64,000 bases of DNA. Origin: Tistrella mobilis. GTDB taxonomy: Bacteria; Pseudomonadota; Alphaproteobacteria; Tistrellales; Tistrellaceae. The translations under genes were made by a program, and so were the position numbers. Shown here in pieces: positions 1-64,000 of the stretch. The stretch spans positions 2,149,501 through 2,213,500 of the forward strand of contig NZ_CP121017.1 in NCBI RefSeq assembly GCF_041468085.1, given 5' to 3'. Every line of letters begins with the position of its first letter. Position 1 is the stretch's first letter. The notes beneath the pieces are model-generated. The model saw only the letters and a program-made list of their open reading frames with translations. It ran no database searches and was not told the DNA's origin.

Positions 1-25
1 TGCGGGATGGATCGGGGGCAGAGGC

Positions 26-757
26 GTGACTCTGCGGCATAACGGGGCGGCACTTCCGTCTGAACCTAGAGATCGCGTTGCCGTGCTGTCGGAAGACATC
101 GGCGAGGCGCGTCGCATTGCCGACTACCTCAAAACCTCCGGGATAATATCTGCCGCATTAATCGCCAATCGCGCAAGTTGCGATCAGCTTGCCGACCGAC
201 CTGTGGATCTGGTGGTTCTGGATTGCGACGGCCGCACCGTCGACGGCCTTGCACTCGGCCGGCGTATCCTGGCCAATGGCCAGCCCGGCCTGGTTTTCGT
301 CAGCAAGCGTGACGACGAGGTGGAACGGGTGATCGGCCTCGACATGGGCGCCGACGACTTCCTGGTCCGCCCTTTCAGCCTGCGGGAGCTGACCGCCCGG
401 GTCCGCGCGGTCCTGAGGCGCCGGCGCATGATGCCCGAGACCATAGGCGCCGATGTCCGCCATGTCCGCGGCTGGACCATCGACCTTACCCGGCGCGAGA
501 TCGCCGACCCGGATGGCGAGGTCGTACGGCTGACGCGCGGGGAATTCGACCTGCTGGCCGCCATCGTTCAGGCCGGCGGCCGGCCCGTGACCCGCGAATA
601 CCTGCTGGAAGTGGTATCGAAGCGGGCCGATGCGGTATCCGACCGCACGGTCGTGACCCTGATCAGCCGTCTGCGGCGCAAGCTGGATCGCGGGGCGGGC
701 GATCTGGACCTGATTCGTACGGAGCCGGGCGTCGGCTACCGGATTACGGCCGACTGA
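26..757 (+). CDS. OmpR-family response regulator with Lys-to-Arg receiver substitution
   Basis: This is a two-domain cytoplasmic DNA-binding response regulator of 243 residues. The receiver domain spans about residues 17-130 and the winged-helix effector domain about 140-240. The acidic pair (Glu23, Asp24), the likely phosphoacceptor Asp66 and the switch Ser93 are present. The nearly invariant Lys before Pro-Phe is Arg115 instead. The effector part ends with the Gly-Val-Gly-Tyr-Arg motif of the OmpR wing. The start is a GTG preceded by a purine-rich stretch (GGGGGCAGAGG). No sensor kinase lies in the window, so the stimulus is unknown. The gene sits at the window edge and may belong to an operon to the left. 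Confidence 0.9.
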   Translation: MTLRHNGAALPSEPRDRVAVLSEDIGEARRIADYLKTSGIISAALIANRASCDQLADRPVDLVVLDCDGRTVDGLALGRRILANGQPGLVFVSKRDDEVERVIGLDMGADDFLVRPFSLRELTARVRAVLRRRRMMPETIGADVRHVRGWTIDLTRREIADPDGEVVRLTRGEFDLLAAIVQAGGRPVTREYLLEVVSKRADAVSDRTVVTLISRLRRKLDRGAGDLDLIRTEPGVGYRITAD

Positions 758-1133
758 CCTCGTCGGTCCCTCTGCCATAAAGCTCCCGACATGCTGAATA
801 TGACACGAAGCCCGCAGCGCCTTGTGCTGTAAAGCCTGGCTTATGCCCGGTGTGTCATGAAAAGGGCGCGGCCTGCCATCGAGTATTGCGATGTAGAGGA
901 AGGTGTGGCTATTGAAGGTCCCATCTTTGCTTCACGCAATCGAAGGCTGTCGGTCCTACATTCTCCTCATAGCCGAGGCGCACACGACCTGCCGATGTCG
1001 AGACATCGACCGTGGCGCCACAGATCGTCGAACCGGCCCGCGCGTCCCCCGATGCGCACCGCTCTTGCAACCACATCATGCAATGGCAGGCTCACCCCCG
1101 GCGACGGTCCCCTGAAGGAGGAGCACCGAAACC
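758..1133. other. Non-coding stretch with a 16-bp palindrome
   Basis: No convincing gene is visible between the response regulator and the lipoprotein gene. The stretch holds a perfect palindrome with 7-bp arms (CGATGTC, GA, GACATCG) at 993-1008. This lies about 125 bp before the lipoprotein start and could be an operator. An AAGGAGG ribosome-binding site sits just before the lipoprotein gene. Confidence 0.5.
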
Positions 1134-1385
1134 ATGTCCGCCATGAAGCATAGCCCCAAAGCCCTTGCCGCCGCCGCCGTCTGCGTTGCCGCCCTTGCAC
1201 TTGCTGCCTGCGGCAACACGCCTGAACGCCGCGGCCTGACCGGCGCCGGCCTGGGTGCCGGTGCGGGTGCCGCGATCGGTGCCGCCACCGGCGGCAGCGT
1301 GCTCGGCGGCGCCCTGGTCGGTGGCGCGGCCGGTGGCCTGACCGGCGCCCTGACCGACAAGGACGACATCGATATCGGCGACTGA
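1134..1385 (+). CDS. Small glycine-zipper lipoprotein
   Basis: This 83-residue protein has a lipoprotein signal peptide ending in Leu-Ala-Ala-Cys at about residue 26, so it should be lipidated. After the Cys it is almost entirely a Gly/Ala zipper (about residues 34-72), like the SmpA/OmlA-adjacent or YMGG-type glycine-zipper peptides found in the envelope. It ends in an acidic tail (Asp-Lys-Asp-Asp-Ile-Asp). A strong AAGGAGG site supports the ATG start. The exact function is unknown; an outer-membrane or periplasmic structural role is inferred. Confidence 0.8.
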   Translation: MSAMKHSPKALAAAAVCVAALALAACGNTPERRGLTGAGLGAGAGAAIGAATGGSVLGGALVGGAAGGLTGALTDKDDIDIGD

Positions 1386-1519
1386 TCGCCACCCCGACGG
1401 TTTCCGTCGCAAAAACATCACGAGGCGGCGCGGTCGACGTGACCGGCCGCCCTCCTTACATATCGGTCAGCTTTCGCACCCTGCGCGAGCCGCCTTTCCC
1501 GAAAGACGGAGGTCCATCC

Positions 1520-1705
1520 ATGGAGGGACGCAAGGACAGCTTTCTGGGCGACCTGTTCCGCATCATCGTCGCGGTGATCCTGCCGCCGCTGGGCGTGCTG
1601 CTGGAGGTCGGCCTGACCAAGCACTTCTGGATCAACATCCTGCTGACGCTGCTCGGCTGGCTGCCCGGCATCATCCATGCGGTGTGGGTCATCAGCCGCC
1701 GCTGA
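1520..1705 (+). CDS. Pmp3/YqaE family membrane proteolipid
   Basis: This 61-residue hydrophobic peptide has two membrane segments. The first carries the Leu-Pro-Pro-Leu-Gly-Val motif and the second the Leu-Gly-Trp-Leu-Pro-Gly-Ile-Ile-His motif of the Pmp3/YqaE (UPF0057) family. Family members are stress-associated proteolipids that affect membrane potential. An upstream in-frame ATG exists at 1439, but the ATG at 1520 follows a GACGGAGG site and gives the family's usual length. It is a single-gene unit followed by a strong terminator. Confidence 0.88.
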   Translation: MEGRKDSFLGDLFRIIVAVILPPLGVLLEVGLTKHFWINILLTLLGWLPGIIHAVWVISRR

Positions 1706-1722
1706 CATTGCCCGTCATGCAG

Positions 1723-1760
1723 AAAGGCCCCGGTCCTGGAAAAGGGCCGGGGCCTTTTTT
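1723..1760 (+). terminator. Intrinsic terminator after the Pmp3 gene
   Basis: A 14-bp stem (AAAGGCCCCGGTCC paired with GGGCCGGGGCCTTT, one mismatch) is followed by a run of T. It sits 17 bp after the stop codon of the Pmp3-type gene. Confidence 0.85.
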
Positions 1761-1764
1761 CGGG

Positions 1765-1800
1765 CCTGAGTCTGTTCCTGGACCTGAGTCTGTTCCTGGG
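1765..1800. repeat. Two tandem copies of an 18-bp unit
   Basis: The unit CCTGAGTCTGTTCCTGG plus one variable base occurs twice in direct tandem, between the Pmp3 terminator and the 3' end of the Anbu gene. It lies in a convergent intergenic gap. Confidence 0.8.
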
Positions 1801-1818
1801 CCTCAGCCACAGGAGGCG

Positions 1819-2538
1819 TCACCACTCCGGATCGGGCAGATCCAGATAGGCGGCCCGCAGTGCCTCGGACCAGCGCTGGCGGATAGAAAGAAAATAGGGG
1901 TCGGTTTCGTCGATCCGTCGCTCCAGATCATATTCGAAAGTATCCGAGCGGATGACGGTCAGGTCGATCGGCATGCCGACCGACAGATTGCTGCGCAGCG
2001 TGCTGTCCATCGAGATCATGGCGAGCTTGATCGCATCGTGAATGCGGGTCTCCGGCCCCATCACCCGGTCGAGGATCGGCTTGCCGTATTTGTGCTCACC
2101 GATCTGAAGGTAGTGGGTGTCGCTCATCGCCTCGATAAAATTGCCGGCCGAGTAGATCTGGAACAGACGGATATCGCCGCCCCGGATCTGGCCACCCAGC
2201 AGGAAGGTGACGTTGAAGGCGGTGTCGTGAGCCTCCAGCGCCGGCCCGTCGGCACGGTGGACGGCCCGGATCGATTCACCCACGATCTCGGCTGCCGAAA
2301 CCATGTCGGGGGCGTCGTCCAGATGGCGGCCGTCTTCCAGGCCGCGCCGCAGCCGGTTGACCACCGCCTGGGTGATGGCCAGATTGCCGGCAGCGGTGAG
2401 GCACAGGACCGATTTGCCCGGGCGCCCCCAGAGCGTGGTCTTGCGATAGGTCGAGATGTTGTCGACGCCGGCATTGGTCCGGGTGTCGGAGAGCATCACC
2501 AGTCCGGCGCGCATCTTCAATCCGACGCAGTATGTCAT
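1819..2538 (-). CDS. Anbu, proteasome-like (HslV-related) peptidase
   Basis: This is the ancestral-beta-subunit (Anbu/BPH) peptidase of the Ntn-hydrolase fold, 239 residues. The chosen ATG (2538) is followed directly by Thr-Tyr-Cys-Val. Removing the Met would expose Thr1, the expected nucleophile. Counting from that Thr, Asp17 (in Ser-Asp-Thr-Arg-Thr-Asn-Ala-Gly) and Lys32 are in proteasome-like positions. An in-frame extension to 2613 would bury Thr1 and is rejected. It is the last gene of a minus-strand operon with the transglutaminase-like, alpha-E and ATP-grasp genes. That set is the conserved Anbu neighbourhood. The natural substrate is not established for the family. Confidence 0.93.
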   Translation of the reverse strand: MTYCVGLKMRAGLVMLSDTRTNAGVDNISTYRKTTLWGRPGKSVLCLTAAGNLAITQAVVNRLRRGLEDGRHLDDAPDMVSAAEIVGESIRAVHRADGPALEAHDTAFNVTFLLGGQIRGGDIRLFQIYSAGNFIEAMSDTHYLQIGEHKYGKPILDRVMGPETRIHDAIKLAMISMDSTLRSNLSVGMPIDLTVIRSDTFEYDLERRIDETDPYFLSIRQRWSEALRAAYLDLPDPEW

Positions 2539-2609
2539 GAGGGTGGGGATCCGTCTGAGGGGCGCGGTGTCGAAGGGGCGGGCTGGCGGAACCCGCTTTC
2601 GTCCCGCCT

Positions 2610-3446
2610 TCACTGTTGGGCCTGTTCCGTGACGTGGACGCGAACGGCGAGGTGTTCCTCGTCGCCGGCGATACGGATGCCGCGCACGGGGGCGGCGTCC
2701 AGATAGTCGAGACCATGGGCAAGGCGGATATAGGAACCGGTGGGGCTGATGCCGTTCGACGGATCGAAGCCGACCCAGCCCAGCCCCTCCAGCCAGGCTT
2801 CCGCCCAGGCATGACTGGCTTCGCCGCCCGGGCTTTCGGCGTGGTCGTCATCATTGGGCGAGAGATAGCCGCTGACATAGCGGGCGGGTATGCCCAGTTC
2901 CCGCACCACGGTGATGAAAACATGGGCGTGGTCCTGGCATACGCCGCGCCCATGGGCCAGCGCCTCGGCGGCGGTGGTCCGGGCATCGGTGGCGCCCTTG
3001 ACATAGGCGACCCGTCCGGCGGTCAGCCGCAGAACGGCATGCATGGCCGCCACGGCACCGTCGGTCTCAAGAACCGGGCGAACCTGGTCGGCGAACGCTT
3101 TCAGTGCGTCGTCGGCCGTGGTCAGCGGCGTCTCGCGCAGGAAGACCTCCGGCGACAGGGTGTCGGGCAGGTCGCGGCCGACGACACCCGCCGTGTCCGT
3201 CGTCTCCACGATGCCACGCACCGTCACCGCCAGCCGGTCATGATCATGATCGAGGGTCAGCTGATGCACCCGGTTGCCGAAGCCGTCGGTCAGCGGCACC
3301 AGATGTGCGGCGGGTTCCACCTCGATCCGCCACGAAATCACCCGCTGCGCCGCCAGATCCGGAGGCGTCAGGCGTAACGCCTGGATCGCGTACCGGGCCG
3401 GCCGCCCATAGCTGTAGATGGTCTGGTGCTCGACGGTCAGGCGCAT
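2610..3446 (-). CDS. Transglutaminase-like cysteine protein of the Anbu operon
   Basis: The 278-residue protein has an N-terminal beta domain (about 1-90) of the kind found in bacterial transglutaminase-like proteins. A papain-like transglutaminase core follows. The triad is visible as Cys170 (Gly-Val-Cys-Gln-Asp-His), His212 (Ser-His-Ala-Trp) and Asp228 (Gly-Phe-Asp-Pro-Ser). The start at 3446 (Met-Arg-Leu-Thr-Val-Glu-His) matches the family; an upstream extension runs into the preceding gene. It lies 71 bp before the Anbu start and 55 bp after the alpha-E stop. It may act as a peptidase or crosslinking enzyme on the product of the ATP-grasp partner. That role is inferred from context. Confidence 0.92.
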   Translation of the reverse strand: MRLTVEHQTIYSYGRPARYAIQALRLTPPDLAAQRVISWRIEVEPAAHLVPLTDGFGNRVHQLTLDHDHDRLAVTVRGIVETTDTAGVVGRDLPDTLSPEVFLRETPLTTADDALKAFADQVRPVLETDGAVAAMHAVLRLTAGRVAYVKGATDARTTAAEALAHGRGVCQDHAHVFITVVRELGIPARYVSGYLSPNDDDHAESPGGEASHAWAEAWLEGLGWVGFDPSNGISPTGSYIRLAHGLDYLDAAPVRGIRIAGDEEHLAVRVHVTEQAQQ

Positions 3447-3501
3447 GAATCCCTCGACGATATGGTCGGGAGCGACGGGGTATACCCGCCGCCGATCCCG
3501 G

Positions 3502-4452
3502 TCAAGACAGATAACAGCGCTGTATCTCGTCGCTGAGCCGCGCATTGCGCATGATGAAGTCTGTCAGGAACTCGTGCAAGCCGGCCTGAAAGATGTCCTC
3601 GGTGCGACCATAGGTCAGCTGGGCATGAAGCTGACCGGCCTGACGGTGGCACTCGGCACGGCGGCCATAGAGCTTGGCCAGATAGTCCAGCTGGGTGTCG
3701 ACCTCTCTGACGCAGGCGACCAGGGAGCGCGGCATCTCAGGCCGCAGGATCAGGAACTCGGCCACCAGCCAGGGCCGGACATTGGTCCGGTAGAGCCAGT
3801 GGAACGAGCGATGCGCCGAGACCGACCGCAGGATCGACATCCACTGATATTCATCGACCGCACCGCCCACCGTCTCTTCCGGCGGCAGCAGGATGTTGTA
3901 TTTCACGTCGAGAATGCGGGCGGTGTTGTCGCCGCGTTCGACATAGGTGCCGAGACGCACGAAGGCATAGGCGTCGTCGCGGATCATGGTGCCGTAGGCA
4001 CTGCCGCGGAACAGGGTGACGCGTTCCTTGATCCAGTCCAGAAAGTTGCGCAGCTCCGTGCCGGTGACGTCGGCCGGATCGATGCGGTTCATTTCCATCC
4101 AGGTGCTGTTGATGCTTTCCCACATCTCCGAGGTGAGGGCGGTGCGCACCGACCTGGCATTGCGACGGGCGTTTTCGATGCAACTGCGGATGCTCGACGG
4201 GTTGTCGCGATCGAAGGCGATGTAATCGACCACCCGGCGCTGATCGACGGCCTCTTCGCCGTGGCGGGCGACGAAGCCGCCGGCGACGCCGGCGCTGATC
4301 AGGGCGGAGCGCCACTCGTCATAGCCACCCTCGGCGGCGGACGAGGGCAGCAGAGCCATGCGATGGCCGGCTTCGATGATGCGGGCGAGATTCTCCGCCC
4401 GCTCCATGTTGCGGGAGAGCCAGTAGATGTTGTCGGCGGTACGGCTGAGCAT
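3502..4452 (-). CDS. Alpha-E domain protein
   Basis: This all-helical protein of 316 residues belongs to the alpha-E (DUF403) family. The family signature Met-Leu-Ser-Arg-Thr-Ala-Asp-Asn-Ile-Tyr-Trp-Leu-Ser-Arg lies at the extreme N-terminus, followed by Glu-Arg-Ala-Glu-Asn. The domain fills the whole protein. Biochemical function is unknown. In many bacteria it is encoded beside a circularly permuted ATP-grasp protein and a transglutaminase-like protein, as here. The four genes have been proposed to form a peptide-synthesis or protein-tagging pathway. The start at 4452 is set by the family N-terminus. Confidence 0.92.
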   Translation of the reverse strand: MLSRTADNIYWLSRNMERAENLARIIEAGHRMALLPSSAAEGGYDEWRSALISAGVAGGFVARHGEEAVDQRRVVDYIAFDRDNPSSIRSCIENARRNARSVRTALTSEMWESINSTWMEMNRIDPADVTGTELRNFLDWIKERVTLFRGSAYGTMIRDDAYAFVRLGTYVERGDNTARILDVKYNILLPPEETVGGAVDEYQWMSILRSVSAHRSFHWLYRTNVRPWLVAEFLILRPEMPRSLVACVREVDTQLDYLAKLYGRRAECHRQAGQLHAQLTYGRTEDIFQAGLHEFLTDFIMRNARLSDEIQRCYLS

Positions 4453-4536
4453 CGAGGGGGGTCCCCGGGAAGATCGGTCGAGAGGGCCGCCGGAACGGCC
4501 CCTGCGGCAGGATGACGGCGGGCGCCGGGCGGCGCC

Positions 4537-6087
4537 TCAGCGGGCGAGCACCCAGGTGTCCTTCGTGCCGCCGCCCTGGCTTGAATTCACCACCAGCGAG
4601 CCCTGTTTCAGCGCCACGCGGGTCAGCCCGCCCGGCACCAGCGACACGCCGTTGGCACCGACCAGGAGGAAGGGCCTGAGGTCGACATGGCGCGGCGCAA
4701 CCCCTTCCTCGACCAGGGTCGGGCAGGTCGACAGCGCCAGGGTCGGCTGGGCGATGAAGTCTTCCGGGTTGGCCTTGATCCTCTCGGCATAGGCCGCCTG
4801 CTCGGCGCGGGTCGATTTGGGGCCGACCAGCATGCCGTAGCCGCCTGAGCCACGAACCTCTTTCACCACCAGCTCATCCAGATGTTCCAGCACATAGCGG
4901 CAATCATCGCTCCGGCCGCACCAGCGGGTCGGCACGTTGTTGAGCAGCGGTTCTTCGCCCAGATAGAAGCGGATCATGTCGGGGACGAAGGTGTAGATCA
5001 TCTTGTCGTCGGCGATGCCCGTGCCGACGGCATTGGCGAGCGTCACATTGCCTGCGCGATAGGCATCGATCAGCCCCGGCACGCCCAGCTGACTGTCGGG
5101 CCGGAAGACCAGCGGGTCCAGGAAGGCGTCGTCGATGCGGCGATAGATGATGTCGACCCGCTTCGGTCCCTCGGTGGTCCGCATGAAGACCTTGTTTTCC
5201 GAAACGAAGAGATCCGGCCCCTCGACCAGTTCCACGCCCATCTGATCGGCCAGGAAGGTGTGCTCGTAATAGGCGCTGTTGTAGATGCCGGGCGTCAGGA
5301 GAACCACCGTCGGCTGGCCGGCGGCCATGTTCGGCGGCGCAACCGAGCACAGCGTGTCGCGCAGGCTGGACGGATAGTGATCGACCGGGCGGACCTGATG
5401 GGCGGACAGAAGGTCGGGGAAGAGCCGCATCATCACGTCGCGGTTCTCAAGCATGTACGAGACGCCCGAAGGCGTGCGGACATTGTCCTCCAGCACGAAG
5501 AAGTCGTTCTCGTCGGTCCGCACCAGATCGATGCCGGCGATATGGGTATAGACGTTGCCGGGGACCTTCAGGCCCTGCATCTGCGGCAGGTAGCCCACAT
5601 TGCGCAGAACCAGATCCGCGGGGATCACGCCCGCCTTCAGAATGTCCTGGCCGTGGTAGATGTCGGTCAGGAAGGCATTGAGCGCCCGGACACGCTGGGC
5701 CAGCCCGCGGGACAGGGTGGACCATTCCTCGCCGGTCACGATCCGTGGGACAAGATCGAAGGGCAGGATACGCTCGGGATCGCCCCCTTCGCCATAGACC
5801 GCAAAGGTGATGCCGATCCGCCGGAACAGAACCTCCGCCTCCCGGCGCTTCAATTGCAGGCGGTCATGTGGTGTCTGCGTCAACCATGCCCTGATTTCCG
5901 CATAGGCAGCTCTGACGTGTTCCGGTGACCTGACGTCTTCTGGTGTGCGGGCCTCGTCGGGCGCGCCGGTCCCCGCCGTCGCCCAGCCGTTCATCTCGTC
6001 GAAGATCCGGATGTCAGTCGCATTGCTCAAGAGAGCATCCTCCGCCGTGTTGACGTTCGACAGCATGACCAGCAAATGCCGTGCCAT
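4537..6087 (-). CDS. Circularly permuted type 2 ATP-grasp protein
   Basis: This is a probable ATP-dependent carboxylate-amine ligase of about 516 residues. It matches the circularly permuted ATP-grasp family (former DUF404/DUF407). Recognisable stretches include Arg-Ala-Leu-Asn-Ala-Phe-Leu-Thr-Asp-Ile-Tyr, Phe-Val-Leu-Glu-Asp-Asn-Val-Arg-Thr-Pro-Ser-Gly and Val-Val-Lys-Glu-Val-Arg-Gly-Ser-Gly-Gly-Tyr-Gly. The last is the nucleotide-binding loop. It is the first gene of the Anbu operon. The start is uncertain: ATGs at 6087 and 6066 are both possible, and neither has a strong ribosome-binding site. The reading frame stays open to 6264, but that extension is low-complexity and overlaps a terminator. 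The ligase activity is predicted from the fold. Confidence 0.9.
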   Translation of the reverse strand: MARHLLVMLSNVNTAEDALLSNATDIRIFDEMNGWATAGTGAPDEARTPEDVRSPEHVRAAYAEIRAWLTQTPHDRLQLKRREAEVLFRRIGITFAVYGEGGDPERILPFDLVPRIVTGEEWSTLSRGLAQRVRALNAFLTDIYHGQDILKAGVIPADLVLRNVGYLPQMQGLKVPGNVYTHIAGIDLVRTDENDFFVLEDNVRTPSGVSYMLENRDVMMRLFPDLLSAHQVRPVDHYPSSLRDTLCSVAPPNMAAGQPTVVLLTPGIYNSAYYEHTFLADQMGVELVEGPDLFVSENKVFMRTTEGPKRVDIIYRRIDDAFLDPLVFRPDSQLGVPGLIDAYRAGNVTLANAVGTGIADDKMIYTFVPDMIRFYLGEEPLLNNVPTRWCGRSDDCRYVLEHLDELVVKEVRGSGGYGMLVGPKSTRAEQAAYAERIKANPEDFIAQPTLALSTCPTLVEEGVAPRHVDLRPFLLVGANGVSLVPGGLTRVALKQGSLVVNSSQGGGTKDTWVLAR

Positions 6088-6244
6088 CGATCTGCGGCCG
6101 GATCTTCCCCGGAAACCGGCCGCTCCCCAGGTGAATCCTGCCCATCTTTTCGGCAGAGAACAACAGTGCTGCGCAGCGCAGTGGCGTCGAAAGGCTTCTG
6201 GCGTGCGTAAACCGCCGCGTGAGCGGGGGGATATGAGCGGGGGA

Positions 6245-6275
6245 TACAAGAAAGGGCCCGGCATGGCCGGGCCCC
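6245..6275 (-). terminator. Terminator after the RsbW-like gene
   Basis: A perfect 9-bp GC stem (GGGCCCGGC, arms 6254-6262 and 6266-6274) is followed on the minus strand by TTTCTTGT. It separates the kinase/STAS pair from the Anbu operon, which therefore should have its own promoter between about 6088 and 6245. Confidence 0.75.
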
Positions 6276-6301
6276 GATATGCGACGATCAGGCAGGGGCG
6301 G

Positions 6302-6751
6302 TCAGTCGTCGGCGATGCCGGCCGGGATCCGTTTGCGCAGCGTCACCACATTGCGATCGTCGACACGCGCATATTCCACCTGATCCATCATGCTGCGGAC
6401 CAGATGCACGCCCAGCCCGCCGATCGGCCGATCTTCGATATCGCCGTCGAGCACCGGCGGCGGCGCCTCGGCGAAGGGATCGAAGGCGGGGCCGTCGTCG
6501 ACGATGACGACCGTCACCGATGCCCCGTCATCCTCGCCGGCGGCAAGCCGCACCGTGATCGGCAGGCCCGTGGCACCATCGGGAAAGCCGTAGCTGATCA
6601 CATTGGTGATCAGCTCATCAGCCGCGAGCGAGATCTGATACGAGACCGCGGGCGGCAGGGCATGCTCGTCGCAAAAGGTCTCGATGGCATCCGCAAGCCG
6701 GGTCAGTTCGCTCAGATCGGCCGCAAGGGCCAGTTCGGTCACTGCGGTCAT
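6302..6751 (-). CDS. RsbW-like anti-sigma/serine kinase (HATPase_c_2)
   Basis: This 149-residue cytoplasmic protein is a GHKL ATPase of the anti-sigma regulatory factor type. The N-box appears as Ala-Ala-Asp-Glu-Leu-Ile-Thr-Asn-Val-Ile at about residues 44-53. The G-box region is Gly-Gly-Leu-Gly-Val-His-Leu-Val-Arg-Ser near residue 115. Such kinases phosphorylate a STAS antagonist and bind a target protein such as a sigma factor or output enzyme. The ATG at 6751 gives the compact family length; the longer frame to 7084 overlaps the STAS gene. It lies 68 bp downstream of that gene on the same strand, and the two are a likely partner-switching pair. Confidence 0.88.
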   Translation of the reverse strand: MTAVTELALAADLSELTRLADAIETFCDEHALPPAVSYQISLAADELITNVISYGFPDGATGLPITVRLAAGEDDGASVTVVIVDDGPAFDPFAEAPPPVLDGDIEDRPIGGLGVHLVRSMMDQVEYARVDDRNVVTLRKRIPAGIADD

Positions 6752-6819
6752 GGCGCGGTTCCCTGATCCGGGGCGCGTGTGGCGCAGCCGGGCCTGGCCG
6801 GCCGCGTGGTGGCGGATGA

Positions 6820-7155
6820 TCAGGCGAAAGCGGCGATCGCCTCGTCGCGGCCGGGCAGGATCTGGAAGATCGCGCTGAAACCGCTGATATCGAAGACCTC
6901 GCGGATCTCGGGCCGCATGCCCGACAGCACCACCTTGCCGCCGCTGGCCTTCGACCGTTTGGCCGCGATCAGCAGAACCCGCAGACCGGCGCTGCTGATA
7001 TAGTCCAGCCCGGCAAGATCCACCGCCAGCCGGCCCGACGAGGACTCCAGCGCCGCCAGAACCTCGGCTTCGAAAGCCGGACAACTGGTGCCGTCCAGCC
7101 GGCCCTTAGGGCTGAGGACGACGACCGTTCCGATGGACTGACGCTCGATCTGCAT
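6820..7155 (-). CDS. STAS-domain anti-sigma factor antagonist
   Basis: This 111-residue single STAS domain protein resembles RsbV/SpoIIAA. The conserved phosphorylation segment is Asp-Tyr-Ile-Ser-Ser-Ala-Gly-Leu-Arg around residues 51-59, so Ser54 or Ser55 is the likely target. Start 7155 (Met-Gln-Ile-Glu-Arg-Gln) has a GGGAG site upstream; an upstream in-frame ATG at 7206 is less likely. It precedes the RsbW-like kinase gene. No PP2C-type phosphatase that would dephosphorylate it lies nearby. Confidence 0.88.
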   Translation of the reverse strand: MQIERQSIGTVVVLSPKGRLDGTSCPAFEAEVLAALESSSGRLAVDLAGLDYISSAGLRVLLIAAKRSKASGGKVVLSGMRPEIREVFDISGFSAIFQILPGRDEAIAAFA

Positions 7156-7405
7156 CTTCGCTCCCGTCAACTTGAGCCCGGGTCCGCCGGTGACCGTCAG
7201 GAACACTGAGGTGCGGCCCCTGGAACCGTTCCGGATTCCATATCAGGTGACAGCCCTTTGCCCAAGGGATTTTGTCCATGGCGGACAGTATATGACAGTT
7301 GAATGACGTTGCGGGGCGAGGATTGCAGCGCGTGGGGGTGGTACGGCACACTCCGCATCCTGCGGGACCGATGGTCCGGTCCCGATCTTCTCCGGCTCAG
7401 ATGGA

Positions 7406-9058
7406 ATGCTGCTCGACGTTACCACGGCCCTGGCCGGGCTGGGCCTGTTCTTCCTGGGGGCCCGCACGCTGGGCGATGCCTTGAAACGCCTGGCGGGCCG
7501 CCGGGTCCGGGTTGCGGTCGCCCGCAGCACCGACGGGCCCCTGAAGGCTGCGGGCATGGGGCTGGTGATGGCGGCCGTCACCCAGTCCACCCAGGTCGCC
7601 ACCTTCATCCTGGCCGGCATGATCCGGGCGGCGCTGATCAGGGCCGAGCGGGCCATGATGGTCATGACCGGTGTCAATGTCGGGGTCTGCGGCCTGCTGT
7701 TCGTCGCGACGTTCGATGTGCGCATCGTGGTCTATGCCGTCATCGGCCTTACCGGCATCGCGATGACCCGCGCCCGCTTCGCGCCCTGGCGGGACCAGAT
7801 CTCGGCCCTGTTCGGCGCCGGGCTGCTGCTGTTCGGGCTGGGACTGCTGCGCCAGGGAACGGTACCGATCGCCGGGCTCGACATCGTCACCGGCACCATG
7901 GCGGCGATCAGCGGCCACGATATCCTGGTGTTCCTGGCCGCTGCCCTGCTGATCCTGGCCGTGCAGTCCTCGTCGGCCGTGGGCATGATCGGGATCTCGC
8001 TGGCCGGTGCCGGGTTGTTCGGGCCGGAACAGGCGATCGCGCTCGCCTTCGGCGCCAATTTCGGCACCGCGCTCAACATGGCGCTGCTCACCCGCAGCAT
8101 GACCGGTCGGGCGCGACAGCTCGCCATGTTCCAGGTGCTGGTCAACCTTGTCGGCACGGCCGTGACCCTGCCGCTGCTGCTGGCGGAAAGCGCCGGCCTG
8201 ACCGGCTTCGGCCCGATCCGGGCGATCGCGGGGCTGACCGGCGATGCGGGCCGCACCGTCGCCTGGGCCTTTCTGCTGTTCAATCTGGTCGGCGCCGGAC
8301 TGTCCGGCCTGCTGCTGTCGTGGATCGCGCCGGTCCTGGCCCGGCTCTGGCCGGTGAGCCGGGTGGAGGCGGATGCCCAGCCCGCCTTTCTGGAAGACGG
8401 CATGCTGCGGGATCCGGCCGGCGCGCTCGATCTCGCCATCCTGGAACAGCGCCGGCTGGTCGCCCATCTGGCGCATCTGTCGGCGATCGCAGCCGGTCCG
8501 GGCGATGCGGCCGCAGGCATGGCCGCGCAGGCCCAGCGGGTCGACGGGCTGCTGACCCTGCACGGGCGGATCGCGGAGGTGCTGCGGGATCTGTCCGCCG
8601 CCGACCTGTCCGCCACCGCCTATGAGCGGCTGGCTCGTGCCGTGGCCAATCATCAGCGCATCGAAGGCGTGATTCAGACCTTTGCCGAACTGGCGGGCAC
8701 CCTTATCGACCGACTCGGTGATCCGGGGGCGATGGGGCGGGTGTCGCGCGGCATGGTGGACGGCATCGATGCGGTGGTGATGACGCTGGCCGAGGTGGCG
8801 CGGAGCGCGGACCCCGAGGAGCGGATGCTGCTCAGGGCGATGACCGGTGACCGTGCCGAGACCATGGGCCGGATCCGCAGCAGCTATCTGGCGGCGGAAG
8901 AGGCGCTGTCGGCCGGCGATCGCGGCCGCCTGCTGCTGGCAACCAATCTGTGCGAGCGATTGTTCTGGATGCTCGGCAGCCTGGTCGAGGGCCTGGAGGC
9001 GGAATTCGATGCCGGGAGCGGCGACGGCGAGGTCTTGCCGCTGCCGCAGACCGCCTGA
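7406..9058 (+). CDS. Na/Pi cotransporter family protein with PhoU-like C-terminus
   Basis: The 550-residue membrane protein has about nine hydrophobic segments in its first 320 residues. It carries two inverted Na/Pi repeats, each with the family Gln-Ser motif (Gln-Ser-Thr-Gln at about residue 58 and Gln-Ser-Ser-Ser at about residue 192). The C-terminal 200 residues are helical and soluble, like the PhoU-related domain of bacterial NptA/YjbB proteins. It probably exports or co-transports phosphate with sodium across the inner membrane. It is divergent from the STAS gene. The 250-bp gap between them contains a TATACT box on the minus strand near 7290. Confidence 0.88.
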   Translation: MLLDVTTALAGLGLFFLGARTLGDALKRLAGRRVRVAVARSTDGPLKAAGMGLVMAAVTQSTQVATFILAGMIRAALIRAERAMMVMTGVNVGVCGLLFVATFDVRIVVYAVIGLTGIAMTRARFAPWRDQISALFGAGLLLFGLGLLRQGTVPIAGLDIVTGTMAAISGHDILVFLAAALLILAVQSSSAVGMIGISLAGAGLFGPEQAIALAFGANFGTALNMALLTRSMTGRARQLAMFQVLVNLVGTAVTLPLLLAESAGLTGFGPIRAIAGLTGDAGRTVAWAFLLFNLVGAGLSGLLLSWIAPVLARLWPVSRVEADAQPAFLEDGMLRDPAGALDLAILEQRRLVAHLAHLSAIAAGPGDAAAGMAAQAQRVDGLLTLHGRIAEVLRDLSAADLSATAYERLARAVANHQRIEGVIQTFAELAGTLIDRLGDPGAMGRVSRGMVDGIDAVVMTLAEVARSADPEERMLLRAMTGDRAETMGRIRSSYLAAEEALSAGDRGRLLLATNLCERLFWMLGSLVEGLEAEFDAGSGDGEVLPLPQTA

Positions 9059-9208
9059 ACGGAACGGATGCCGCCCGCGGCTGTGTCTTCGATGCCATGT
9101 CGTCGGAAATCGTCAACCCTGGATGAATTGCCGGCATCGCCGTGGCGGCCCGTAGGGGTATGCTGATCGCCGTGAAATTTTTCCGCTTCAGGAAGGCTTA
9201 CGGGCTCC

Positions 9209-9958
9209 ATGCTCGATCTGCTCACCGATCCGCAGGTCATCCTCAGCTTCCTCACCCTTGCGGTGCTGGAAATCGTTCTCGGCATCGACAATCTGCTGTT
9301 CGTTCAGATCATCGCCGGCCGGGTCGCCCCGGAACGGCGGGATACTGCCCGGCGCGTCGGGCTGGCCCTCGCGCTGGTCACCCGACTGATCCTGCTTGCG
9401 GCCATCTCGTGGGTCGCCGGCCTGACGGCGCCGCTTGTCGACATCTGGGGATTCGCGCTGTCCTGGCGCGATGTGATCCTGATTGCAGGCGGCCTGTTTC
9501 TGCTGGCCAAGGCCACCACCGAGATCCATCACACGGTGGATGGCGATGAGGAGCACGGTGCCGGTCAGGCGAAGGTTCATCTGAGCTTCGCGGCCGCCGT
9601 CGTGCAGATCGCGCTGCTCGACATCGTGTTCTCGCTCGACAGCGTCATCACGGCGGTCGGCATGGCGCAGCATCTGCCGGTGATGGTGGCGGCGGTGATC
9701 GCGGCCATGATCGTGATGATCGTGGCGGCCGCCCCGGTCGGCCGCTTCGTCGAGCGGCATCAGTCGGTGAAAATGCTCTGCCTGTCCTTCCTGCTTCTGG
9801 TTGGCGTGGCCTTGATCGCGGACGGGCTGCATTTCCATATACCGAAGGGCTATCTCTACTTCGCCATCGCCTTCTCGGCGCTGGTCGAAGGTCTCAACAT
9901 CCTGGCCAAGAGCCGCCGGCGCCGTCGCCGGGCCACGAGCAACGTCGCACCGTCGTGA
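9209..9958 (+). CDS. TerC family integral membrane protein
   Basis: The 249-residue inner-membrane protein has about seven hydrophobic segments and a basic Arg-rich C-terminus. It shows the two TerC acidic motifs: Glu-Ile-Val-Leu-Gly-Ile-Asp-Asn near residue 21 and Asp-Ile-Val-Phe-Ser-Leu-Asp-Ser near residue 138. TerC proteins such as Alx and YceF are linked to manganese export or metal loading of exported proteins. The start has a CAGGAAGG site 12 bp upstream. It overlaps the next gene by 4 bp (GTGA), so the two are probably translationally coupled. I looked for a yybP-ykoY manganese riboswitch in the 150-bp leader and saw none. Confidence 0.92.
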   Translation: MLDLLTDPQVILSFLTLAVLEIVLGIDNLLFVQIIAGRVAPERRDTARRVGLALALVTRLILLAAISWVAGLTAPLVDIWGFALSWRDVILIAGGLFLLAKATTEIHHTVDGDEEHGAGQAKVHLSFAAAVVQIALLDIVFSLDSVITAVGMAQHLPVMVAAVIAAMIVMIVAAAPVGRFVERHQSVKMLCLSFLLLVGVALIADGLHFHIPKGYLYFAIAFSALVEGLNILAKSRRRRRRATSNVAPS

Positions 9959-11268
9959 TCTTCGAAATACTGATCGTCTTCGCGCTGATCCTGCTGAATG
10001 CGGTTTTCGCGATGTCGGAAATGGCCCTGGTCTCCGCCCGTCGTCCGCGGCTGGTGGAGCGGGCCTCGGCCGGTGACCGGTCGGCAGCCGCTGCGCTGCG
10101 GCTGGCCGACGACCCGACCCGCTTCCTCTCCACCGTACAGATCGGCATCACCCTGGTGGGTGTGCTGGCCGGCGCCTATTCAGGGGCCACCCTTGCCGGG
10201 CCGCTGGCGGATGTGCTGGCGACCATTCCGGGCTTCGAGCCCCATGCCCGGCCGGTGGCCGTGGGCCTGGTCGTCGCCGGCGTCACCTATGTGTCGCTGG
10301 TGGTGGGCGAGCTGATCCCCAAGCGGCTGGCGCTGGCCCATGCGACCACCATCGCCATGGCGGTCGCGCGGCCGATGTCGGTGCTGGCGGTGATCGCCAC
10401 GCCGGCGATCTGGCTGCTGCGGGTGTCCACCGAAGGCGGGCTCAGGCTGCTCAGGGTCGATACCACTGCAACCGAGGCCGTCACCGAGGATGAAATCCGG
10501 GCCATGGTGCGCGAGGGCGCCGATAGCGGGGCCATTCATCGCGCCGAGCAGAGCCTGATCGACAGCGTCTTTGCTCTGGACGACCGGCCGGTGCGCACGG
10601 TGATGACGCCGCGCCACGACGTGATCTGGCTCGATGCCGACCGGCCGTTCGGCGAGCAGCTGGACAGAATCTCGGGGAGCGCGCGCTCGCGCTATCCCGT
10701 CGCCCGCGGCAGCCTGGACGAGCCGGTGGGCATCGTCGCCACGCGTGACATTCTGGATGTCGTCCTAGCCGGCGGAACACCCGACATGGCCACACTCGCC
10801 CGGCCTGTGCTGGTGGTGCACGAGGGCGTGCCGCTGCTGAAGATGATCGCCATGCTTCGCGATGAACGTGAGCCCATGGCGCTGGTGGTGGATGAATATG
10901 GCGGTGTCGAGGGCGTGGTTACCGCCACCGACATCCTGTCGGCGATTGCGGGGGAAACCGCGCTCGGCTGGGATGACGATCGCCCGGCAGCGGTGGCGCG
11001 GCCCGAGGGCGGCTGGCTTGCCGATGGCCGCATGGCGATCGGCGAGGTGGAGCGCCTGCTCGACCGTCAGGATCTTCACGGCGAGGGCGACTATGCCACT
11101 CTGGCCGGTTTCCTGCTCTGGCACATGGAACGCGTGCCGGCGGCGGGTGACGTCTTCGACTGGCAGGACATCCGCTTCGAAGTCGTCGACATGGATGGGC
11201 GCCGGATCGACAAGGTTATGATCCGGCTGCGGCCGGTTGACGACATTCTGCCGGGGGAGGGGATCTGA
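9955..11268 (+). CDS. Hemolysin-type CBS/CorC (CNNM-like) transporter
   Basis: The 437-residue protein has an N-terminal DUF21/CNNM membrane domain (about 1-195, three to four helices), a CBS pair (about 215-335) and a C-terminal CorC_HlyC domain (about 350-430). The family is linked to magnesium or cobalt efflux. The CBS region contains Arg-Thr-Val-Met-Thr-Pro-Arg-His-Asp and Leu-Val-Val-Asp-Glu-Tyr-Gly-Gly, both typical. The GTG start overlaps the TerC stop codon. The neighbour suggests a joint role in divalent cation homeostasis; this is an inference. Confidence 0.9.
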   Translation: MIFEILIVFALILLNAVFAMSEMALVSARRPRLVERASAGDRSAAAALRLADDPTRFLSTVQIGITLVGVLAGAYSGATLAGPLADVLATIPGFEPHARPVAVGLVVAGVTYVSLVVGELIPKRLALAHATTIAMAVARPMSVLAVIATPAIWLLRVSTEGGLRLLRVDTTATEAVTEDEIRAMVREGADSGAIHRAEQSLIDSVFALDDRPVRTVMTPRHDVIWLDADRPFGEQLDRISGSARSRYPVARGSLDEPVGIVATRDILDVVLAGGTPDMATLARPVLVVHEGVPLLKMIAMLRDEREPMALVVDEYGGVEGVVTATDILSAIAGETALGWDDDRPAAVARPEGGWLADGRMAIGEVERLLDRQDLHGEGDYATLAGFLLWHMERVPAAGDVFDWQDIRFEVVDMDGRRIDKVMIRLRPVDDILPGEGI

Positions 11269-11283
11269 GGCGGCAATGTCGCC

Positions 11284-11631
11284 TCAGCGCAGCACACCGC
11301 CACGCAGATCGGGGGCCAGACGCCGGATGCCGGCGTCCGCCTCCGCCATGGCGCGCTCTCCCTGATTACCGTCGCAGGCGCGATTGGCACGGTCCAGATG
11401 CTGGCGGGCCGCGATGTAGTCGGCAACGCGACGATCCCGCCGGGGCGGGTCGGCCACCAGTTTTGCCAGCGTCTGCACGGCGGAGCGACAGGATGAGCGC
11501 GCCGCCTCCTGGGCGGTGGCGCCCGAGGCGGGGAGCGTTGCCGTGACCAGCGCAGCAAGGCTGCTGGCCACGAACATGATGTGCAGACGGGTCCGCTCCG
11601 GTCGGGCGGCACGAAGGCGGCGGATGATCAT
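11284..11631 (-). CDS. Small secreted hypothetical protein
   Basis: This 115-residue protein carries a probable N-terminal signal peptide: hydrophobic stretch Phe-Val-Ala-Ser-Ser-Leu-Ala-Ala-Leu-Val, then Ala-Thr-Ala-Gln. The mature part is charged and contains two Cys residues that could form a disulfide. I do not recognise the family. The start is uncertain: GTG at 11664, ATG at 11631 and ATG at 11577 are all in frame and none has a strong ribosome-binding site. It is convergent with the CBS/CorC gene, only 15 bp apart. Confidence 0.55.
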   Translation of the reverse strand: MIIRRLRAARPERTRLHIMFVASSLAALVTATLPASGATAQEAARSSCRSAVQTLAKLVADPPRRDRRVADYIAARQHLDRANRACDGNQGERAMAEADAGIRRLAPDLRGGVLR

Positions 11632-12004
11632 CGCGAAGGCGCCTCGTCGATCAGGCAGGAGCACTTGCGCCGGGCGGGAGCGTCGATCGCGTCCCGATCA
11701 GGTGGGGAAGGGATCATCATGTTCCCATGTAAATTTATGCGCACATGGTAACCGTGAAGCGATCCTTTCGCGACGCAGTATCTCCATGCAGGGCTGTGCT
11801 GTAAACGGCGAACTCCACGAAATCCGACGGCCGATCCTGTCGGGGCGGCGAATCGCCGCGTATCGCAAATCAGTCTCACCCGCGCTTGAAGCGACGCTTC
11901 CAGAATGATAGGGAGGTGTTGATAGGAATTCGCAATCTCACGCCGCCGACGCACGCCGTCCGGCGGCCCGGATTCCGCCTGCCCCGCTTATCGACGAGAC
12001 TGCC
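11632..12004. other. Non-coding region before the ferric-iron operon
   Basis: No gene is supported here. It is locally AT-richer (about 11715-11760) and probably holds the promoters of the iron operon and of the small secreted protein. An imperfect inverted repeat with 9-bp arms (TTCCCATGT / ACATGGTAA, one mismatch) lies at 11722-11751. I could not assign it to Fur, Irr or RirA consensus sites. Confidence 0.45.
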
Positions 12005-13060
12005 ATGACCGACATGTTTCGCCGTCCCGCCCGTCATCGCCTGTTCGGCAGGATCGGTGGCGCTGCCGCCGCCCTTGCCCTGCTGGTCGCCGGCCAGGCT
12101 GCTGACGCTGCCGAAGTCAACCTGTACTCGGCGCGTCAGGAACAGCTGATCCGCCCGATCCTGGACACCTTCACCGCCGAGACCGGCATCAAGGTGAACC
12201 TGCTCTCCGACAGCGGTGAAAAGCTGCTGGCGCGCATTCAGGCCGAGGGGGAGAACAGCCCTGCCGACATTCTGCTGACCGTCGACGTGGCACGGCTGGA
12301 GCAGGCGAAGGAGGCCGGCATTTTCCAGCCCGTCTCGTCGAAGGTGCTTGAAGAGGCGGTGCCGGCCTATCTGCGGGACCGCGACGATGCCTGGTTCGGC
12401 CTGTCGAAGCGCGCGCGCGTTGTGGTCTACGCCAAGGACAGGGTGAAGCCCGAGGAGCTGTCGACCTATGAGCAGCTGGCCGACCCGGTGTGGAAGGGCC
12501 GTATCGCCATCCGCTCGTCGAGCAACACCTATAACCAGTCGATGACTGCGGCCATGATCGTGGCCAACGGGCCCGAGAAGACCGAGGAATGGGCGAAGGG
12601 GCTGGTCGCCAATTTCGCCCGCAAGCCGCAGGGCGGCGACCGCGACCAGATCCAGGCCGTTGCCTCGGGCGAGGCCGATATCGCGGTGGTCAACACCTAT
12701 TATCTGGGCGGCATGCTAGCCGGCAACGATCAGGCCCAGAAGGAGGCCGCCCAGAAGGTGGCGGTGTTCTTCCCCAATCAGGGTGACCGCGGGACGCATG
12801 TCAACGTGTCGGGTGCCGGCGTGGTCAAGACCGCGCCCAACCGCGATGCGGCGGTCAAGCTGCTGGAGTTCCTGGTCTCCGAGAAGGCTCAGAAGTTCTA
12901 TGCCGAGGTGAACCAGGAATTCCCCGTGCGGCCGGGTGTGCCGTCTTCGGCGATCATTCAGTCCTGGGGGCCGTTCAAGGAAGACACCGTGGCCATCACC
13001 CGCCTGGGCGAGCTGAACCGTCAGTCGGTTGAGATCATGGACCGCGCCGGCTGGCGCTGA
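12005..13060 (+). CDS. Ferric iron ABC transporter substrate-binding protein
   Basis: This 351-residue periplasmic protein of the FbpA/FutA type captures Fe(3+). A signal peptide with twin basic start and Ala-rich core ends near Ala-Asp-Ala-Ala at residue 36. The mature protein begins Val-Asn-Leu-Tyr-Ser-Ala-Arg, the standard FbpA start. The paired tyrosines of the iron site are seen in Asn-Thr-Tyr-Tyr-Leu-Gly-Gly near residue 236. It is the first gene of an importer operon with the permease and ATPase downstream. A hairpin after the stop may reduce read-through, so the binding protein is made in excess. Confidence 0.93.
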   Translation: MTDMFRRPARHRLFGRIGGAAAALALLVAGQAADAAEVNLYSARQEQLIRPILDTFTAETGIKVNLLSDSGEKLLARIQAEGENSPADILLTVDVARLEQAKEAGIFQPVSSKVLEEAVPAYLRDRDDAWFGLSKRARVVVYAKDRVKPEELSTYEQLADPVWKGRIAIRSSSNTYNQSMTAAMIVANGPEKTEEWAKGLVANFARKPQGGDRDQIQAVASGEADIAVVNTYYLGGMLAGNDQAQKEAAQKVAVFFPNQGDRGTHVNVSGAGVVKTAPNRDAAVKLLEFLVSEKAQKFYAEVNQEFPVRPGVPSSAIIQSWGPFKEDTVAITRLGELNRQSVEIMDRAGWR

Positions 13061-13085
13061 TCCTGACGGCCGCGAAGGTCGGGAA

Positions 13086-13120
13086 GGGGTGCCGTGGCTG
13101 AAGCGTCGCGGCACCCTTTC
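13086..13120 (+). terminator. Attenuating hairpin after the iron-binding protein gene
   Basis: An 8-bp stem (GGGTGCCG / CGGCACCC) is followed by TTTCG. It lies 27 bp after the stop codon and before the permease gene of the same operon. Partial termination would give more binding protein than permease, a common arrangement in binding-protein-dependent importers. Confidence 0.6.
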
Positions 13121-13222
13121 GTCGTCCTGGCGCGGCAGTGCTTGATCCGCGGCCGGGTGACGTGTACCCATCGTCGATCCCGGAGCTGCGGATATGTCGC
13201 AGTCGCGACCGGGACATGCCTG

Positions 13223-13254
13223 GCCCGCACGACACCCGGCCCGCACGACACCTG
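13223..13254. repeat. Two tandem 16-bp repeats
   Basis: GGCCCGCACGACACC plus one variable base is repeated directly in the 5' leader of the iron permease gene, 36 bp before its start. No function is evident. Confidence 0.7.
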
Positions 13255-13289
13255 GCACCCACGGCAGCTGACGGAGGGGTATCTGCCCC

Positions 13290-15020
13290 ATGGCCACGAT
13301 CTATGCAGGCAAGCCGGAGGACGAGCCCCCTGCGGTCGGCCGCGCCGCCGTGGCGCCGGCGCCGCTGGCCCGTCGGGGTGGTCGGGGCGGTCTGGTCTGG
13401 CCGGCCGCGGCGCTTCTGCTGGCGGCGCTGGTCGCCGTGCCGGTGGTGGTGGTGCTGAGCGCAGGCGTCACCCCCGATCTTGCGGTCTGGTCCCATCTGA
13501 TCGACACCGTGCTCGGCCGCTATCTGGTCAACACCTTCTGGCTGGTGATCGGGGTCGGCGCCGGGACGCTGACACTGGGTGTGGGCACGGCCTGGCTGGT
13601 CACCATGTGCCGTTTTCCCGGACGTCGGACCTTTGAATGGGCCCTGTTGCTGCCGATGGCGGTGCCGGCCTATGTGATCGCCTATACCTATTCCGGGCTG
13701 CTCGACTATTCCGGGCCGGTGCAGGAGACTTTGCGCATCCTGATCGGCGCGACCAGCCGCCGCGACTACTGGTTCCCGGAGATCCGCAGCCTGGGTGGCG
13801 CGATCGTGGTGATGACGCTGGTGCTCTACCCTTACGTCTATCTGCTTGCCCGGTCGGCATTTCTTGAACAGTCGATGTGCGTGCTGGAGATCGGCCGCAC
13901 GCTGGGCAATGGCCCCTGGTCGTGCTTCCGGCGCATCGCCCTGCCGCTGGCGCGCCCGGCGATCGTAACCGGGGTGAGCCTGGCGCTGATGGAGGTTCTG
14001 GCGGATTTCGGCACCGTCGACTATTTCGCCGTCGACACCTTCACCACCGGCATCTATCGCACCTGGTTCGGCCTGGGGGAGCGCGCTGCCGCGGCCCAGC
14101 TGGCGGCGGCGCTGCTTTCGGTGGTGCTGATCCTGGTGTTGCTGGAGCGAGCCAGCCGCGGTGACCGGCGCTTCCACCATACCTCGCGCCGCTACCGGCC
14201 GCTGCCGGGCTGGCAGCTCCGCGGCCTGCGCAAGGCCGGGGCGGTCGCGGCCTGTGCCCTGCCGATCCTGTGCGGTTTCCTGATCCCGGCCACGGCGCTC
14301 GGCTGGTGGGCGCTGACCTCGCGTCTCGATTCGGGCAGCGGCTTCCCGCGCCTGGTGGCGACCAGCCTGCTTCTGGCCGCCGCCGCCGCGGTCATGGCCG
14401 TGGCGGCTGCCCTGGTCATTGCCTATGCCCGCAGGCTTTCGCCGGGGCGCGCCTCGGCGCTGGCCGCACGGGTCGCGGCCATGGGCTATGCCGTGCCGGG
14501 GGCGGTGATCGCCGTCGGCATCGTCGTGCCGCTGGCGGCCGCCGACGGTGTGATCATCGACATCGCCCGCGCGCTCGGCCTCGGCAATCCAGGGTTGGTT
14601 CTGACCGGCACGCTGGTCGGGCTGCTCTATGCCTATATGGTGCGCTTCCTCGCCGTCTCGCTGAACACGGTGGAGGCGAGCCTCGGCAAGGTGACGGCCT
14701 CGATGGATGATGCCGCAAGGGTCTTCGGCCTGGGGCCCGGGGCGACGCTGGTCCGCGTCCATGCCCCCCTGGTGTCCGGCGGTCTGCTGACCGCGGCGCT
14801 TCTGGTCTTCGTCGACGTGCTGAAGGAATTGCCGGCGACCCTGATCCTCAGGCCGTTCGGCATCGGCACGCTTGCCATGCGCACCTACGAACTGGCCGGT
14901 GACGAGCGTCTGGCCGATGCCTCGTTGCCGGCCCTCACCATCGTCGCCGCCGGTATCCTGCCGGTCATCCTGTTGTCCCGGGCCATTGCCCGTTCCCGCC
15001 CCGGTGCCCAGAGTTCATGA
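13290..15020 (+). CDS. Ferric iron ABC transporter permease, double-domain FbpB type
   Basis: The 576-residue inner-membrane protein contains two fused permease modules with about 12 membrane segments. EAA-loop-like motifs for ATPase contact are seen in each half: Glu-Ile-Gly-Arg-Thr-Leu-Gly at about residue 197 and Asp-Asp-Ala-Ala-Arg-Val-Phe-Gly at about residue 474. The double-module form is the normal FbpB architecture. The ATG follows GGAGGGG by 10 bases. Its stop codon overlaps the start of the ATPase gene (ATGA), supporting co-translation. Confidence 0.93.
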   Translation: MATIYAGKPEDEPPAVGRAAVAPAPLARRGGRGGLVWPAAALLLAALVAVPVVVVLSAGVTPDLAVWSHLIDTVLGRYLVNTFWLVIGVGAGTLTLGVGTAWLVTMCRFPGRRTFEWALLLPMAVPAYVIAYTYSGLLDYSGPVQETLRILIGATSRRDYWFPEIRSLGGAIVVMTLVLYPYVYLLARSAFLEQSMCVLEIGRTLGNGPWSCFRRIALPLARPAIVTGVSLALMEVLADFGTVDYFAVDTFTTGIYRTWFGLGERAAAAQLAAALLSVVLILVLLERASRGDRRFHHTSRRYRPLPGWQLRGLRKAGAVAACALPILCGFLIPATALGWWALTSRLDSGSGFPRLVATSLLLAAAAAVMAVAAALVIAYARRLSPGRASALAARVAAMGYAVPGAVIAVGIVVPLAAADGVIIDIARALGLGNPGLVLTGTLVGLLYAYMVRFLAVSLNTVEASLGKVTASMDDAARVFGLGPGATLVRVHAPLVSGGLLTAALLVFVDVLKELPATLILRPFGIGTLAMRTYELAGDERLADASLPALTIVAAGILPVILLSRAIARSRPGAQSS

Positions 15021-16078
15021 ACCCGTCCTCCACCGCCCCGTCCCGACTGATCCTCGACGATATCGTGCATGCCTATGACGGCCGGGTTGCCGTCGATCAT
15101 GTCTCGGTCGGTATCGCGGCCGGCGAGATCCTGTGCCTGTTGGGCCCGTCCGGCTGCGGCAAGACCACCTGCCTGCGGCTTGCGGCGGGGCTGGAGGACG
15201 TGCAGCAGGGCCGGGTGATCATCGATGGCCGGACGGTGGCGGAGCCCGGCCGCGCGGTGAAGCCCGAGGCCCGCGGCGTCGGTCTGGTCTTTCAGGACTA
15301 CGCCTTGTTTCCGCATCTCACCGTCCTCGACAATGTCGGCTTCGGACTCAGGCAGGCCGGTGCTGCGGAACGCCGGCGACGGAGCGAGGCGCTGCTCGAT
15401 CTGGTCGGGCTCGGCGGCCGGGGAGGTGACTACCCGCATATGATGTCGGGCGGCGAGCAGCAGCGCGTCGCGCTGGCCCGGGCGCTGGCGCCTGAACCGC
15501 AGGTGATGCTGCTGGACGAGCCGTTCTCGGGGCTGGACATTGCGCTGCGCGACCGGCTGTGCGCCGACACGCTTGCCGTGCTGCGTGAGGTGGGGGCGGC
15601 TGCCCTGATGGTGACCCATGACCCGGACGAGGCCCTGCGCATGGGCGACCGGATCGCGGTGATGAATGGCGGCCGGATCATGCAGGCGGGATATGCCACG
15701 GAGCTTTATCAGGCGCCGGCAACCCCTTTTGTCGCCCGCCTTTTCGGTGAATTGAATGCCATGACGGTGCGGGTTGCGGGCGGCCGGGTTTCAACACCTC
15801 TCGGCCAGTTGCCGGCGCCCGGCCTGGCGGAAGGTGAGGCGGCTTCGGTGCTGATCCGGCCCGAGGCGCTGATCGAGGACCTGGCCGGACCGATCGCGGC
15901 CGAGGTCGTCGAGGTCCGGGCGCTCGGGCCGATGACGGCGCTTGGAATACGGGTCGAGGGTTGGCCCGGCCGGCTGGGGTTGAGGCTTGCCGGCGTGCCA
16001 CGCCATGCGCGGGGCGACCGCATCCGCCTGACGCTCGATCTGAACCAGACTTTCGTATTCCTGGCAGACGGGCGCTGA
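15017..16078 (+). CDS. Ferric iron ABC transporter ATP-binding protein
   Basis: The 353-residue ATPase energises the FbpB permease. It shows Walker A (Gly-Pro-Ser-Gly-Cys-Gly-Lys-Thr-Thr), the Q-loop (Val-Phe-Gln-Asp-Tyr), the signature (Met-Ser-Gly-Gly-Glu-Gln-Gln) and Walker B (Met-Leu-Leu-Asp-Glu-Pro). A C-terminal TOBE-like domain covers about residues 240-350, as in FbpC-type proteins. It is the third and last gene of the iron operon. An 85-bp gap then leads to tatA. Confidence 0.93.
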
Positions 16079-16163
16079 CGGCTGCATTGCACAGCCCCCG
16101 TGCTTCTGCCATCATGCGCCGCACGATTGGGCAGTCCGTGGGACTGCGGAGGAGGGGTACCCG

Positions 16164-16412
16164 ATGAGCATCGGTATTTGGCAGATTGTCCTGATCCTGG
16201 TTCTGGTCCTGATCCTGTTCGGGGCGGGCAAGCTGCCGCGGGTGATGGGCGACGTCGCCAAGGGCATCAAGAGCTTCAAGGCCGGCATGAAGGACGAAGA
16301 GACCGAGAACAACAGCTCGCCGTCTCAGGATCCGAAGGTGCTGAACAAGCCGCAGGATGCGCGCATGGCGGACGAGATTCGCCGTGATGAGGTCGGCGGC
16401 CCGAAGGCCTGA
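16164..16412 (+). CDS. tatA: Sec-independent translocase protein TatA
   Basis: The 82-residue protein has one N-terminal membrane helix, the Phe-Gly hinge (Leu-Phe-Gly-Ala-Gly-Lys-Leu-Pro), an amphipathic helix and a charged tail. TatA oligomers form the passage for folded twin-arginine proteins across the inner membrane. A GGAGGAGGGG site precedes the ATG. It begins the tatABC run, which continues into serS. Confidence 0.95.
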
Positions 16413-16468
16413 TCCGGTGAGGCATTCGAGGAGCGGACGCAGGTTGCTGCGTCCGTCTGCGTGACGCC

Positions 16469-16978
16469 ATGTTCGACATCGGCTGGGCGGAACTCGCCCT
16501 GGTGTTCGTCGTTGCCCTGATCGTGATCGGCCCCAAGGATCTGCCTGTCGCATTGCGTGCGGCCGGCGTCTGGATAGGGCGGCTGCGGCGCATGGCGCGC
16601 GAATTCCAGTCGAGCGTTGATGAGGTCCTGCGCGAGTCCGAACTCAAGGAGCTGCGCGACCGGGCCGAGAAGGCGTCGCGCTTCGACATGGGCGAGGCGA
16701 CCCGCAGGGCCATCGATCCCGACGGTGCGCTGGAGCGGGCGACATCGCCCGTGAGCCTGGAGGATGACGCCCCGGCGGCCCGGGCCGCGGCTGCGGATGC
16801 GCCGGCCACGGCGCCGGCAGCCTCTGCGTCTCCGGCGTCGCAGACCCCGCCTCCCGCAGTTCCGGCCCCCACGGATGCCACGCCTGCCGCACCGGTCGGG
16901 GCCAAGCCCGCCACGCCCGCTACGGCACCGGCGGCGCCGGCCGCGACACCTGACGATGCCACGACCCCGAAGGCCTGA
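16469..16978 (+). CDS. tatB: Sec-independent translocase protein TatB
   Basis: The 169-residue protein begins Met-Phe-Asp-Ile-Gly-Trp-Ala-Glu-Leu, the usual TatB start. It has a membrane helix, the Gly-Pro hinge (Ile-Gly-Pro-Lys-Asp-Leu-Pro) and an amphipathic helix. The C-terminal 70 residues are low-complexity Ala/Pro/Thr. TatB works with TatC in recognising twin-arginine signal peptides. It lies between tatA and tatC, 6 bp before tatC. Confidence 0.95.
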   Translation: MFDIGWAELALVFVVALIVIGPKDLPVALRAAGVWIGRLRRMAREFQSSVDEVLRESELKELRDRAEKASRFDMGEATRRAIDPDGALERATSPVSLEDDAPAARAAAADAPATAPAASASPASQTPPPAVPAPTDATPAAPVGAKPATPATAPAAPAATPDDATTPKA

Positions 16979-16984
16979 CGCTTC

Positions 16985-17818
16985 ATGGCGACCCATGACG
17001 ACGACGACGAGGTAGAAAACTCCAAGGCGCCGCTGCTCGAACACCTGATCGAGCTTCGCAACCGACTGATCTATTCGGTCGTGGCGCTGCTGATCGCCTT
17101 CGGCGTCTGCTACATGTTCGCCGAGGATATCTTCGGCTTCCTGGTCGAGCCGCTTGCCAAGGTGCTCGGCCACGACAAACGTCTGATCTATACCGGCCTG
17201 ACCGAGGCTTTCTTCACCTATGTGAAGGTCTCATTCTACGCCGCGCTGTTCATCTCGTTCCCGATCATCGCATCCCAGCTCTACATGTTCGTGGCGCCGG
17301 GGCTCTATCGGAACGAGCGCAAGGCGTTCATGCCCTTCCTGGTCGCGACGCCGTTCCTGTTCGTCCTTGGCGCGGCGCTGGCCTATTACTTCGTCTTCCC
17401 GCTCGCCTGGGGCTTCTTCGCCGGCTTCCAGACCACGGGCTCCGAAACCAGCATGGCGATCGAGCTGGAAGCCAAGGTCGACCAGTATCTGTCGCTGGTG
17501 CTGGCCCTGATCTTCGCCTTCGGTCTCGCCTTCCAGCTGCCGGTGGCGCTGAGCCTGCTGGTGCGCGCCGGGTTGGTGAGCGCCGAGGCGCTGGCCAAGA
17601 AGCGGCGATTTGCGATCGTCATCGTGTTCCTGGCGGCGGCCGTGATGACACCGCCTGATCTGATCAGCCAGGTGTCGCTGGCCGTGCCGCTGCTGATCCT
17701 CTACGAGATTTCGATCTTCATCGCCCGGCGGATCGAAAGGGCGCGGGCGGAGCGCGAGAAGGCCGAGGAGGCGGAACTCGCTGCAGCACTGGCCGACAAG
17801 GACGACAGCGGCGCTTGA
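16985..17818 (+). CDS. tatC: Sec-independent translocase protein TatC
   Basis: The 277-residue protein has six membrane helices. It carries the N-terminal Glu-His-Leu-Ile-Glu-Leu-Arg-Asn-Arg motif near residue 20 that contacts the twin-arginine signal. It is the receptor core of the Tat translocase. The C-terminal tail is rich in Glu/Ala and soluble. The gene follows tatB by 6 bp and is 99 bp upstream of serS. Confidence 0.95.
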   Translation: MATHDDDDEVENSKAPLLEHLIELRNRLIYSVVALLIAFGVCYMFAEDIFGFLVEPLAKVLGHDKRLIYTGLTEAFFTYVKVSFYAALFISFPIIASQLYMFVAPGLYRNERKAFMPFLVATPFLFVLGAALAYYFVFPLAWGFFAGFQTTGSETSMAIELEAKVDQYLSLVLALIFAFGLAFQLPVALSLLVRAGLVSAEALAKKRRFAIVIVFLAAAVMTPPDLISQVSLAVPLLILYEISIFIARRIERARAEREKAEEAELAAALADKDDSGA

Positions 17819-17917
17819 CCCGAAGGGATCGGGGCCGTTAGATGGGCGCGCTTCGGCCGTATGGCCGGCGCGCCCTTCGTCGTTTCCGGAACCATCGTTC
17901 ATTCAGCGAGCGAACCC

Positions 17918-19207
17918 ATGCACGACATACGCCTTCTGCGCGATGCGCCAGACGCCTTCGACGCCGCTCTTGCTCGTCGTGGCCTCGATGCGTCGTCGGA
18001 GCGTCTCGTGGCGCTCGACGAACGGCGCCGCGCCCTGATCCGCGAATTGCAGGAATTGCAGACCCGGCGCAATGTCGCCTCCAAGGAAATCGGCCAGATC
18101 AAGCGCAACGGCGGCGATGCCACGGCGCTGGTTGCCGAGGTTCAGGCGATCAAGGAGCGGATGCCGGAACTGGAAGCCGAAGAGGCGGCGCTTGGCCGCG
18201 AACTCGACGAAGCACTCTCCAGCCTGCCCAACCAGCTGGATGCAGATGTGCCCGATGGGCCGGACGAGACGGCCAATGTCGAGCTGCGCCGGTGGGGCAC
18301 GCCCCGATCCTTCGATTTCGCGCCCCGCGCCCATTATGAACTGGGCGAGATGATGGCCGCCGGCCCGGTGCTGAAGGCGATGGATTTCGAGCGCGCGGCG
18401 AAGCTGTCCGGCGCACGTTTCGTGGTTCTGGCCGGCCAGATGGCGCGGCTTGAACGGGCACTGGCGCAGTTCATGCTCGACCTGCATACGGGCGCGCATG
18501 GCTTTCTTGAGGTGCAGCCGCCGCTTCTGGTCGGTACGGATGCCCTCTATGGCACCGGACAGCTGCCCAAATTCGCCGAAGACCTGTTCCGCACCACCGA
18601 TGATCGCTGGCTGATCCCGACCTCTGAAGTGCCGCTGACCAATCTTGTGGCGGGCGAGATCCTGGACGAGGCCGCATTGCCGCTGAGGCTGACGGCGCTG
18701 ACCCCATGCTTCCGGTCCGAAGCCGGATCTGCCGGCCGTGACACCCGCGGCATGCTGCGTCAGCACCAGTTTTCGAAGGTGGAGATGGTATCCATCACCA
18801 CCGCCGAAGCCTCGCGCGACGAGCAGGAGTACATGACGGCCTGCGCCGAAAAGGTCCTCCAGCTGCTGGAACTTCCCTATCGGGTGGTCGTGCTGTGCGC
18901 GGGCGATACCGGTTTTGCCGCGGCACGCACCCACGATATCGAGGTCTGGGTGCCCGCGCAGAACACCTATCGTGAAATCTCCAGCGTTTCGAACACCCGC
19001 GATTTCCAGGCGCGGCGGATGAAAGCCCGCTGTCGCAAGGCCGGCGAGCGTGACACCCGCTTCGTCCACACGCTCAACGGTTCGGGCGTGGCGGTGGGCC
19101 GCGCATTGATCGCGCTGGTCGAAAACCATCAGCAGGCGGATGGCAGCATCCGCATTCCCGAGGCGCTGCGCCCCTATCTTGGCGGTGCCGAGATCGTCGG
19201 CGCCTGA
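17918..19207 (+). CDS. serS: Seryl-tRNA synthetase
   Basis: The 429-residue class II synthetase charges tRNA-Ser. It begins Met-His-Asp-Ile-Arg, and a long antiparallel coiled coil (about 25-105) for tRNA contact follows. Motif 2 is seen as [10 protein letters not shown]. Motif 3 is seen as [10 protein letters not shown]. An in-frame upstream ATG at 17861 gives an unusual extension and is rejected. The tatC-serS-surE order is common in alphaproteobacteria. Confidence 0.96.
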
Positions 19208-19267
19208 TCCGGTCGCCTGTCCCCTGCAGGCGACACGCATCACATCATACCGGAATACCGGAAACGA

Positions 19268-19292
19268 GTGCCGCCGATTGCATCGGCGGCAC
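19268..19292 (+). terminator. Hairpin between serS and surE
   Basis: A perfect 11-bp stem (GTGCCGCCGAT / ATCGGCGGCAC) has a 3-base loop and only a short T stretch after it. It may attenuate or process the serS-surE transcript. Confidence 0.55.
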
Positions 19293-19356
19293 TTCCCATG
19301 AAAGCCAAGAACGGGTATCCAAGCCCGGCTTTCCCGATCCTCAAGGAGTTCGGCAC

Positions 19357-20112
19357 GTGCGCATCCTGATCAGCAACGACGACGGCATCAACGCCCCCGG
19401 GATCGCGATCCTGGAGCAGATCGCGCGCGAGCTGTCCGACGACGTCTGGGTCGTCGCCCCTGAAACCGATCAGAGCGGCGTGTCGCATTCGTTGACCATC
19501 CACAACCCGCTGCGGGTGCGCAAGATCGCCGACAAGCGCTATGGCGTCAGCGGCACGCCCACCGATTGCGTGCTCATCGCCACCCGGCGGCTGATGCACG
19601 AGACCGCGCCGGATCTGGTGCTCTCGGGCGTCAACCGCGGCGCCAATCTGGGCGAGGATGTGCATTATTCAGGCACCATCGCCGCCGCCAAGGAAGCCAC
19701 GTTGCTCGGCCTGCAGGCGATCGCGATGAGCCAGGTCTTCGTCGACCCGCAGGACGTGCCGTGGCGCACGGCTCGTGCTCATGGCCCCGCGCTGGTCGAG
19801 AAGCTGATCGCCACCAAATGGCCCAAGGGCGTGCTGGTCAATGTCAACTATCCCCCGGTCGAGCCCGAGGCGGTGACCGGCGTCAAGGTCGTCTCGCAGG
19901 GCCAGCGCGTGCTGGGCGAGATGATCGTCGAGGGGCGCGATCCGCGCGGCGTGCCGTATTACTGGATCGGCGGCCTGCGCCGCGACGGCCACGAGACCGA
20001 GGGCACCGACCTGTCGGTGATCCGCAAGGGCGCCATTTCGGTCACCCCGCTGCATATCGACCTGACCGCCCGCGACTATATGGGCGCGCTTGAGGACGTG
20101 CTGGGGGCCTGA
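19357..20112 (+). CDS. surE: 5'/3'-nucleotidase SurE
   Basis: The 251-residue metal-dependent nucleotidase acts on nucleoside monophosphates. The metal-binding N-terminus reads Ile-Ser-Asn-Asp-Asp-Gly-Ile-Asn-Ala-Pro-Gly. Further family motifs are Gly-Thr-Pro-Thr-Asp-Cys-Val and Ser-Gly-Val-Asn-Arg-Gly-Ala-Asn. The start is GTG with an AAGGAG site 8 bp before it. It is followed after 2 bp by pcm, giving the classical surE-pcm-nlpD cluster. Confidence 0.95.
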   Translation: MRILISNDDGINAPGIAILEQIARELSDDVWVVAPETDQSGVSHSLTIHNPLRVRKIADKRYGVSGTPTDCVLIATRRLMHETAPDLVLSGVNRGANLGEDVHYSGTIAAAKEATLLGLQAIAMSQVFVDPQDVPWRTARAHGPALVEKLIATKWPKGVLVNVNYPPVEPEAVTGVKVVSQGQRVLGEMIVEGRDPRGVPYYWIGGLRRDGHETEGTDLSVIRKGAISVTPLHIDLTARDYMGALEDVLGA

Positions 20113-20114
20113 CG

Positions 20115-20780
20115 ATGGAGACGCTCGCCGAAGCGAAGATCAAGCTGTTGATGCAGCTGCGTTCGGCGGGCATCACCGACACGCGGGTGCTGAAGGCCAT
20201 CGAGACGGTGCCGCGCGAGATCTTCGTGCCGACGCCGCTGGTGCCCAAGGCCTATGCCAATCGGGCCCTGCCCATCGGGCAGGGCCAGACCATCAGCCAG
20301 CCCGAGGTGGTGGCGCTGATGACCCAGGCCCTGGAACTGGGCGACCGGCACAAGGTGCTGGAGATCGGCACCGGTTCGGGATACCAGACCGCGATCCTCT
20401 CGCGGCTGGCCCGCCGGGTCTACACGATCGAGCGTCATCGCAGCCTGGCGCGGGAGGCCCAGACCCGCTTCGGCGAACTGGCCATGCACAACGTCGTCAA
20501 CCGGATCGGCGACGGTATGCGGGGCTGGCCGGAACAGGCACCCTTCGACCGGATCATCGTGACGGCCGCCTCCGACGAGGTGCCGGAAGAACTGCTCGAT
20601 CAACTGTCGATCGGCGGGCTGATGGTGATGCCGGTCGGGGCGCATGGCCGCGAGCAGCGGCTGATGAAGCTGATTCGCAACGAGGATGGCGTCGACGACG
20701 TCGAAATCGCCCGCGTCCGCTTCGTGCCGTTGATGCCCGGCGTGCCGCGTGAAGACGATCCGGGCTCGCCGGCGGGTTGA
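20115..20780 (+). CDS. pcm: Protein-L-isoaspartate O-methyltransferase
   Basis: The 221-residue enzyme uses S-adenosylmethionine to methylate damaged L-isoaspartyl residues in proteins. The SAM-binding motif is Val-Leu-Glu-Ile-Gly-Thr-Gly-Ser-Gly-Tyr. The substrate loop motif Gln-Gly-Gln-Thr-Ile-Ser-Gln-Pro is also present. It is tightly linked to surE (2-bp gap) and 73 bp before nlpD. Confidence 0.95.
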   Translation: METLAEAKIKLLMQLRSAGITDTRVLKAIETVPREIFVPTPLVPKAYANRALPIGQGQTISQPEVVALMTQALELGDRHKVLEIGTGSGYQTAILSRLARRVYTIERHRSLAREAQTRFGELAMHNVVNRIGDGMRGWPEQAPFDRIIVTAASDEVPEELLDQLSIGGLMVMPVGAHGREQRLMKLIRNEDGVDDVEIARVRFVPLMPGVPREDDPGSPAG

Positions 20781-20853
20781 GATGCGCTGGCGGCTTGTGC
20801 CGGATCACGCTTCCGTTGCCGCAGTGCGACATGCGGCTTAGACTGGGCGCGCC

Positions 20854-22203
20854 ATGAACGGGGCCGCCATGATCAGACCCAGCCTGCCTTTCCGCCAAGC
20901 CGCCGCAGCGGCGCTCGTGTTTCTTGTTGCCGCCTGCGCCGGCCGCGACGAGCCGGCGCCTGTCGATTTTCGCGGTGCCCAGCCTGCGGAAATCGCGCTA
21001 CCTGCCGGGGCGAGCGAGATCGTCGTGGAGCGGGGCGATACGCTGTATGCCATTGCCCGCCGCAACAATGTGCCGCTCCGGGCGCTGATCGAAGCGAACC
21101 ATCTGGAACCGCCCTATACCATCTATCCCGGCAACCGGCTGGTGCTGCCGGCCAACCGCATCCACACCGTGCGCCAGAACGAGACGCTCTACGGTATCTC
21201 GCGGGCCTATGGTGTGGAGATGACGGCCCTGGCCCAGGCCAACGGGCTGCAGCCGCCCTATCCGGTTTCCCCGGGCCAGCGTCTGGTCGTGCCCGAAGGG
21301 CAGGGGCCCGGCACCCAGGCCGCGGCCGAGGCGGTGGCCGCGGCGGGGCCTGAAGGGCGGCCGCCCTCGGCACGTATCGACGGGGCGGAGACGATTTCCG
21401 TGTCCTCTGCGGTCGGCGGCACGGCCATCGCTTCGACGGGCGGGACGGCGACCGGCGCCACCGGCATCTCGGCCGCGCCCCTGCCGCCGCCCGGAACTGA
21501 GCCGTCCGGGACTGAAACCTCGTCTGCGGCATCGACGACGGTTGCACCTGTCGCGGCGGCGCCGGTTGCCGCCGGTGAGCCCGCGACCGGCGGCGCACCG
21601 GTGACGCTGACCCCCGGGGCGGAGACGACCGCGCCGCCGCCTGCGGCACCGGCCGCCCCGGCTGCCGAGCCGGCCCCGCAGCCGGCACCCGCACCGGCCG
21701 AGCCGCCGAAGGCGGAACCGGCACCTGCACCCGCACCGGCCGCCCCGGCGCAGCCGGCGGCGGAGCCGGCCCCCGCGCCCGTAAAGGCGAAACCGGTGGA
21801 AACGGGCGATCTCGGCCCTGCGCCCAAGCGCTTCGTCTGGCCGGTCAACGGACGGGTGGTCTCAGGTTATGGCGACAAGGCGGGCGGCCTGCACAATGAT
21901 GGCGTGAACATCCAGGCGCCGCGCGGCACACCCATCCGCGCAGCCGCCGACGGCGTGGTGGTCTATGCCGGCAGCGATCTGAAGGGCTTCGGCAACATGC
22001 TGCTGATCCGCCATGGCGGCAACTGGCTGACCGCCTATGCCCATGCCCAGGCGGTGCTGGTGGATCGTGGGCAGCGGGTCAAGCAGGGCGAGGTGATCGC
22101 CCGGGTTGGCTCCAGCGGCAATGTCGATCAGCCTCAGCTGCATTTCGAGCTGCGCCGCGGCCGCGAAGCCGTTGATCCCGAACGCTATCTGCCCCGGCGC
22201 TGA
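20854..22203 (+). CDS. nlpD: NlpD-like LysM/LytM lipoprotein with degenerate zinc site
   Basis: The 449-residue lipoprotein has a lipobox (Val-Ala-Ala-Cys, Cys28). Two LysM domains bind peptidoglycan (about 54-100 and 105-142). A long Ala/Pro/Glu linker follows, then a C-terminal LytM (M23) domain (about 330-445). In the LytM domain the expected zinc-binding Asp is Asn (His-Asn-Asp-Gly-Val-Asn-Ile). The first His of the His-x-His motif is Gln (Gln-Leu-His-Phe-Glu). It is therefore probably an activator of cell-wall amidases, like NlpD/EnvC, and not an active endopeptidase. Alternative start: ATG 20869. Confidence 0.9.
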   Translation: MNGAAMIRPSLPFRQAAAAALVFLVAACAGRDEPAPVDFRGAQPAEIALPAGASEIVVERGDTLYAIARRNNVPLRALIEANHLEPPYTIYPGNRLVLPANRIHTVRQNETLYGISRAYGVEMTALAQANGLQPPYPVSPGQRLVVPEGQGPGTQAAAEAVAAAGPEGRPPSARIDGAETISVSSAVGGTAIASTGGTATGATGISAAPLPPPGTEPSGTETSSAASTTVAPVAAAPVAAGEPATGGAPVTLTPGAETTAPPPAAPAAPAAEPAPQPAPAPAEPPKAEPAPAPAPAAPAQPAAEPAPAPVKAKPVETGDLGPAPKRFVWPVNGRVVSGYGDKAGGLHNDGVNIQAPRGTPIRAAADGVVVYAGSDLKGFGNMLLIRHGGNWLTAYAHAQAVLVDRGQRVKQGEVIARVGSSGNVDQPQLHFELRRGREAVDPERYLPRR

Positions 22204-22244
22204 GCCGGGGCAGGGTATGCTGCCGGTGACGATGCCTCAGGGCG

Positions 22245-23510
22245 TCAGCGATAGCGGCTGAAGACCACCGAGGCGTTGACACCGCCGAAGCCGAAGCCGT
22301 TCGACAGCACATGATCGACGGACCGGTGGCGTGCTTCGGGTCCGATCAGGTCCAGCCCGGCCGCGGCCGGATCGGGATCGGTGAGGTTCAGCGTCGGCGG
22401 CAGGATGCCGTCGCGCAGCGCCAGCACCGAGAACATCGCCTCGATTGCGCCGGCGGCACCGAGCAGATGGCCGGTGGCCGATTTGGTCGACGAGATCGAC
22501 ACGCCCGCAGCCTCGCCGAACACCGCCCGGATCGCTGCCAGTTCGCCGGCATCGCCGACCGGGGTGGAAGTGGCATGGGCATTCAGATAGCCGATCTCTC
22601 CGGGGGCGAGACGCGCCGAGGCGAGGGCGGCCCGCATCGCCCGCTGGGCGCCTTCACCGTCTTCCGGCGCGGCGGTCATGTGATGGGCATCGGCACTGGT
22701 GCCATAGCCGGTGAGTTCGGCGATCGGAACCGCACCGCGTGCCAGGGCATGGTCCAGCGCCTCGATCACCAGCATGGCCGCGCCTTCACCCATGACGAAA
22801 CCGTCGCGCGCCGCATCGAAGGGACGCGACGCTTCGGTCGGGCGGTCGTTGAAGCCGGTGGAAAGGGCGCGGGCTGCCGCGAAGCCGCCAAGGCTGACCC
22901 GGTCGATGCAGCCTTCGGCCCCGCCTGCCAGCGCAATATCGGCCTCGCCCGAATGGATCAGCCGGGCGGCATCGCCGATCGCCTGGACACTGGCGGCACA
23001 GGCCGTTACCGGCGCACCCAGCGGGCCGCGCAGCCCGAAGCGGATCGAAACCTGTCCCGCCGCCATGTTGGGCAGGAAGGACGGCACGGTGAAGGGCGAG
23101 AGCCGCCGCGGTCCCTTGCCATCGGTCGTGCGCACGGCTTCGGCCATGGCGGGCAGGCCGCCGACGCCGGTGCCGATGATGGTCGCGGTGCGGTTGCGCT
23201 CGGCCTCCGAGGCCTCCAGCCAGCCGGCCTGGCCCAATGCCTCTTCGGCGGCAGCCATGGCGAGCAGGATGAAGCGATCCATCTTCTTGTGGTCCTTGGG
23301 CGGCACCGTGCGGGCGGCATCGAACCCGCCCTCGGCATCCTCGGCCGCATCGGGCACCACGCCGGCGATCCTGGCCGGCAGATCGTGGACCATGGCCTCG
23401 GGCAGGGCGCGAATGCCGGAGCGCCCCTCGATCAGGCGCCGCCAGACGGTGGGGGCGCCCTGGCCGAGCGGCGAGACCACGCCGATGCCGGTGACGACGA
23501 TGCGTCTCAT
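22245..23510 (-). CDS. Beta-ketoacyl-ACP synthase II-type condensing enzyme
   Basis: The 421-residue FabF-like thiolase-fold enzyme condenses malonyl-ACP with acyl-ACP. The catalytic Cys lies in Thr-Ala-Cys-Ala-Ala-Ser. The two His residues lie in Asn-Ala-His-Ala-Thr-Ser-Thr and Ala-Thr-Gly-His-Leu-Leu-Gly. The chosen ATG (23510) has AAGGA 7 bp upstream. An in-frame ATG at 23525 overlaps the tetR stop and is also possible. It is not in the fab cluster but is coupled to a TetR regulator, so it may be a specialised or inducible KAS. A housekeeping FabF role cannot be excluded. Confidence 0.9.
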   Translation of the reverse strand: MRRIVVTGIGVVSPLGQGAPTVWRRLIEGRSGIRALPEAMVHDLPARIAGVVPDAAEDAEGGFDAARTVPPKDHKKMDRFILLAMAAAEEALGQAGWLEASEAERNRTATIIGTGVGGLPAMAEAVRTTDGKGPRRLSPFTVPSFLPNMAAGQVSIRFGLRGPLGAPVTACAASVQAIGDAARLIHSGEADIALAGGAEGCIDRVSLGGFAAARALSTGFNDRPTEASRPFDAARDGFVMGEGAAMLVIEALDHALARGAVPIAELTGYGTSADAHHMTAAPEDGEGAQRAMRAALASARLAPGEIGYLNAHATSTPVGDAGELAAIRAVFGEAAGVSISSTKSATGHLLGAAGAIEAMFSVLALRDGILPPTLNLTDPDPAAAGLDLIGPEARHRSVDHVLSNGFGFGGVNASVVFSRYR

Positions 23511-23521
23511 GGGGGTGTCCT

Positions 23522-24124
23522 TCATCTTGACCCGGACAGCAGCGTCCTGAGGTCGTTAAGGGCTGCGGCGATCCCGTCGGTCATCGGCGCGGGATCGCCG
23601 GCGAGAAAGGCGAGCACGGCACCACCGGCCCAGCGGGCAGTGAAATCGCGGGCCGCGGCCTCCGCCCGGTCGGCAGCGACGCCGCCCGCGACCAGTTCGG
23701 CGACCACGCTCTTGCGCAGCAGGGTGGCTGCCCGGATGCAGATATCCCGGGCCGCACGTTCCGCCTCGCCACCATTGGCCAGATCGCGTGCAAGCCGCTG
23801 GATCGGGCAGCCATAGCGTGCGGCCAGCGGTGCACCGGCCGAGAGCCCGGCGGCAATGATCGTCAGCCGCTCTTCCGGAGAGCGGCCCTCCGCCGCCCGG
23901 GACAGAATCTCCTCCGCCCGGTTTAGTTGCGCTTCAGCCGCTGCGGTCGCAAGAGCGGCCTTGGTCGGGAAGTGGTAGAAGACGGCCCCGGCCGGGATGC
24001 CGGCCCCGGCGGCAATGTCGCGCAGGCTGACGGCATCATACCCCCGCTGATGGAAGAGGTCAGCGGCCGCCCGGGCCAGGCGCTCGCGACGGTCTCGGGC
24101 AGGTATGCGCATGCCGGTGGTCAT
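23522..24124 (-). CDS. TetR-family transcriptional regulator (LmrA/YxaF-like)
   Basis: This 200-residue repressor has an N-terminal TetR helix-turn-helix (about 10-60, including Ser-Leu-Arg-Asp-Ile-Ala and Val-Phe-Tyr-His-Phe-Pro-Thr-Lys). The helical ligand domain contains Gly-Cys-Pro-Ile-Gln, typical of the LmrA/YxaF group. It is translated just before the KAS II-like gene; the stop codon and an alternative KAS start overlap (ATGA). A near-perfect palindrome 11 bp upstream of the gene is its likely operator, giving autoregulation of the pair. The inducer is unknown. Confidence 0.9.
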   Translation of the reverse strand: MTTGMRIPARDRRERLARAAADLFHQRGYDAVSLRDIAAGAGIPAGAVFYHFPTKAALATAAAEAQLNRAEEILSRAAEGRSPEERLTIIAAGLSAGAPLAARYGCPIQRLARDLANGGEAERAARDICIRAATLLRKSVVAELVAGGVAADRAEAAARDFTARWAGGAVLAFLAGDPAPMTDGIAAALNDLRTLLSGSR

Positions 24125-24134
24125 CTCTCGAATA

Positions 24135-24152
24135 GTTAGTCAACTGACTTAC
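24135..24152 (-). promoter_or_regulatory. Putative TetR operator
   Basis: The 18-bp palindrome GTTAGTCA-AC-TGACTTAC has 7 of 8 arm positions matched. It lies 11 bp upstream of the tetR start, in the only AT-rich segment nearby. This is the usual place for an autoregulatory TetR operator. Confidence 0.7.
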
Positions 24153-24161
24153 AAAATCACC

Positions 24162-24194
24162 AGAACCGGGCCGCGTCAAGCGCGGCCCGGTTCT
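24162..24194 (-). terminator. Terminator after the DUF815 ATPase gene
   Basis: A perfect 14-bp stem (AGAACCGGGCCGCG / CGCGGCCCGGTTCT) has a 5-base loop. On the minus strand it is followed by GGTGATTTTG. It ends transcription of the ATPase gene just before the TetR promoter region. Confidence 0.8.
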
Positions 24195-24197
24195 GCG

Positions 24198-25091
24198 TCA
24201 GCCCTCGCGGGTTTCCAGCCGTCGGCCGAGGCGGCCGGCCAGATCCTGGATGTACTGCCAGGCCACGCGACCCGACCTTCCGCCGCGGGTCTGGGCCCAG
24301 GTGAGGGCCTCGCGCTCCACATCGACCTTGTCGGAACCAAGGTCATAGGCGGCGACATAGCCATGGACCATGGCCAGATAGGTCTTCTGGTCGCAGGCAT
24401 GGAAGCCGAGCCAGAGGCCGAAGCGGTCGGAGAGCGAGACCTTTTCTTCGATCGCTTCCGACGGGTTGATCGCGGTCGAGCGCTCGTTGTCGATCATGTC
24501 GCGCGGCATCAGATGGCGGCGGTTGGAGGTGGCGTAGAACAAAACCTCGTCGGGCCGGCCCTCGATGCCGCCGTCGAGCACGGCCTTCAGCGATTTGTAG
24601 TCGGTGTCGTCATGGTCGAAGGACAGATCGTCGCAGAACAGCAGCGCCCGGGTATCGCCGCCGCGCAGCACCGCCAGCAGGTCCGGCAGCTGCGAGATGT
24701 CCTCGCGGTGGATCTCGATCAGCTTGAGCGGCCGGCTGCCGGCCGGCGTCTCCGACACGATCTTCGCGTGCACCGCCTTCACAAGCGAGCTTTTGCCCAT
24801 GCCACGGGCGCCCCAGAGCAGGGCATTGTTGGCCGGCAGGCCGGCGGCGAAGCGCCTGGTGTTGTCGAGCAGCTGATCGCGTGCCAGGTTCACACCTTCG
24901 AGCAGGCTGATATCGACCCGGGAGACCCTGGGGACCGGCTGCAGGCTGCGATTGGTCGAGACCCAGACGAAGGCGTCGGCGGCGTCCAGGTCGATCGCGG
25001 CGGCGGGCGGCGGCGCCATGCGCTCCAGCGCCGAGGCGATGCGGTCGAGCACCGACAGAAGGTCGGGGGAAGCAGAGGCGGTATCGGTCAT
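24198..25091 (-). CDS. DUF815-family AAA ATPase
   Basis: The 297-residue predicted cytoplasmic ATPase has Walker A (Gly-Ala-Arg-Gly-Met-Gly-Lys-Ser-Ser) at about residues 91-99. A Walker B-like Leu-Leu-Phe-Cys-Asp-Asp-Leu-Ser follows near residue 146. The sequence matches the DUF815 AAA family, of unknown cellular role, found between nlpD and yajC in many alphaproteobacteria. The ATG at 25091 is chosen because the family begins shortly before the helical region; the open frame to 25244 is unlikely. It is divergent from yajC. Confidence 0.88.
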   Translation of the reverse strand: MTDTASASPDLLSVLDRIASALERMAPPPAAAIDLDAADAFVWVSTNRSLQPVPRVSRVDISLLEGVNLARDQLLDNTRRFAAGLPANNALLWGARGMGKSSLVKAVHAKIVSETPAGSRPLKLIEIHREDISQLPDLLAVLRGGDTRALLFCDDLSFDHDDTDYKSLKAVLDGGIEGRPDEVLFYATSNRRHLMPRDMIDNERSTAINPSEAIEEKVSLSDRFGLWLGFHACDQKTYLAMVHGYVAAYDLGSDKVDVEREALTWAQTRGGRSGRVAWQYIQDLAGRLGRRLETREG

Positions 25092-25346
25092 CGGAGCAGG
25101 ATCCTGCAGGCGGATGTCGGACAGGAGAGGCAGTGAGGCGGTGTTATACCGCTTCGATCGGGCGTCCCCAAGCAGCGGGCCATTATGAGGACCCCCACAT
25201 GACGGTACCGGGCTGGTCCCGCAGCAGCCGGGTTCGCTTTGCAAAGCCGCGGGGCGCCGCTATAGTCCGCTCACGACTGCGCCGGAGCCGGCTTGCGGCT
25301 GCGGCCTCCTCTTGCCAACGCAATATATACCCACGGGGACGTATCG

Positions 25347-25742
25347 ATGCTCATCTCTCCGGCCTATGCGCAGGCCGCCGGTGCCGACGGCGGTGCCGGC
25401 ATGCTCATGCAGCTGCTGCCGCTGCTCCTGATCTTCGTCGTCTTCTATTTCCTGCTGATCCGGCCGCAGCAGAAGAAGGCCAAGCAGCACCGCGAGATGA
25501 TCTCGGCGCTGCGTCGCGGCGACCGTGTGGTGACCGCGGGCGGCATCGTCGGCACCATCGCCAAGGTCGATGACGACACTTACGCCACGCTGGAGATCGC
25601 GCCTGACGTGCGCGTGAAGGTGATGCGCCATACCATCACCGACAAGATCGCGGCGACCGAGCCGGCCCGCTCGGGCCGCAAGGGCAAGGAGGCCGACGAG
25701 GCCGACGACGCCGACGCCGACACCGAGAAGACCGGGAAGTGA
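25347..25742 (+). CDS. yajC: Preprotein translocase subunit YajC
   Basis: The 131-residue inner-membrane protein has one helix (about residues 21-41). The YajC motif Phe-Tyr-Phe-Leu-Leu-Ile-Arg-Pro-Gln-Gln-Lys-Lys follows, then a small soluble domain (Gly-Asp-Arg-Val-Val-Thr-Ala-Gly-Gly) and an acidic C-terminal tail. It joins SecD and SecF in the accessory complex of the Sec translocon. The in-frame extension to 25293 is not needed. A strong hairpin separates it from secD. Confidence 0.94.
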   Translation: MLISPAYAQAAGADGGAGMLMQLLPLLLIFVVFYFLLIRPQQKKAKQHREMISALRRGDRVVTAGGIVGTIAKVDDDTYATLEIAPDVRVKVMRHTITDKIAATEPARSGRKGKEADEADDADADTEKTGK

Positions 25743-25748
25743 CGAACA

Positions 25749-25782
25749 GGCCGCCGCGGGAGGTATCCCGCGGCGGCCTTCT
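25749..25782 (+). terminator. Attenuating hairpin between yajC and secD
   Basis: A perfect 13-bp stem (GGCCGCCGCGGGA / TCCCGCGGCGGCC) has a GGTA loop and is followed by TTCTCC. It probably causes partial termination, so YajC is made in excess of SecDF. Confidence 0.65.
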
Positions 25783-25853
25783 CCCGAAGAAGACGTCTCC
25801 CCGAGGTCCGGTTTCCCGCCGCCTCTCCGCCTTCCGCCCAGACGACGGTATCC

Positions 25854-27422
25854 ATGCTGCAATTCGCCAAGTGGAAGACGGCGCTGATCATCGGCATCTG
25901 CCTGATCGGCGTTCTCTTCACCGCCCCGAACCTGATCGGCCGGCAGACGCTGGATGCGCTGCCCGACTGGCTGCCCAAACAGCGCCTCAGCCTGGGGCTC
26001 GACCTGCGCGGCGGCTCGCATCTGCTGCTCGAAGTCGAGATGGGGGCGGTGCTGCGTGAGCGCCTGGCCTCGGTGGCCGATGATGTGCGGTCGAAGCTGC
26101 GCGAAGACGGAACCGGTTACGCGGCGATCGGCGTCGATGGTGACGCCATCGTGGTCCGGGCGCGTGATGCCGCCGATGCCGGCAGGATCGCGGATGCCAT
26201 GCGCAGCCTGAATGCCGGGCTCGACGTGTCGACCGATGGCGGCGTGATCCGCGCCACCTTCACCGAGGCCGAGATCGCCCATCGCCGCGACCAGACGCTC
26301 GCCCAGTCGATCGAGGTCGTGCGTCGGCGCGTCGATGAACTCGGCACCCGGGAAAGCTCGATTCAGCGCCAGGGCGACGAGCGGATCATCGTTCAGCTGC
26401 CCGGCGTCGAGAATCCGGGCGAGATCAAGGCCCTGCTCGGTACCACCGCGAAGATGAGCTTCCGCCTGCTCGACCCCACGGTCAGCGCGGCCGAGGTGCT
26501 CTCAGGCGGCCGTCTGCCGCCGGGCTCGGAACTGCTCGACGGCACCGGCCCCGGCGGTCAGCCGACCAGATATGTGGTCCAGCGGCGGGTTCTGGTCTCG
26601 GGCGAACGCCTGACCGACAGCCAGCCCAGCTTCCAGAACAACGAGCCGGTGGTCAGCTTCCGCTTCGACAGCGTCGGCGCCCGCCGTTTCGGCGAGGCCA
26701 CCCAGCAGAATGTCGGTCGCAACCTGGCGATCGTGCTCGACGAGAAGGTGATCAGCGCACCGGTGATCCGCGAGCCCATCCTGGGCGGATCGGGCGTCAT
26801 CTCCGGAACCTTCACGGTTCAGGAAGCCAACAATCTGGCCGTCCTGCTGCGTGCCGGTGCTCTGCCGGCGCCGCTGACCGTGATCGAAGAGCGCACCGTC
26901 GGCCCGGACCTCGGTGCCGACGCCATTGCCCGTGGTGAATTCGCGAGCGTGCTGGCCTTCGTTCTGGTCATTGCCTTCATGGCGTTCTACTACCGCCGGC
27001 TCGGCATCTATGCCGATATCGCCCTGCTCGCCAATCTGGTGCTGCTGCTGGGGGCCCTGTCGGCCCTGCAGGCGACGCTGACCCTGCCGGGTATCGCCGG
27101 CATCGTGCTGACGATGGGCATGGCGGTCGACGCCAATGTGCTGATCTATGAGCGTATCCGCGAGGAACGCGCTGCCGGCCGATCCGTGATCGCCTCGGTG
27201 GAGGCCGGCTTCAAGGGGGCGATGACCACCATCATCGACAGCAACCTCACCACGCTGATTGCCGCGGCGCTGCTGTTCCAGTTCGGCTCGGGCCCCGTTA
27301 AGGGCTTCGCGGTCACGCTGTCGATCGGCATTCTGACCACGCTGTTCAGCGCCGTGTTCGTGACCCGCCTGCTTGTGGCCAGCTGGCTGCATCGGGCGCG
27401 TCCGAAGACCCTTGCCCTCTGA
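25854..27422 (+). CDS. secD: Protein translocase subunit SecD
   Basis: The 522-residue inner-membrane RND-type protein uses the proton gradient to pull proteins out of the Sec channel. It has one N-terminal helix and then the signature Leu-Gly-Leu-Asp-Leu-Arg-Gly-Gly-Ser-His. A large periplasmic P1 region follows (about 70-340), with five clustered helices at the C-terminus (about 355-515). The motif Gly-Met-Ala-Val-Asp-Ala-Asn-Val-Leu-Ile-Tyr-Glu-Arg is present. It lies 20 bp before secF. Confidence 0.96.
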   Translation: MLQFAKWKTALIIGICLIGVLFTAPNLIGRQTLDALPDWLPKQRLSLGLDLRGGSHLLLEVEMGAVLRERLASVADDVRSKLREDGTGYAAIGVDGDAIVVRARDAADAGRIADAMRSLNAGLDVSTDGGVIRATFTEAEIAHRRDQTLAQSIEVVRRRVDELGTRESSIQRQGDERIIVQLPGVENPGEIKALLGTTAKMSFRLLDPTVSAAEVLSGGRLPPGSELLDGTGPGGQPTRYVVQRRVLVSGERLTDSQPSFQNNEPVVSFRFDSVGARRFGEATQQNVGRNLAIVLDEKVISAPVIREPILGGSGVISGTFTVQEANNLAVLLRAGALPAPLTVIEERTVGPDLGADAIARGEFASVLAFVLVIAFMAFYYRRLGIYADIALLANLVLLLGALSALQATLTLPGIAGIVLTMGMAVDANVLIYERIREERAAGRSVIASVEAGFKGAMTTIIDSNLTTLIAAALLFQFGSGPVKGFAVTLSIGILTTLFSAVFVTRLLVASWLHRARPKTLAL

Positions 27423-27441
27423 CCGCGCCGGGATCGATCAC

Positions 27442-28410
27442 ATGTTCAAGTTCTCACTCAACCCCGGCAAGACCAATATCGACTTTCTGCGCCACCGGAT
27501 CGCGGCCCTGGTCTTCACCGCCCTTCTGACCATCGCCACCATTGGTCTGGTGGTCGGCAAGGGGCTGAATTTCGGCATCGATTTCACCGGCGGCGTGCTG
27601 GTCGAAGTCCAGACCTCGGGCCCTGCCGATCTGGCGGCGATGCGCGATGCGCTGGGAGACGGCACCTTCGGTGACGTGTCGCTGCAGAATTTCGGCGCCG
27701 ACAACGCCGTGCTGATCCGCCTTGGCCAGGATGCCAGCGAGGGCGATGCGCAGGGCCGGATGGTCGAGGCGCTGCGCCAGACCCTGTCCGAGAAGGTCGA
27801 CCCGAACATCCAGATCCAGCGCGCCGAATTCGTCGGCCCCAAAGTGGGGCAGGAACTGATTGAAGGCGCGGTGATTGCCTTCGTGGTCGCGATTGCGGCC
27901 ATGATGATCTATGTGTGGTTCCGCTTTGAATGGCAGTTCGGCGTGGGCGCCGTCGCGGCCCTGTTCCACGACGTGATCATGACCATCGGCATGTATGCGG
28001 TGACCGGCTATGAGTTCAATCTCACCAGTGTCGCCGCGGTGCTGACCATCATCGGCTATTCGCTGAACGACACGGTGGTCATCTTCGACCGGGTGCGCGA
28101 AAATCTGCGCAAGTACCGCGACATGACCATCGTGGAACTGCTGAACCGGGCGGTGAACGACACGCTTGCGCGAACGATCATGACCGGGTTCACCACGCTG
28201 ATCGCGCTGTTCGCGCTCTACTTCGTGGCCGGCTCCGCGCTTGCGGGCTTCACCTTCGCAATGATCGCGGGCGTGTTCATCGGCACCTATTCCACGATCT
28301 TCATCGCGGTGCCGATCCTGGTCTATCTGAACCTGCAGAAGCGCCAGCGGGGCCGGGTGGGCACCGATGGCAACGAAGAGGGTGAGGCGGAGGCCGAGGT
28401 GAAGGCCTGA
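27442..28410 (+). CDS. secF: Protein translocase subunit SecF
   Basis: The 322-residue partner of SecD has six membrane helices. The motif Gly-Ile-Asp-Phe-Thr-Gly-Gly lies near residue 50. The transmembrane motif Ser-Leu-Asn-Asp-Thr-Val-Val-Ile-Phe-Asp-Arg-Val-Arg-Glu lies near residue 210. The start at 27442 (Met-Phe-Lys-Phe-Ser) is the family form. The C-terminus is acidic and soluble. Confidence 0.96.
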   Translation: MFKFSLNPGKTNIDFLRHRIAALVFTALLTIATIGLVVGKGLNFGIDFTGGVLVEVQTSGPADLAAMRDALGDGTFGDVSLQNFGADNAVLIRLGQDASEGDAQGRMVEALRQTLSEKVDPNIQIQRAEFVGPKVGQELIEGAVIAFVVAIAAMMIYVWFRFEWQFGVGAVAALFHDVIMTIGMYAVTGYEFNLTSVAAVLTIIGYSLNDTVVIFDRVRENLRKYRDMTIVELLNRAVNDTLARTIMTGFTTLIALFALYFVAGSALAGFTFAMIAGVFIGTYSTIFIAVPILVYLNLQKRQRGRVGTDGNEEGEAEAEVKA

Positions 28411-28454
28411 CGCCGCCACCCCCGCCCTTTCCTCTCGGACCGGAGTATTCACCG

Positions 28455-28838
28455 ATGATGGACCTGACCCCTAAGCTCGCCGACGGCGCCAAGGTGGTGC
28501 AGGGCTATGCGGAAGGCCGCTTCCGTATCGGCGGCGAGATCTTTCCGCATTCGGTGCTGGTGATGCCGGGCGTGGTCGAGGCCTGGCAGGCAGTGGATCT
28601 TGCCACCGCTACGGTGGAGAGCCTGGAGCCGGTGCTTGCCGCCGGCCGCGCCGGGCAGGTCGAGGTGCTGATCATCGGCTGCGGCCCGCGCACCCAGCTG
28701 GTACCGCGGCCGCTGCGCGATGCATTGAAGGCGGCCGGTATCGGTGTCGAAGGCATGGATACCGGCGCCGCCGCCCGCACCTACAACGTCATGACCATGG
28801 AAGACCGCAAGGCGGCGGCTGCCCTGATCGTTCTCTGA
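28455..28838 (+). CDS. Mth938-like domain protein (DUF498)
   Basis: The 127-residue single-domain protein matches the Mth938/NDUFAF3-like fold. Features are Phe-Arg-Ile-Gly-Gly-Glu near residue 22, Val-Leu-Ile-Ile-Gly-Cys-Gly in the middle, and a C-terminal Thr-Tyr-Asn-Val-Met. The human relative NDUFAF3 is a complex I assembly factor. Here it directly follows secDF. A NDUFAF6-like gene lies 4 kb downstream, which would fit a role in complex I assembly. Function is inferred from homology only. Confidence 0.88.
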   Translation: MMDLTPKLADGAKVVQGYAEGRFRIGGEIFPHSVLVMPGVVEAWQAVDLATATVESLEPVLAAGRAGQVEVLIIGCGPRTQLVPRPLRDALKAAGIGVEGMDTGAAARTYNVMTMEDRKAAAALIVL

Positions 28839-28858
28839 CCACAGAACGGCGCCAGACG

Positions 28859-28893
28859 AAAACCCCCGCCCGGCAGCCCGGGCGGGGGTTTTT
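28859..28893. terminator. Bidirectional terminator between the Mth938-like gene and sodB
   Basis: A 15-bp perfect stem (AAAACCCCCGCCCGG / CCGGGCGGGGGTTTT) is flanked by A and T tracts on its two sides, so it can stop transcription from both converging genes. Confidence 0.92.
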
Positions 28894-28921
28894 ACGTGCA
28901 GGGGAAGCTGCGCCGGCCGGA

Positions 28922-29521
28922 TCAGGCCTTGGCGAGATTCTCGGCCGCGAAGTCCCAGTTCACCAGGTTGTCCAGGAAGGACTGGACGAAATCCGGGCGA
29001 CGGTTCTGGTAGTCGAGGTAGTAGGCATGCTCCCAGACGTCGATGGTGAGCAGCGGCGTGGCGCCGGTGCCGACCGGGGTTTCGGCATTGCCGGTCTTCA
29101 CGATCTCAAGCTTGCCGTCCTTCACCACCAGCCAGGCCCAGCCCGAGCCGAACTGGGTGGTGGCGGCGTTCTTGAACGCCTCCTTGAACTTGTCGAGACC
29201 GCCGAAATCGGCATCGATCCGGCTGGCCAGATCGCCCGAGGGGGCGCCGCCGCCATTGGGCTTCATCGAATGCCAGAAGAAGGTGTGGTTCCACACCTGC
29301 GCGGCGTTATTGAACACGCCGGCCTTCGCCGCATCGCCGCGGCTCTTGACGATGATGTCTTCGAGGCTGGCGTCGGCGAGATCGGTGCCCTCGACCAGCT
29401 TGTTGAGGTTCACGACATAGGTGTTGTGGTGCTTGCCGTGATGGAACTCGAAAGTCTGGGCCGAGATATGCGGCTCCAGAGCGGTCTTGTCGTAGGGCAG
29501 GGCGGGAAGTTCGAACGCCAT
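28922..29521 (-). CDS. sodB: Superoxide dismutase, iron type
   Basis: The 199-residue enzyme converts superoxide to hydrogen peroxide and oxygen in the cytoplasm. Metal ligands are visible: His in His-His-Gly-Lys-His-His, His in Trp-Asn-His-Thr-Phe-Phe-Trp, and Asp and His in Asp-Val-Trp-Glu-His-Ala-Tyr-Tyr. The Gln in Asn-Asn-Ala-Ala-Gln-Val-Trp is the placement typical of Fe enzymes (Mn enzymes use a Gln elsewhere). The family N-terminus Met-Ala-Phe-Glu-Leu-Pro fixes the start at 29521. Confidence 0.95.
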
Positions 29522-29902
29522 GACGATCCTCGTCCTCAATTGTCATTATGCCCAGGCGGCGGACCCCTCTTGTCGTGGGCTGCCGCCGGATGACAGGCTT
29601 TACCACCGCATGCCGCTGACCGGCATGTCGCTGGAGAAAGCCCGATGGGGTGATACCGCGAAACTCCACCTTGTGCCAACCATCGGTCGGGCTTGATCGC
29701 CGGTCGAGCCGGAGGGTGCCCGACACCAGACCGGAATGGAACCAGGCGGGGTGTTTCCGGCAGAACCCCTCCACAGCCACCCGGTTCCGCCAGGAGGCGT
29801 CATGCGGGTCACCGTTCCGCCCGAATATGGGGCGAGTCGCGGTCCGGGCCAAGGGCTGCCTTCGACATGTCACGGGTTGTTATGTGCCGATGGTGCGCCG
29901 GA
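29522..29902. other. Non-coding region upstream of sodB
   Basis: No convincing gene is present between sodB and hpnE (381 bp). A CATAAT box on the minus strand near 29549 may be the sodB -10 element, but no clear -35 box was found. Overlapping open frames here are low-complexity shadows. Confidence 0.5.
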
Positions 29903-31135
29903 TCAGCGACGGCGAAGCACGGCCGCTGCCGCCCGCTGCCCCGAGACCACCGCGCCTTCGATCGTGGCCGGCAGGCCGGTGGCGGTCCAGTCGCCGGCGA
30001 GCACGACATCCGGCCGGGGGCGGGTGCGATCGACAGGGCCCGGGCGCAGCGCCTCGCCGCCCGGATCGTGACGCATGGTTGCCCGCTTCTCTTTCACAAC
30101 CCGGACCGGCGGCATCGCGGCCGAAAGCCCGGCCATGGCGAGGCCGGCCCGGATTTCCGCCCAGCCGGTTGCCGCCAGCACCTCTGCCGGCCGGTCCATC
30201 AGCGCATCGGCGGCGCTGGTGGTGATGGACAGGATGCCGTCCCGATGAAAGATCCAGTCGGCCATCCCGCCGGTCACCATCAGCGCCTCTGGCATGCCGG
30301 GGGGCAGCCGATCCGGGGCGTAGTGGATGTTCAGGATGGCGGAGCTGGTGCGGGGCACCGTGATGTTGGGCAGCAGGCGGTGGGCGGCCGCCGGCGGCAG
30401 GGCGAGCACGATCATCCGGTCGGGGTCGGGCGGCGGCAGCCGGTCGAGCGGGGTGGTCGGATGCAGGCGGACGCCCAGTGCCCGCAAACGCGCGACTGCC
30501 GGGGCGATCAAGGCGGCATCCAGCCCGCCTTCGGCCAGGTGCAGCCGGAAGCCGCGGGGGCCGGCGAGCGCAAGCCGGCGAAGCATGCGGGCGACCAGCC
30601 GGGCATCGGCCGCCGCGGGATCGATGTTGAGCGCGGCGCGGACCAGCGGAGCCAGCACCGCCTGACCGAGCTTGCGCGAGAGCAGGCCGGGGCGGGCTGT
30701 TCCGAGCGGGCCGTTCACGCGGCCGTCGAGCAGAAGGCCGGCAAGGGCCAGCAGATCGCCCGCACCGAGCCCCAGGCTGCGCATCAGCTGCATCGGGCTG
30801 CCGAGCCGGATCTCGTGCCGGCCGGTGACCTCGCCGCCGGGGCCATCAAGGGCGACTGCGGGATAGATGGCCGGCAGCTCGCGAAACCGCCCGCCGACCC
30901 TGCGCACGAAATCGAGCGCGGCCGGATTGGCCCCCAGCAGAACATGGGTGCCGTTGTCCAGCCGATGGCCGGTGACCGGGTCGTCGAAGGACCGGCAGCG
31001 GCCGCCGGCCTGGGGCGCCGTCTCCAGCAGCTCGACCGTCAGCCCGGCTTCGGCCAGATCGAGTGCCGCGGCGAGGCCGGCAATGCCGGCGCCGGCAACC
31101 AGGACGCGGGTCGGGCGCGGGGGACGAGCGGGCAA
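29903..31135 (-). CDS. hpnE: Hydroxysqualene dehydroxylase HpnE
   Basis: The 410-residue FAD-dependent amine-oxidase-fold protein has the dinucleotide motif Gly-Ala-Gly-Ile-Ala-Gly-Leu at about residues 15-21. The flavin-contact segment Gly-Gly-Arg-Cys-Arg-Ser-Phe follows near residue 45. In the three-enzyme HpnCDE route it reduces hydroxysqualene to squalene for hopanoid synthesis. The start is TTG, 5 bp after the fused hpnC-hpnD stop, so it is translated in the same operon. No hopene cyclase gene lies in the window. Confidence 0.92.
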   Translation of the reverse strand: MPARPPRPTRVLVAGAGIAGLAAALDLAEAGLTVELLETAPQAGGRCRSFDDPVTGHRLDNGTHVLLGANPAALDFVRRVGGRFRELPAIYPAVALDGPGGEVTGRHEIRLGSPMQLMRSLGLGAGDLLALAGLLLDGRVNGPLGTARPGLLSRKLGQAVLAPLVRAALNIDPAAADARLVARMLRRLALAGPRGFRLHLAEGGLDAALIAPAVARLRALGVRLHPTTPLDRLPPPDPDRMIVLALPPAAAHRLLPNITVPRTSSAILNIHYAPDRLPPGMPEALMVTGGMADWIFHRDGILSITTSAADALMDRPAEVLAATGWAEIRAGLAMAGLSAAMPPVRVVKEKRATMRHDPGGEALRPGPVDRTRPRPDVVLAGDWTATGLPATIEGAVVSGQRAAAAVLRRR

Positions 31136-31140
31136 GGCGG

Positions 31141-32922
31141 TCAGCCGCCGATCCGGGCAAGCACGGCGTGGCGCAGGGCTGCGCGGACTGCCCGCCGTTT
31201 CAGCTGCCGGCGCAGATCCGGGGGCAGGGCGGCGAAGCGCCGCGCCTCCAGCACCGCCAGCAGGCCGCGATAGGCATCGGCCATGGCCATGGCCGGGCGC
31301 AGACGGCGGCGCAGATGCGGATCATCGGGCAGGGCGGCATCTGCGGCAGCAAAGGCATCGCGGGCAGCATGGCCAAGGGCGCGTGCGGCGGGCAGGCGGG
31401 CGGGCCCTTCGGCAATGACCACGGGTGCCGCCCGTGGATCGGCACCGGCGGCCATCAGGGCCTCTGCCGGCAGGTAGATCCGCCCATGGATCGCATCCTC
31501 GTCGATGTCGCGCAGAATGTTGGTCAGCTGGAGCGCCCGGCCCAGATGACGGGCATAGGCCCGGCCTGCAGCCCGGGGGACACCGAAGGCCACCAGGGCT
31601 GCCTCGCCGACGGCGCCGGCCACGCGATCGGCGTAGCGCAACAGATCCGCCCAGGCAGGGGCACCGCCGGGATGATCGCTGCAATCGCTCAGGCAGCCGG
31701 CGACGATCTGTCGAAGGGCATCGACCGGCAGATGATGGTGCCGGACGGCATGGTGGAGCAGCGCCGCATCGCGCCCGGTCGGCGCATGGTCGGCACCGAG
31801 GGCCAGCAGATCCGCATCGATCGCGTCCAGAAGCTGCCGCCGCCGGGCGGCGGGTGCATGGCCGTCGGCAATGTCGTCGACCAGCCGGCTGACGGCATAG
31901 AGGGCCTGCATGGCCGGCCGGCCATCCGATGGCATCAGGCGGATGGCCATGCCGAAGCTGCTGCCGGTGGTCTGGCTTTCGGGCACCGGCACCCGCAGGG
32001 CCGCCAGGCCGGCATCGGCAAGGGCGCCTGCCCAGTCCCTGCGGCGCGGTCGGATGCGCCGGGCCAGGGGGTCGGCACCGGTGAAGCGGCGACGATGGCG
32101 GCGGGCTATGCCGAGCGTGAGGGCAGCCTGAATGCGCAGCCGGCGCACCGGTGTGGCGAGCAGCGGCCGCGCCCGGTCGAGCAGGTCGTCCACAGCTTCC
32201 AGCATCCGCCCGATCGCGGCGAGCAGGCGCGGCGGTGCCGCAGGCGCACCCAGCACCGCGGCGCCGAGCCCCGCATCCGCCAGCCAGCTGCCCGGCAGCC
32301 AGACCCGGCCGGCGGTGCGATAATCGGCCCCCAGATCGCGAATGTGGTTCAGCAATTGAAGGGCGACGGCCAGATCGTCGCCGGCCTGGCGACGGGCGGG
32401 ATCCTGGTCGCCGGACACCGCCATCAACACGCGGGCGACCGGCGCGGCCGACAACCGGCAATGGCCGTCGAGTGCCGCCCAGTCTGCCGGAACGAACCCG
32501 TCGACATCGCGACGCGAGGCTTCGGCCAGATCGCGCAACGGAGTGATGTCGATGCCAGCCTGTGCGAAGGCGGCGGCCGCCTCGGCCGCAAGCCGCCGCA
32601 GTTCGTCGGCGGCCGGCGTCGCCGTCAGATGCGGCTGACCGTCCCCCTCCAGACCATCCGTGAAAGCGGCAATCGCGGCGTGACGGTCGGCCTTCGGCAG
32701 GTTGCGGTCGTCGGCGATGTCGTCGAGCCGCCGTGCTGCCCGATAGAAGGCCTGAACCGCCATCCGGCCCGGCCCGGGAGGGGCGGCCATCCCCAGCACG
32801 GGAAAATCCTCGCGCCCCGCGGCCAGCGCGCGCACCGGCAGGGTTACCCGGTCAGGGGCGGCGGACGCCACGGTCAGACGGGTAGCGACGGCGGATGGGC
32901 GTGGATCGGCATCAGCCGTCAT
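31141..32922 (-). CDS. Fused HpnC-HpnD squalene-pathway synthase
   Basis: This 593-residue protein holds two complete squalene/phytoene-synthase domains in one chain. The first (about 1-285) is HpnC-like, with Asp-Asp-Ile-Ala-Asp-Asp at 67-72 and Asp-x3-Asp at 196-200. After a basic linker, the second (about 315-593) is HpnD-like, with Asp-Asp-Ile-Ala-Asp at 349-353 and Asp-x3-Asp at 472-476. Both sets of prenyl-diphosphate-binding aspartates are intact. Normally the two are separate genes: HpnD makes presqualene diphosphate from two farnesyl diphosphates and HpnC converts it to hydroxysqualene. HpnE is encoded immediately downstream. No stop codon or frameshift lies between the halves. Confidence 0.9.
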   Translation of the reverse strand: MTADADPRPSAVATRLTVASAAPDRVTLPVRALAAGREDFPVLGMAAPPGPGRMAVQAFYRAARRLDDIADDRNLPKADRHAAIAAFTDGLEGDGQPHLTATPAADELRRLAAEAAAAFAQAGIDITPLRDLAEASRRDVDGFVPADWAALDGHCRLSAAPVARVLMAVSGDQDPARRQAGDDLAVALQLLNHIRDLGADYRTAGRVWLPGSWLADAGLGAAVLGAPAAPPRLLAAIGRMLEAVDDLLDRARPLLATPVRRLRIQAALTLGIARRHRRRFTGADPLARRIRPRRRDWAGALADAGLAALRVPVPESQTTGSSFGMAIRLMPSDGRPAMQALYAVSRLVDDIADGHAPAARRRQLLDAIDADLLALGADHAPTGRDAALLHHAVRHHHLPVDALRQIVAGCLSDCSDHPGGAPAWADLLRYADRVAGAVGEAALVAFGVPRAAGRAYARHLGRALQLTNILRDIDEDAIHGRIYLPAEALMAAGADPRAAPVVIAEGPARLPAARALGHAARDAFAAADAALPDDPHLRRRLRPAMAMADAYRGLLAVLEARRFAALPPDLRRQLKRRAVRAALRHAVLARIGG

Positions 32923-33081
32923 CGGCGGCGGGTCTCCGGCAGGGAAGGGATCCGGGATGAGGAAGGTCGCGCGCTTTCAGAATAGCATCACGCGGTTTGC
33001 GGTGGAGCCCCCGAAGCCTATATGGTCGGCCGAAACCCGCCGGAGCACGCTTCGGCTCACAAGCCCGGCCCGGAGAGACGG

Positions 33082-33939
33082 ATGACCACGGTTTCCGATA
33101 CCGAACGCGCAGCGGCGCTGGCGGCGAGCGCAGACGAGCTGACCAGGCTGGATCCGGACCGCTTCGCCTGCCTGATGCTGGCCGATCCGGAGCGGCGTGC
33201 CGATCTGGTTGCTCTGCTCGGCTTTGCCTTCGAGACCGCGAAGACCGCCGAGGTGGTGAGCGAAACCATGATCGGCGCCATCCGCCTGCAATGGTGGCGC
33301 GAAGCCCTGGACGGAATCGAGGCCGGCACGCCGCGGCGCCATCAGGTGATCGATCTTCTGGCCCCGGCGATCGCGGCCCATGATCTGCCGCGGGACCGGC
33401 TGGAGCGGATGATCGATGCCCGCGAGGTGGATTTCGAACCGGCACCCTTTGCCGATGCCGCTGCGGTCGAAGCCTATGCCCGCGACACGGCGGGACAGCT
33501 GGCGCGGTTGCAGGCCAGGGTACTTGGGGTAACCGATGGCGCACGGCTGGATGCGGCCGAGGCGGTCGGTACCGGCTTCGGTCTGGCAGGTGTGCTCAGA
33601 GCCCTGCCGCATCAGGCGCGGCGGCGGCGGGTGCTGCTGCCCCGCGACCGGATGGAAGCGGCCGGTCTGGGGACGGGCCAGGTGATTGAACCGCATCTGC
33701 GCGACCAGGCGGTAACGACCGCGATTGCCGCCATCGTCGCAGATCTGGCCGGGCGTGCCGGGGCGCTGATCGCCGATGCCCGCAAGGCCGGCCGCCTGCC
33801 GCGGCCTGTGGCGGGGCAGGCGGCACTCGCCCGGGTGCATCTGGCACGGCTGGCACGGGCGGGTCATGATCCGTTCACGGCCCCGGCCGTGCTCAGCCCG
33901 GCACGTCGGGCTTTCACCCTGCTGCTTGCCCGGGGCTGA
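33082..33939 (+). CDS. NDUFAF6-like squalene/phytoene-synthase-fold protein
   Basis: The 285-residue protein has the synthase fold but lacks the two Asp-rich substrate motifs. In their place it has Phe-Glu-Thr-Ala-Lys-Thr-Ala-Glu-Val-Val-Ser-Glu and Ile-Arg-Leu-Gln-Trp-Trp-Arg-Glu-Ala. That pattern is typical of the NDUFAF6 (C8orf38) complex I assembly family, so prenyl-transfer activity is unlikely. The ATG at 33082 has GGAGAG 6 bp upstream. It is divergent from the fused hpnC-hpnD gene (159-bp gap) and convergent with trmFO. Confidence 0.87.
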   Translation: MTTVSDTERAAALAASADELTRLDPDRFACLMLADPERRADLVALLGFAFETAKTAEVVSETMIGAIRLQWWREALDGIEAGTPRRHQVIDLLAPAIAAHDLPRDRLERMIDAREVDFEPAPFADAAAVEAYARDTAGQLARLQARVLGVTDGARLDAAEAVGTGFGLAGVLRALPHQARRRRVLLPRDRMEAAGLGTGQVIEPHLRDQAVTTAIAAIVADLAGRAGALIADARKAGRLPRPVAGQAALARVHLARLARAGHDPFTAPAVLSPARRAFTLLLARG

Positions 33940-33956
33940 GACCGGCGGATCCGTCC

Positions 33957-35324
33957 TCAGGCGGCCACGGGCCGGGCATCGGCCCAGGCCGCGATGTCTT
34001 CGAGCGCCCGGCGGGCCATCACCTGCTTGCGCTCATTCTTGCGGATCTTGCCTTCGAGCGGCGCGAACAGGCCAAAATTCACGTTCATCGGCTGGAAGGT
34101 TTCGGGGTTCGCGGCGCCGGTGATATGGGCGAGCAGCGCGCCCATGGCGGTGGTGGCGGGCGGCAGCACGATCTCCTGCCCCAGTGCCTCTGCCGCAGCG
34201 AAGCGGCCGGCCAGCAGGCCCATGGCCGCGCTTTCGACATAGCCTTCGACGCCGGTCACCTGGCCGGCAAAGCGCAGATGCGGGGCCGCCTTCAGCCGCA
34301 TCACCCCGTCCAGCACCCGCGGGCTGTTGATGAAGGTGTTGCGGTGGATGCCGCCCAGCCGGGCGAACTCGGCATTCTGCAGACCCGGAATCATCCGGAA
34401 GATCCGGCTCTGTTCGCCGTATTTCAGCTTGGTCTGGAAACCGACCATGTTCCAGAGCGTGCCGGAGGCGTTGTCCTGGCGCAGCTGGACCACGGCATGC
34501 GGCGAGCGGCCGGTGCGCGGATCGGTCAGGCCGACCGGCTTCATCGGGCCGAAGCGCAGGGTCTCGGGCCCGCGTTCCGCCATCACCTCGATCGGCAGGC
34601 AGCCTTCGAAATAGGGCGTCGACTTCTCCCACTCCTTGAAGTCGGTCTTCTCGCCGCCGATGATCGCGGCGATGAAGGCTTCATAGGTCTCCCGGTCCAG
34701 CGGGCAGTTGACATAATCGGCACCGGTGCCGCCCGGCCCCGGCTTGTCGTAGCGCGACTGCATCCAGGCAATGTCGAAGTCGATGCTGTCCCGGTGCACG
34801 ATCGGCGCAATGGCGTCGAAGAAGGCGAGGCTGTCCTCGCCGGTGGCGGCGCGCACCGCCTCGGCAAGGGCAGGGGAGGTCAGCGGCCCGGTGGCGATGA
34901 TCGTCCGGCCCCAGTCTGCCGGCGGCAGGCCGGTCACCTCTTCACGGCGGATCTCAAGCAGCGGATGGGCACGCAACCGTTCTTCCACCGCGGCCGAGAA
35001 ACCGTGGCGATCGACCGCGAGCGCGCCACCCGCCGGCACCTGATGGGAATCGGCTGCGGCCATGATCACGCTGTCGGCGCGCCGCATCTCGGCATGGAGC
35101 ACGCCCACCGCATTCGAGGTGGCGTCATCGGACCGGAAGGAGTTCGAGCAGACCAGTTCCGCCAGACCGTCGGTTGCATGGGCCTCGGTCTTTCTGACCG
35201 GGCGCATCTCGTGCAGGATCACCGGCACGCCTGACTGCAGCAGCTGCCAGGCAGCCTCGGAACCGGCAAGACCGCCGCCCACGACATGGACGGGAGCGAT
35301 ATGAACCGGGGCAGAGGTCTTCAC
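33957..35324 (-). CDS. trmFO: Folate-dependent tRNA (uracil-54-C5) methyltransferase TrmFO
   Basis: The FAD enzyme forms 5-methyluridine at tRNA position 54 using methylenetetrahydrofolate. The FAD motif is Val-Gly-Gly-Gly-Leu-Ala-Gly-Ser-Glu. The catalytic Cys lies in [10 protein letters not shown]. Length (455 residues) is normal. Possible starts are TTG 35333, GTG 35330 and GTG 35324. The last has GGAAAGG at a good distance of 9 bp and was chosen. Confidence 0.95.
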
Positions 35325-35432
35325 GGGCACCAACCTTTCCTGTGGCCGACGGCAGAGACGAACCGTCGCCCCAGGACATATTACAGTCGGGCCCGGCCCT
35401 CAAGCGGGAGCCGTAGCTTCAGACCCCGCTTC

Positions 35433-35981
35433 TCAGACCCGGCGCGGCGCCCGGCTGGCGGATTCGAGGGCGGCCGGTGCACTGGCGGCACGGAAACCGG
35501 CAAGGCCGAGGGCGGCCACGATCACCGCCACGTCGTCAGGCCGGGCTGCATCCGATGTGACCCCGTCGCGCCCCGTAAGGGCGAACAGCGCGCCGCCGAC
35601 CAGCAGAGCGGTGACCAGGCCGGCGCGCCGGCGCGCTTCGGCCGGGGCGATCATCGGCTGGGTGAGCTCCCGGCGCTGGGCCCCGCGCGAGATCAGATCG
35701 GCGATGGTGTCGGCGATCATCGCCATATCCGCCGGGGCCGGAGCCTGGGTCGGATGGGCGGCGTCGCCGCCGGTGGCGGAACGAGCGGCATCGGTGAGCA
35801 GGCGGCGACCGATGCGGGCGATGCCCTGGGCGGCCGTGTCGGGCGCAAGCCCGGCGAGGCCCGGGGCACGCGGATCACTGGCGGCGAGTATGGCGGGCAA
35901 TGTATGGACGGAATCTCCGTGACGTGTGGGTTCCAGATGTTGCGCGCACGAGTCGTTCTTCGCCGCCGATGCTCCGAGCAT
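35433..35981 (-). CDS. Hypothetical protein with two C-terminal hydrophobic segments
   Basis: I do not recognise this 182-residue protein. The first 110 residues are soluble and Ala-rich. Two hydrophobic stretches, about 117-134 and 150-168, could be membrane helices or a buried hairpin. The ATG at 35981 is preceded by GGGGG. The gene lies between trmFO and uvrA, with a perfect 11-bp inverted repeat 103 bp upstream. Coding potential is moderate: the frame is long, but no family supports it. Confidence 0.5.
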   Translation of the reverse strand: MLGASAAKNDSCAQHLEPTRHGDSVHTLPAILAASDPRAPGLAGLAPDTAAQGIARIGRRLLTDAARSATGGDAAHPTQAPAPADMAMIADTIADLISRGAQRRELTQPMIAPAEARRRAGLVTALLVGGALFALTGRDGVTSDAARPDDVAVIVAALGLAGFRAASAPAALESASRAPRRV

Positions 35982-36083
35982 GTGGCAAACCCCCGGTCTG
36001 TCCCGATCATCACGTTCAACTTACCGTCCGGACACGCAGTTCTGATCGCGGCGCGTTCCGTCCTGTGCTCACGCTATGACAGG

Positions 36084-36110
36084 ACGTCGGTGACGGCAAG
36101 TCACCGACGT
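36084..36110. repeat. Perfect 11-bp inverted repeat in the uvrA-hypothetical gap
   Basis: ACGTCGGTGAC and GTCACCGACGT flank a 5-base loop. A run of six T lies 13 bases beyond it on the plus strand. It may be an operator of the hypothetical gene or a processing hairpin. The rest of the 267-bp gap is AT-rich and otherwise featureless. Confidence 0.65.
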
Positions 36111-36248
36111 TCCACAGTCAACGTTTTTTACCCGATCAGCCCGTTCAGGCCTGTCCGAGGTAGATAACAGGTGCAAAATCGTACGGAATCTCGCAAATCT
36201 GGCGAAATTTATGGTGAAGATGGATTTAATTGACCCGGCATCTATCTT

Positions 36249-39125
<2,877 letters not shown>

Positions 39126-39193
39126 CTGATCCCGCACCATGTGCCTCGCCGGCCGGATGTCGTTCCAGCGCCCCGCGCTGCAGGGCAGCACAC

Positions 39194-39208
39194 GAACAAA
39201 TAGTGCAC
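39194..39208 (-). promoter_or_regulatory. Putative LexA (SOS) box of uvrA
   Basis: On the minus strand this reads GTGC-N7-GTTC, which matches 7 of 8 defined bases of the alphaproteobacterial LexA consensus GTTC-N7-GTTC. It lies 69 bp upstream of the chosen uvrA start, a sensible promoter position. Confidence 0.65.
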
Positions 39209-39272
39209 GGATGCCTGATCGTCACGTGGCAAATCATGTCAGGAGGCCGGGGATATTCACCAGGGCCAGGGC

Positions 39273-39301
39273 GGCAGCCATGCGCCGGTGGCATGGCTGC
39301 C
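39273..39301 (-). terminator. GC hairpin downstream of the chemoreceptor gene
   Basis: A perfect 11-bp stem (GGCAGCCATGC / GCATGGCTGCC) with a 7-base loop lies 41 bp after the stop of the minus-strand chemoreceptor. There is no T run, so it may only stabilise or weakly terminate the transcript. Confidence 0.45.
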
Positions 39302-39341
39302 CGGGGTCCCCGGGGTGCGCCCCGGTGCCTGTGGCCGCTGC

Positions 39342-40991
39342 TCAGGCCTCGCGGATATGACGGATGAAGGCGCCGACGCGGACGGTCAGCTGCTGGCCCT
39401 CCTCGACCAGGGCGGTCGAGGTGTCGAGCACGCGCCGGGCCATGGTGCCGGCATCTTCGGCGCTGCGTGACACGCGGCCGATTTCGGCACTGACCCGGCC
39501 GGCGCCGGCGGCCGCCTGGCTGATCGAGGCCGCGATCTCGCTGGTGGCGCTGCGCTGCCTGTCGACCGCACCCGAGATGCCATCGACCACCTGGCTGATC
39601 CGGTCGATGGTGGCGCCGACGCGGCTGATCGTCGATGCGGCCTCGCTTGCGACCGTGCGGATCTGGGCGATGCGCGCCTCGATATCTGCGGTCGCACGGC
39701 TGGTCTGGGTGGCAAGGCTCTTCACTTCCGATGCCACGACGGCGAAACCCTTGCCGGCCTCACCGGCGCGGGCCGCCTCGATGGTGGCGTTGAGGGCGAG
39801 AAGATTGGTCTGCTCGGCGATGTCGCTGATCAGGCGGACGACCTCGCCGATCTGGTTGGCGGCCTCCACCAGCCCGGTCACGGTATGGTTCGAACGCCGG
39901 GCCTCGCCCACCGCCTCGGTGGTGATGGTGGATCCTTCTGCGACCTGACGGAGGATGTCGCTGATGGCCGCGCTCAGCTGTTCCGTCGATCCGGCCACGG
40001 TCTGAACGCTGCGGGCCGTTTCATCGGCGGAACCGGCGACGCCCGAGCTGGTCTCGCGGGCCTGATCGACACCGGCACTCATGGCCCGGGCGGTGTCGCG
40101 CATCTGCTGCGACGATTGCCGCACGGCCGTGACCACCTCGCCGATGGAGCGCTCGAAATCCGCGGCAAGACGGTCCAGGGCGGCAGCCTTCTCGGCCTCG
40201 GCCTGAAGACGCTGGGTATCGTTGACCTGACGCAGGCGTTCGGCTTCGGCCATGCCGTCGCGGAAGACCAGCAGTGCCCGTGCCATTTCGCCCAGTTCGT
40301 CACGCCGGTCGAGCCCGTTCAGGTCGACGGTGGTGTGGCCGCCTGCCAGCTCACGCATGGCGCCGATCGCGCGGGCGAGCGGGCGGGCGAGCAGGGTGCG
40401 CAGGCCCAGGATCAGGGCGATGAGAAGCGTGAGCATGGCGGCGGCGGTCAGAAGGGCGCTCTGCCACAGGGCCGTGCTGGTTGCAGCCTCGACCTCGGCA
40501 AGCGACCAGGCGGCGGCGATGGCGCCGACCAGCTTCTGATCCTTGCCGGCGAAAACCGGCCGCACGAGCAGTATGGCTGCGGATGTCTCTTCGTCATAGG
40601 CCTCGCTGCGGCCGAGTGCGGCGGCAGCGCGGCCGTGAAGGGCGGCCAGATCGGCTGCGGTCAGGCGTGGATCATCCATGCCGACGATCCGGCTGCCGTC
40701 GAGGGAGAAGGCGGCAAAAGAGGCGAGGCGGTTGCCGTCGCGTTCCATCAGCGGGCCGACGATCGTCTGGATGCCAGATGCCTTGGCGTATTGCACGCCG
40801 CCCGACACCTGGCCCGCAAGCATGTCGGTGAGCGTCCGGTCCGACCGACGAAAGGCATCCGAGAGCGCCTCGGCCCGGCTGAAGGCTTCCCGGAGGCCGA
40901 TGGCCGTGAGAACGAGGCCGACCATGATCACGGTCATGATGGTGATGCGCAGATGCAGTTTCACCGTGCGGCGGCGGAGATTCGGGGACAT
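39342..40991 (-). CDS. Methyl-accepting chemotaxis protein with periplasmic sensor
   Basis: The 549-residue chemoreceptor has a membrane helix at about 12-32, a periplasmic sensor of about 140 residues and a second helix at about 178-198. A HAMP domain (about 200-255) and a cytoplasmic signalling region follow. The hairpin tip [19 protein letters not shown] is intact for CheA/CheW binding. The ligand is unknown. A separate periplasmic PDC sensor protein is encoded 146 bp upstream on the same strand, so the two may be co-expressed. Confidence 0.92.
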
Positions 40992-41003
40992 GTTTCGGGC
41001 CTC

Positions 41004-41048
41004 CGTCTGGGCAAAATGCGTCTGGGCAAGGGGCGTCTGGGCACGGGG
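41004..41048. repeat. Three tandem 15-bp repeats
   Basis: CGTCTGGGCA followed by five variable bases is repeated three times without interruption, between the PDC protein gene and the chemoreceptor gene. A partial fourth copy (TATCCGGGC) follows. Confidence 0.8.
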
Positions 41049-41056
41049 TATCCGGG

Positions 41057-41086
41057 CGGCCGCGATCCGGAGAGAGATCGCGGCCG
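41057..41086. repeat. Perfect 11-bp hairpin between PDC and chemoreceptor genes
   Basis: CGGCCGCGATC and GATCGCGGCCG flank an 8-base loop. No T tract follows on the minus strand, so an mRNA-stabilising or processing role is more likely than termination. Confidence 0.65.
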
Positions 41087-41137
41087 TCGGCAGGCACAGG
41101 GGCTGGAACGATCAGGGACTCGGAAAGGCGGCGGCCG

Positions 41138-41815
41138 TCAGAGGTTGCCGAGCGCCTCGGCATCGAGGCCGAGGGTCACCGCGCCGATCGGCTTGCCGCT
41201 GTCGGGGTCGATCACCGGCTCGCTGAGCTGGATGATGTAGGTCTGGCTGCTGTCGTCGAAATCGACGTCAGAGACATGACGCCCATCGGGGCCCTTCAGG
41301 AAGGTCTGCTGCCATTTCGGCTCGTCGCCCTGCCAGTAGTCGGATGTGACGTCGCTCATGCCGACGTTCAGACCACGGTTGTCCATGACGAAGGCCTCGG
41401 TGATCAGCCCCTCTGACGCGTCCTTGGCCTTGTGCAGGATGGCCGATGCCGGATTGGACGTGACACCCGAGATGGTGGGCGTGCTGGCGGCGCCGACCTC
41501 CGCCCGCCAGGCCTTGTCCCTGGCCAGGATGTCCGCCTCGCTCAGGCCGGCATGGGCGGCGTTCTGGGCACGAATCGCAGCGATGATGCCGGGATCGGTC
41601 ACCAGCTGATGCATCACGCCGGCATCGACCTTGGTCAATCCGGCTTCCAGCTCCGCCGGCGGCCCGTCGGCACGCACGGGCAGTGCAAGACAGAGGGCTG
41701 CAAGGGCGATGCCGGCGGCGAGGCCCGCCTTCATCGCCAGCGGCAGCGGCTCCCGCACGGCGGCGCGGGCAAGGGGGCGGCGATCGGAACGGGGAGGGAT
41801 GACGGTGCGGGACAT
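41138..41815 (-). CDS. Stand-alone periplasmic PDC (Cache-like) sensor domain protein
   Basis: The 225-residue protein has a basic N-terminal stretch, a hydrophobic signal or anchor (about 28-48, ending Val-Arg-Ala-Asp) and one sensor domain. The domain includes Phe-Val-Met-Asp-Asn-Arg-Gly-Leu-Asn-Val-Gly, Ser-Asp-Tyr-Trp-Gln-Gly-Asp-Glu and Pro-Ile-Gly-Ala-Val-Thr-Leu-Gly, the pattern of PDC/Cache sensors. It has no signalling output of its own. The ATG at 41815 follows GAAGAAGGGAG. The chemoreceptor gene lies downstream on the same strand, suggesting a shared signalling role. Confidence 0.85.
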   Translation of the reverse strand: MSRTVIPPRSDRRPLARAAVREPLPLAMKAGLAAGIALAALCLALPVRADGPPAELEAGLTKVDAGVMHQLVTDPGIIAAIRAQNAAHAGLSEADILARDKAWRAEVGAASTPTISGVTSNPASAILHKAKDASEGLITEAFVMDNRGLNVGMSDVTSDYWQGDEPKWQQTFLKGPDGRHVSDVDFDDSSQTYIIQLSEPVIDPDSGKPIGAVTLGLDAEALGNL

Positions 41816-41993
41816 GGGGACACTCCCTTCTTCGCCCTGGCCATAATATGCATTATGGCGTCACATAAGGACGTGTTGGTATAGGTGCCCGCTCTGCGGC
41901 GGTGACCGGCTTCAGTGACGATCATCCTGCCGGGAAAATCTTAGCAATTCTTTTAAGTGCGCGAAAAATCGATCGGCGTTCCAGAAAAACGGC

Positions 41994-42033
41994 GAACCTG
42001 AACCGGGTGCGATTCGCGCATCGGTTCAGGTTC
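41994..42033 (-). terminator. Terminator after the M20 deacylase gene
   Basis: A 12-bp perfect stem (GAACCTGAACCG / CGGTTCAGGTTC) begins 16 bp after the stop. On the minus strand it is followed by GCCGTTTTTCTG. It separates the deacylase gene from the PDC protein gene. Confidence 0.82.
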
Positions 42034-42048
42034 ATTGCATATATCAGG

Positions 42049-43395
42049 TCACTGATCGAGCGGTTCGAGGCCGCACCATTCGGCGATGAAGAGAGCGATG
42101 GCGCCGGTGACACGCTCGATGGAGGCGAGGGAGACCCGTTCGTCGAAGCCGTGAACATCGGCGGTGACGGGGCCATAGACGAGGCAGGGGCAGTCGCCGT
42201 AGAGCACGAAGACACGACCGTCCAGATAGCTGGGCGTCACGAAGCTCTCCAGCCCCCGGCCGAAGGCGCGGGCATGGGCGCGACCCAGGGTCTTTTCGGC
42301 ATCGCTGCCTTCTTCCAGCACATAGCCTTCGGCGAAGAAGCCGTTGTAGTCGATCTCGGGCGGGTTGTTGGCCAGGAAGGCATCGGCCTTGGCGGCGTCC
42401 GACAGGCAGGCTTCGATCTCGGCGGCGGCATCGCGGGGATCCACACCGGGATAGATCGAGATCCGGCAATCAAAGGTGCACCAGGCTGGCACCGACGACG
42501 CCCAGTCGCCGCCTTCGATCTTGCCGAAATTGAGATTGATCGGGTGATCCAGCTCTTCGAAATAGCGATGGGCGGTCTTGCGTTCGTTCCAGTCGGCTTC
42601 GAGCCGGCGCAGGGCCTGCATCAGCCGATAGGCGGCCTCGATCGCATTGGCACCCGATCCGGCTTCGCGGACATGGACGGGAATGCCGCGCACGGTGACC
42701 TTGAACCAGATCACACCGACATTGGCCCGCACCAGCTTATCGTCTTCCGGTTCGGGGATGATGGCGGCATCGGCGCGATAGCCGCGTACCAGGCAGGCGA
42801 GGGCGCCATTGCCGGTGCATTCTTCTTCCGTCACCGACTGGACATGGACGGTGGCGGCCGGCTGATAGCCCAGGCGCCGGAGGGCATCCATGGCGAAGAC
42901 ATTGGCGGCGATGCCCGCCTTCATGTCGCCCGACCCGCGGCCATAGAGCCAGTCGCCCTCGATCACCGGCTCGTAGGGCGGATTGGTCCACATGTCGTGC
43001 GGCCCTTCGGGCACGACGTCGATATGGCCGTTCAGGATCAGCGAGCGCCCGGTCTCGTTCCGCGGCCGGTGGGTGCCGACGACGTTGAGGGCATTCTGAT
43101 AATCGACCTTCACCGGCGAAAAGCCGGGGTGATGGCAGATCTCGTCGACATCGATCGCCCAGCGGTCGACCGCATAGCCGCGGTCGCGCAGCGTCTTTGC
43201 CATGAAGTCCTGCGCGGTGTGTTCACGGCCACGCAGTGACGGCAGGCGGATCAGATCCTGCGTGAAGGCGATCTGTTCGGCAAAGCCCTGTTTCACCGAA
43301 GCGAGGATCGCTTCGGCCAGGGCGGGATCCAGCCGCGAGCCTTCGGGGCGTGCCCCGGCGGGCGCTGCGGATGCGGGTGTGATGGTGTCGGTCAT
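42049..43395 (-). CDS. M20 family ArgE/DapE-type deacylase
   Basis: The 448-residue metallohydrolase removes an acyl group from an N-acyl amino acid or related amide. The metal and catalytic motifs are Leu-Asn-Gly-His-Ile-Asp-Val-Val-Pro near residue 122, Gly-Arg-Gly-Ser-Gly-Asp-Met-Lys near 152 and Val-Thr-Glu-Glu-Glu-Cys-Thr-Gly-Asn near 190. The dimerisation lid lies between about 235 and 330. The exact substrate cannot be read from sequence. It is divergent from a LysR regulator, which probably controls it. Confidence 0.88.
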   Translation of the reverse strand: MTDTITPASAAPAGARPEGSRLDPALAEAILASVKQGFAEQIAFTQDLIRLPSLRGREHTAQDFMAKTLRDRGYAVDRWAIDVDEICHHPGFSPVKVDYQNALNVVGTHRPRNETGRSLILNGHIDVVPEGPHDMWTNPPYEPVIEGDWLYGRGSGDMKAGIAANVFAMDALRRLGYQPAATVHVQSVTEEECTGNGALACLVRGYRADAAIIPEPEDDKLVRANVGVIWFKVTVRGIPVHVREAGSGANAIEAAYRLMQALRRLEADWNERKTAHRYFEELDHPINLNFGKIEGGDWASSVPAWCTFDCRISIYPGVDPRDAAAEIEACLSDAAKADAFLANNPPEIDYNGFFAEGYVLEEGSDAEKTLGRAHARAFGRGLESFVTPSYLDGRVFVLYGDCPCLVYGPVTADVHGFDERVSLASIERVTGAIALFIAEWCGLEPLDQ

Positions 43396-43457
43396 CTGAG
43401 GTCCGGCCTCCCTTGGTCTTATGCCTCTGGATTGAGCGTAGAAGGCCGGTTTGCTTC

Positions 43458-43492
43458 GATAAATATCGATGTGATAAATCTCGTTTCGATAA
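43458..43492. promoter_or_regulatory. Three GATAA motifs at exact 15-bp spacing
   Basis: GATAA occurs at 43458, 43473 and 43488 in the 116-bp gap between the deacylase and LysR genes. The first lies inside a CGATA-AA-TATCG palindrome, and a T-N11-A element overlaps the first two. The arrangement suits a LysR-type binding region acting on both promoters. Confidence 0.6.
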
Positions 43493-43511
43493 TGATCAAA
43501 GGAAACGCGTC

Positions 43512-44408
43512 ATGGCCCTGCCGAGCCTGTCGACGGTGGATCTGAAGCTTTTGGGCGTGTTCCTGGCGGTCGTGAAAGCCGGTGGCTTTGCGCCGGCGCA
43601 AGCGGCGCTCAATGTCGCCGCCTCGACCATCAGCATCCAGATCGGCACGCTTGAAAAGCGGCTGGGCGTGGTGCTGTGCCGGCGTGGCCGGGGTGGATTC
43701 GCGCTGACCGAGGATGGCCGTCGTGTTCATGAAGCGGCCCAGGCGCTGTTTGCCCAGATCGAGGATTTCCAGGCCCGGATCGGCAGTCTGGGCGGGGGGA
43801 TGACCGGCAGGCTGAACCTGGCGGTGATGGAGAATCTGATCACCCACCCGAGTTTCAGCCTGAGCACGTTGATCGCGCGTTTCAGGGACGGGGCGCCGGG
43901 GGTGCGGGTCAGCATCGATACGGCATCACCGGCACGGCTGGAAGAAATGGTGCTGGGCGGTGCGGCGCATCTGGCGATCGGCTATTTCCCGCGCCGGCTT
44001 GCCCAGTTCACCTATGCACCGGCCTGCGAGGTGGAAATGGAGCTTTGTGCCGGGGCGGGTCATCCGCTGTTCGATGTTGCGGCGCCGACGCCCGAGATGG
44101 TCCGGGCCGCCGAACATGCCCATCGCGGCTATGTCTCGACCGAGCAGACCCCCGATGCCCATCGCGGCTTCGTGTTCACCGCCGAGGCCCAGAGCGTCGA
44201 GGCCCTGGCGATCCTTGTATTGTCAGGCCGTTATCTGGCCTTCCTGCCCACCCACTTCACCCGCCGGCCCGGCTATGCCGGCCGTATCCGGCCGATCCTG
44301 CCCGAGCGTTACGCCTACCGGTCGTCGATCGAGATCGTCCGCAACCGGGCGGCACCGGTGACGGCGCCGGCGGCGCGGTTCATGGAGCTGGTCGCGGCCT
44401 CTCAGTGA
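43512..44408 (+). CDS. LysR-family transcriptional regulator
   Basis: The 298-residue protein has an N-terminal LysR helix-turn-helix (about 8-65, including Ser-Thr-Ile-Ser-Ile-Gln-Ile-Gly-Thr-Leu-Glu-Lys-Arg) and a C-terminal effector domain. The ATG at 43512 follows AAAGGA by 9 bp; the in-frame extension to 43413 crosses the promoter. It is divergent from the M20 deacylase. Its last 7 bp overlap the 3' end of cysW on the other strand. Confidence 0.92.
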   Translation: MALPSLSTVDLKLLGVFLAVVKAGGFAPAQAALNVAASTISIQIGTLEKRLGVVLCRRGRGGFALTEDGRRVHEAAQALFAQIEDFQARIGSLGGGMTGRLNLAVMENLITHPSFSLSTLIARFRDGAPGVRVSIDTASPARLEEMVLGGAAHLAIGYFPRRLAQFTYAPACEVEMELCAGAGHPLFDVAAPTPEMVRAAEHAHRGYVSTEQTPDAHRGFVFTAEAQSVEALAILVLSGRYLAFLPTHFTRRPGYAGRIRPILPERYAYRSSIEIVRNRAAPVTAPAARFMELVAASQ

Positions 44409-45313
44409 CCGCCGCCGCGGCGGCGGATGGCCCCTTCCGCCCGGCGCTCGACAATCAGCTTGGCCAGGATGGTGACCAGGGCGAGCACGGTGAGGGTGGA
44501 GGCGGCGGCGAAGGCGCCGATGGCATTATAGTCGTTGTAGAGCAGTTCAACCTGCAGCGGCAGGGTGTTGGTCTGGCCACGGATATTGCCGGAAACCACC
44601 GACACCGCACCGAATTCGCCCATCACCCGCGCATTGCACAGGATTGCGCCGTAGAGCAGCGCCCATTTCACATTGGGCAGGGTCACGCGCAGGAAGGTCT
44701 TGAGACCCGAGGCACCGAGGGTGATGGCAGCCTCTTCCTCGTCGGTGCCCTGGGCCTGCATCAGCGGCACCAGTTCACGGGCGACGAACGGGCTGGTCAC
44801 GAACAGGCTGACCAGAAAGATCGCCGGGATGGTGAACATCACCTGGATGCCGGCGGCATCGAGCGTCGGCCCCAGCAGGCCCTGGGCGCCGTAGACGAAA
44901 AGATAGGCGACGCCGGCCACGATCGGCGAGATCGAGAAGGGAAGCTCGATCACGGTCATCAGCAGCTTGCGGCCGGGGAAGGTGAATTTGGCGATCGCCC
45001 AGGCAGCGGCGAGGCCGAAGCCGATATTGATCGGAACGACCACGATCGCGGTCAGGATGGTGAGCCCGATGGCATGCAGCGTGTCGGGGGCGACGACATT
45101 CGAGGTCCATCCTCCGATACCGGCGGCAAAGGCCTGGGCGAAGATCACCGCGAGCGGTACCACCAGGAACAGCCCCGAGATGCCGACGGCAAGGGCAATG
45201 AGCAGGGCGCGCAGCCAGCCTTCGCCGGCCACCCCTTTCCAGGCTTCGGGGGTGCGGCCGTTCCGGTCGTGATCCGCCTGACGACGGCTGGCGGTGGCGG
45301 GGATGTCGGTCAT
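44402..45313 (-). CDS. cysW: Sulfate ABC transporter permease CysW
   Basis: The 303-residue inner-membrane protein has about six helices. The EAA loop (Glu-Glu-Ala-Ala-Ile-Thr-Leu-Gly-Ala-Ser-Gly) lies near residue 195. It pairs with CysT to form the sulfate/thiosulfate channel. It is the last gene of the operon sbp-cysT-cysW. A cysA ATPase gene, normally next, is missing: the 3' end overlaps the convergent LysR gene instead. Confidence 0.93.
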   Translation of the reverse strand: MTDIPATASRRQADHDRNGRTPEAWKGVAGEGWLRALLIALAVGISGLFLVVPLAVIFAQAFAAGIGGWTSNVVAPDTLHAIGLTILTAIVVVPINIGFGLAAAWAIAKFTFPGRKLLMTVIELPFSISPIVAGVAYLFVYGAQGLLGPTLDAAGIQVMFTIPAIFLVSLFVTSPFVARELVPLMQAQGTDEEEAAITLGASGLKTFLRVTLPNVKWALLYGAILCNARVMGEFGAVSVVSGNIRGQTNTLPLQVELLYNDYNAIGAFAAASTLTVLALVTILAKLIVERRAEGAIRRRGGGH

Positions 45314-45323
45314 CGTCCTGTCC

Positions 45324-46163
45324 TCATCCCCGGCCTGAATGGCGGGCGGCCCAGAATTGCAGGATGTTGATCAGCAGCAGCATCACGAAGGCGCAGACCA
45401 GGATCATCGTCGCGATCGCCGCCGCGGCCGGATAGTCGAACTCTTCCAGCCGGATGAAGGTGAGCAGGGCGGTGATCTCGGTCTGGAAGGGGCGGTTGCC
45501 GGCAATGAAGATCACGCCGCCGAACTCCCCCAGGCTGCGGGCGAAGGCAAGGGCCGATCCGGCCAGGAAGGCGGGCAGGATCGCCGGCATGATGACGCGC
45601 AGGAAGATCGCCCGATCGGGCGCCCCCAGCGAATGGGCGGCCTCTTCGGCCTCGCGCGACAGATCTTCCAGCACCGGCTGAACCGTGCGGACCACGAAGG
45701 GGATGCTGGTGAAGGCCATGGCGACGGCGATACCGAGCGGCGTATAGGCAACCTTGATGCCCAGATCCTTGAGCGGCGCGCCGAGCCAGCCGGTGGGTGC
45801 GAGCAGATTGGCAAGCGCGATGCCGGCCACGGCCGTGGGCAGGGCAAAGGGCAGATCGACCAGAGCGTCGAGCACCCGGCGGCCCGGGAAGCGGTAGCGC
45901 ACCAGTACCCAGGCGAGCAGCAGGCCGAAGACCGCGTTGAACAGGGTGGCGCCGGCGGCGGCACCCAGTGTCACCTGATAGGTGGCCACCGCCCGCCGCG
46001 AGGTCACGATCGCCCAGAACTCCGCAGGACCCAGGCTCGCGGATTTGAGCACCAGGGCGAAGATCGGCAGCGCGATGATGAGTGCGGTGTAGAACAGCGT
46101 GATGCCGAGTGTCAGGCCGAAGCCCGGCAGCACGCCGCGGGAACGCGAGAGAGCGGTGGCCAT
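45324..46163 (-). CDS. cysT: Sulfate ABC transporter permease CysT
   Basis: The 279-residue permease has six helices. Its EAA loop reads [10 protein letters not shown] near residue 185, and Phe-Ala-Leu-Pro-Thr-Ala-Val-Ala-Gly is typical of CysT/CysU. It forms the transport channel with CysW. It starts 7 bp after the sulfate-binding-protein gene and ends 10 bp before cysW, so the three are one operon. Confidence 0.93.
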
Positions 46164-46170
46164 GGCCGGA

Positions 46171-47181
46171 TCAGCGGCTCTGCGCCGCGAAGAGCTGGTC
46201 GAGCTTGCCGCCCTCGGCGAAATGCTCGGCCTGGATCTTGTCCCAGCCGCCGAAGACGTCTTCGACGCGGACCAGCTTCAGCTCGGGGAACTGACCGGCA
46301 TATTTCGCAGCGATCTCGGGATCGACCACGCGGTTATAGCGCTTTGCCGCGATCTCCTGAACCTGCTTGCCGTAGAGGAAATCCAGATAGCCTTCGGCCG
46401 CCTTGCGGCTGCCGCGCTCGTCGACGACCTTGTCGACCACGGCGACCGGGAACTCGGCCATCAGGCTCTGCGACGGGGTCACGACTTCGTAATCGTCCTC
46501 GCCGTATTCCTTGCGGATCAGGTTGGTCTCGGCCTCGAAAGTGATCAGCACGTCGCCGATGCCGCGCTCGACGAAGGTGGTGGTGGCGCCGCGTCCGCCG
46601 GTGTCGAACACCGCGACATGGCCGAAGACCTGAGAAACGAATTCGTCGGTCTTCGCGACATCACCCTTGAAGGTATCGAGGCCATAGGCATAGGCCGCGA
46701 GATAGGTATAGCGCGCATTGCCCGAGGTCTTGGGATTCGGGAAGACGACTTCTACTCCGTCGCGGACCAGATCCGACCAGTCCTTGATGTTCTTGGGGTT
46801 GCCCTTGCGCACCAGGAAGGACGGCATCGAATACCAGGGCGAGGCATTGTTGGGCAGTTCCGACTGCCAGCCCGGCTGGATCAGGCCGCCATTCTTCACC
46901 AGGAAGTCGATATCGGTAACCTGATTGAAGGTCACGACATCGGCCTTCAGCCCTTCCAGGATCGCCCGGGCCTGGCGCGAGGTGCCGGCATGGGACTGGT
47001 TCACCTCGATCGAGCGGCCGGTTTCGGCCTTCCAGGCCGGCACGAAGCTCTCGTTGATCTCGGCGAACAGCTCGCGCGCGATGTCATAGGAGGCGTTGAG
47101 CAGGGTGTCGTCGGCGGCCCGCGCCGGCGCGCCGGCGGCGAGGCCGAGCGCGAGGGCGGCGGCAAAAGCGAGGCGCTTCAT
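46171..47181 (-). CDS. Periplasmic sulfate-binding protein
   Basis: The 336-residue Sbp/CysP-type protein has a signal peptide cleaved near Ala-Arg-Ala-Ala at residue 22. The mature protein opens Leu-Leu-Asn-Ala-Ser-Tyr-Asp. It carries the sulfate-site segments Gln-Ser-His-Ala-Gly-Thr-Ser and Asn-Pro-Lys-Thr-Ser-Gly-Asn-Ala-Arg. It delivers sulfate or thiosulfate to CysTW. A perfect TTGACA box on the minus strand lies 161 bp upstream. Confidence 0.92.
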
Positions 47182-47318
47182 CTGGCAGGCTCCAGAAAGG
47201 CGGGGATGGGAGACTCGCGGGCCGGAAGGCTGCGTGAGCTGTGGGGCGTGCCGTCAGACGCCTTCGTCTTCAGGCATATTTCCCCCATCGCACGCAGTCC
47301 GTCCGGGATGTGTGACGA

Positions 47319-47347
47319 GAATGTGCATCCGGAGCCGTGGATGTCAA
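47319..47347 (-). promoter_or_regulatory. Possible promoter of the sulfate operon
   Basis: On the minus strand, TTGACA (47342-47347) is followed after 17 bp by ACATTC, a poor -10 box. It lies in an AT-rich stretch upstream of the sulfate-binding-protein gene. Confidence 0.4.
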
Positions 47348-47400
47348 CGATTAAACATGAGTATGATGTTTTATGGGTTATTTCACAAGATGAATTTGTT

Positions 47401-48810
47401 TTACGCCATCAGCTCCCCGGCGAGGCTGCTGGCGAGGGCGGCGACCTGGTTGCGGATGTCGGGCACCGCCGTGCTTTCCCAGAACACGCCCCGGGTCAGC
47501 GGGCCTATGGCGGCAAGGCGGCGATCGGCTGTGCCGTCGGCGCCGATGACCCGCAGATCCGCATCGACGTCAAGGCCCAGCGCCAGCATATCGGCCCGGA
47601 TGGCGCCGCGGGCGAACAGGCCGGCCAGCAGAGGTTCGGGCGTGCAGGCAAGGTCGGAGCCGGGACCCGTGCAGTCGATCGCCCGTGCCGCCACGATACG
47701 TTCCACCGCGCCGCCGCCCCGCGGTACCAGATCGAAGGCGACCCGGTCGGGCGTGACGTGGCGGGCGCGGATGCGCATGGCCCGGACCAGCAACCGGCCG
47801 CGGGCCCGGGCATCGGCGATGCGTGCCGCGACATCCGGGGCCATGCGATGGCGATGAATGTCCCACCACGGGCGGAGATGGCGCAGAAACCGACGTTTCT
47901 CCGCGGGGGAGAGCCCCTGCCAGAGCGGCTGGGTGACCGGCCGCAGCCCGTCGATCACCGCCCGCCAGCCGCCGCCATGTCCGCGGGTGGCCAGATCGGC
48001 CTCTGCCGCCCGCACGTGCTGACGCACCATCTTCACCAGCGCGCTCAGCCTCTCGGGGGCCGTTTCCGGGGTGATCGAGGGGATCGGGGCCGGAACCGGC
48101 GCATGGGCGCGGGGCAGCAGCCCGCGGCGAGAGATGGCATGGATGGTGCCGCGATGGCCGCGATCCAGCAGGCTGATCACGACGTCGACCGCGGTGAGGC
48201 CCGTACCCACAAGGATGACATCCGCCTCGCGATCCAGACCATCGAGTGCGCCCGGCGCCCACGGGTCCGGGGCATAGGCGGGCCCCGCCGGCACGTCGCA
48301 CCCGGGCGGAAAGTTGCCGAGAGCCAGAACGGCGGCATCGACGCGGTAGCTGCGGCCGCCATCGACCTGCATCACGAAGCCGCCGCCCTCCATCGCCTCC
48401 AGACGTACCGCCGCATCATGGATCAGCTGCAGGTTCATGGCCTTGCCCTGGCGCCAGATCCGGTCGCCGATCAGATCCTGGATATAGGAGCCATAGATCC
48501 GGCGCGGCACGAAGCTGTCGCGCCCGGCCGGACCGTCGGGCAGAAAGGCGGTCAGGGTACTCCGGGTGGCCTCCAGCCACTGGACGAAATGGCCCGGCTG
48601 GTCGGGGAAGGCGCTCATATTGCCGGCCCGGACATTGAGCAGGTGATGGGGATTGCCGGTGGCATAGGCGACACCGCGGCCGAACTGGCTGTTCCGTTCG
48701 ACCAGCAGGATCCTGTCCTGCCGCCGGCAGCGGTCCAGCAGGTGCACGGCAAGCAGGGCGCCGCTGAAACCGGCCCCGATGATCGCAATGGTGGTGCCGC
48801 GTTCGCTCAT
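47401..48810 (-). CDS. YdhS-like FAD/NAD(P)-binding protein
   Basis: The 469-residue flavoprotein has an N-terminal dinucleotide motif (Ile-Gly-Ala-Gly-Phe-Ser-Gly) and [12 protein letters not shown] near residue 55. A second nucleotide motif, Val-Gly-Thr-Gly-Leu-Thr-Ala-Val-Asp, lies near residue 205. This is the pattern of the FAD-NAD(P)-binding (NAD_binding_9) family that includes E. coli YdhS. The substrate is unknown. Proximity to the sulfate operon is suggestive, but a 219-bp gap separates them. Confidence 0.85.
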
Positions 48811-48990
48811 GCGCAGGATCCCCGGCGGTTGAGATGCAGGCTCAGCCTAGCGTGTGGCGGGCGGTCTAGTCATCAGACACAGAATAGCCGATTGCAGGAT
48901 GGGGCCGGCTGTCGCAGGATGCGGCCAATTCGCGGGCGCCCCCTTGCCGGAGCGGCGCCTCCAACCGTTAGGTCGAGGGAAGACAGAGCC

Positions 48991-49596
48991 ATGGCTGGCA
49001 GCGTCAACAAGGTGATCCTGATCGGCAATCTGGGCCGGGACCCGGAGGTGCGCAGCACCCAGGACGGCATGAAGATCGTGAACCTTGCGGTCGCGACCAG
49101 CGAGAACTGGCGCGACCGCCAGAGCGGCGAGCGCCGCGAGCGGACCGAATGGCACCGCGTGGTGATCTTCAACGAGCGCCTGGCCGAGGTGGCCGAAAAG
49201 TTCCTGCGCAAGGGCTCCAAGGTCTATGTCGAGGGCGCGCTTCAGACCCGCAAATGGACCGATCAACAGGGCCAGGAGAAGTACACCACCGAGGTGGTGC
49301 TGCAGCGCTTCCGCGGTGAGCTGACCATGCTCGACGGCCGCGGCGAAGGGGGCAGTGGCGCTGATTTCGGCGGCGGTGACGATTTCGGCGGTGGCGCCAC
49401 CGGCGGTGGCATGGGCGGTGGCGGCGGCCGTCGCGGCGGTGGTTACGGCGGTGGCCGCGGCGGCCAGGGCGGTGCCGGCGGCGGCTTTGGCGGCGGCTAT
49501 GACGACTACGGCTCAGATTATGGCGGTGGCTCCGGCGGCGGCCGCGGTGGCGCCGGCGGCGGTTCGAACGATCTGGATGACGAGATCCCGTTCTGA
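48991..49596 (+). CDS. ssb: Single-stranded DNA-binding protein
   Basis: The 201-residue SSB has an OB fold at about 1-112 (start Ala-Gly-Ser-Val-Asn-Lys-Val, then Asn-Leu-Gly-Arg-Asp-Pro-Glu). A long Gly-rich linker (about 122-190) follows. The acidic tip Asp-Asp-Glu-Ile-Pro-Phe binds partner proteins. The ATG at 48991 follows GAGGGA. It protects single-stranded DNA during replication and repair. A strong terminator follows. Confidence 0.96.
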
Positions 49597-49622
49597 TCCC
49601 GAGGGATCGACGGGCTGACATG

Positions 49623-49661
49623 AAGAACCCGCCTGATGCTCCGCGCATCAGGCGGGTTCTT
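49623..49661. terminator. Terminator between ssb and the aldo/keto reductase gene
   Basis: A perfect 16-bp stem (AAGAACCCGCCTGATG / CATCAGGCGGGTTCTT) with a 7-base loop lies in the convergent gap and can serve both genes. Confidence 0.88.
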
Positions 49662-49679
49662 CGCGTTCAGGATAAGGCG

Positions 49680-51318
<1,639 letters not shown>

Positions 51319-51348
51319 CGGCGGGCTATATGTGCCATGTCATGCTTT

Positions 51349-51385
51349 TTTATATTGCGCAAAATTAAATTGATGACAATATAAA
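51349..51385. promoter_or_regulatory. OhrR operator region upstream of ohr
   Basis: The core AATTAAATTG (51363-51372) matches 10 contiguous bases of the Bacillus OhrR box (TACAATTAAATTGTA). It is nested inside a perfect 9-bp inverted repeat, TTTATATTG (51349-51357) and CAATATAAA (51377-51385). The site lies 59 bp before ohr in a markedly AT-rich segment. Confidence 0.78.
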
Positions 51386-51443
51386 TCCAGGACGACGAGA
51401 CGACCGGCACCGGAGAGGGCCGGTTCAGCCAAGGAGACAGGCC

Positions 51444-51857
51444 ATGCAGATCCTCTACACCGCCAATGCCACCGCCACCGGCGGCCGTGATGGCCGCGCC
51501 GCCAGCGATGACGGCCGCATCGACCTGCCGCTCGCCATGCCGGCAGCACTGGGCGGCAACGGCAAGGGCACCAATCCCGAACAGCTGTTCGCAGCCGGTT
51601 ACGCCGCCTGCTTCCTGTCGGCGCTGAAGCTGGTCGCCGGGCAGAAGGGCGTGAAGCTGGGCAATGACGCCCAGGTCGCGGCCGCCGTCTCCATCGGCAA
51701 GGACGACACCGGCTTCGGCCTGGCCGTCACCCTGACTGTGAGCCTGCCGGGTGTGGATGCCGCTGCGGCGCACGCGCTGGTCGAAGCCGCGCATCAGGTG
51801 TGCCCTTATTCCAAGGCAACCCGCGGCAATATCGAGGTTGAGCTGACGGTCGCCTGA
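51444..51857 (+). CDS. ohr: Organic hydroperoxide resistance protein
   Basis: The 137-residue Ohr/OsmC-fold peroxidase reduces organic hydroperoxides using a dithiol. Its two catalytic Cys are Cys56 (Tyr-Ala-Ala-Cys-Phe) and Cys120 (Gln-Val-Cys-Pro-Tyr-Ser). Arg15 or Arg18 in the N-terminal loop is a candidate for the catalytic Arg. It is probably induced by OhrR release from the upstream operator. A GC hairpin follows the gene near 51868-51897. Confidence 0.95.
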   Translation: MQILYTANATATGGRDGRAASDDGRIDLPLAMPAALGGNGKGTNPEQLFAAGYAACFLSALKLVAGQKGVKLGNDAQVAAAVSIGKDDTGFGLAVTLTVSLPGVDAAAAHALVEAAHQVCPYSKATRGNIEVELTVA

Positions 51858-51908
51858 GGCGTCTGCGGCCCCTGCATCCGCCCGGAATGCGGGGGCCGGC
51901 CGGCGTGG

Positions 51909-51937
51909 TTGTTCGGCGGCGCAAAATTGGTTAGCTT
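51909..51937 (+). promoter_or_regulatory. Probable gyrA promoter
   Basis: TTGTTC (51909-51914) and TAGCTT (51932-51937) are 17 bp apart and lie about 180 bp before the gyrA start. The match to -35/-10 consensus is fair. Confidence 0.5.
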
Positions 51938-52116
51938 CGGGGACGATTTCACGACCGGCCGGTGACGCACGGGATATCCGAGCGGCCCGGCCGATGCGTG
52001 TAAGCCTTCGACTGATCGCCCGCCGACGCCGCGCCCCCGCGTTTCGACGGCAGGCGTCGCCCTCTTTTCCGGCGCCGCTTTGATGGCGGCACCGGTTCAA
52101 GTTCCGGGATCGCACC

Positions 52117-55053
52117 TTGTCCGACACGCCCGTTCCGCCCATCGCTTCCGATATCGCTCCGGTCACGATCGAAGACGAGATGCGGCGCTCGTACCTCGAT
52201 TACGCGATGAGCGTGATCGTGGCACGTGCGCTGCCCGACGTCCGCGACGGCCTGAAGCCCGTGCACCGGCGGATCCTGTTCTCGATGCACGAGAGCGGTT
52301 ACGAGTGGAACAAGCCGTTCCGCAAATCGGCGCGCGTGGTCGGCGACGTCATGGGTAAGTACCACCCCCATGGCGACAGCGCGATCTACGACACCATGGT
52401 CCGCATGGCGCAGGATTTCTCCATGCGCCTGACGCTGATCGACGGCCAGGGTAACTTCGGCTCCATGGACGGCGATCCCCCGGCGGCCATGCGTTATACC
52501 GAGGCGCGCCTGACCAAGGCCGCCAGCACCCTCCTGTCGGATCTCGACAAGGAGACGGTGGACTTCCAGAACAACTACGACGACACGACCCGCGAGCCGA
52601 CGGTTCTGCCCGCCCGGTTCCCGAACCTGCTCGTCAACGGCGCGGGCGGCATCGCCGTCGGCATGGCGACCAACATCCCGACCCATAATCTGGGCGAGGT
52701 GATCGACGCGGCCATCGCGATGGTCAACAACCCCGAGATTACCGATCTTGAACTGCTGCGAATCGTGCCGGGCCCCGATTTTCCGACCGGCGGCATCATC
52801 GTGGGCCGAGGCGGCAGCCGCGAGGCGTTGCTGACCGGCCGCGGCTCGGTGCTGCTGCGCGGCAAGGTCGAAGTCGAGGAGATCCGCAAGGATCGTATGG
52901 CGATCATCGTTCGCGAGATCCCCTATCAGGTCAACAAGGCCCGGATGATCGAGCGCATCGCCGAGGCGGTGCGCGAGCGCAAGATCGAGGGTGTGGCCGA
53001 TCTGCGCGATGAAAGCGACCGGGACGGCGTGCGGGTGGTGGTCGAGCTGAAGCGTGATGCCACGGCGGAAGTGGTCGTGAACCAGCTCTACCGTTTCACG
53101 CCGCTGCAGACCTCGTTCGGCGTCAACATGCTGGCGCTGAACGGCGGCAAGCCCGAGATGATGACGCTCCGCGACATGCTTCAGGCCTTCCTGGAGTTCC
53201 GCGAGGAGGTCATCACCCGGCGGACGATCTATGAGCTGCGCAAGGCGCGCGAGCGGGCGCATGTGTTGATGGGCCTGGGCGTCGCGGTCGTGAACCTCGA
53301 CCCGGTGGTGGAGCTGATCAAGGCCTCGCCCGACAGCGCCTCTGCCCGCGATGCGCTGATGGACCGGCCCTGGCCGGCCGGCGATATCGCGCCTTATATC
53401 GCGCTGGTGGGCGAGCCCGACCGCAGCGTGGTCGATGGCATGTACCGGCTTTCCGAAGCCCAGGCCCGCGCGATCCTGGATCTGCGCCTGCATCGCCTGA
53501 CCGGGCTTGAGCGTGAGCGCATCGGCGCCGAACTGCGTGAGATCTGCGACAGAATCCTGGAATTCCTTCGCATCCTCAATGATCGCGCCCGCATGCTCGA
53601 AGTGCTGCGCGAGGAGCTGATCGAGGTCCGGGACGAGTTTGCAACGCCCCGCCGTACCGTGATCGAGGAATCCGAGTTCGACTACAATGTCGAGGACCTG
53701 ATCGAACGCGAGGAGATGGTCGTCACGGTCACCCATGGCGGCTACATCAAGCGCGTGCCGCTGTCGACCTATCGGGCCCAGCGGCGTGGCGGCAAGGGCC
53801 GGTCTTCGATGGCGGTGCGCGACGAGGATTTCGTCTCGCAGATCTTCGTGCTCAACAGCCATGCCGCGGTGCTGTTCTTCTCCACCGCCGGTCAGGTCTA
53901 CAAGCTGAAGGTCTGGCAGCTGCCGGCGGGCACGCCGCAGAGCCGCGGCAAGGCCATGGTCAACCTGCTGCCGCTGAAGGAAGGCGAGGTCATCGCCACC
54001 CTGATGCCGCTGCCCGACGATCCCGACATGCCCGAGATCGCCGAGGTCGACGAGGCCGCAGCCGACGAGGCGGCGGAGGAGGCGGCCGAGGCGCTGGACG
54101 CCATCGCCGATGGCGACGCCTATGTGATGTTCGCGACCGCCAGGGGCAATGTCCGCCGCAACCGTCTGGCCGATTTCGTCAATGTGATGAGCAACGGCAA
54201 GATCGCCATCCGTCTGGGCGAGGGCGACCGTCTGGTCGGCGTGCTGCCGTGCAACGGCGGCGACGACGTGGTGCTCGCCAGCCGGGCCGGTAAGGCGATC
54301 CGCTTTCCCGTTGGGGCGGTGCGGCTGTTCAAGAGCCGCACCTCGGACGGTGTGCGCGGCATCTCGCTGACCGGCAGCGACGAAGTGGTGTCGATGTCGA
54401 TCATCCGCCATCGCGAGGTGGATGTTGATACGCGCGACAATTATCTGCGCTTCGCCAACGCCAAGCGTCGCTGGCTGGCGCAGCTGAAGGCGTTGGAGAC
54501 CGGCACCTCGGCCGTGGTCGACGGAGAAGAGGCGGCACCGGTCGAAACCGGCGACCTGCCGAAGGACGAGGCGGAACTCGCAGCCCGCTACGGTCTGGAT
54601 CTTGAGACCGCCCAGCGGCTGGAAGCGGAGGAAGAGTTCCTGCTGGCCGTGACCGCCCGCGGCTATGGCAAGCGCACCTCGGCCTATGAATATCGCACAA
54701 CCAATCGTGGCGGTTCGGGCATCGTGAACATGACCACCGGCGCCCGGAACGGCCATATCGTGGCCTGCTTCCCGGTGGCACAGGGCGAACAGATCATGCT
54801 GGTGACCGATGGCGGCCAGCTGATCCGGACGCCGGTTGCCGATATCCGTATCGCCGGCCGCGACACCATGGGCGTGATCGTGTTCAAGACCGCCCAGGAC
54901 GAAAAGGTGGTCTCGGCGGCCCGGTTGAGCGAGACCGCGGAAGAAGAACAGAACGGCGCCGGCGAGGCCAATGCTGATGGCGAAGCCGGTGACGAGGGGG
55001 AGCAGGACGCGACGGTGACGACCGATCTTCGCGGAGACGAAGACGAGGCGTAA
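52117..55053 (+). CDS. gyrA: DNA gyrase subunit A
   Basis: The 978-residue type II topoisomerase subunit cuts and rejoins DNA. The active Tyr lies in Ala-Ala-Met-Arg-Tyr-Thr-Glu. The quinolone-resistance region reads [10 protein letters not shown], the Ser83/Asp87 wild-type state (E. coli numbering). The GyrA box Gln-Arg-Arg-Gly-Gly-Lys-Gly marks the C-terminal beta-pinwheel. An acidic Ala/Glu/Asp insertion of about 35 residues interrupts the pinwheel near residue 635. The start is TTG at 52117. Confidence 0.96.
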
Positions 55054-55089
55054 GCCGGCGCGGGTGGAGACCCAGTGGAGGACCAGGCA

Positions 55090-55614
55090 TTGAGCGGCAA
55101 GGGCATCTATCCGGGGACATTCGACCCGGTGACCAACGGGCATATGGACATCATCCGACGCAGCCTCAGGGTGGTGGACAAGCTCGTGGTGGCCGTGGCG
55201 GCCAACCCCGGCAAGGGACCGATGTTTTCTCTTGAGGAGCGGGTGAGCCTGGTGCTTGCCGAGCTTCAGACCCTGCCGCCGGACCAGGCTGCCCGGGTCG
55301 AGGTGAAACCCTTCGACACCCTGCTGATGCATTTCGCAGTCGAACAGGGCGCGGGCGTCATCATGCGTGGCCTGCGCGCCGTGTCTGACTTCGAATACGA
55401 GTTCCAGATGGCGGGAATGAACGCTCGGCTGAACACGCAGGTCGAGACGGTCTTCCTGATGGCCTCGGAGAAGGTGCAGTTCATTTCCTCGCGCTTCGTG
55501 AAGGAGATCGGCCGGCTTGGCGGTGACATCTCGCAGTTCGTCAGCCCGCAGGTGAAGACGATCCTGGACGTGCGTTTCGAAGAGGAGCGCAACGGCATCC
55601 GTCCGCTGGACTGA
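55090..55614 (+). CDS. coaD: Phosphopantetheine adenylyltransferase
   Basis: The 174-residue enzyme of coenzyme A synthesis transfers AMP to 4'-phosphopantetheine. The nucleotidyl motif is Tyr-Pro-Gly-Thr-Phe-Asp-Pro-Val-Thr-Asn-Gly-His. The second motif is Ile-Ser-Ser-Arg-Phe-Val-Lys-Glu. The TTG at 55090 has GGAGG 8 bp upstream and gives the usual N-terminus. GTG at 55075 is the alternative. It lies 36 bp downstream of gyrA and is probably co-transcribed. Confidence 0.94.
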   Translation: MSGKGIYPGTFDPVTNGHMDIIRRSLRVVDKLVVAVAANPGKGPMFSLEERVSLVLAELQTLPPDQAARVEVKPFDTLLMHFAVEQGAGVIMRGLRAVSDFEYEFQMAGMNARLNTQVETVFLMASEKVQFISSRFVKEIGRLGGDISQFVSPQVKTILDVRFEEERNGIRPLD

Positions 55615-55638
55615 TCCGCCGTCAGACCCGAAGATCAT

Positions 55639-55676
55639 CGCGGGACGGTGGCCGCCAGGGCGGTTACCGTCCCGCG
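55639..55676 (+). terminator. Hairpin between coaD and queA
   Basis: An 11-bp perfect stem (CGCGGGACGGT / ACCGTCCCGCG) begins 24 bp after the coaD stop. Only a weak T stretch follows, so partial termination is likely. Confidence 0.5.
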
Positions 55677-55722
55677 CTGTTATATGCTTCATCAACCTCT
55701 TGCACCGGTTACCTCCGCTTCG

Positions 55723-57965
<2,243 letters not shown>

Positions 57966-57990
57966 CATCCCCCCGGCGCAGGCCGTCGGC

Positions 57991-59712
57991 TCAACCTTTG
58001 AGGTCGGGGAAGTCTTCTTCGCGGAACTCGATGCCGCCGCGGCTCTCGGGTGCCTCGCCCGCGTTCTCGCCGCGGCGGAGTTCGACCCGGCGGATCTTGC
58101 CCGAAATCGTCTTGGGCAGATCCTCGGTGAACTCGATGCGCCGGATGCGCTTGAAGGGCGCCACCCGGCCGCGGACATAGGCCAGGATGTCACGCGCCGT
58201 CTCAGCATCGGGCTCAAAGCCCTTGATCAGAGAGATATAGGCCTTCGGCACCGCCAGACGCACCGGATCGGGCGCGGGAACCACGGCCGCCTCGGCGACG
58301 GCGTCGTGCTCAATCAGCACGCTCTCCAGTTCGAAGGGGCTGATCCGGTAATCCGAGGCCTTGAAGACGTCATCGGCACGACCGACGAAGGTGAAATAAC
58401 CGTCGTCGTCGCGGATGGCCACGTCGCCGGTGCGGTAGAAGTCGCCGGATGTGGCGAGCAGAGCCTTGCCCTCTGCTGCCTCGTAGCCGCGCATCAGACT
58501 GGCCGGCCGGCGGTCACCGAGAGCAAGGGCGATCTCGCCTTCCTCGACCTGATTGCCGTCGGCATCGAGCAGGGTTGCGACATAGCCCGGCAGCGGCCGC
58601 CCCATGGAGCCGGTCTTGATCGGCTGGCCGGGCGGGTTGCCGAACTGGGCGCTGGTCTCCGTCTGGCCATAGCCGTCCCGGATGGTCAGGCCCCAGGCTT
58701 CCTGAACCTGTTCGATGATCTCGGGGTTCAGCGGTTCACCCGCGCCGCAGACCTCGCGCAGGCTGGTGCGGATCGACTTCAGATCCTGCTGGATGAACAT
58801 CCGCCAGACCGTCGGCGGGGCACAGAGTGTGGTGACACCGCCCTGCGCAATGGCGTTGAGCAGGCTCGCAGCCTCGAAACGGGGCTGATTGGCGATGAAG
58901 ATCGTGGCGCCGGCGATCCAGGGGGCGAAAAAGCAGCTCCATGCGTGCTTGGCCCAGCCGGGTGACGAGATGTTCAGATGCACGTCGCCGGGCTTAAGCC
59001 CCAGCCAGTACATGGTGGAAAGATGACCGATCGGGTAGCTGGCATGGGTGTGGATCACCAGCTTGGGCTTGGCGGTGGTGCCGGAGGTGAAGTAGAGCAG
59101 CAGCTCATCCTCGGCCCGGGTCTCACCATCCGGGGTGAAGCCGTGGGCAAAGCGCGGATTTTCATGGGCATCCGCGAAATCGGTCCAGCCCGGAGCGCTG
59201 CCATCGGCGGCGATCCGGGTCAGTCCGCGGGCCCGTTCCAGCGCCTCGAATTTGGCCGCGTGCTCCGCACCCGCGATGATGTGGCGCACACGACCACGCT
59301 CCAGCCGGTCGTCAAGATCCTCGGTGGACAGCAGGGTGGTGGCGGGGATGACCACGGCCCCCAGTTTCATGGCCGCCAGCATCGTCTCCCAAAGCGGGAC
59401 CGTGTTGCCCAGCATCAGCAGGATGCGATCGCCGCGCGCGACACCCAGATAGCGGAGATGGTTGGCGACCCGGTCCGAGCGATCGCGCAGCTCGGCAAAA
59501 CTCAGCGAGGTCTCGGCGCCGGTCGGCACGTCGACGATCCGAAGCGCCGGACGGTTGCGGCTTTCGGCCTCGGTCGCGAGCACGGCATCGAACCAGTCCA
59601 GCGCCCAGTTGAACCTCTCGGGGCGCGGCCAGGAAAACCCGGCGCAGGCGCGGTCGTAATTCTCGCGATTGGCCAGCAGAAAGGCGCGGGCCTCGGCATA
59701 GGTCATGGTCAT
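57991..59712 (-). CDS. Acyl-CoA synthetase (AMP-binding protein)
   Basis: The 573-residue adenylate-forming enzyme activates a carboxylic acid to its CoA thioester. The AMP motif is Tyr-Phe-Thr-Ser-Gly-Thr-Thr-Ala-Lys-Pro-Lys. Further motifs are Asp-Gly-Tyr-Gly-Gln-Thr-Glu-Thr, Tyr-Arg-Thr-Gly-Asp and the C-terminal Lys in Lys-Thr-Ile-Ser-Gly-Lys. The overall pattern is closest to medium-chain acyl-CoA or aryl-CoA synthetases; the substrate is not certain. The ATG at 59712 has AGAGGA upstream; the frame open to 60183 overlaps the tRNA locus. A 14-bp palindrome lies 118 bp upstream. Confidence 0.9.
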   Translation of the reverse strand: MTMTYAEARAFLLANRENYDRACAGFSWPRPERFNWALDWFDAVLATEAESRNRPALRIVDVPTGAETSLSFAELRDRSDRVANHLRYLGVARGDRILLMLGNTVPLWETMLAAMKLGAVVIPATTLLSTEDLDDRLERGRVRHIIAGAEHAAKFEALERARGLTRIAADGSAPGWTDFADAHENPRFAHGFTPDGETRAEDELLLYFTSGTTAKPKLVIHTHASYPIGHLSTMYWLGLKPGDVHLNISSPGWAKHAWSCFFAPWIAGATIFIANQPRFEAASLLNAIAQGGVTTLCAPPTVWRMFIQQDLKSIRTSLREVCGAGEPLNPEIIEQVQEAWGLTIRDGYGQTETSAQFGNPPGQPIKTGSMGRPLPGYVATLLDADGNQVEEGEIALALGDRRPASLMRGYEAAEGKALLATSGDFYRTGDVAIRDDDGYFTFVGRADDVFKASDYRISPFELESVLIEHDAVAEAAVVPAPDPVRLAVPKAYISLIKGFEPDAETARDILAYVRGRVAPFKRIRRIEFTEDLPKTISGKIRRVELRRGENAGEAPESRGGIEFREEDFPDLKG

Positions 59713-59829
59713 GACGACAGGGTCCTCTCGGGTCTTACCTCCGGCCGCGACCGGTCGCAGATGCGATGCGCCGGCCGTTCTCGTCCATTGATCATTGGCA
59801 CAGCACGCCCGACGTGACCAGACCCGCCG

Positions 59830-59843
59830 TCGCACGCGTGCGA
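59830..59843. promoter_or_regulatory. 14-bp palindrome upstream of the acyl-CoA synthetase gene
   Basis: TCGCACGCGTGCGA is a perfect palindrome, and TCGCAC recurs 10 bp further on. It is placed between the divergent acyl-CoA synthetase and tRNA promoters, and it may bind a regulator of the former. Confidence 0.5.
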
Positions 59844-59907
59844 GGCGCGATGTCGCACGGTGTTCGAACGGTCTGGCAGAAGCATGTGTTTCGCGGCGTT
59901 CCACGGC

Positions 59908-59936
59908 TTGACCGATCGCAGCCTCGCCCCTATGGT
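59908..59936 (+). promoter_or_regulatory. Sigma-70-type promoter of the tRNA gene
   Basis: TTGACC (59908-59913) and TATGGT (59931-59936) are spaced by exactly 17 bp. The predicted transcript would start near 59943, about 60 bp before the mature tRNA 5' end. Confidence 0.72.
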
Positions 59937-60003
59937 TACGCCCGTTCGCAGCCGGGGCGGTCTTCTCCCGGGCAGTCGGTGGCGGCGAACCGCAGAATAC
60001 TGC

Positions 60004-60327
60004 GAGCCCGTAGCTCAGCCGGTAGAGCATCTGACTTTCGATTGGGAGCGCCGGCCGGAAACGGCCGGATGAGACAGGCGTCAAAGTCGGGGAACCCGTC
60101 CGCGTCGCGGCGACGGCAATCCCGAGCCAAGCCGATCCTCCGGTACAGAGGATCGGAAGGTGTAGAGGCCAGACGGCGCCCACCTAACTCACGCACTCGT
60201 CTCAGGGTGCGACGACATGGTGAAGGGATGGTCCGGGCCACAAACACCCCGCAAGCGGGGTGGCGGTGAAAGCCGTGGTGGTGGAGTAATCAGAGGGTCC
60301 TGGGTTCGAGTCCCAGCGGGCTCACCA
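60004..60327 (+). tRNA. tRNA-Lys(UUU) gene interrupted by a group I intron
   Basis: The exons are 60004-60038 and 60287-60327, joined to 76 nt with CCA encoded. The acceptor stem GAGCCCG/CGGGCTC is perfect. D stem GCTC/GAGC, anticodon stem TCTGA/TCAGA and T stem CTGGG/CCCAG with loop TTCGAGT are all complete. Splicing after CTTT and before TAA gives a 7-nt anticodon loop CTTTTAA, so the anticodon is UUU (Lys). The discriminator base is A, as expected for Lys. The intron lies inside the anticodon, between positions 35 and 36. It is the only tRNA gene seen in the window. Confidence 0.9.
60039..60286 (+). ncRNA. Group I self-splicing intron (IC3-like) in tRNA-Lys
   Basis: The 248-nt intron has no open reading frame. 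P1 pairs exon CTTT plus C39 with GGGAG (60044-60048) and places a U·G wobble at the 5' splice site. P2 is 60051-60057/60062-60068 with a GAAA loop. P3 is GGCGTC (60077-60082)/GGCGCC (60175-60180). P4 is 60087-60091/60121-60125 and P5 is 60096-60100/60112-60116. P6 is a 9-bp hairpin (60132-60140/60148-60156). P7 is GGCCA (60167-60171)/TGGTC (60229-60233). P8 is CACC/GGTG at 60181/60219, and P9 is at 60245-60262. The last base is G, as required. The core (AAGGTGTAGAG, AGACGG, CCCACCTAA, ATGGTGAAGG) resembles the Azoarcus and Anabaena tRNA introns. Confidence 0.92.
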
Positions 60328-60333
60328 TCTTTT

Positions 60334-60370
60334 GAAAGCGGCATGTCCTCCCGGGCGTGCCGCTTTCTTC
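60334..60370 (+). terminator. Terminator after the tRNA-Lys gene
   Basis: A perfect 10-bp stem (GAAAGCGGCA / TGCCGCTTTC) starts 7 bp after the CCA end and is followed by TTCG. Confidence 0.8.
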
Positions 60371-60604
60371 GTTACGGCACATTCCTGAAGTCGCCATGTC
60401 AGGAAACATCTTGTTGTCGATATGAGACGCGTCTACGACGGTGTCGCAAAACGGGCCTTCTATTGACGATGGCATCTGTCTGGTCAATGGTTGTTTACCA
60501 TTCATTTACCCGGTATTCTCGATTTATTTACCGCGTCCAATTTATGGTGGCCTCTGAATGCGGGCTGCAGCTGCGGCCGCCTCATTTCGATGTGGATGTT
60601 GACG

Positions 60605-62311
60605 ATGGACCGGATCCTCGGACGTATGACCATCACGATCAAGTCGGCCCTGCTGATCGTGATCATGGCGGCGGTGGCGCTGATCATTGCCGTTTTGAGC
60701 TATGACGGGCTGATGGTCAGCGAGCGCCATGGCGAAACCATGCGCAACGCTTCCGAGCGGGCCACCTATGGCGAGCGGGCGAACGGGCTGGTGATGTCGG
60801 TGGTCTCTGACAGCCGTGGCATCTATATGTCCGCGGATTCCGAAAAGGCCGAGAAGTTTGCCGTGACGTTGATGGCGGCGCTCGACCGGCTGGGCGAGAC
60901 GATGGACGCCTGGGAGCGTGCGGTTCCCGAATCTCAGCGCGCCGAGTTCGCGCCTGTCATGGCGAAGGCGAAGGAGTTCATCGATTTCCGCCGCGAGCTC
61001 GTCCGTCTCGGCCGGACGGAAGGGCCTGTTGCGGCGCGGGCCTATGGCGACAATGACGCGAACCGGGCCAACCGGAAGGCACTCAACGATCAGCTGGAGA
61101 AGCTGGCGGTGCAGAACGCGGCGGCGGTGGATGCGGGCGTCCATGCCATGCGTGAATTCCACGACAGCCGCGTGGCGCTGCTGCTCGGCGTCGCCGCTGC
61201 GGGCATCCTCCTTGGGCTGGCTGCTGCTGGTGTCGTTGCGATTGCCGGGATCGGCCGACCTCTCGGCCGGATCAGCGGTGCAATGGAGACGATTGCCGCC
61301 GGCACCGATGACGTCACGGTGCCCGGAACCGATCGCCGCGACGAGGTGGGTGTGATGGCACGGGCGCTGGAGGTGCTGCGGGGCGCGCAGGCCACGGCAC
61401 GGCGGCTGGGCGAGGAGCGTGAGCGGGCCCAGATCGAACGCCTGAAGCGGGCCGAGGCGCTGGAGCGCCGCATTCAGGGCTTCGACCGCGACGTCGTGTC
61501 CATCCTGGCCGAGGTCGACAAGGCGATCCGGCATCTGCAGGACACTGCCGGCACCATGTCGGGTCTGGCCGACGACCTCCGCGGCCGGGCCGGATCCTCT
61601 GCCGCCGCGGCCGAACAGACCTCGGCGAATGTGCAGACCGTGGCCGCCGCTGCTGAAGAGATGGCGGGCACCTTGCGTGAAATCTCCAACCAGGTGGTGC
61701 GCTCGACCGATGTCGCAGCCAAGGCCAGCGCCCAGGCGGAAGGCGCCGATCAGACCATCCAGAGCCTGGCGGAAGCTGCCGGCCGGATTGGCGACATCGT
61801 TCGACTGATCGAAGACATCGCCGGCCAGACCAATCTGCTGGCATTGAATGCGACCATCGAAGCCGCACGTGCCGGCGATGCCGGCAAGGGCTTTGCGGTG
61901 GTCGCCGGTGAGGTGAAGAGCCTGGCCGGGCAGACGGGCAAGGCGACCGCCGATATCGCGGCCCAGATTTCGGCCATCCAGACCGCCACCGAACGCTCGG
62001 TCGAAGCCTTCCGGGCCATCGGCGGGACGATCGACAACATCAACGAGATCTCGACCACGATCGCGAGCGCCGTGGAAGAGCAGACCGCGGCAACGGGCGA
62101 GATTGCCCGCAATGTTCAGCAGGCCGCCGTGGGGTCGCAGGAGGTGTCGACCACGGTTTCGCAGGTCAACCGCGCTGCCGACGATACCGGCTCTGCCGCA
62201 CGCAGCCTGGCACAGGCAACCGATCTGCTGTCGGCGCAGGCGGGGCGGCTGCGGCAGGATATCGATGCCTTCCTGACCGACATGCGCAATCAGAGCCTCT
62301 CTGCGGCATGA
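60605..62311 (+). CDS. Methyl-accepting chemotaxis protein
   Basis: The 568-residue chemoreceptor has membrane helices at about 9-30 and 190-215. They enclose a helical periplasmic sensor of about 155 residues, like the four-helix-bundle type. A HAMP domain (about 215-265) and the cytoplasmic signalling region follow. The conserved tip [18 protein letters not shown] is intact. Start choice is uncertain: ATGs at 60590, 60596 and 60605 are in frame. The last gives the usual short cytoplasmic lead. Confidence 0.92.
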
Positions 62312-62357
62312 CATGAGGATATCACCACAGAGTCCTGATATTCCTGTAGTATGACAG

Positions 62358-62395
62358 TGACAGGGCGTCGCAGATCGGGCGGCGCCCTGTTTCCT
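62358..62395 (+). terminator. Terminator after the chemoreceptor gene
   Basis: A stem ACAGGGCG (62360-62367) pairs with CGCCCTGT (62383-62390) and is followed by TTCCTG. It lies about 46 bp after the stop codon. Confidence 0.65.
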
Positions 62396-62444
62396 GTCGA
62401 TCCCGCCACCCGCCTTGTGACGTCATAGGGGATGTACAGAAATC

Positions 62445-62795
62445 ATGGGCTTGCAGTTTCCGTTTCGGCCGGTCGCGGCCATCGGCCTCCTGGGGGCCGT
62501 GCTCCTGGCCGGCTGCCTGCAGTTTCCGGCCGAACGCGATATGCGCTCGGGCATCATCGTGAAGGATGACCGGCACTTCGTTTTCGAGGCGACGGCCTTC
62601 GATCGCGGGCGGTATGCCAAGGACAGCGACCAGGGTGAAGCGACGCGGACCGGACTCCTGATCGGAGAACTCGACCGTAAGCGCCTGTGTCCCAACGGAT
62701 ATCGTATTGTGAAGCGCGAGGAACGGGTGATCGGCAATGCACCGGCATCCCAGGGCCGGGAATGGTTGCTGCAGTATATCGGGGAGTGCCGGTGA
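62445..62795 (+). CDS. Small hypothetical lipoprotein
   Basis: The 116-residue protein has a signal peptide with lipobox Leu-Leu-Ala-Gly-Cys (Cys24). The mature part contains Gly-Ile-Ile-Val-Lys-Asp-Asp-Arg-His-Phe-Val-Phe-Glu and two further Cys (in Leu-Cys-Pro-Asn-Gly-Tyr and Gly-Glu-Cys-Arg at the C-terminus) that could be disulfide-bonded. I do not recognise the family. The ATG and signal peptide make it a likely real gene. It stands alone between the chemoreceptor and the DUF4440-like gene. Confidence 0.68.
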   Translation: MGLQFPFRPVAAIGLLGAVLLAGCLQFPAERDMRSGIIVKDDRHFVFEATAFDRGRYAKDSDQGEATRTGLLIGELDRKRLCPNGYRIVKREERVIGNAPASQGREWLLQYIGECR

Positions 62796-63119
62796 TCGGG
62801 ATCGGCAGATGCCTTGACCGGCGGTAGGCCCGGTAGGGCAGGGGGGAGCGAAGCGCATGTGATGCCACGTCACATCAATGCGGATATCGATGGCAGATCA
62901 AGGGTATGGCTGGCACGACCGGCGCGGCGTCCCCTGTGAATCAGGGCTTGGCGAACCGGTCCGACCGTGCCATTGTGTCCCACGACACTGGCGCGCGGTA
63001 TATGCCGTGCCGCCGGGCTGGCACCGATGCCGCGGCATTGATTGATGCGGCAGACGGTGCCTGCGTTTCGACCTGCTCGTGAAGTTTCCGACCTGCTCGT
63101 GAAGCCGGAGTTCGCCTCG
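62796..63119. other. Non-coding gap with a palindrome and 20-bp repeats
   Basis: No gene is supported here. A perfect inverted repeat, ATGTGA and TCACAT around TGCCACG, lies at 62857-62875. It resembles a CRP-type half-site pair but with a 7-bp and not 6-bp spacer. Two near-identical 20-bp tandem units follow at 63066-63104. Confidence 0.5.
63066..63104. repeat. Two tandem 19/20-bp repeats
   Basis: TTTC(C)GACCTGCTCGTGAAG is repeated directly just before the DUF4440-like gene. The second copy ends 15 bp upstream of its ATG, close to the ribosome-binding site. Confidence 0.75.
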
Positions 63120-63755
63120 ATGACCGTGAAGTCCCCGATCCGTGCCGGGCTGTTCGCCGTGACGATCGTCGCGCTGGGTGCCGCCCTGCCGCTTGCACCT
63201 GCGGCCCAGGCGGCCGCCGCGAAGACCAAGCCCGTCCAGACCGCGGCCCTCGCACCCGAACCGCGCCCCACGGCCAAGCCGACCCCGCCGGCCGGCAGCA
63301 CGGTGGTGGCTGCGGTGTCGCCGTCCGTGGTTGCGGGCGCTGCGGCCTATGATCCGAACAAGGTGAAGTCCGAGATCGACGCGGCCCTGGCCAGCTGGGC
63401 CTGGTCGCTGAACAGCGGTCAGCAGGGTGTCGTGGTCACCAACATGTATGGCCCGGACGCCATCATGATGAGCGACGATCAGAGCCAGGTGATGTTCAAT
63501 AATGGCGGCATCGTCCGCTATTACGGCACACTTGTCTCGCATCGCCCCGATCTGAAGGTGACCTTCGGCGACGGCTGGATCACCGTGCTCGGCCCCGATG
63601 TCGGGACGGCCACCGGCTTCTACACCTTCACCTATACCCAGGGCGGCAAGCAGGTGACGGAACCTGCCCGCTATACGCTGATCTACCGTAAGACCGTGGA
63701 TGGCTGGCGTATCGTGTCGCACCATTCCTCGCGGCTTCCCCAGGCGCAGAGCTGA
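63120..63755 (+). CDS. Exported DUF4440/SnoaL-like NTF2-fold protein
   Basis: The 211-residue protein has a signal peptide ending near Ala-Gln-Ala-Ala and a Pro/Ala-rich spacer (about 34-75). An NTF2-like domain follows (about 78-205). It includes Phe-Asn-Asn-Gly-Gly-Ile-Val-Arg-Tyr-Tyr-Gly and Tyr-Thr-Leu-Ile-Tyr-Arg-Lys-Thr-Val-Asp-Gly-Trp-Arg-Ile-Val-Ser-His-His-Ser, typical of SgcJ/DUF4440-type proteins. The domain is probably periplasmic. Its ligand is unknown. GGAG lies 9 bp before the ATG. Confidence 0.82.
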   Translation: MTVKSPIRAGLFAVTIVALGAALPLAPAAQAAAAKTKPVQTAALAPEPRPTAKPTPPAGSTVVAAVSPSVVAGAAAYDPNKVKSEIDAALASWAWSLNSGQQGVVVTNMYGPDAIMMSDDQSQVMFNNGGIVRYYGTLVSHRPDLKVTFGDGWITVLGPDVGTATGFYTFTYTQGGKQVTEPARYTLIYRKTVDGWRIVSHHSSRLPQAQS

Positions 63756-63790
63756 TCCTTCACGGACCCGGTTCCGGCCGGGCACGACAT

Positions 63791-63826
63791 GAAGACGGCC
63801 CCGCAGTCGACTGCGGGGCCGTCTTC
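63791..63826. terminator. Bidirectional terminator
   Basis: A perfect 16-bp stem (GAAGACGGCCCCGCAG / CTGCGGGGCCGTCTTC) with a TCGA loop lies between two converging genes. Confidence 0.85.
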
Positions 63827-63836
63827 GTTCATGGCG

Positions 63837-64000
63837 TCAGCGCAGCATCACCGTCCGGCTCTGCTCACGCATGAACTGGGGCAGATACCAGGGGCCGAGG
63901 CCGCCCTTGCCGCCCGCGCCTCCGGACCCTTTCCAGCCGCAGAAGGGTTGGTGCCCGGGCCAGGCACCGGTGGTGGCGCCGCTTGCCCGGTTGACGTAAA
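63837..64000 (-). CDS. 3' end of an aldehyde dehydrogenase gene (partial)
   Basis: Only the last 54 codons are in the window. The translation contains Tyr-Val-Asn-Arg, then Gly-His-Gln-Pro-Phe-Cys-Gly-Trp-Lys-Gly-Ser-Gly. This is the C-terminal segment of the NAD-dependent aldehyde dehydrogenase fold, closest in pattern to L-glutamate gamma-semialdehyde (1-pyrroline-5-carboxylate) dehydrogenases. The reading frame closes with TGA at 63837-63839. The catalytic part lies beyond the right edge, so the substrate assignment is tentative. Confidence 0.8.
   Translation of the reverse strand, partial: YVNRASGATTGAWPGHQPFCGWKGSGGAGGKGGLGPWYLPQFMREQSRTVMLR

Follow-up and report, generated by a model that had tools for sequence, protein, structure and literature searches.

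How does a bacterium read the lysine codon AAA when the gene for the tRNA concerned is broken inside its anticodon? The question is raised by positions 60004-60327 of a 64-kb stretch of Tistrella mobilis DNA (the window, by which we mean the whole stretch analysed), where removal of 248 nt (60039-60286) leaves a complete tRNA-Lys(UUU) gene. An earlier note, made from the sequence alone, had proposed a group I intron here, and its coordinates proved exact: the joined exons form 7/7 acceptor, 4/4 D, and 5/5 anticodon pairs, and the joined 7-nt loop, CUUUUAA, carries the anticodon UUU. Cloverleaf, anticodon, and kinship to Lys genes all place the gene in tRNA-Lys(UUU). In BLAST searches, uninterrupted Lys homologues of the class matched query positions 2-39 and 288-330 as adjoining pieces, the best being uninterrupted Lys(UUU) genes with 90-97% identity to the exons and a split exactly at 35|36. 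Since these pieces meet between query positions 39 and 288, the borders lie at 60038|60039 and 60286|60287 and the insertion falls between tRNA positions 35 and 36, as had been claimed. Other splits consistent with a group I intron, such as 33|34, which would give AGU, were rejected for want of such kinship and of a matching P1.

The features of the locus are collected in Table 1. The candidate promoter scored 9/12 in a consensus scan, against 0.1 expected in shuffled sequences, and a scan of the terminator-like region returned a smaller stem overlapping the hairpin that we read from the sequence. Neighbouring genes encode an AMP-binding enzyme, on the opposite strand, and a chemotaxis receptor; a tRNA-guanine transglycosylase gene lies farther upstream. 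Three mechanically called open reading frames overlap the intron, none with a Pfam match, and the minus-strand AMP-binding-enzyme frame owes its overlap to a start called too far upstream, the enzyme domain beginning at residue 208; the intron is thus free of open reading frames, in agreement with the earlier note.

Table 1. Features of the interrupted tRNA-Lys(UUU) locus (positions in the window)
Feature	Position	Strand	Description
Candidate sigma-70-like promoter	59908-59936	+	TTGACC-17-TATGGT, upstream of the tRNA gene; consensus scan
5' exon, tRNA-Lys(UUU)	60004-60038	+	GAGCCCGTAGCTCAGCCGGTAGAGCATCTGACTTT; acceptor, D arm, anticodon stem, C32 U33 U34 U35
Group I intron	60039-60286	+	248 nt, ORF-free, omega G 60286; RF00028 cmscan, homologues, covariation
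P1	60035-60039 with 60044-60048	+	U.G at 5' splice site is U60038.G60045
P10 strand	60040-60044	+	GAUUG, with 3' exon UAAUC (60287-60291), 5 bp including one G.U
P2	60051-60057 with 60062-60068	+	GAAA tetraloop; 7/7 pairs changed on both sides
P3	60077-60082 with 60175-60180	+	99.3% of cells paired; 5/6 pairs changed on both sides
P4	60087-60092 with 60120-60125	+	100% of cells paired
P5	60096-60100 with 60112-60116	+	Two outer pairs show compensation; the inner part aligns poorly
P6	60126-60128 with 60159-60161	+	P6a hairpin between; 98.7% and 93% of cells paired
P7	60167-60171 with 60229-60233	+	100% of cells paired (25 sequences); two pairs changed on both sides; pseudoknot with P3
P8	60181-60184 with 60219-60222	+	100% of cells paired; 3/4 pairs changed on both sides
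P9	60237-60241 with 60278-60282	+	Encloses P9a and P9b (60264-60275, GAAA tetraloop); RNAalifold consensus
3' exon, tRNA-Lys(UUU)	60287-60327	+	TAATCAGAGGGTCCTGGGTTCGAGTCCCAGCGGGCTCACCA; U36 A37 A38, anticodon stem, variable loop, T arm, acceptor, encoded CCA
Intrinsic-terminator-like hairpin	60335-60370	+	AAAGCGGCA...TGCCGCTTT-CTT, after the tRNA; read from sequence

Whether the insert is a group I intron at all depends on how a weak model score is read. At Rfam gathering thresholds, the whole window gave no match. A cmscan search of 501 nt against 4227 families nevertheless placed RF00028 at 60028-60244 (model positions 1-253) with 23.8 bits and E = 5e-4, a local match that falls short of the 50-bit gathering score, itself a curated threshold and not a molecular property. 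The earlier note had named a sub-threshold score as grounds for abandoning the intron. We do not follow it on this point, because relatives score 47-56 bits (L062 at 55.9 and L067 at 50.2, both passing; L064 at 46.9) and the helices covary overwhelmingly. The weakness lies in the threshold, given those relatives and given that, in a search of 385 genomes, the same model lost the introns of the two other Tistrella. As the window yielded no match at the gathering threshold, homologues and covariation were used as the test.

The intron folds more stably than 100 dinucleotide shuffles (z -3.3). In an alignment of 25 distinct Lys introns, the P2-P9 structure including the P3/P7 pseudoknot kept 92.5% of its paired cells, a figure somewhat favoured by our having drawn the structure on Tistrella's own sequence; independent of that are the changes on both sides of a pair, found in 28/47 pairs. 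The covariation score was 0.461, compared with 0.155 in shuffles and 0.05-0.072 for slid partners, and RNAalifold alone reached nearly the same nested helices. A P9 pairing first drawn in a shifted register (66% paired) was dropped and replaced by that of the consensus fold. The P1-P9 fold proposed earlier is present, with the core helices P3-P8 and the P3/P7 pseudoknot that define a group I intron.

The splice-site features fit as well. P1 joins CUUU of the anticodon loop to the guide GGAG, with a U.G at the cut, and its exon side is 4 bp in all tabulated cellular 35|36 Lys introns; a second wobble, U60037.G60046 (U34.G60046), lies one base upstream. A 5-bp P10 is likewise found in L061, L062, L119, and L145. 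The 5' U.G and terminal G, which we tabulated for 30 Lys introns, are in the Tistrella copy the U60038.G60045 and G60286 that had been read earlier. In P7, alignment columns 160-227 are G-C in 25/25 Lys introns, and the corresponding pair, G60167-C60233, is presumably the one that binds guanosine. With its place in the anticodon loop, 248 nt (about 200-300 in this kind), no open reading frame, and a grouping with Leu, Ile, and Arg introns, the insert belongs to the small group I introns of bacterial tRNAs; the subtype, IC3, is a label that rests on its known relatives. An archaeal or eukaryotic endonuclease-cut tRNA intron, short, at 37|38 and with a bulge-helix-bulge, was rejected in view of the 248 nt, the 35|36 site, the bacterial host, and the group I core.

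The source genome (6.3 Mb in 4 contigs) was then considered for other readers of AAA. Among its tRNA-like matches above the Rfam cut-off that were read by ARAGORN, Lys(CUU) was represented once and an uninterrupted Lys(UUU) not at all, and BLAST with the exons gave no other Lys(UUU) gene in Tistrella mobilis; the gene is apparently single-copy, allowing for a tRNA copy missed in the four contigs. AAA is in use in the window (57 codons, in 27/38 long open reading frames). With no other Lys(UUU) gene found and the codon in use, AAA decoding should depend on splicing, which is what the earlier note had expected unless a second copy existed.

All three Tistrella genomes (3/3) have the intron. The same interrupted gene is present in the same-genus genome G002 and in Tistrella mobilis KA081020-065 (NC_017956.1). 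The three are identical in the exons (0% of columns variable), while 2-4% of columns differ in core segments and 37-44% in the tips of P6a, P8, and P9a; of the flanks, the upstream stretch 59901-60003 has only 3% variable columns and the downstream DNA 27-31%. This pattern suggests that the interrupted gene is in use in the cell. A second Tistrella assembly also holds, on a contig of 7313 bp (L263; G001:C48), an array of nine tRNAs including an uninterrupted Lys(UUU); the array is perhaps part of a mobile element, or contaminating DNA.

Based on these data, we are highly confident of a reading in which the gene would be a unit of its own whose group I intron at 35|36 excises itself to give a normal tRNA-Lys(UUU), with AAA translation dependent on the reaction. 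What the data show directly is the anatomy, the exact fit of the exons to uninterrupted homologues, the covarying core helices, the conservation in three Tistrella, and the apparent single copy; that the intron splices itself, uses guanosine to do so, and serves the cell in this way we infer. The primary transcript of the single-gene unit would fold into the ribozyme and pair ...CUUU of the anticodon loop with the intron guide GGAG to form P1. With exogenous guanosine bound in P7, the chain would be cleaved behind U35, at the U.G pair, and the freed 3'-OH of U35 would attack after the last G (60286) while P10 aligns the 3' exon. The predicted product has the loop CUUUUAA of a normal tRNA-Lys(UUU), on which AAA translation would depend since no other Lys(UUU) gene was found. 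A wrong cut at the second U.G (U34.G60046) could give a 6-nt loop.

Three other readings were weighed against this one. The locus might be a dead relic, either a pseudogene or a decayed ribozyme, with AAA read by another tRNA; the sub-threshold Rfam score of the Tistrella copy would fit, as would the uninterrupted Lys(UUU) in the 9-tRNA array on the 7.3-kb contig of assembly G001. A relic would hardly keep a conserved core beside freely varying tips, however, and no other Lys(UUU) was found in the source genome or, by exon BLAST, in Tistrella mobilis to take over. The tRNA-Lys(CUU) that is present cannot read AAA under standard decoding rules, and we consider a relic very improbable. Still harder to credit, to the point of being negligible, is that the gene is a tRNA-Arg(UCG) with other intron borders. 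This is what ARAGORN reported with introns allowed, Arg(tcg) with a 246-nt intron from gene position 39, so that the intron-aware search suggested in the earlier note did detect an interrupted gene but gave it the wrong name, tRNA-Arg(TCG). Those borders provide neither a terminal G nor a U.G at the 5' site, whereas the exons are close kin of uninterrupted Lys(UUU) genes and break exactly at 35|36. The arginine identity base A20 is absent from the D loop, and arginine is served by other isoacceptors in this genome (acg, ccg, cct, tct).

The remaining alternative keeps the same mature tRNA and supposes that a protein has to assist splicing, or that splicing is used to regulate AAA decoding. Splicing could be slow or inaccurate here, given that the host gene is apparently single-copy and that the 5' site offers two neighbouring U.G pairs, but small tRNA introns of like kind from Azoarcus and Anabaena splice alone in vitro, according to works cited in PMC3984707, and we regard assistance or gating as unlikely, though less so than the other two.

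Related introns were sought in 385 alphaproteobacterial genomes by DNA search, in 84,980 species by pattern scan, and on viral contigs by a further scan. The genome search and pattern scan found Lys introns in Tistrella, several uncultured lineages, Ferrovibrio, and seven Acetobacteraceae genomes, and the whole set comprised 33 distinct tRNA-Lys genes with group I introns (31 by script and two, L065 and L229, by hand) from Alphaproteobacteria including Acetobacter, from Acidobacteriota, and from phages. Lys(UUU) genes are interrupted at 34|35 or 35|36 and Lys(CUU) genes at 35|36, the latter in both Alphaproteobacteria and Acidobacteriota. The guide is mostly GGGAG in cellular 35|36 introns and one base shorter in 34|35 introns. 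Of the genomes with an interrupted Lys(CUU), the two that were checked, G131 and G373, retain an uninterrupted Lys(UUU).

On the viral side, Lys(UUU) introns of 181-196 nt were present on IMG/VR contigs L160, L162, L164, L165, L166, L169, L171, L174, L179, and L180, and several neighbouring genes on L164 match PHROG families. The isolated Gordonia phage Daredevil (NC_048021; L229:798-1109) carries an unannotated tRNA-Lys(UUU) with a 238-nt group I intron near an integrase gene. A 2014 review placed the phage introns observed so far in protein genes (PMC3984707).

The scans also returned introns in other tRNAs. Group I introns lie after position 36 of tRNA-Thr(GGU), a host not named in the reviews consulted, in the Alphaproteobacteria (L204 in G125:C233, L207 in G271, L210 in G176, and the 5' part of L206 in G089), at 34|35 of tRNA-Arg(UCU) in a Rhodothermales MAG (L155), and at 33|34 of tRNA-Leu(CAA) in G055 (L194). 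In an uncultured 595-kb phage (LR756511; L232), the end of a tRNA-Leu(UAA)-type intron is preceded by an HNH-like reading frame, which suggests that a phage tRNA here contains an intron of the homing-endonuclease type.

A tree of 73 tRNA introns puts the Tistrella intron among those of Lys, Ile(CAU), Leu(UAA), and Arg(CCU) tRNAs, adjoining L034, whose intron lies one base upstream. The 20 cellular Lys introns, from both isoacceptors, group together (bootstrap 88, SH-aLRT 97). The data reject a clade restricted to Lys(UUU) introns (p-AU 0.0001) but are compatible with a single clade of all Lys introns (p 0.25), and a single clade of all cellular Lys introns fits slightly better than the free tree. 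Rejection of the Lys(UUU)-only clade means that transfer of the intron from one isoacceptor gene to the other is probable, whether by reverse splicing or by recombination. Each isoacceptor gene has the exon body normal for it, so the intron appears to have moved rather than the anticodon to have changed. Our tentative picture, which we put at somewhat below an even chance, is of a lineage specialised on tRNA-Lys anticodon loops that would move among the Lys(UUU) and Lys(CUU) genes of bacteria, probably through reverse splicing directed by pairing of the anticodon loop with GGGAG, sliding its site by one base (34|35 or 35|36) with a change of guide and using phage tRNA-Lys as reservoir or vehicle.

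The significance of the locus is partly practical: ARAGORN in default mode found no tRNA in the window, and where this and the Rfam cut-off miss or misname the tRNA, the genome appears to be without a reader of AAA. The Lys relatives also make it testable how ORF-free tRNA introns move between tRNA genes, and the Tistrella gene would be a case in which ribozyme splicing appears to gate a whole codon.

Arg(CCU) is a host of bacterial group I introns, and the introns of the Agrobacterium type found in it here (L036, L185, L186, L196) share with the Tistrella intron an alphaproteobacterial home and the anticodon loop, but they lie after position 36, beside the anticodon and not within it. Leu(UAA) introns of cyanobacteria, plastids, and proteobacteria (IC3), found here at 34|35 in L035 and 14 more, are likewise small, ORF-free, and inside the anticodon, with a 5' U.G, a last G, and the same core; the Tistrella intron differs in its Lys(UUU) host, its 35|36 site, and its CUUU/GGAG exon-guide pairing. 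Ile(CAU) introns of the Azoarcus type (Acidovorax and Burkholderia; PMC8450103), of which we found many in Accumulibacter, Burkholderiales, Opitutus, and Planctomycetes, are close in the tree and similar in length and core, but have another host tRNA and by the 7-nt-loop rule lie at 33|34.

In the reviews and surveys consulted, the bacterial hosts named are Leu(UAA), fMet, and Ile(CAU) (PMC4033280, PMC8450103), and an intron in an Arg tRNA is described from Acetobacteraceae (PMC4596401). The tRNA-Arg(UCU) and tRNA-Leu(UAA) introns of giant sulfur bacteria extend the host range beyond the classic list, with no Lys host there (PMC4853749). A 37-nt 'group I intron' claimed in Gloeocapsa tRNA-Lys(CTT) shares the named host and the anticodon loop (PMC5733544), and we rejected it as the same kind, since inserts of 22-49 nt offer no space for a group I core, which takes some 100 nt at least. 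The earlier note did not count Lys(UUU) among the hosts it listed. In the literature searched, mostly open papers, no full-size group I intron in a bacterial tRNA-Lys is described. The case is not isolated, since Lys introns recur in other bacteria and in phages. Compared with these systems, the Tistrella intron combines ordinary chemistry with a host tRNA that is new to the literature searched and apparently an essential single copy, and with its relatives it adds tRNA-Lys to the bacterial group I intron hosts, at two sites, in two isoacceptors, in two bacterial phyla, and in phages.
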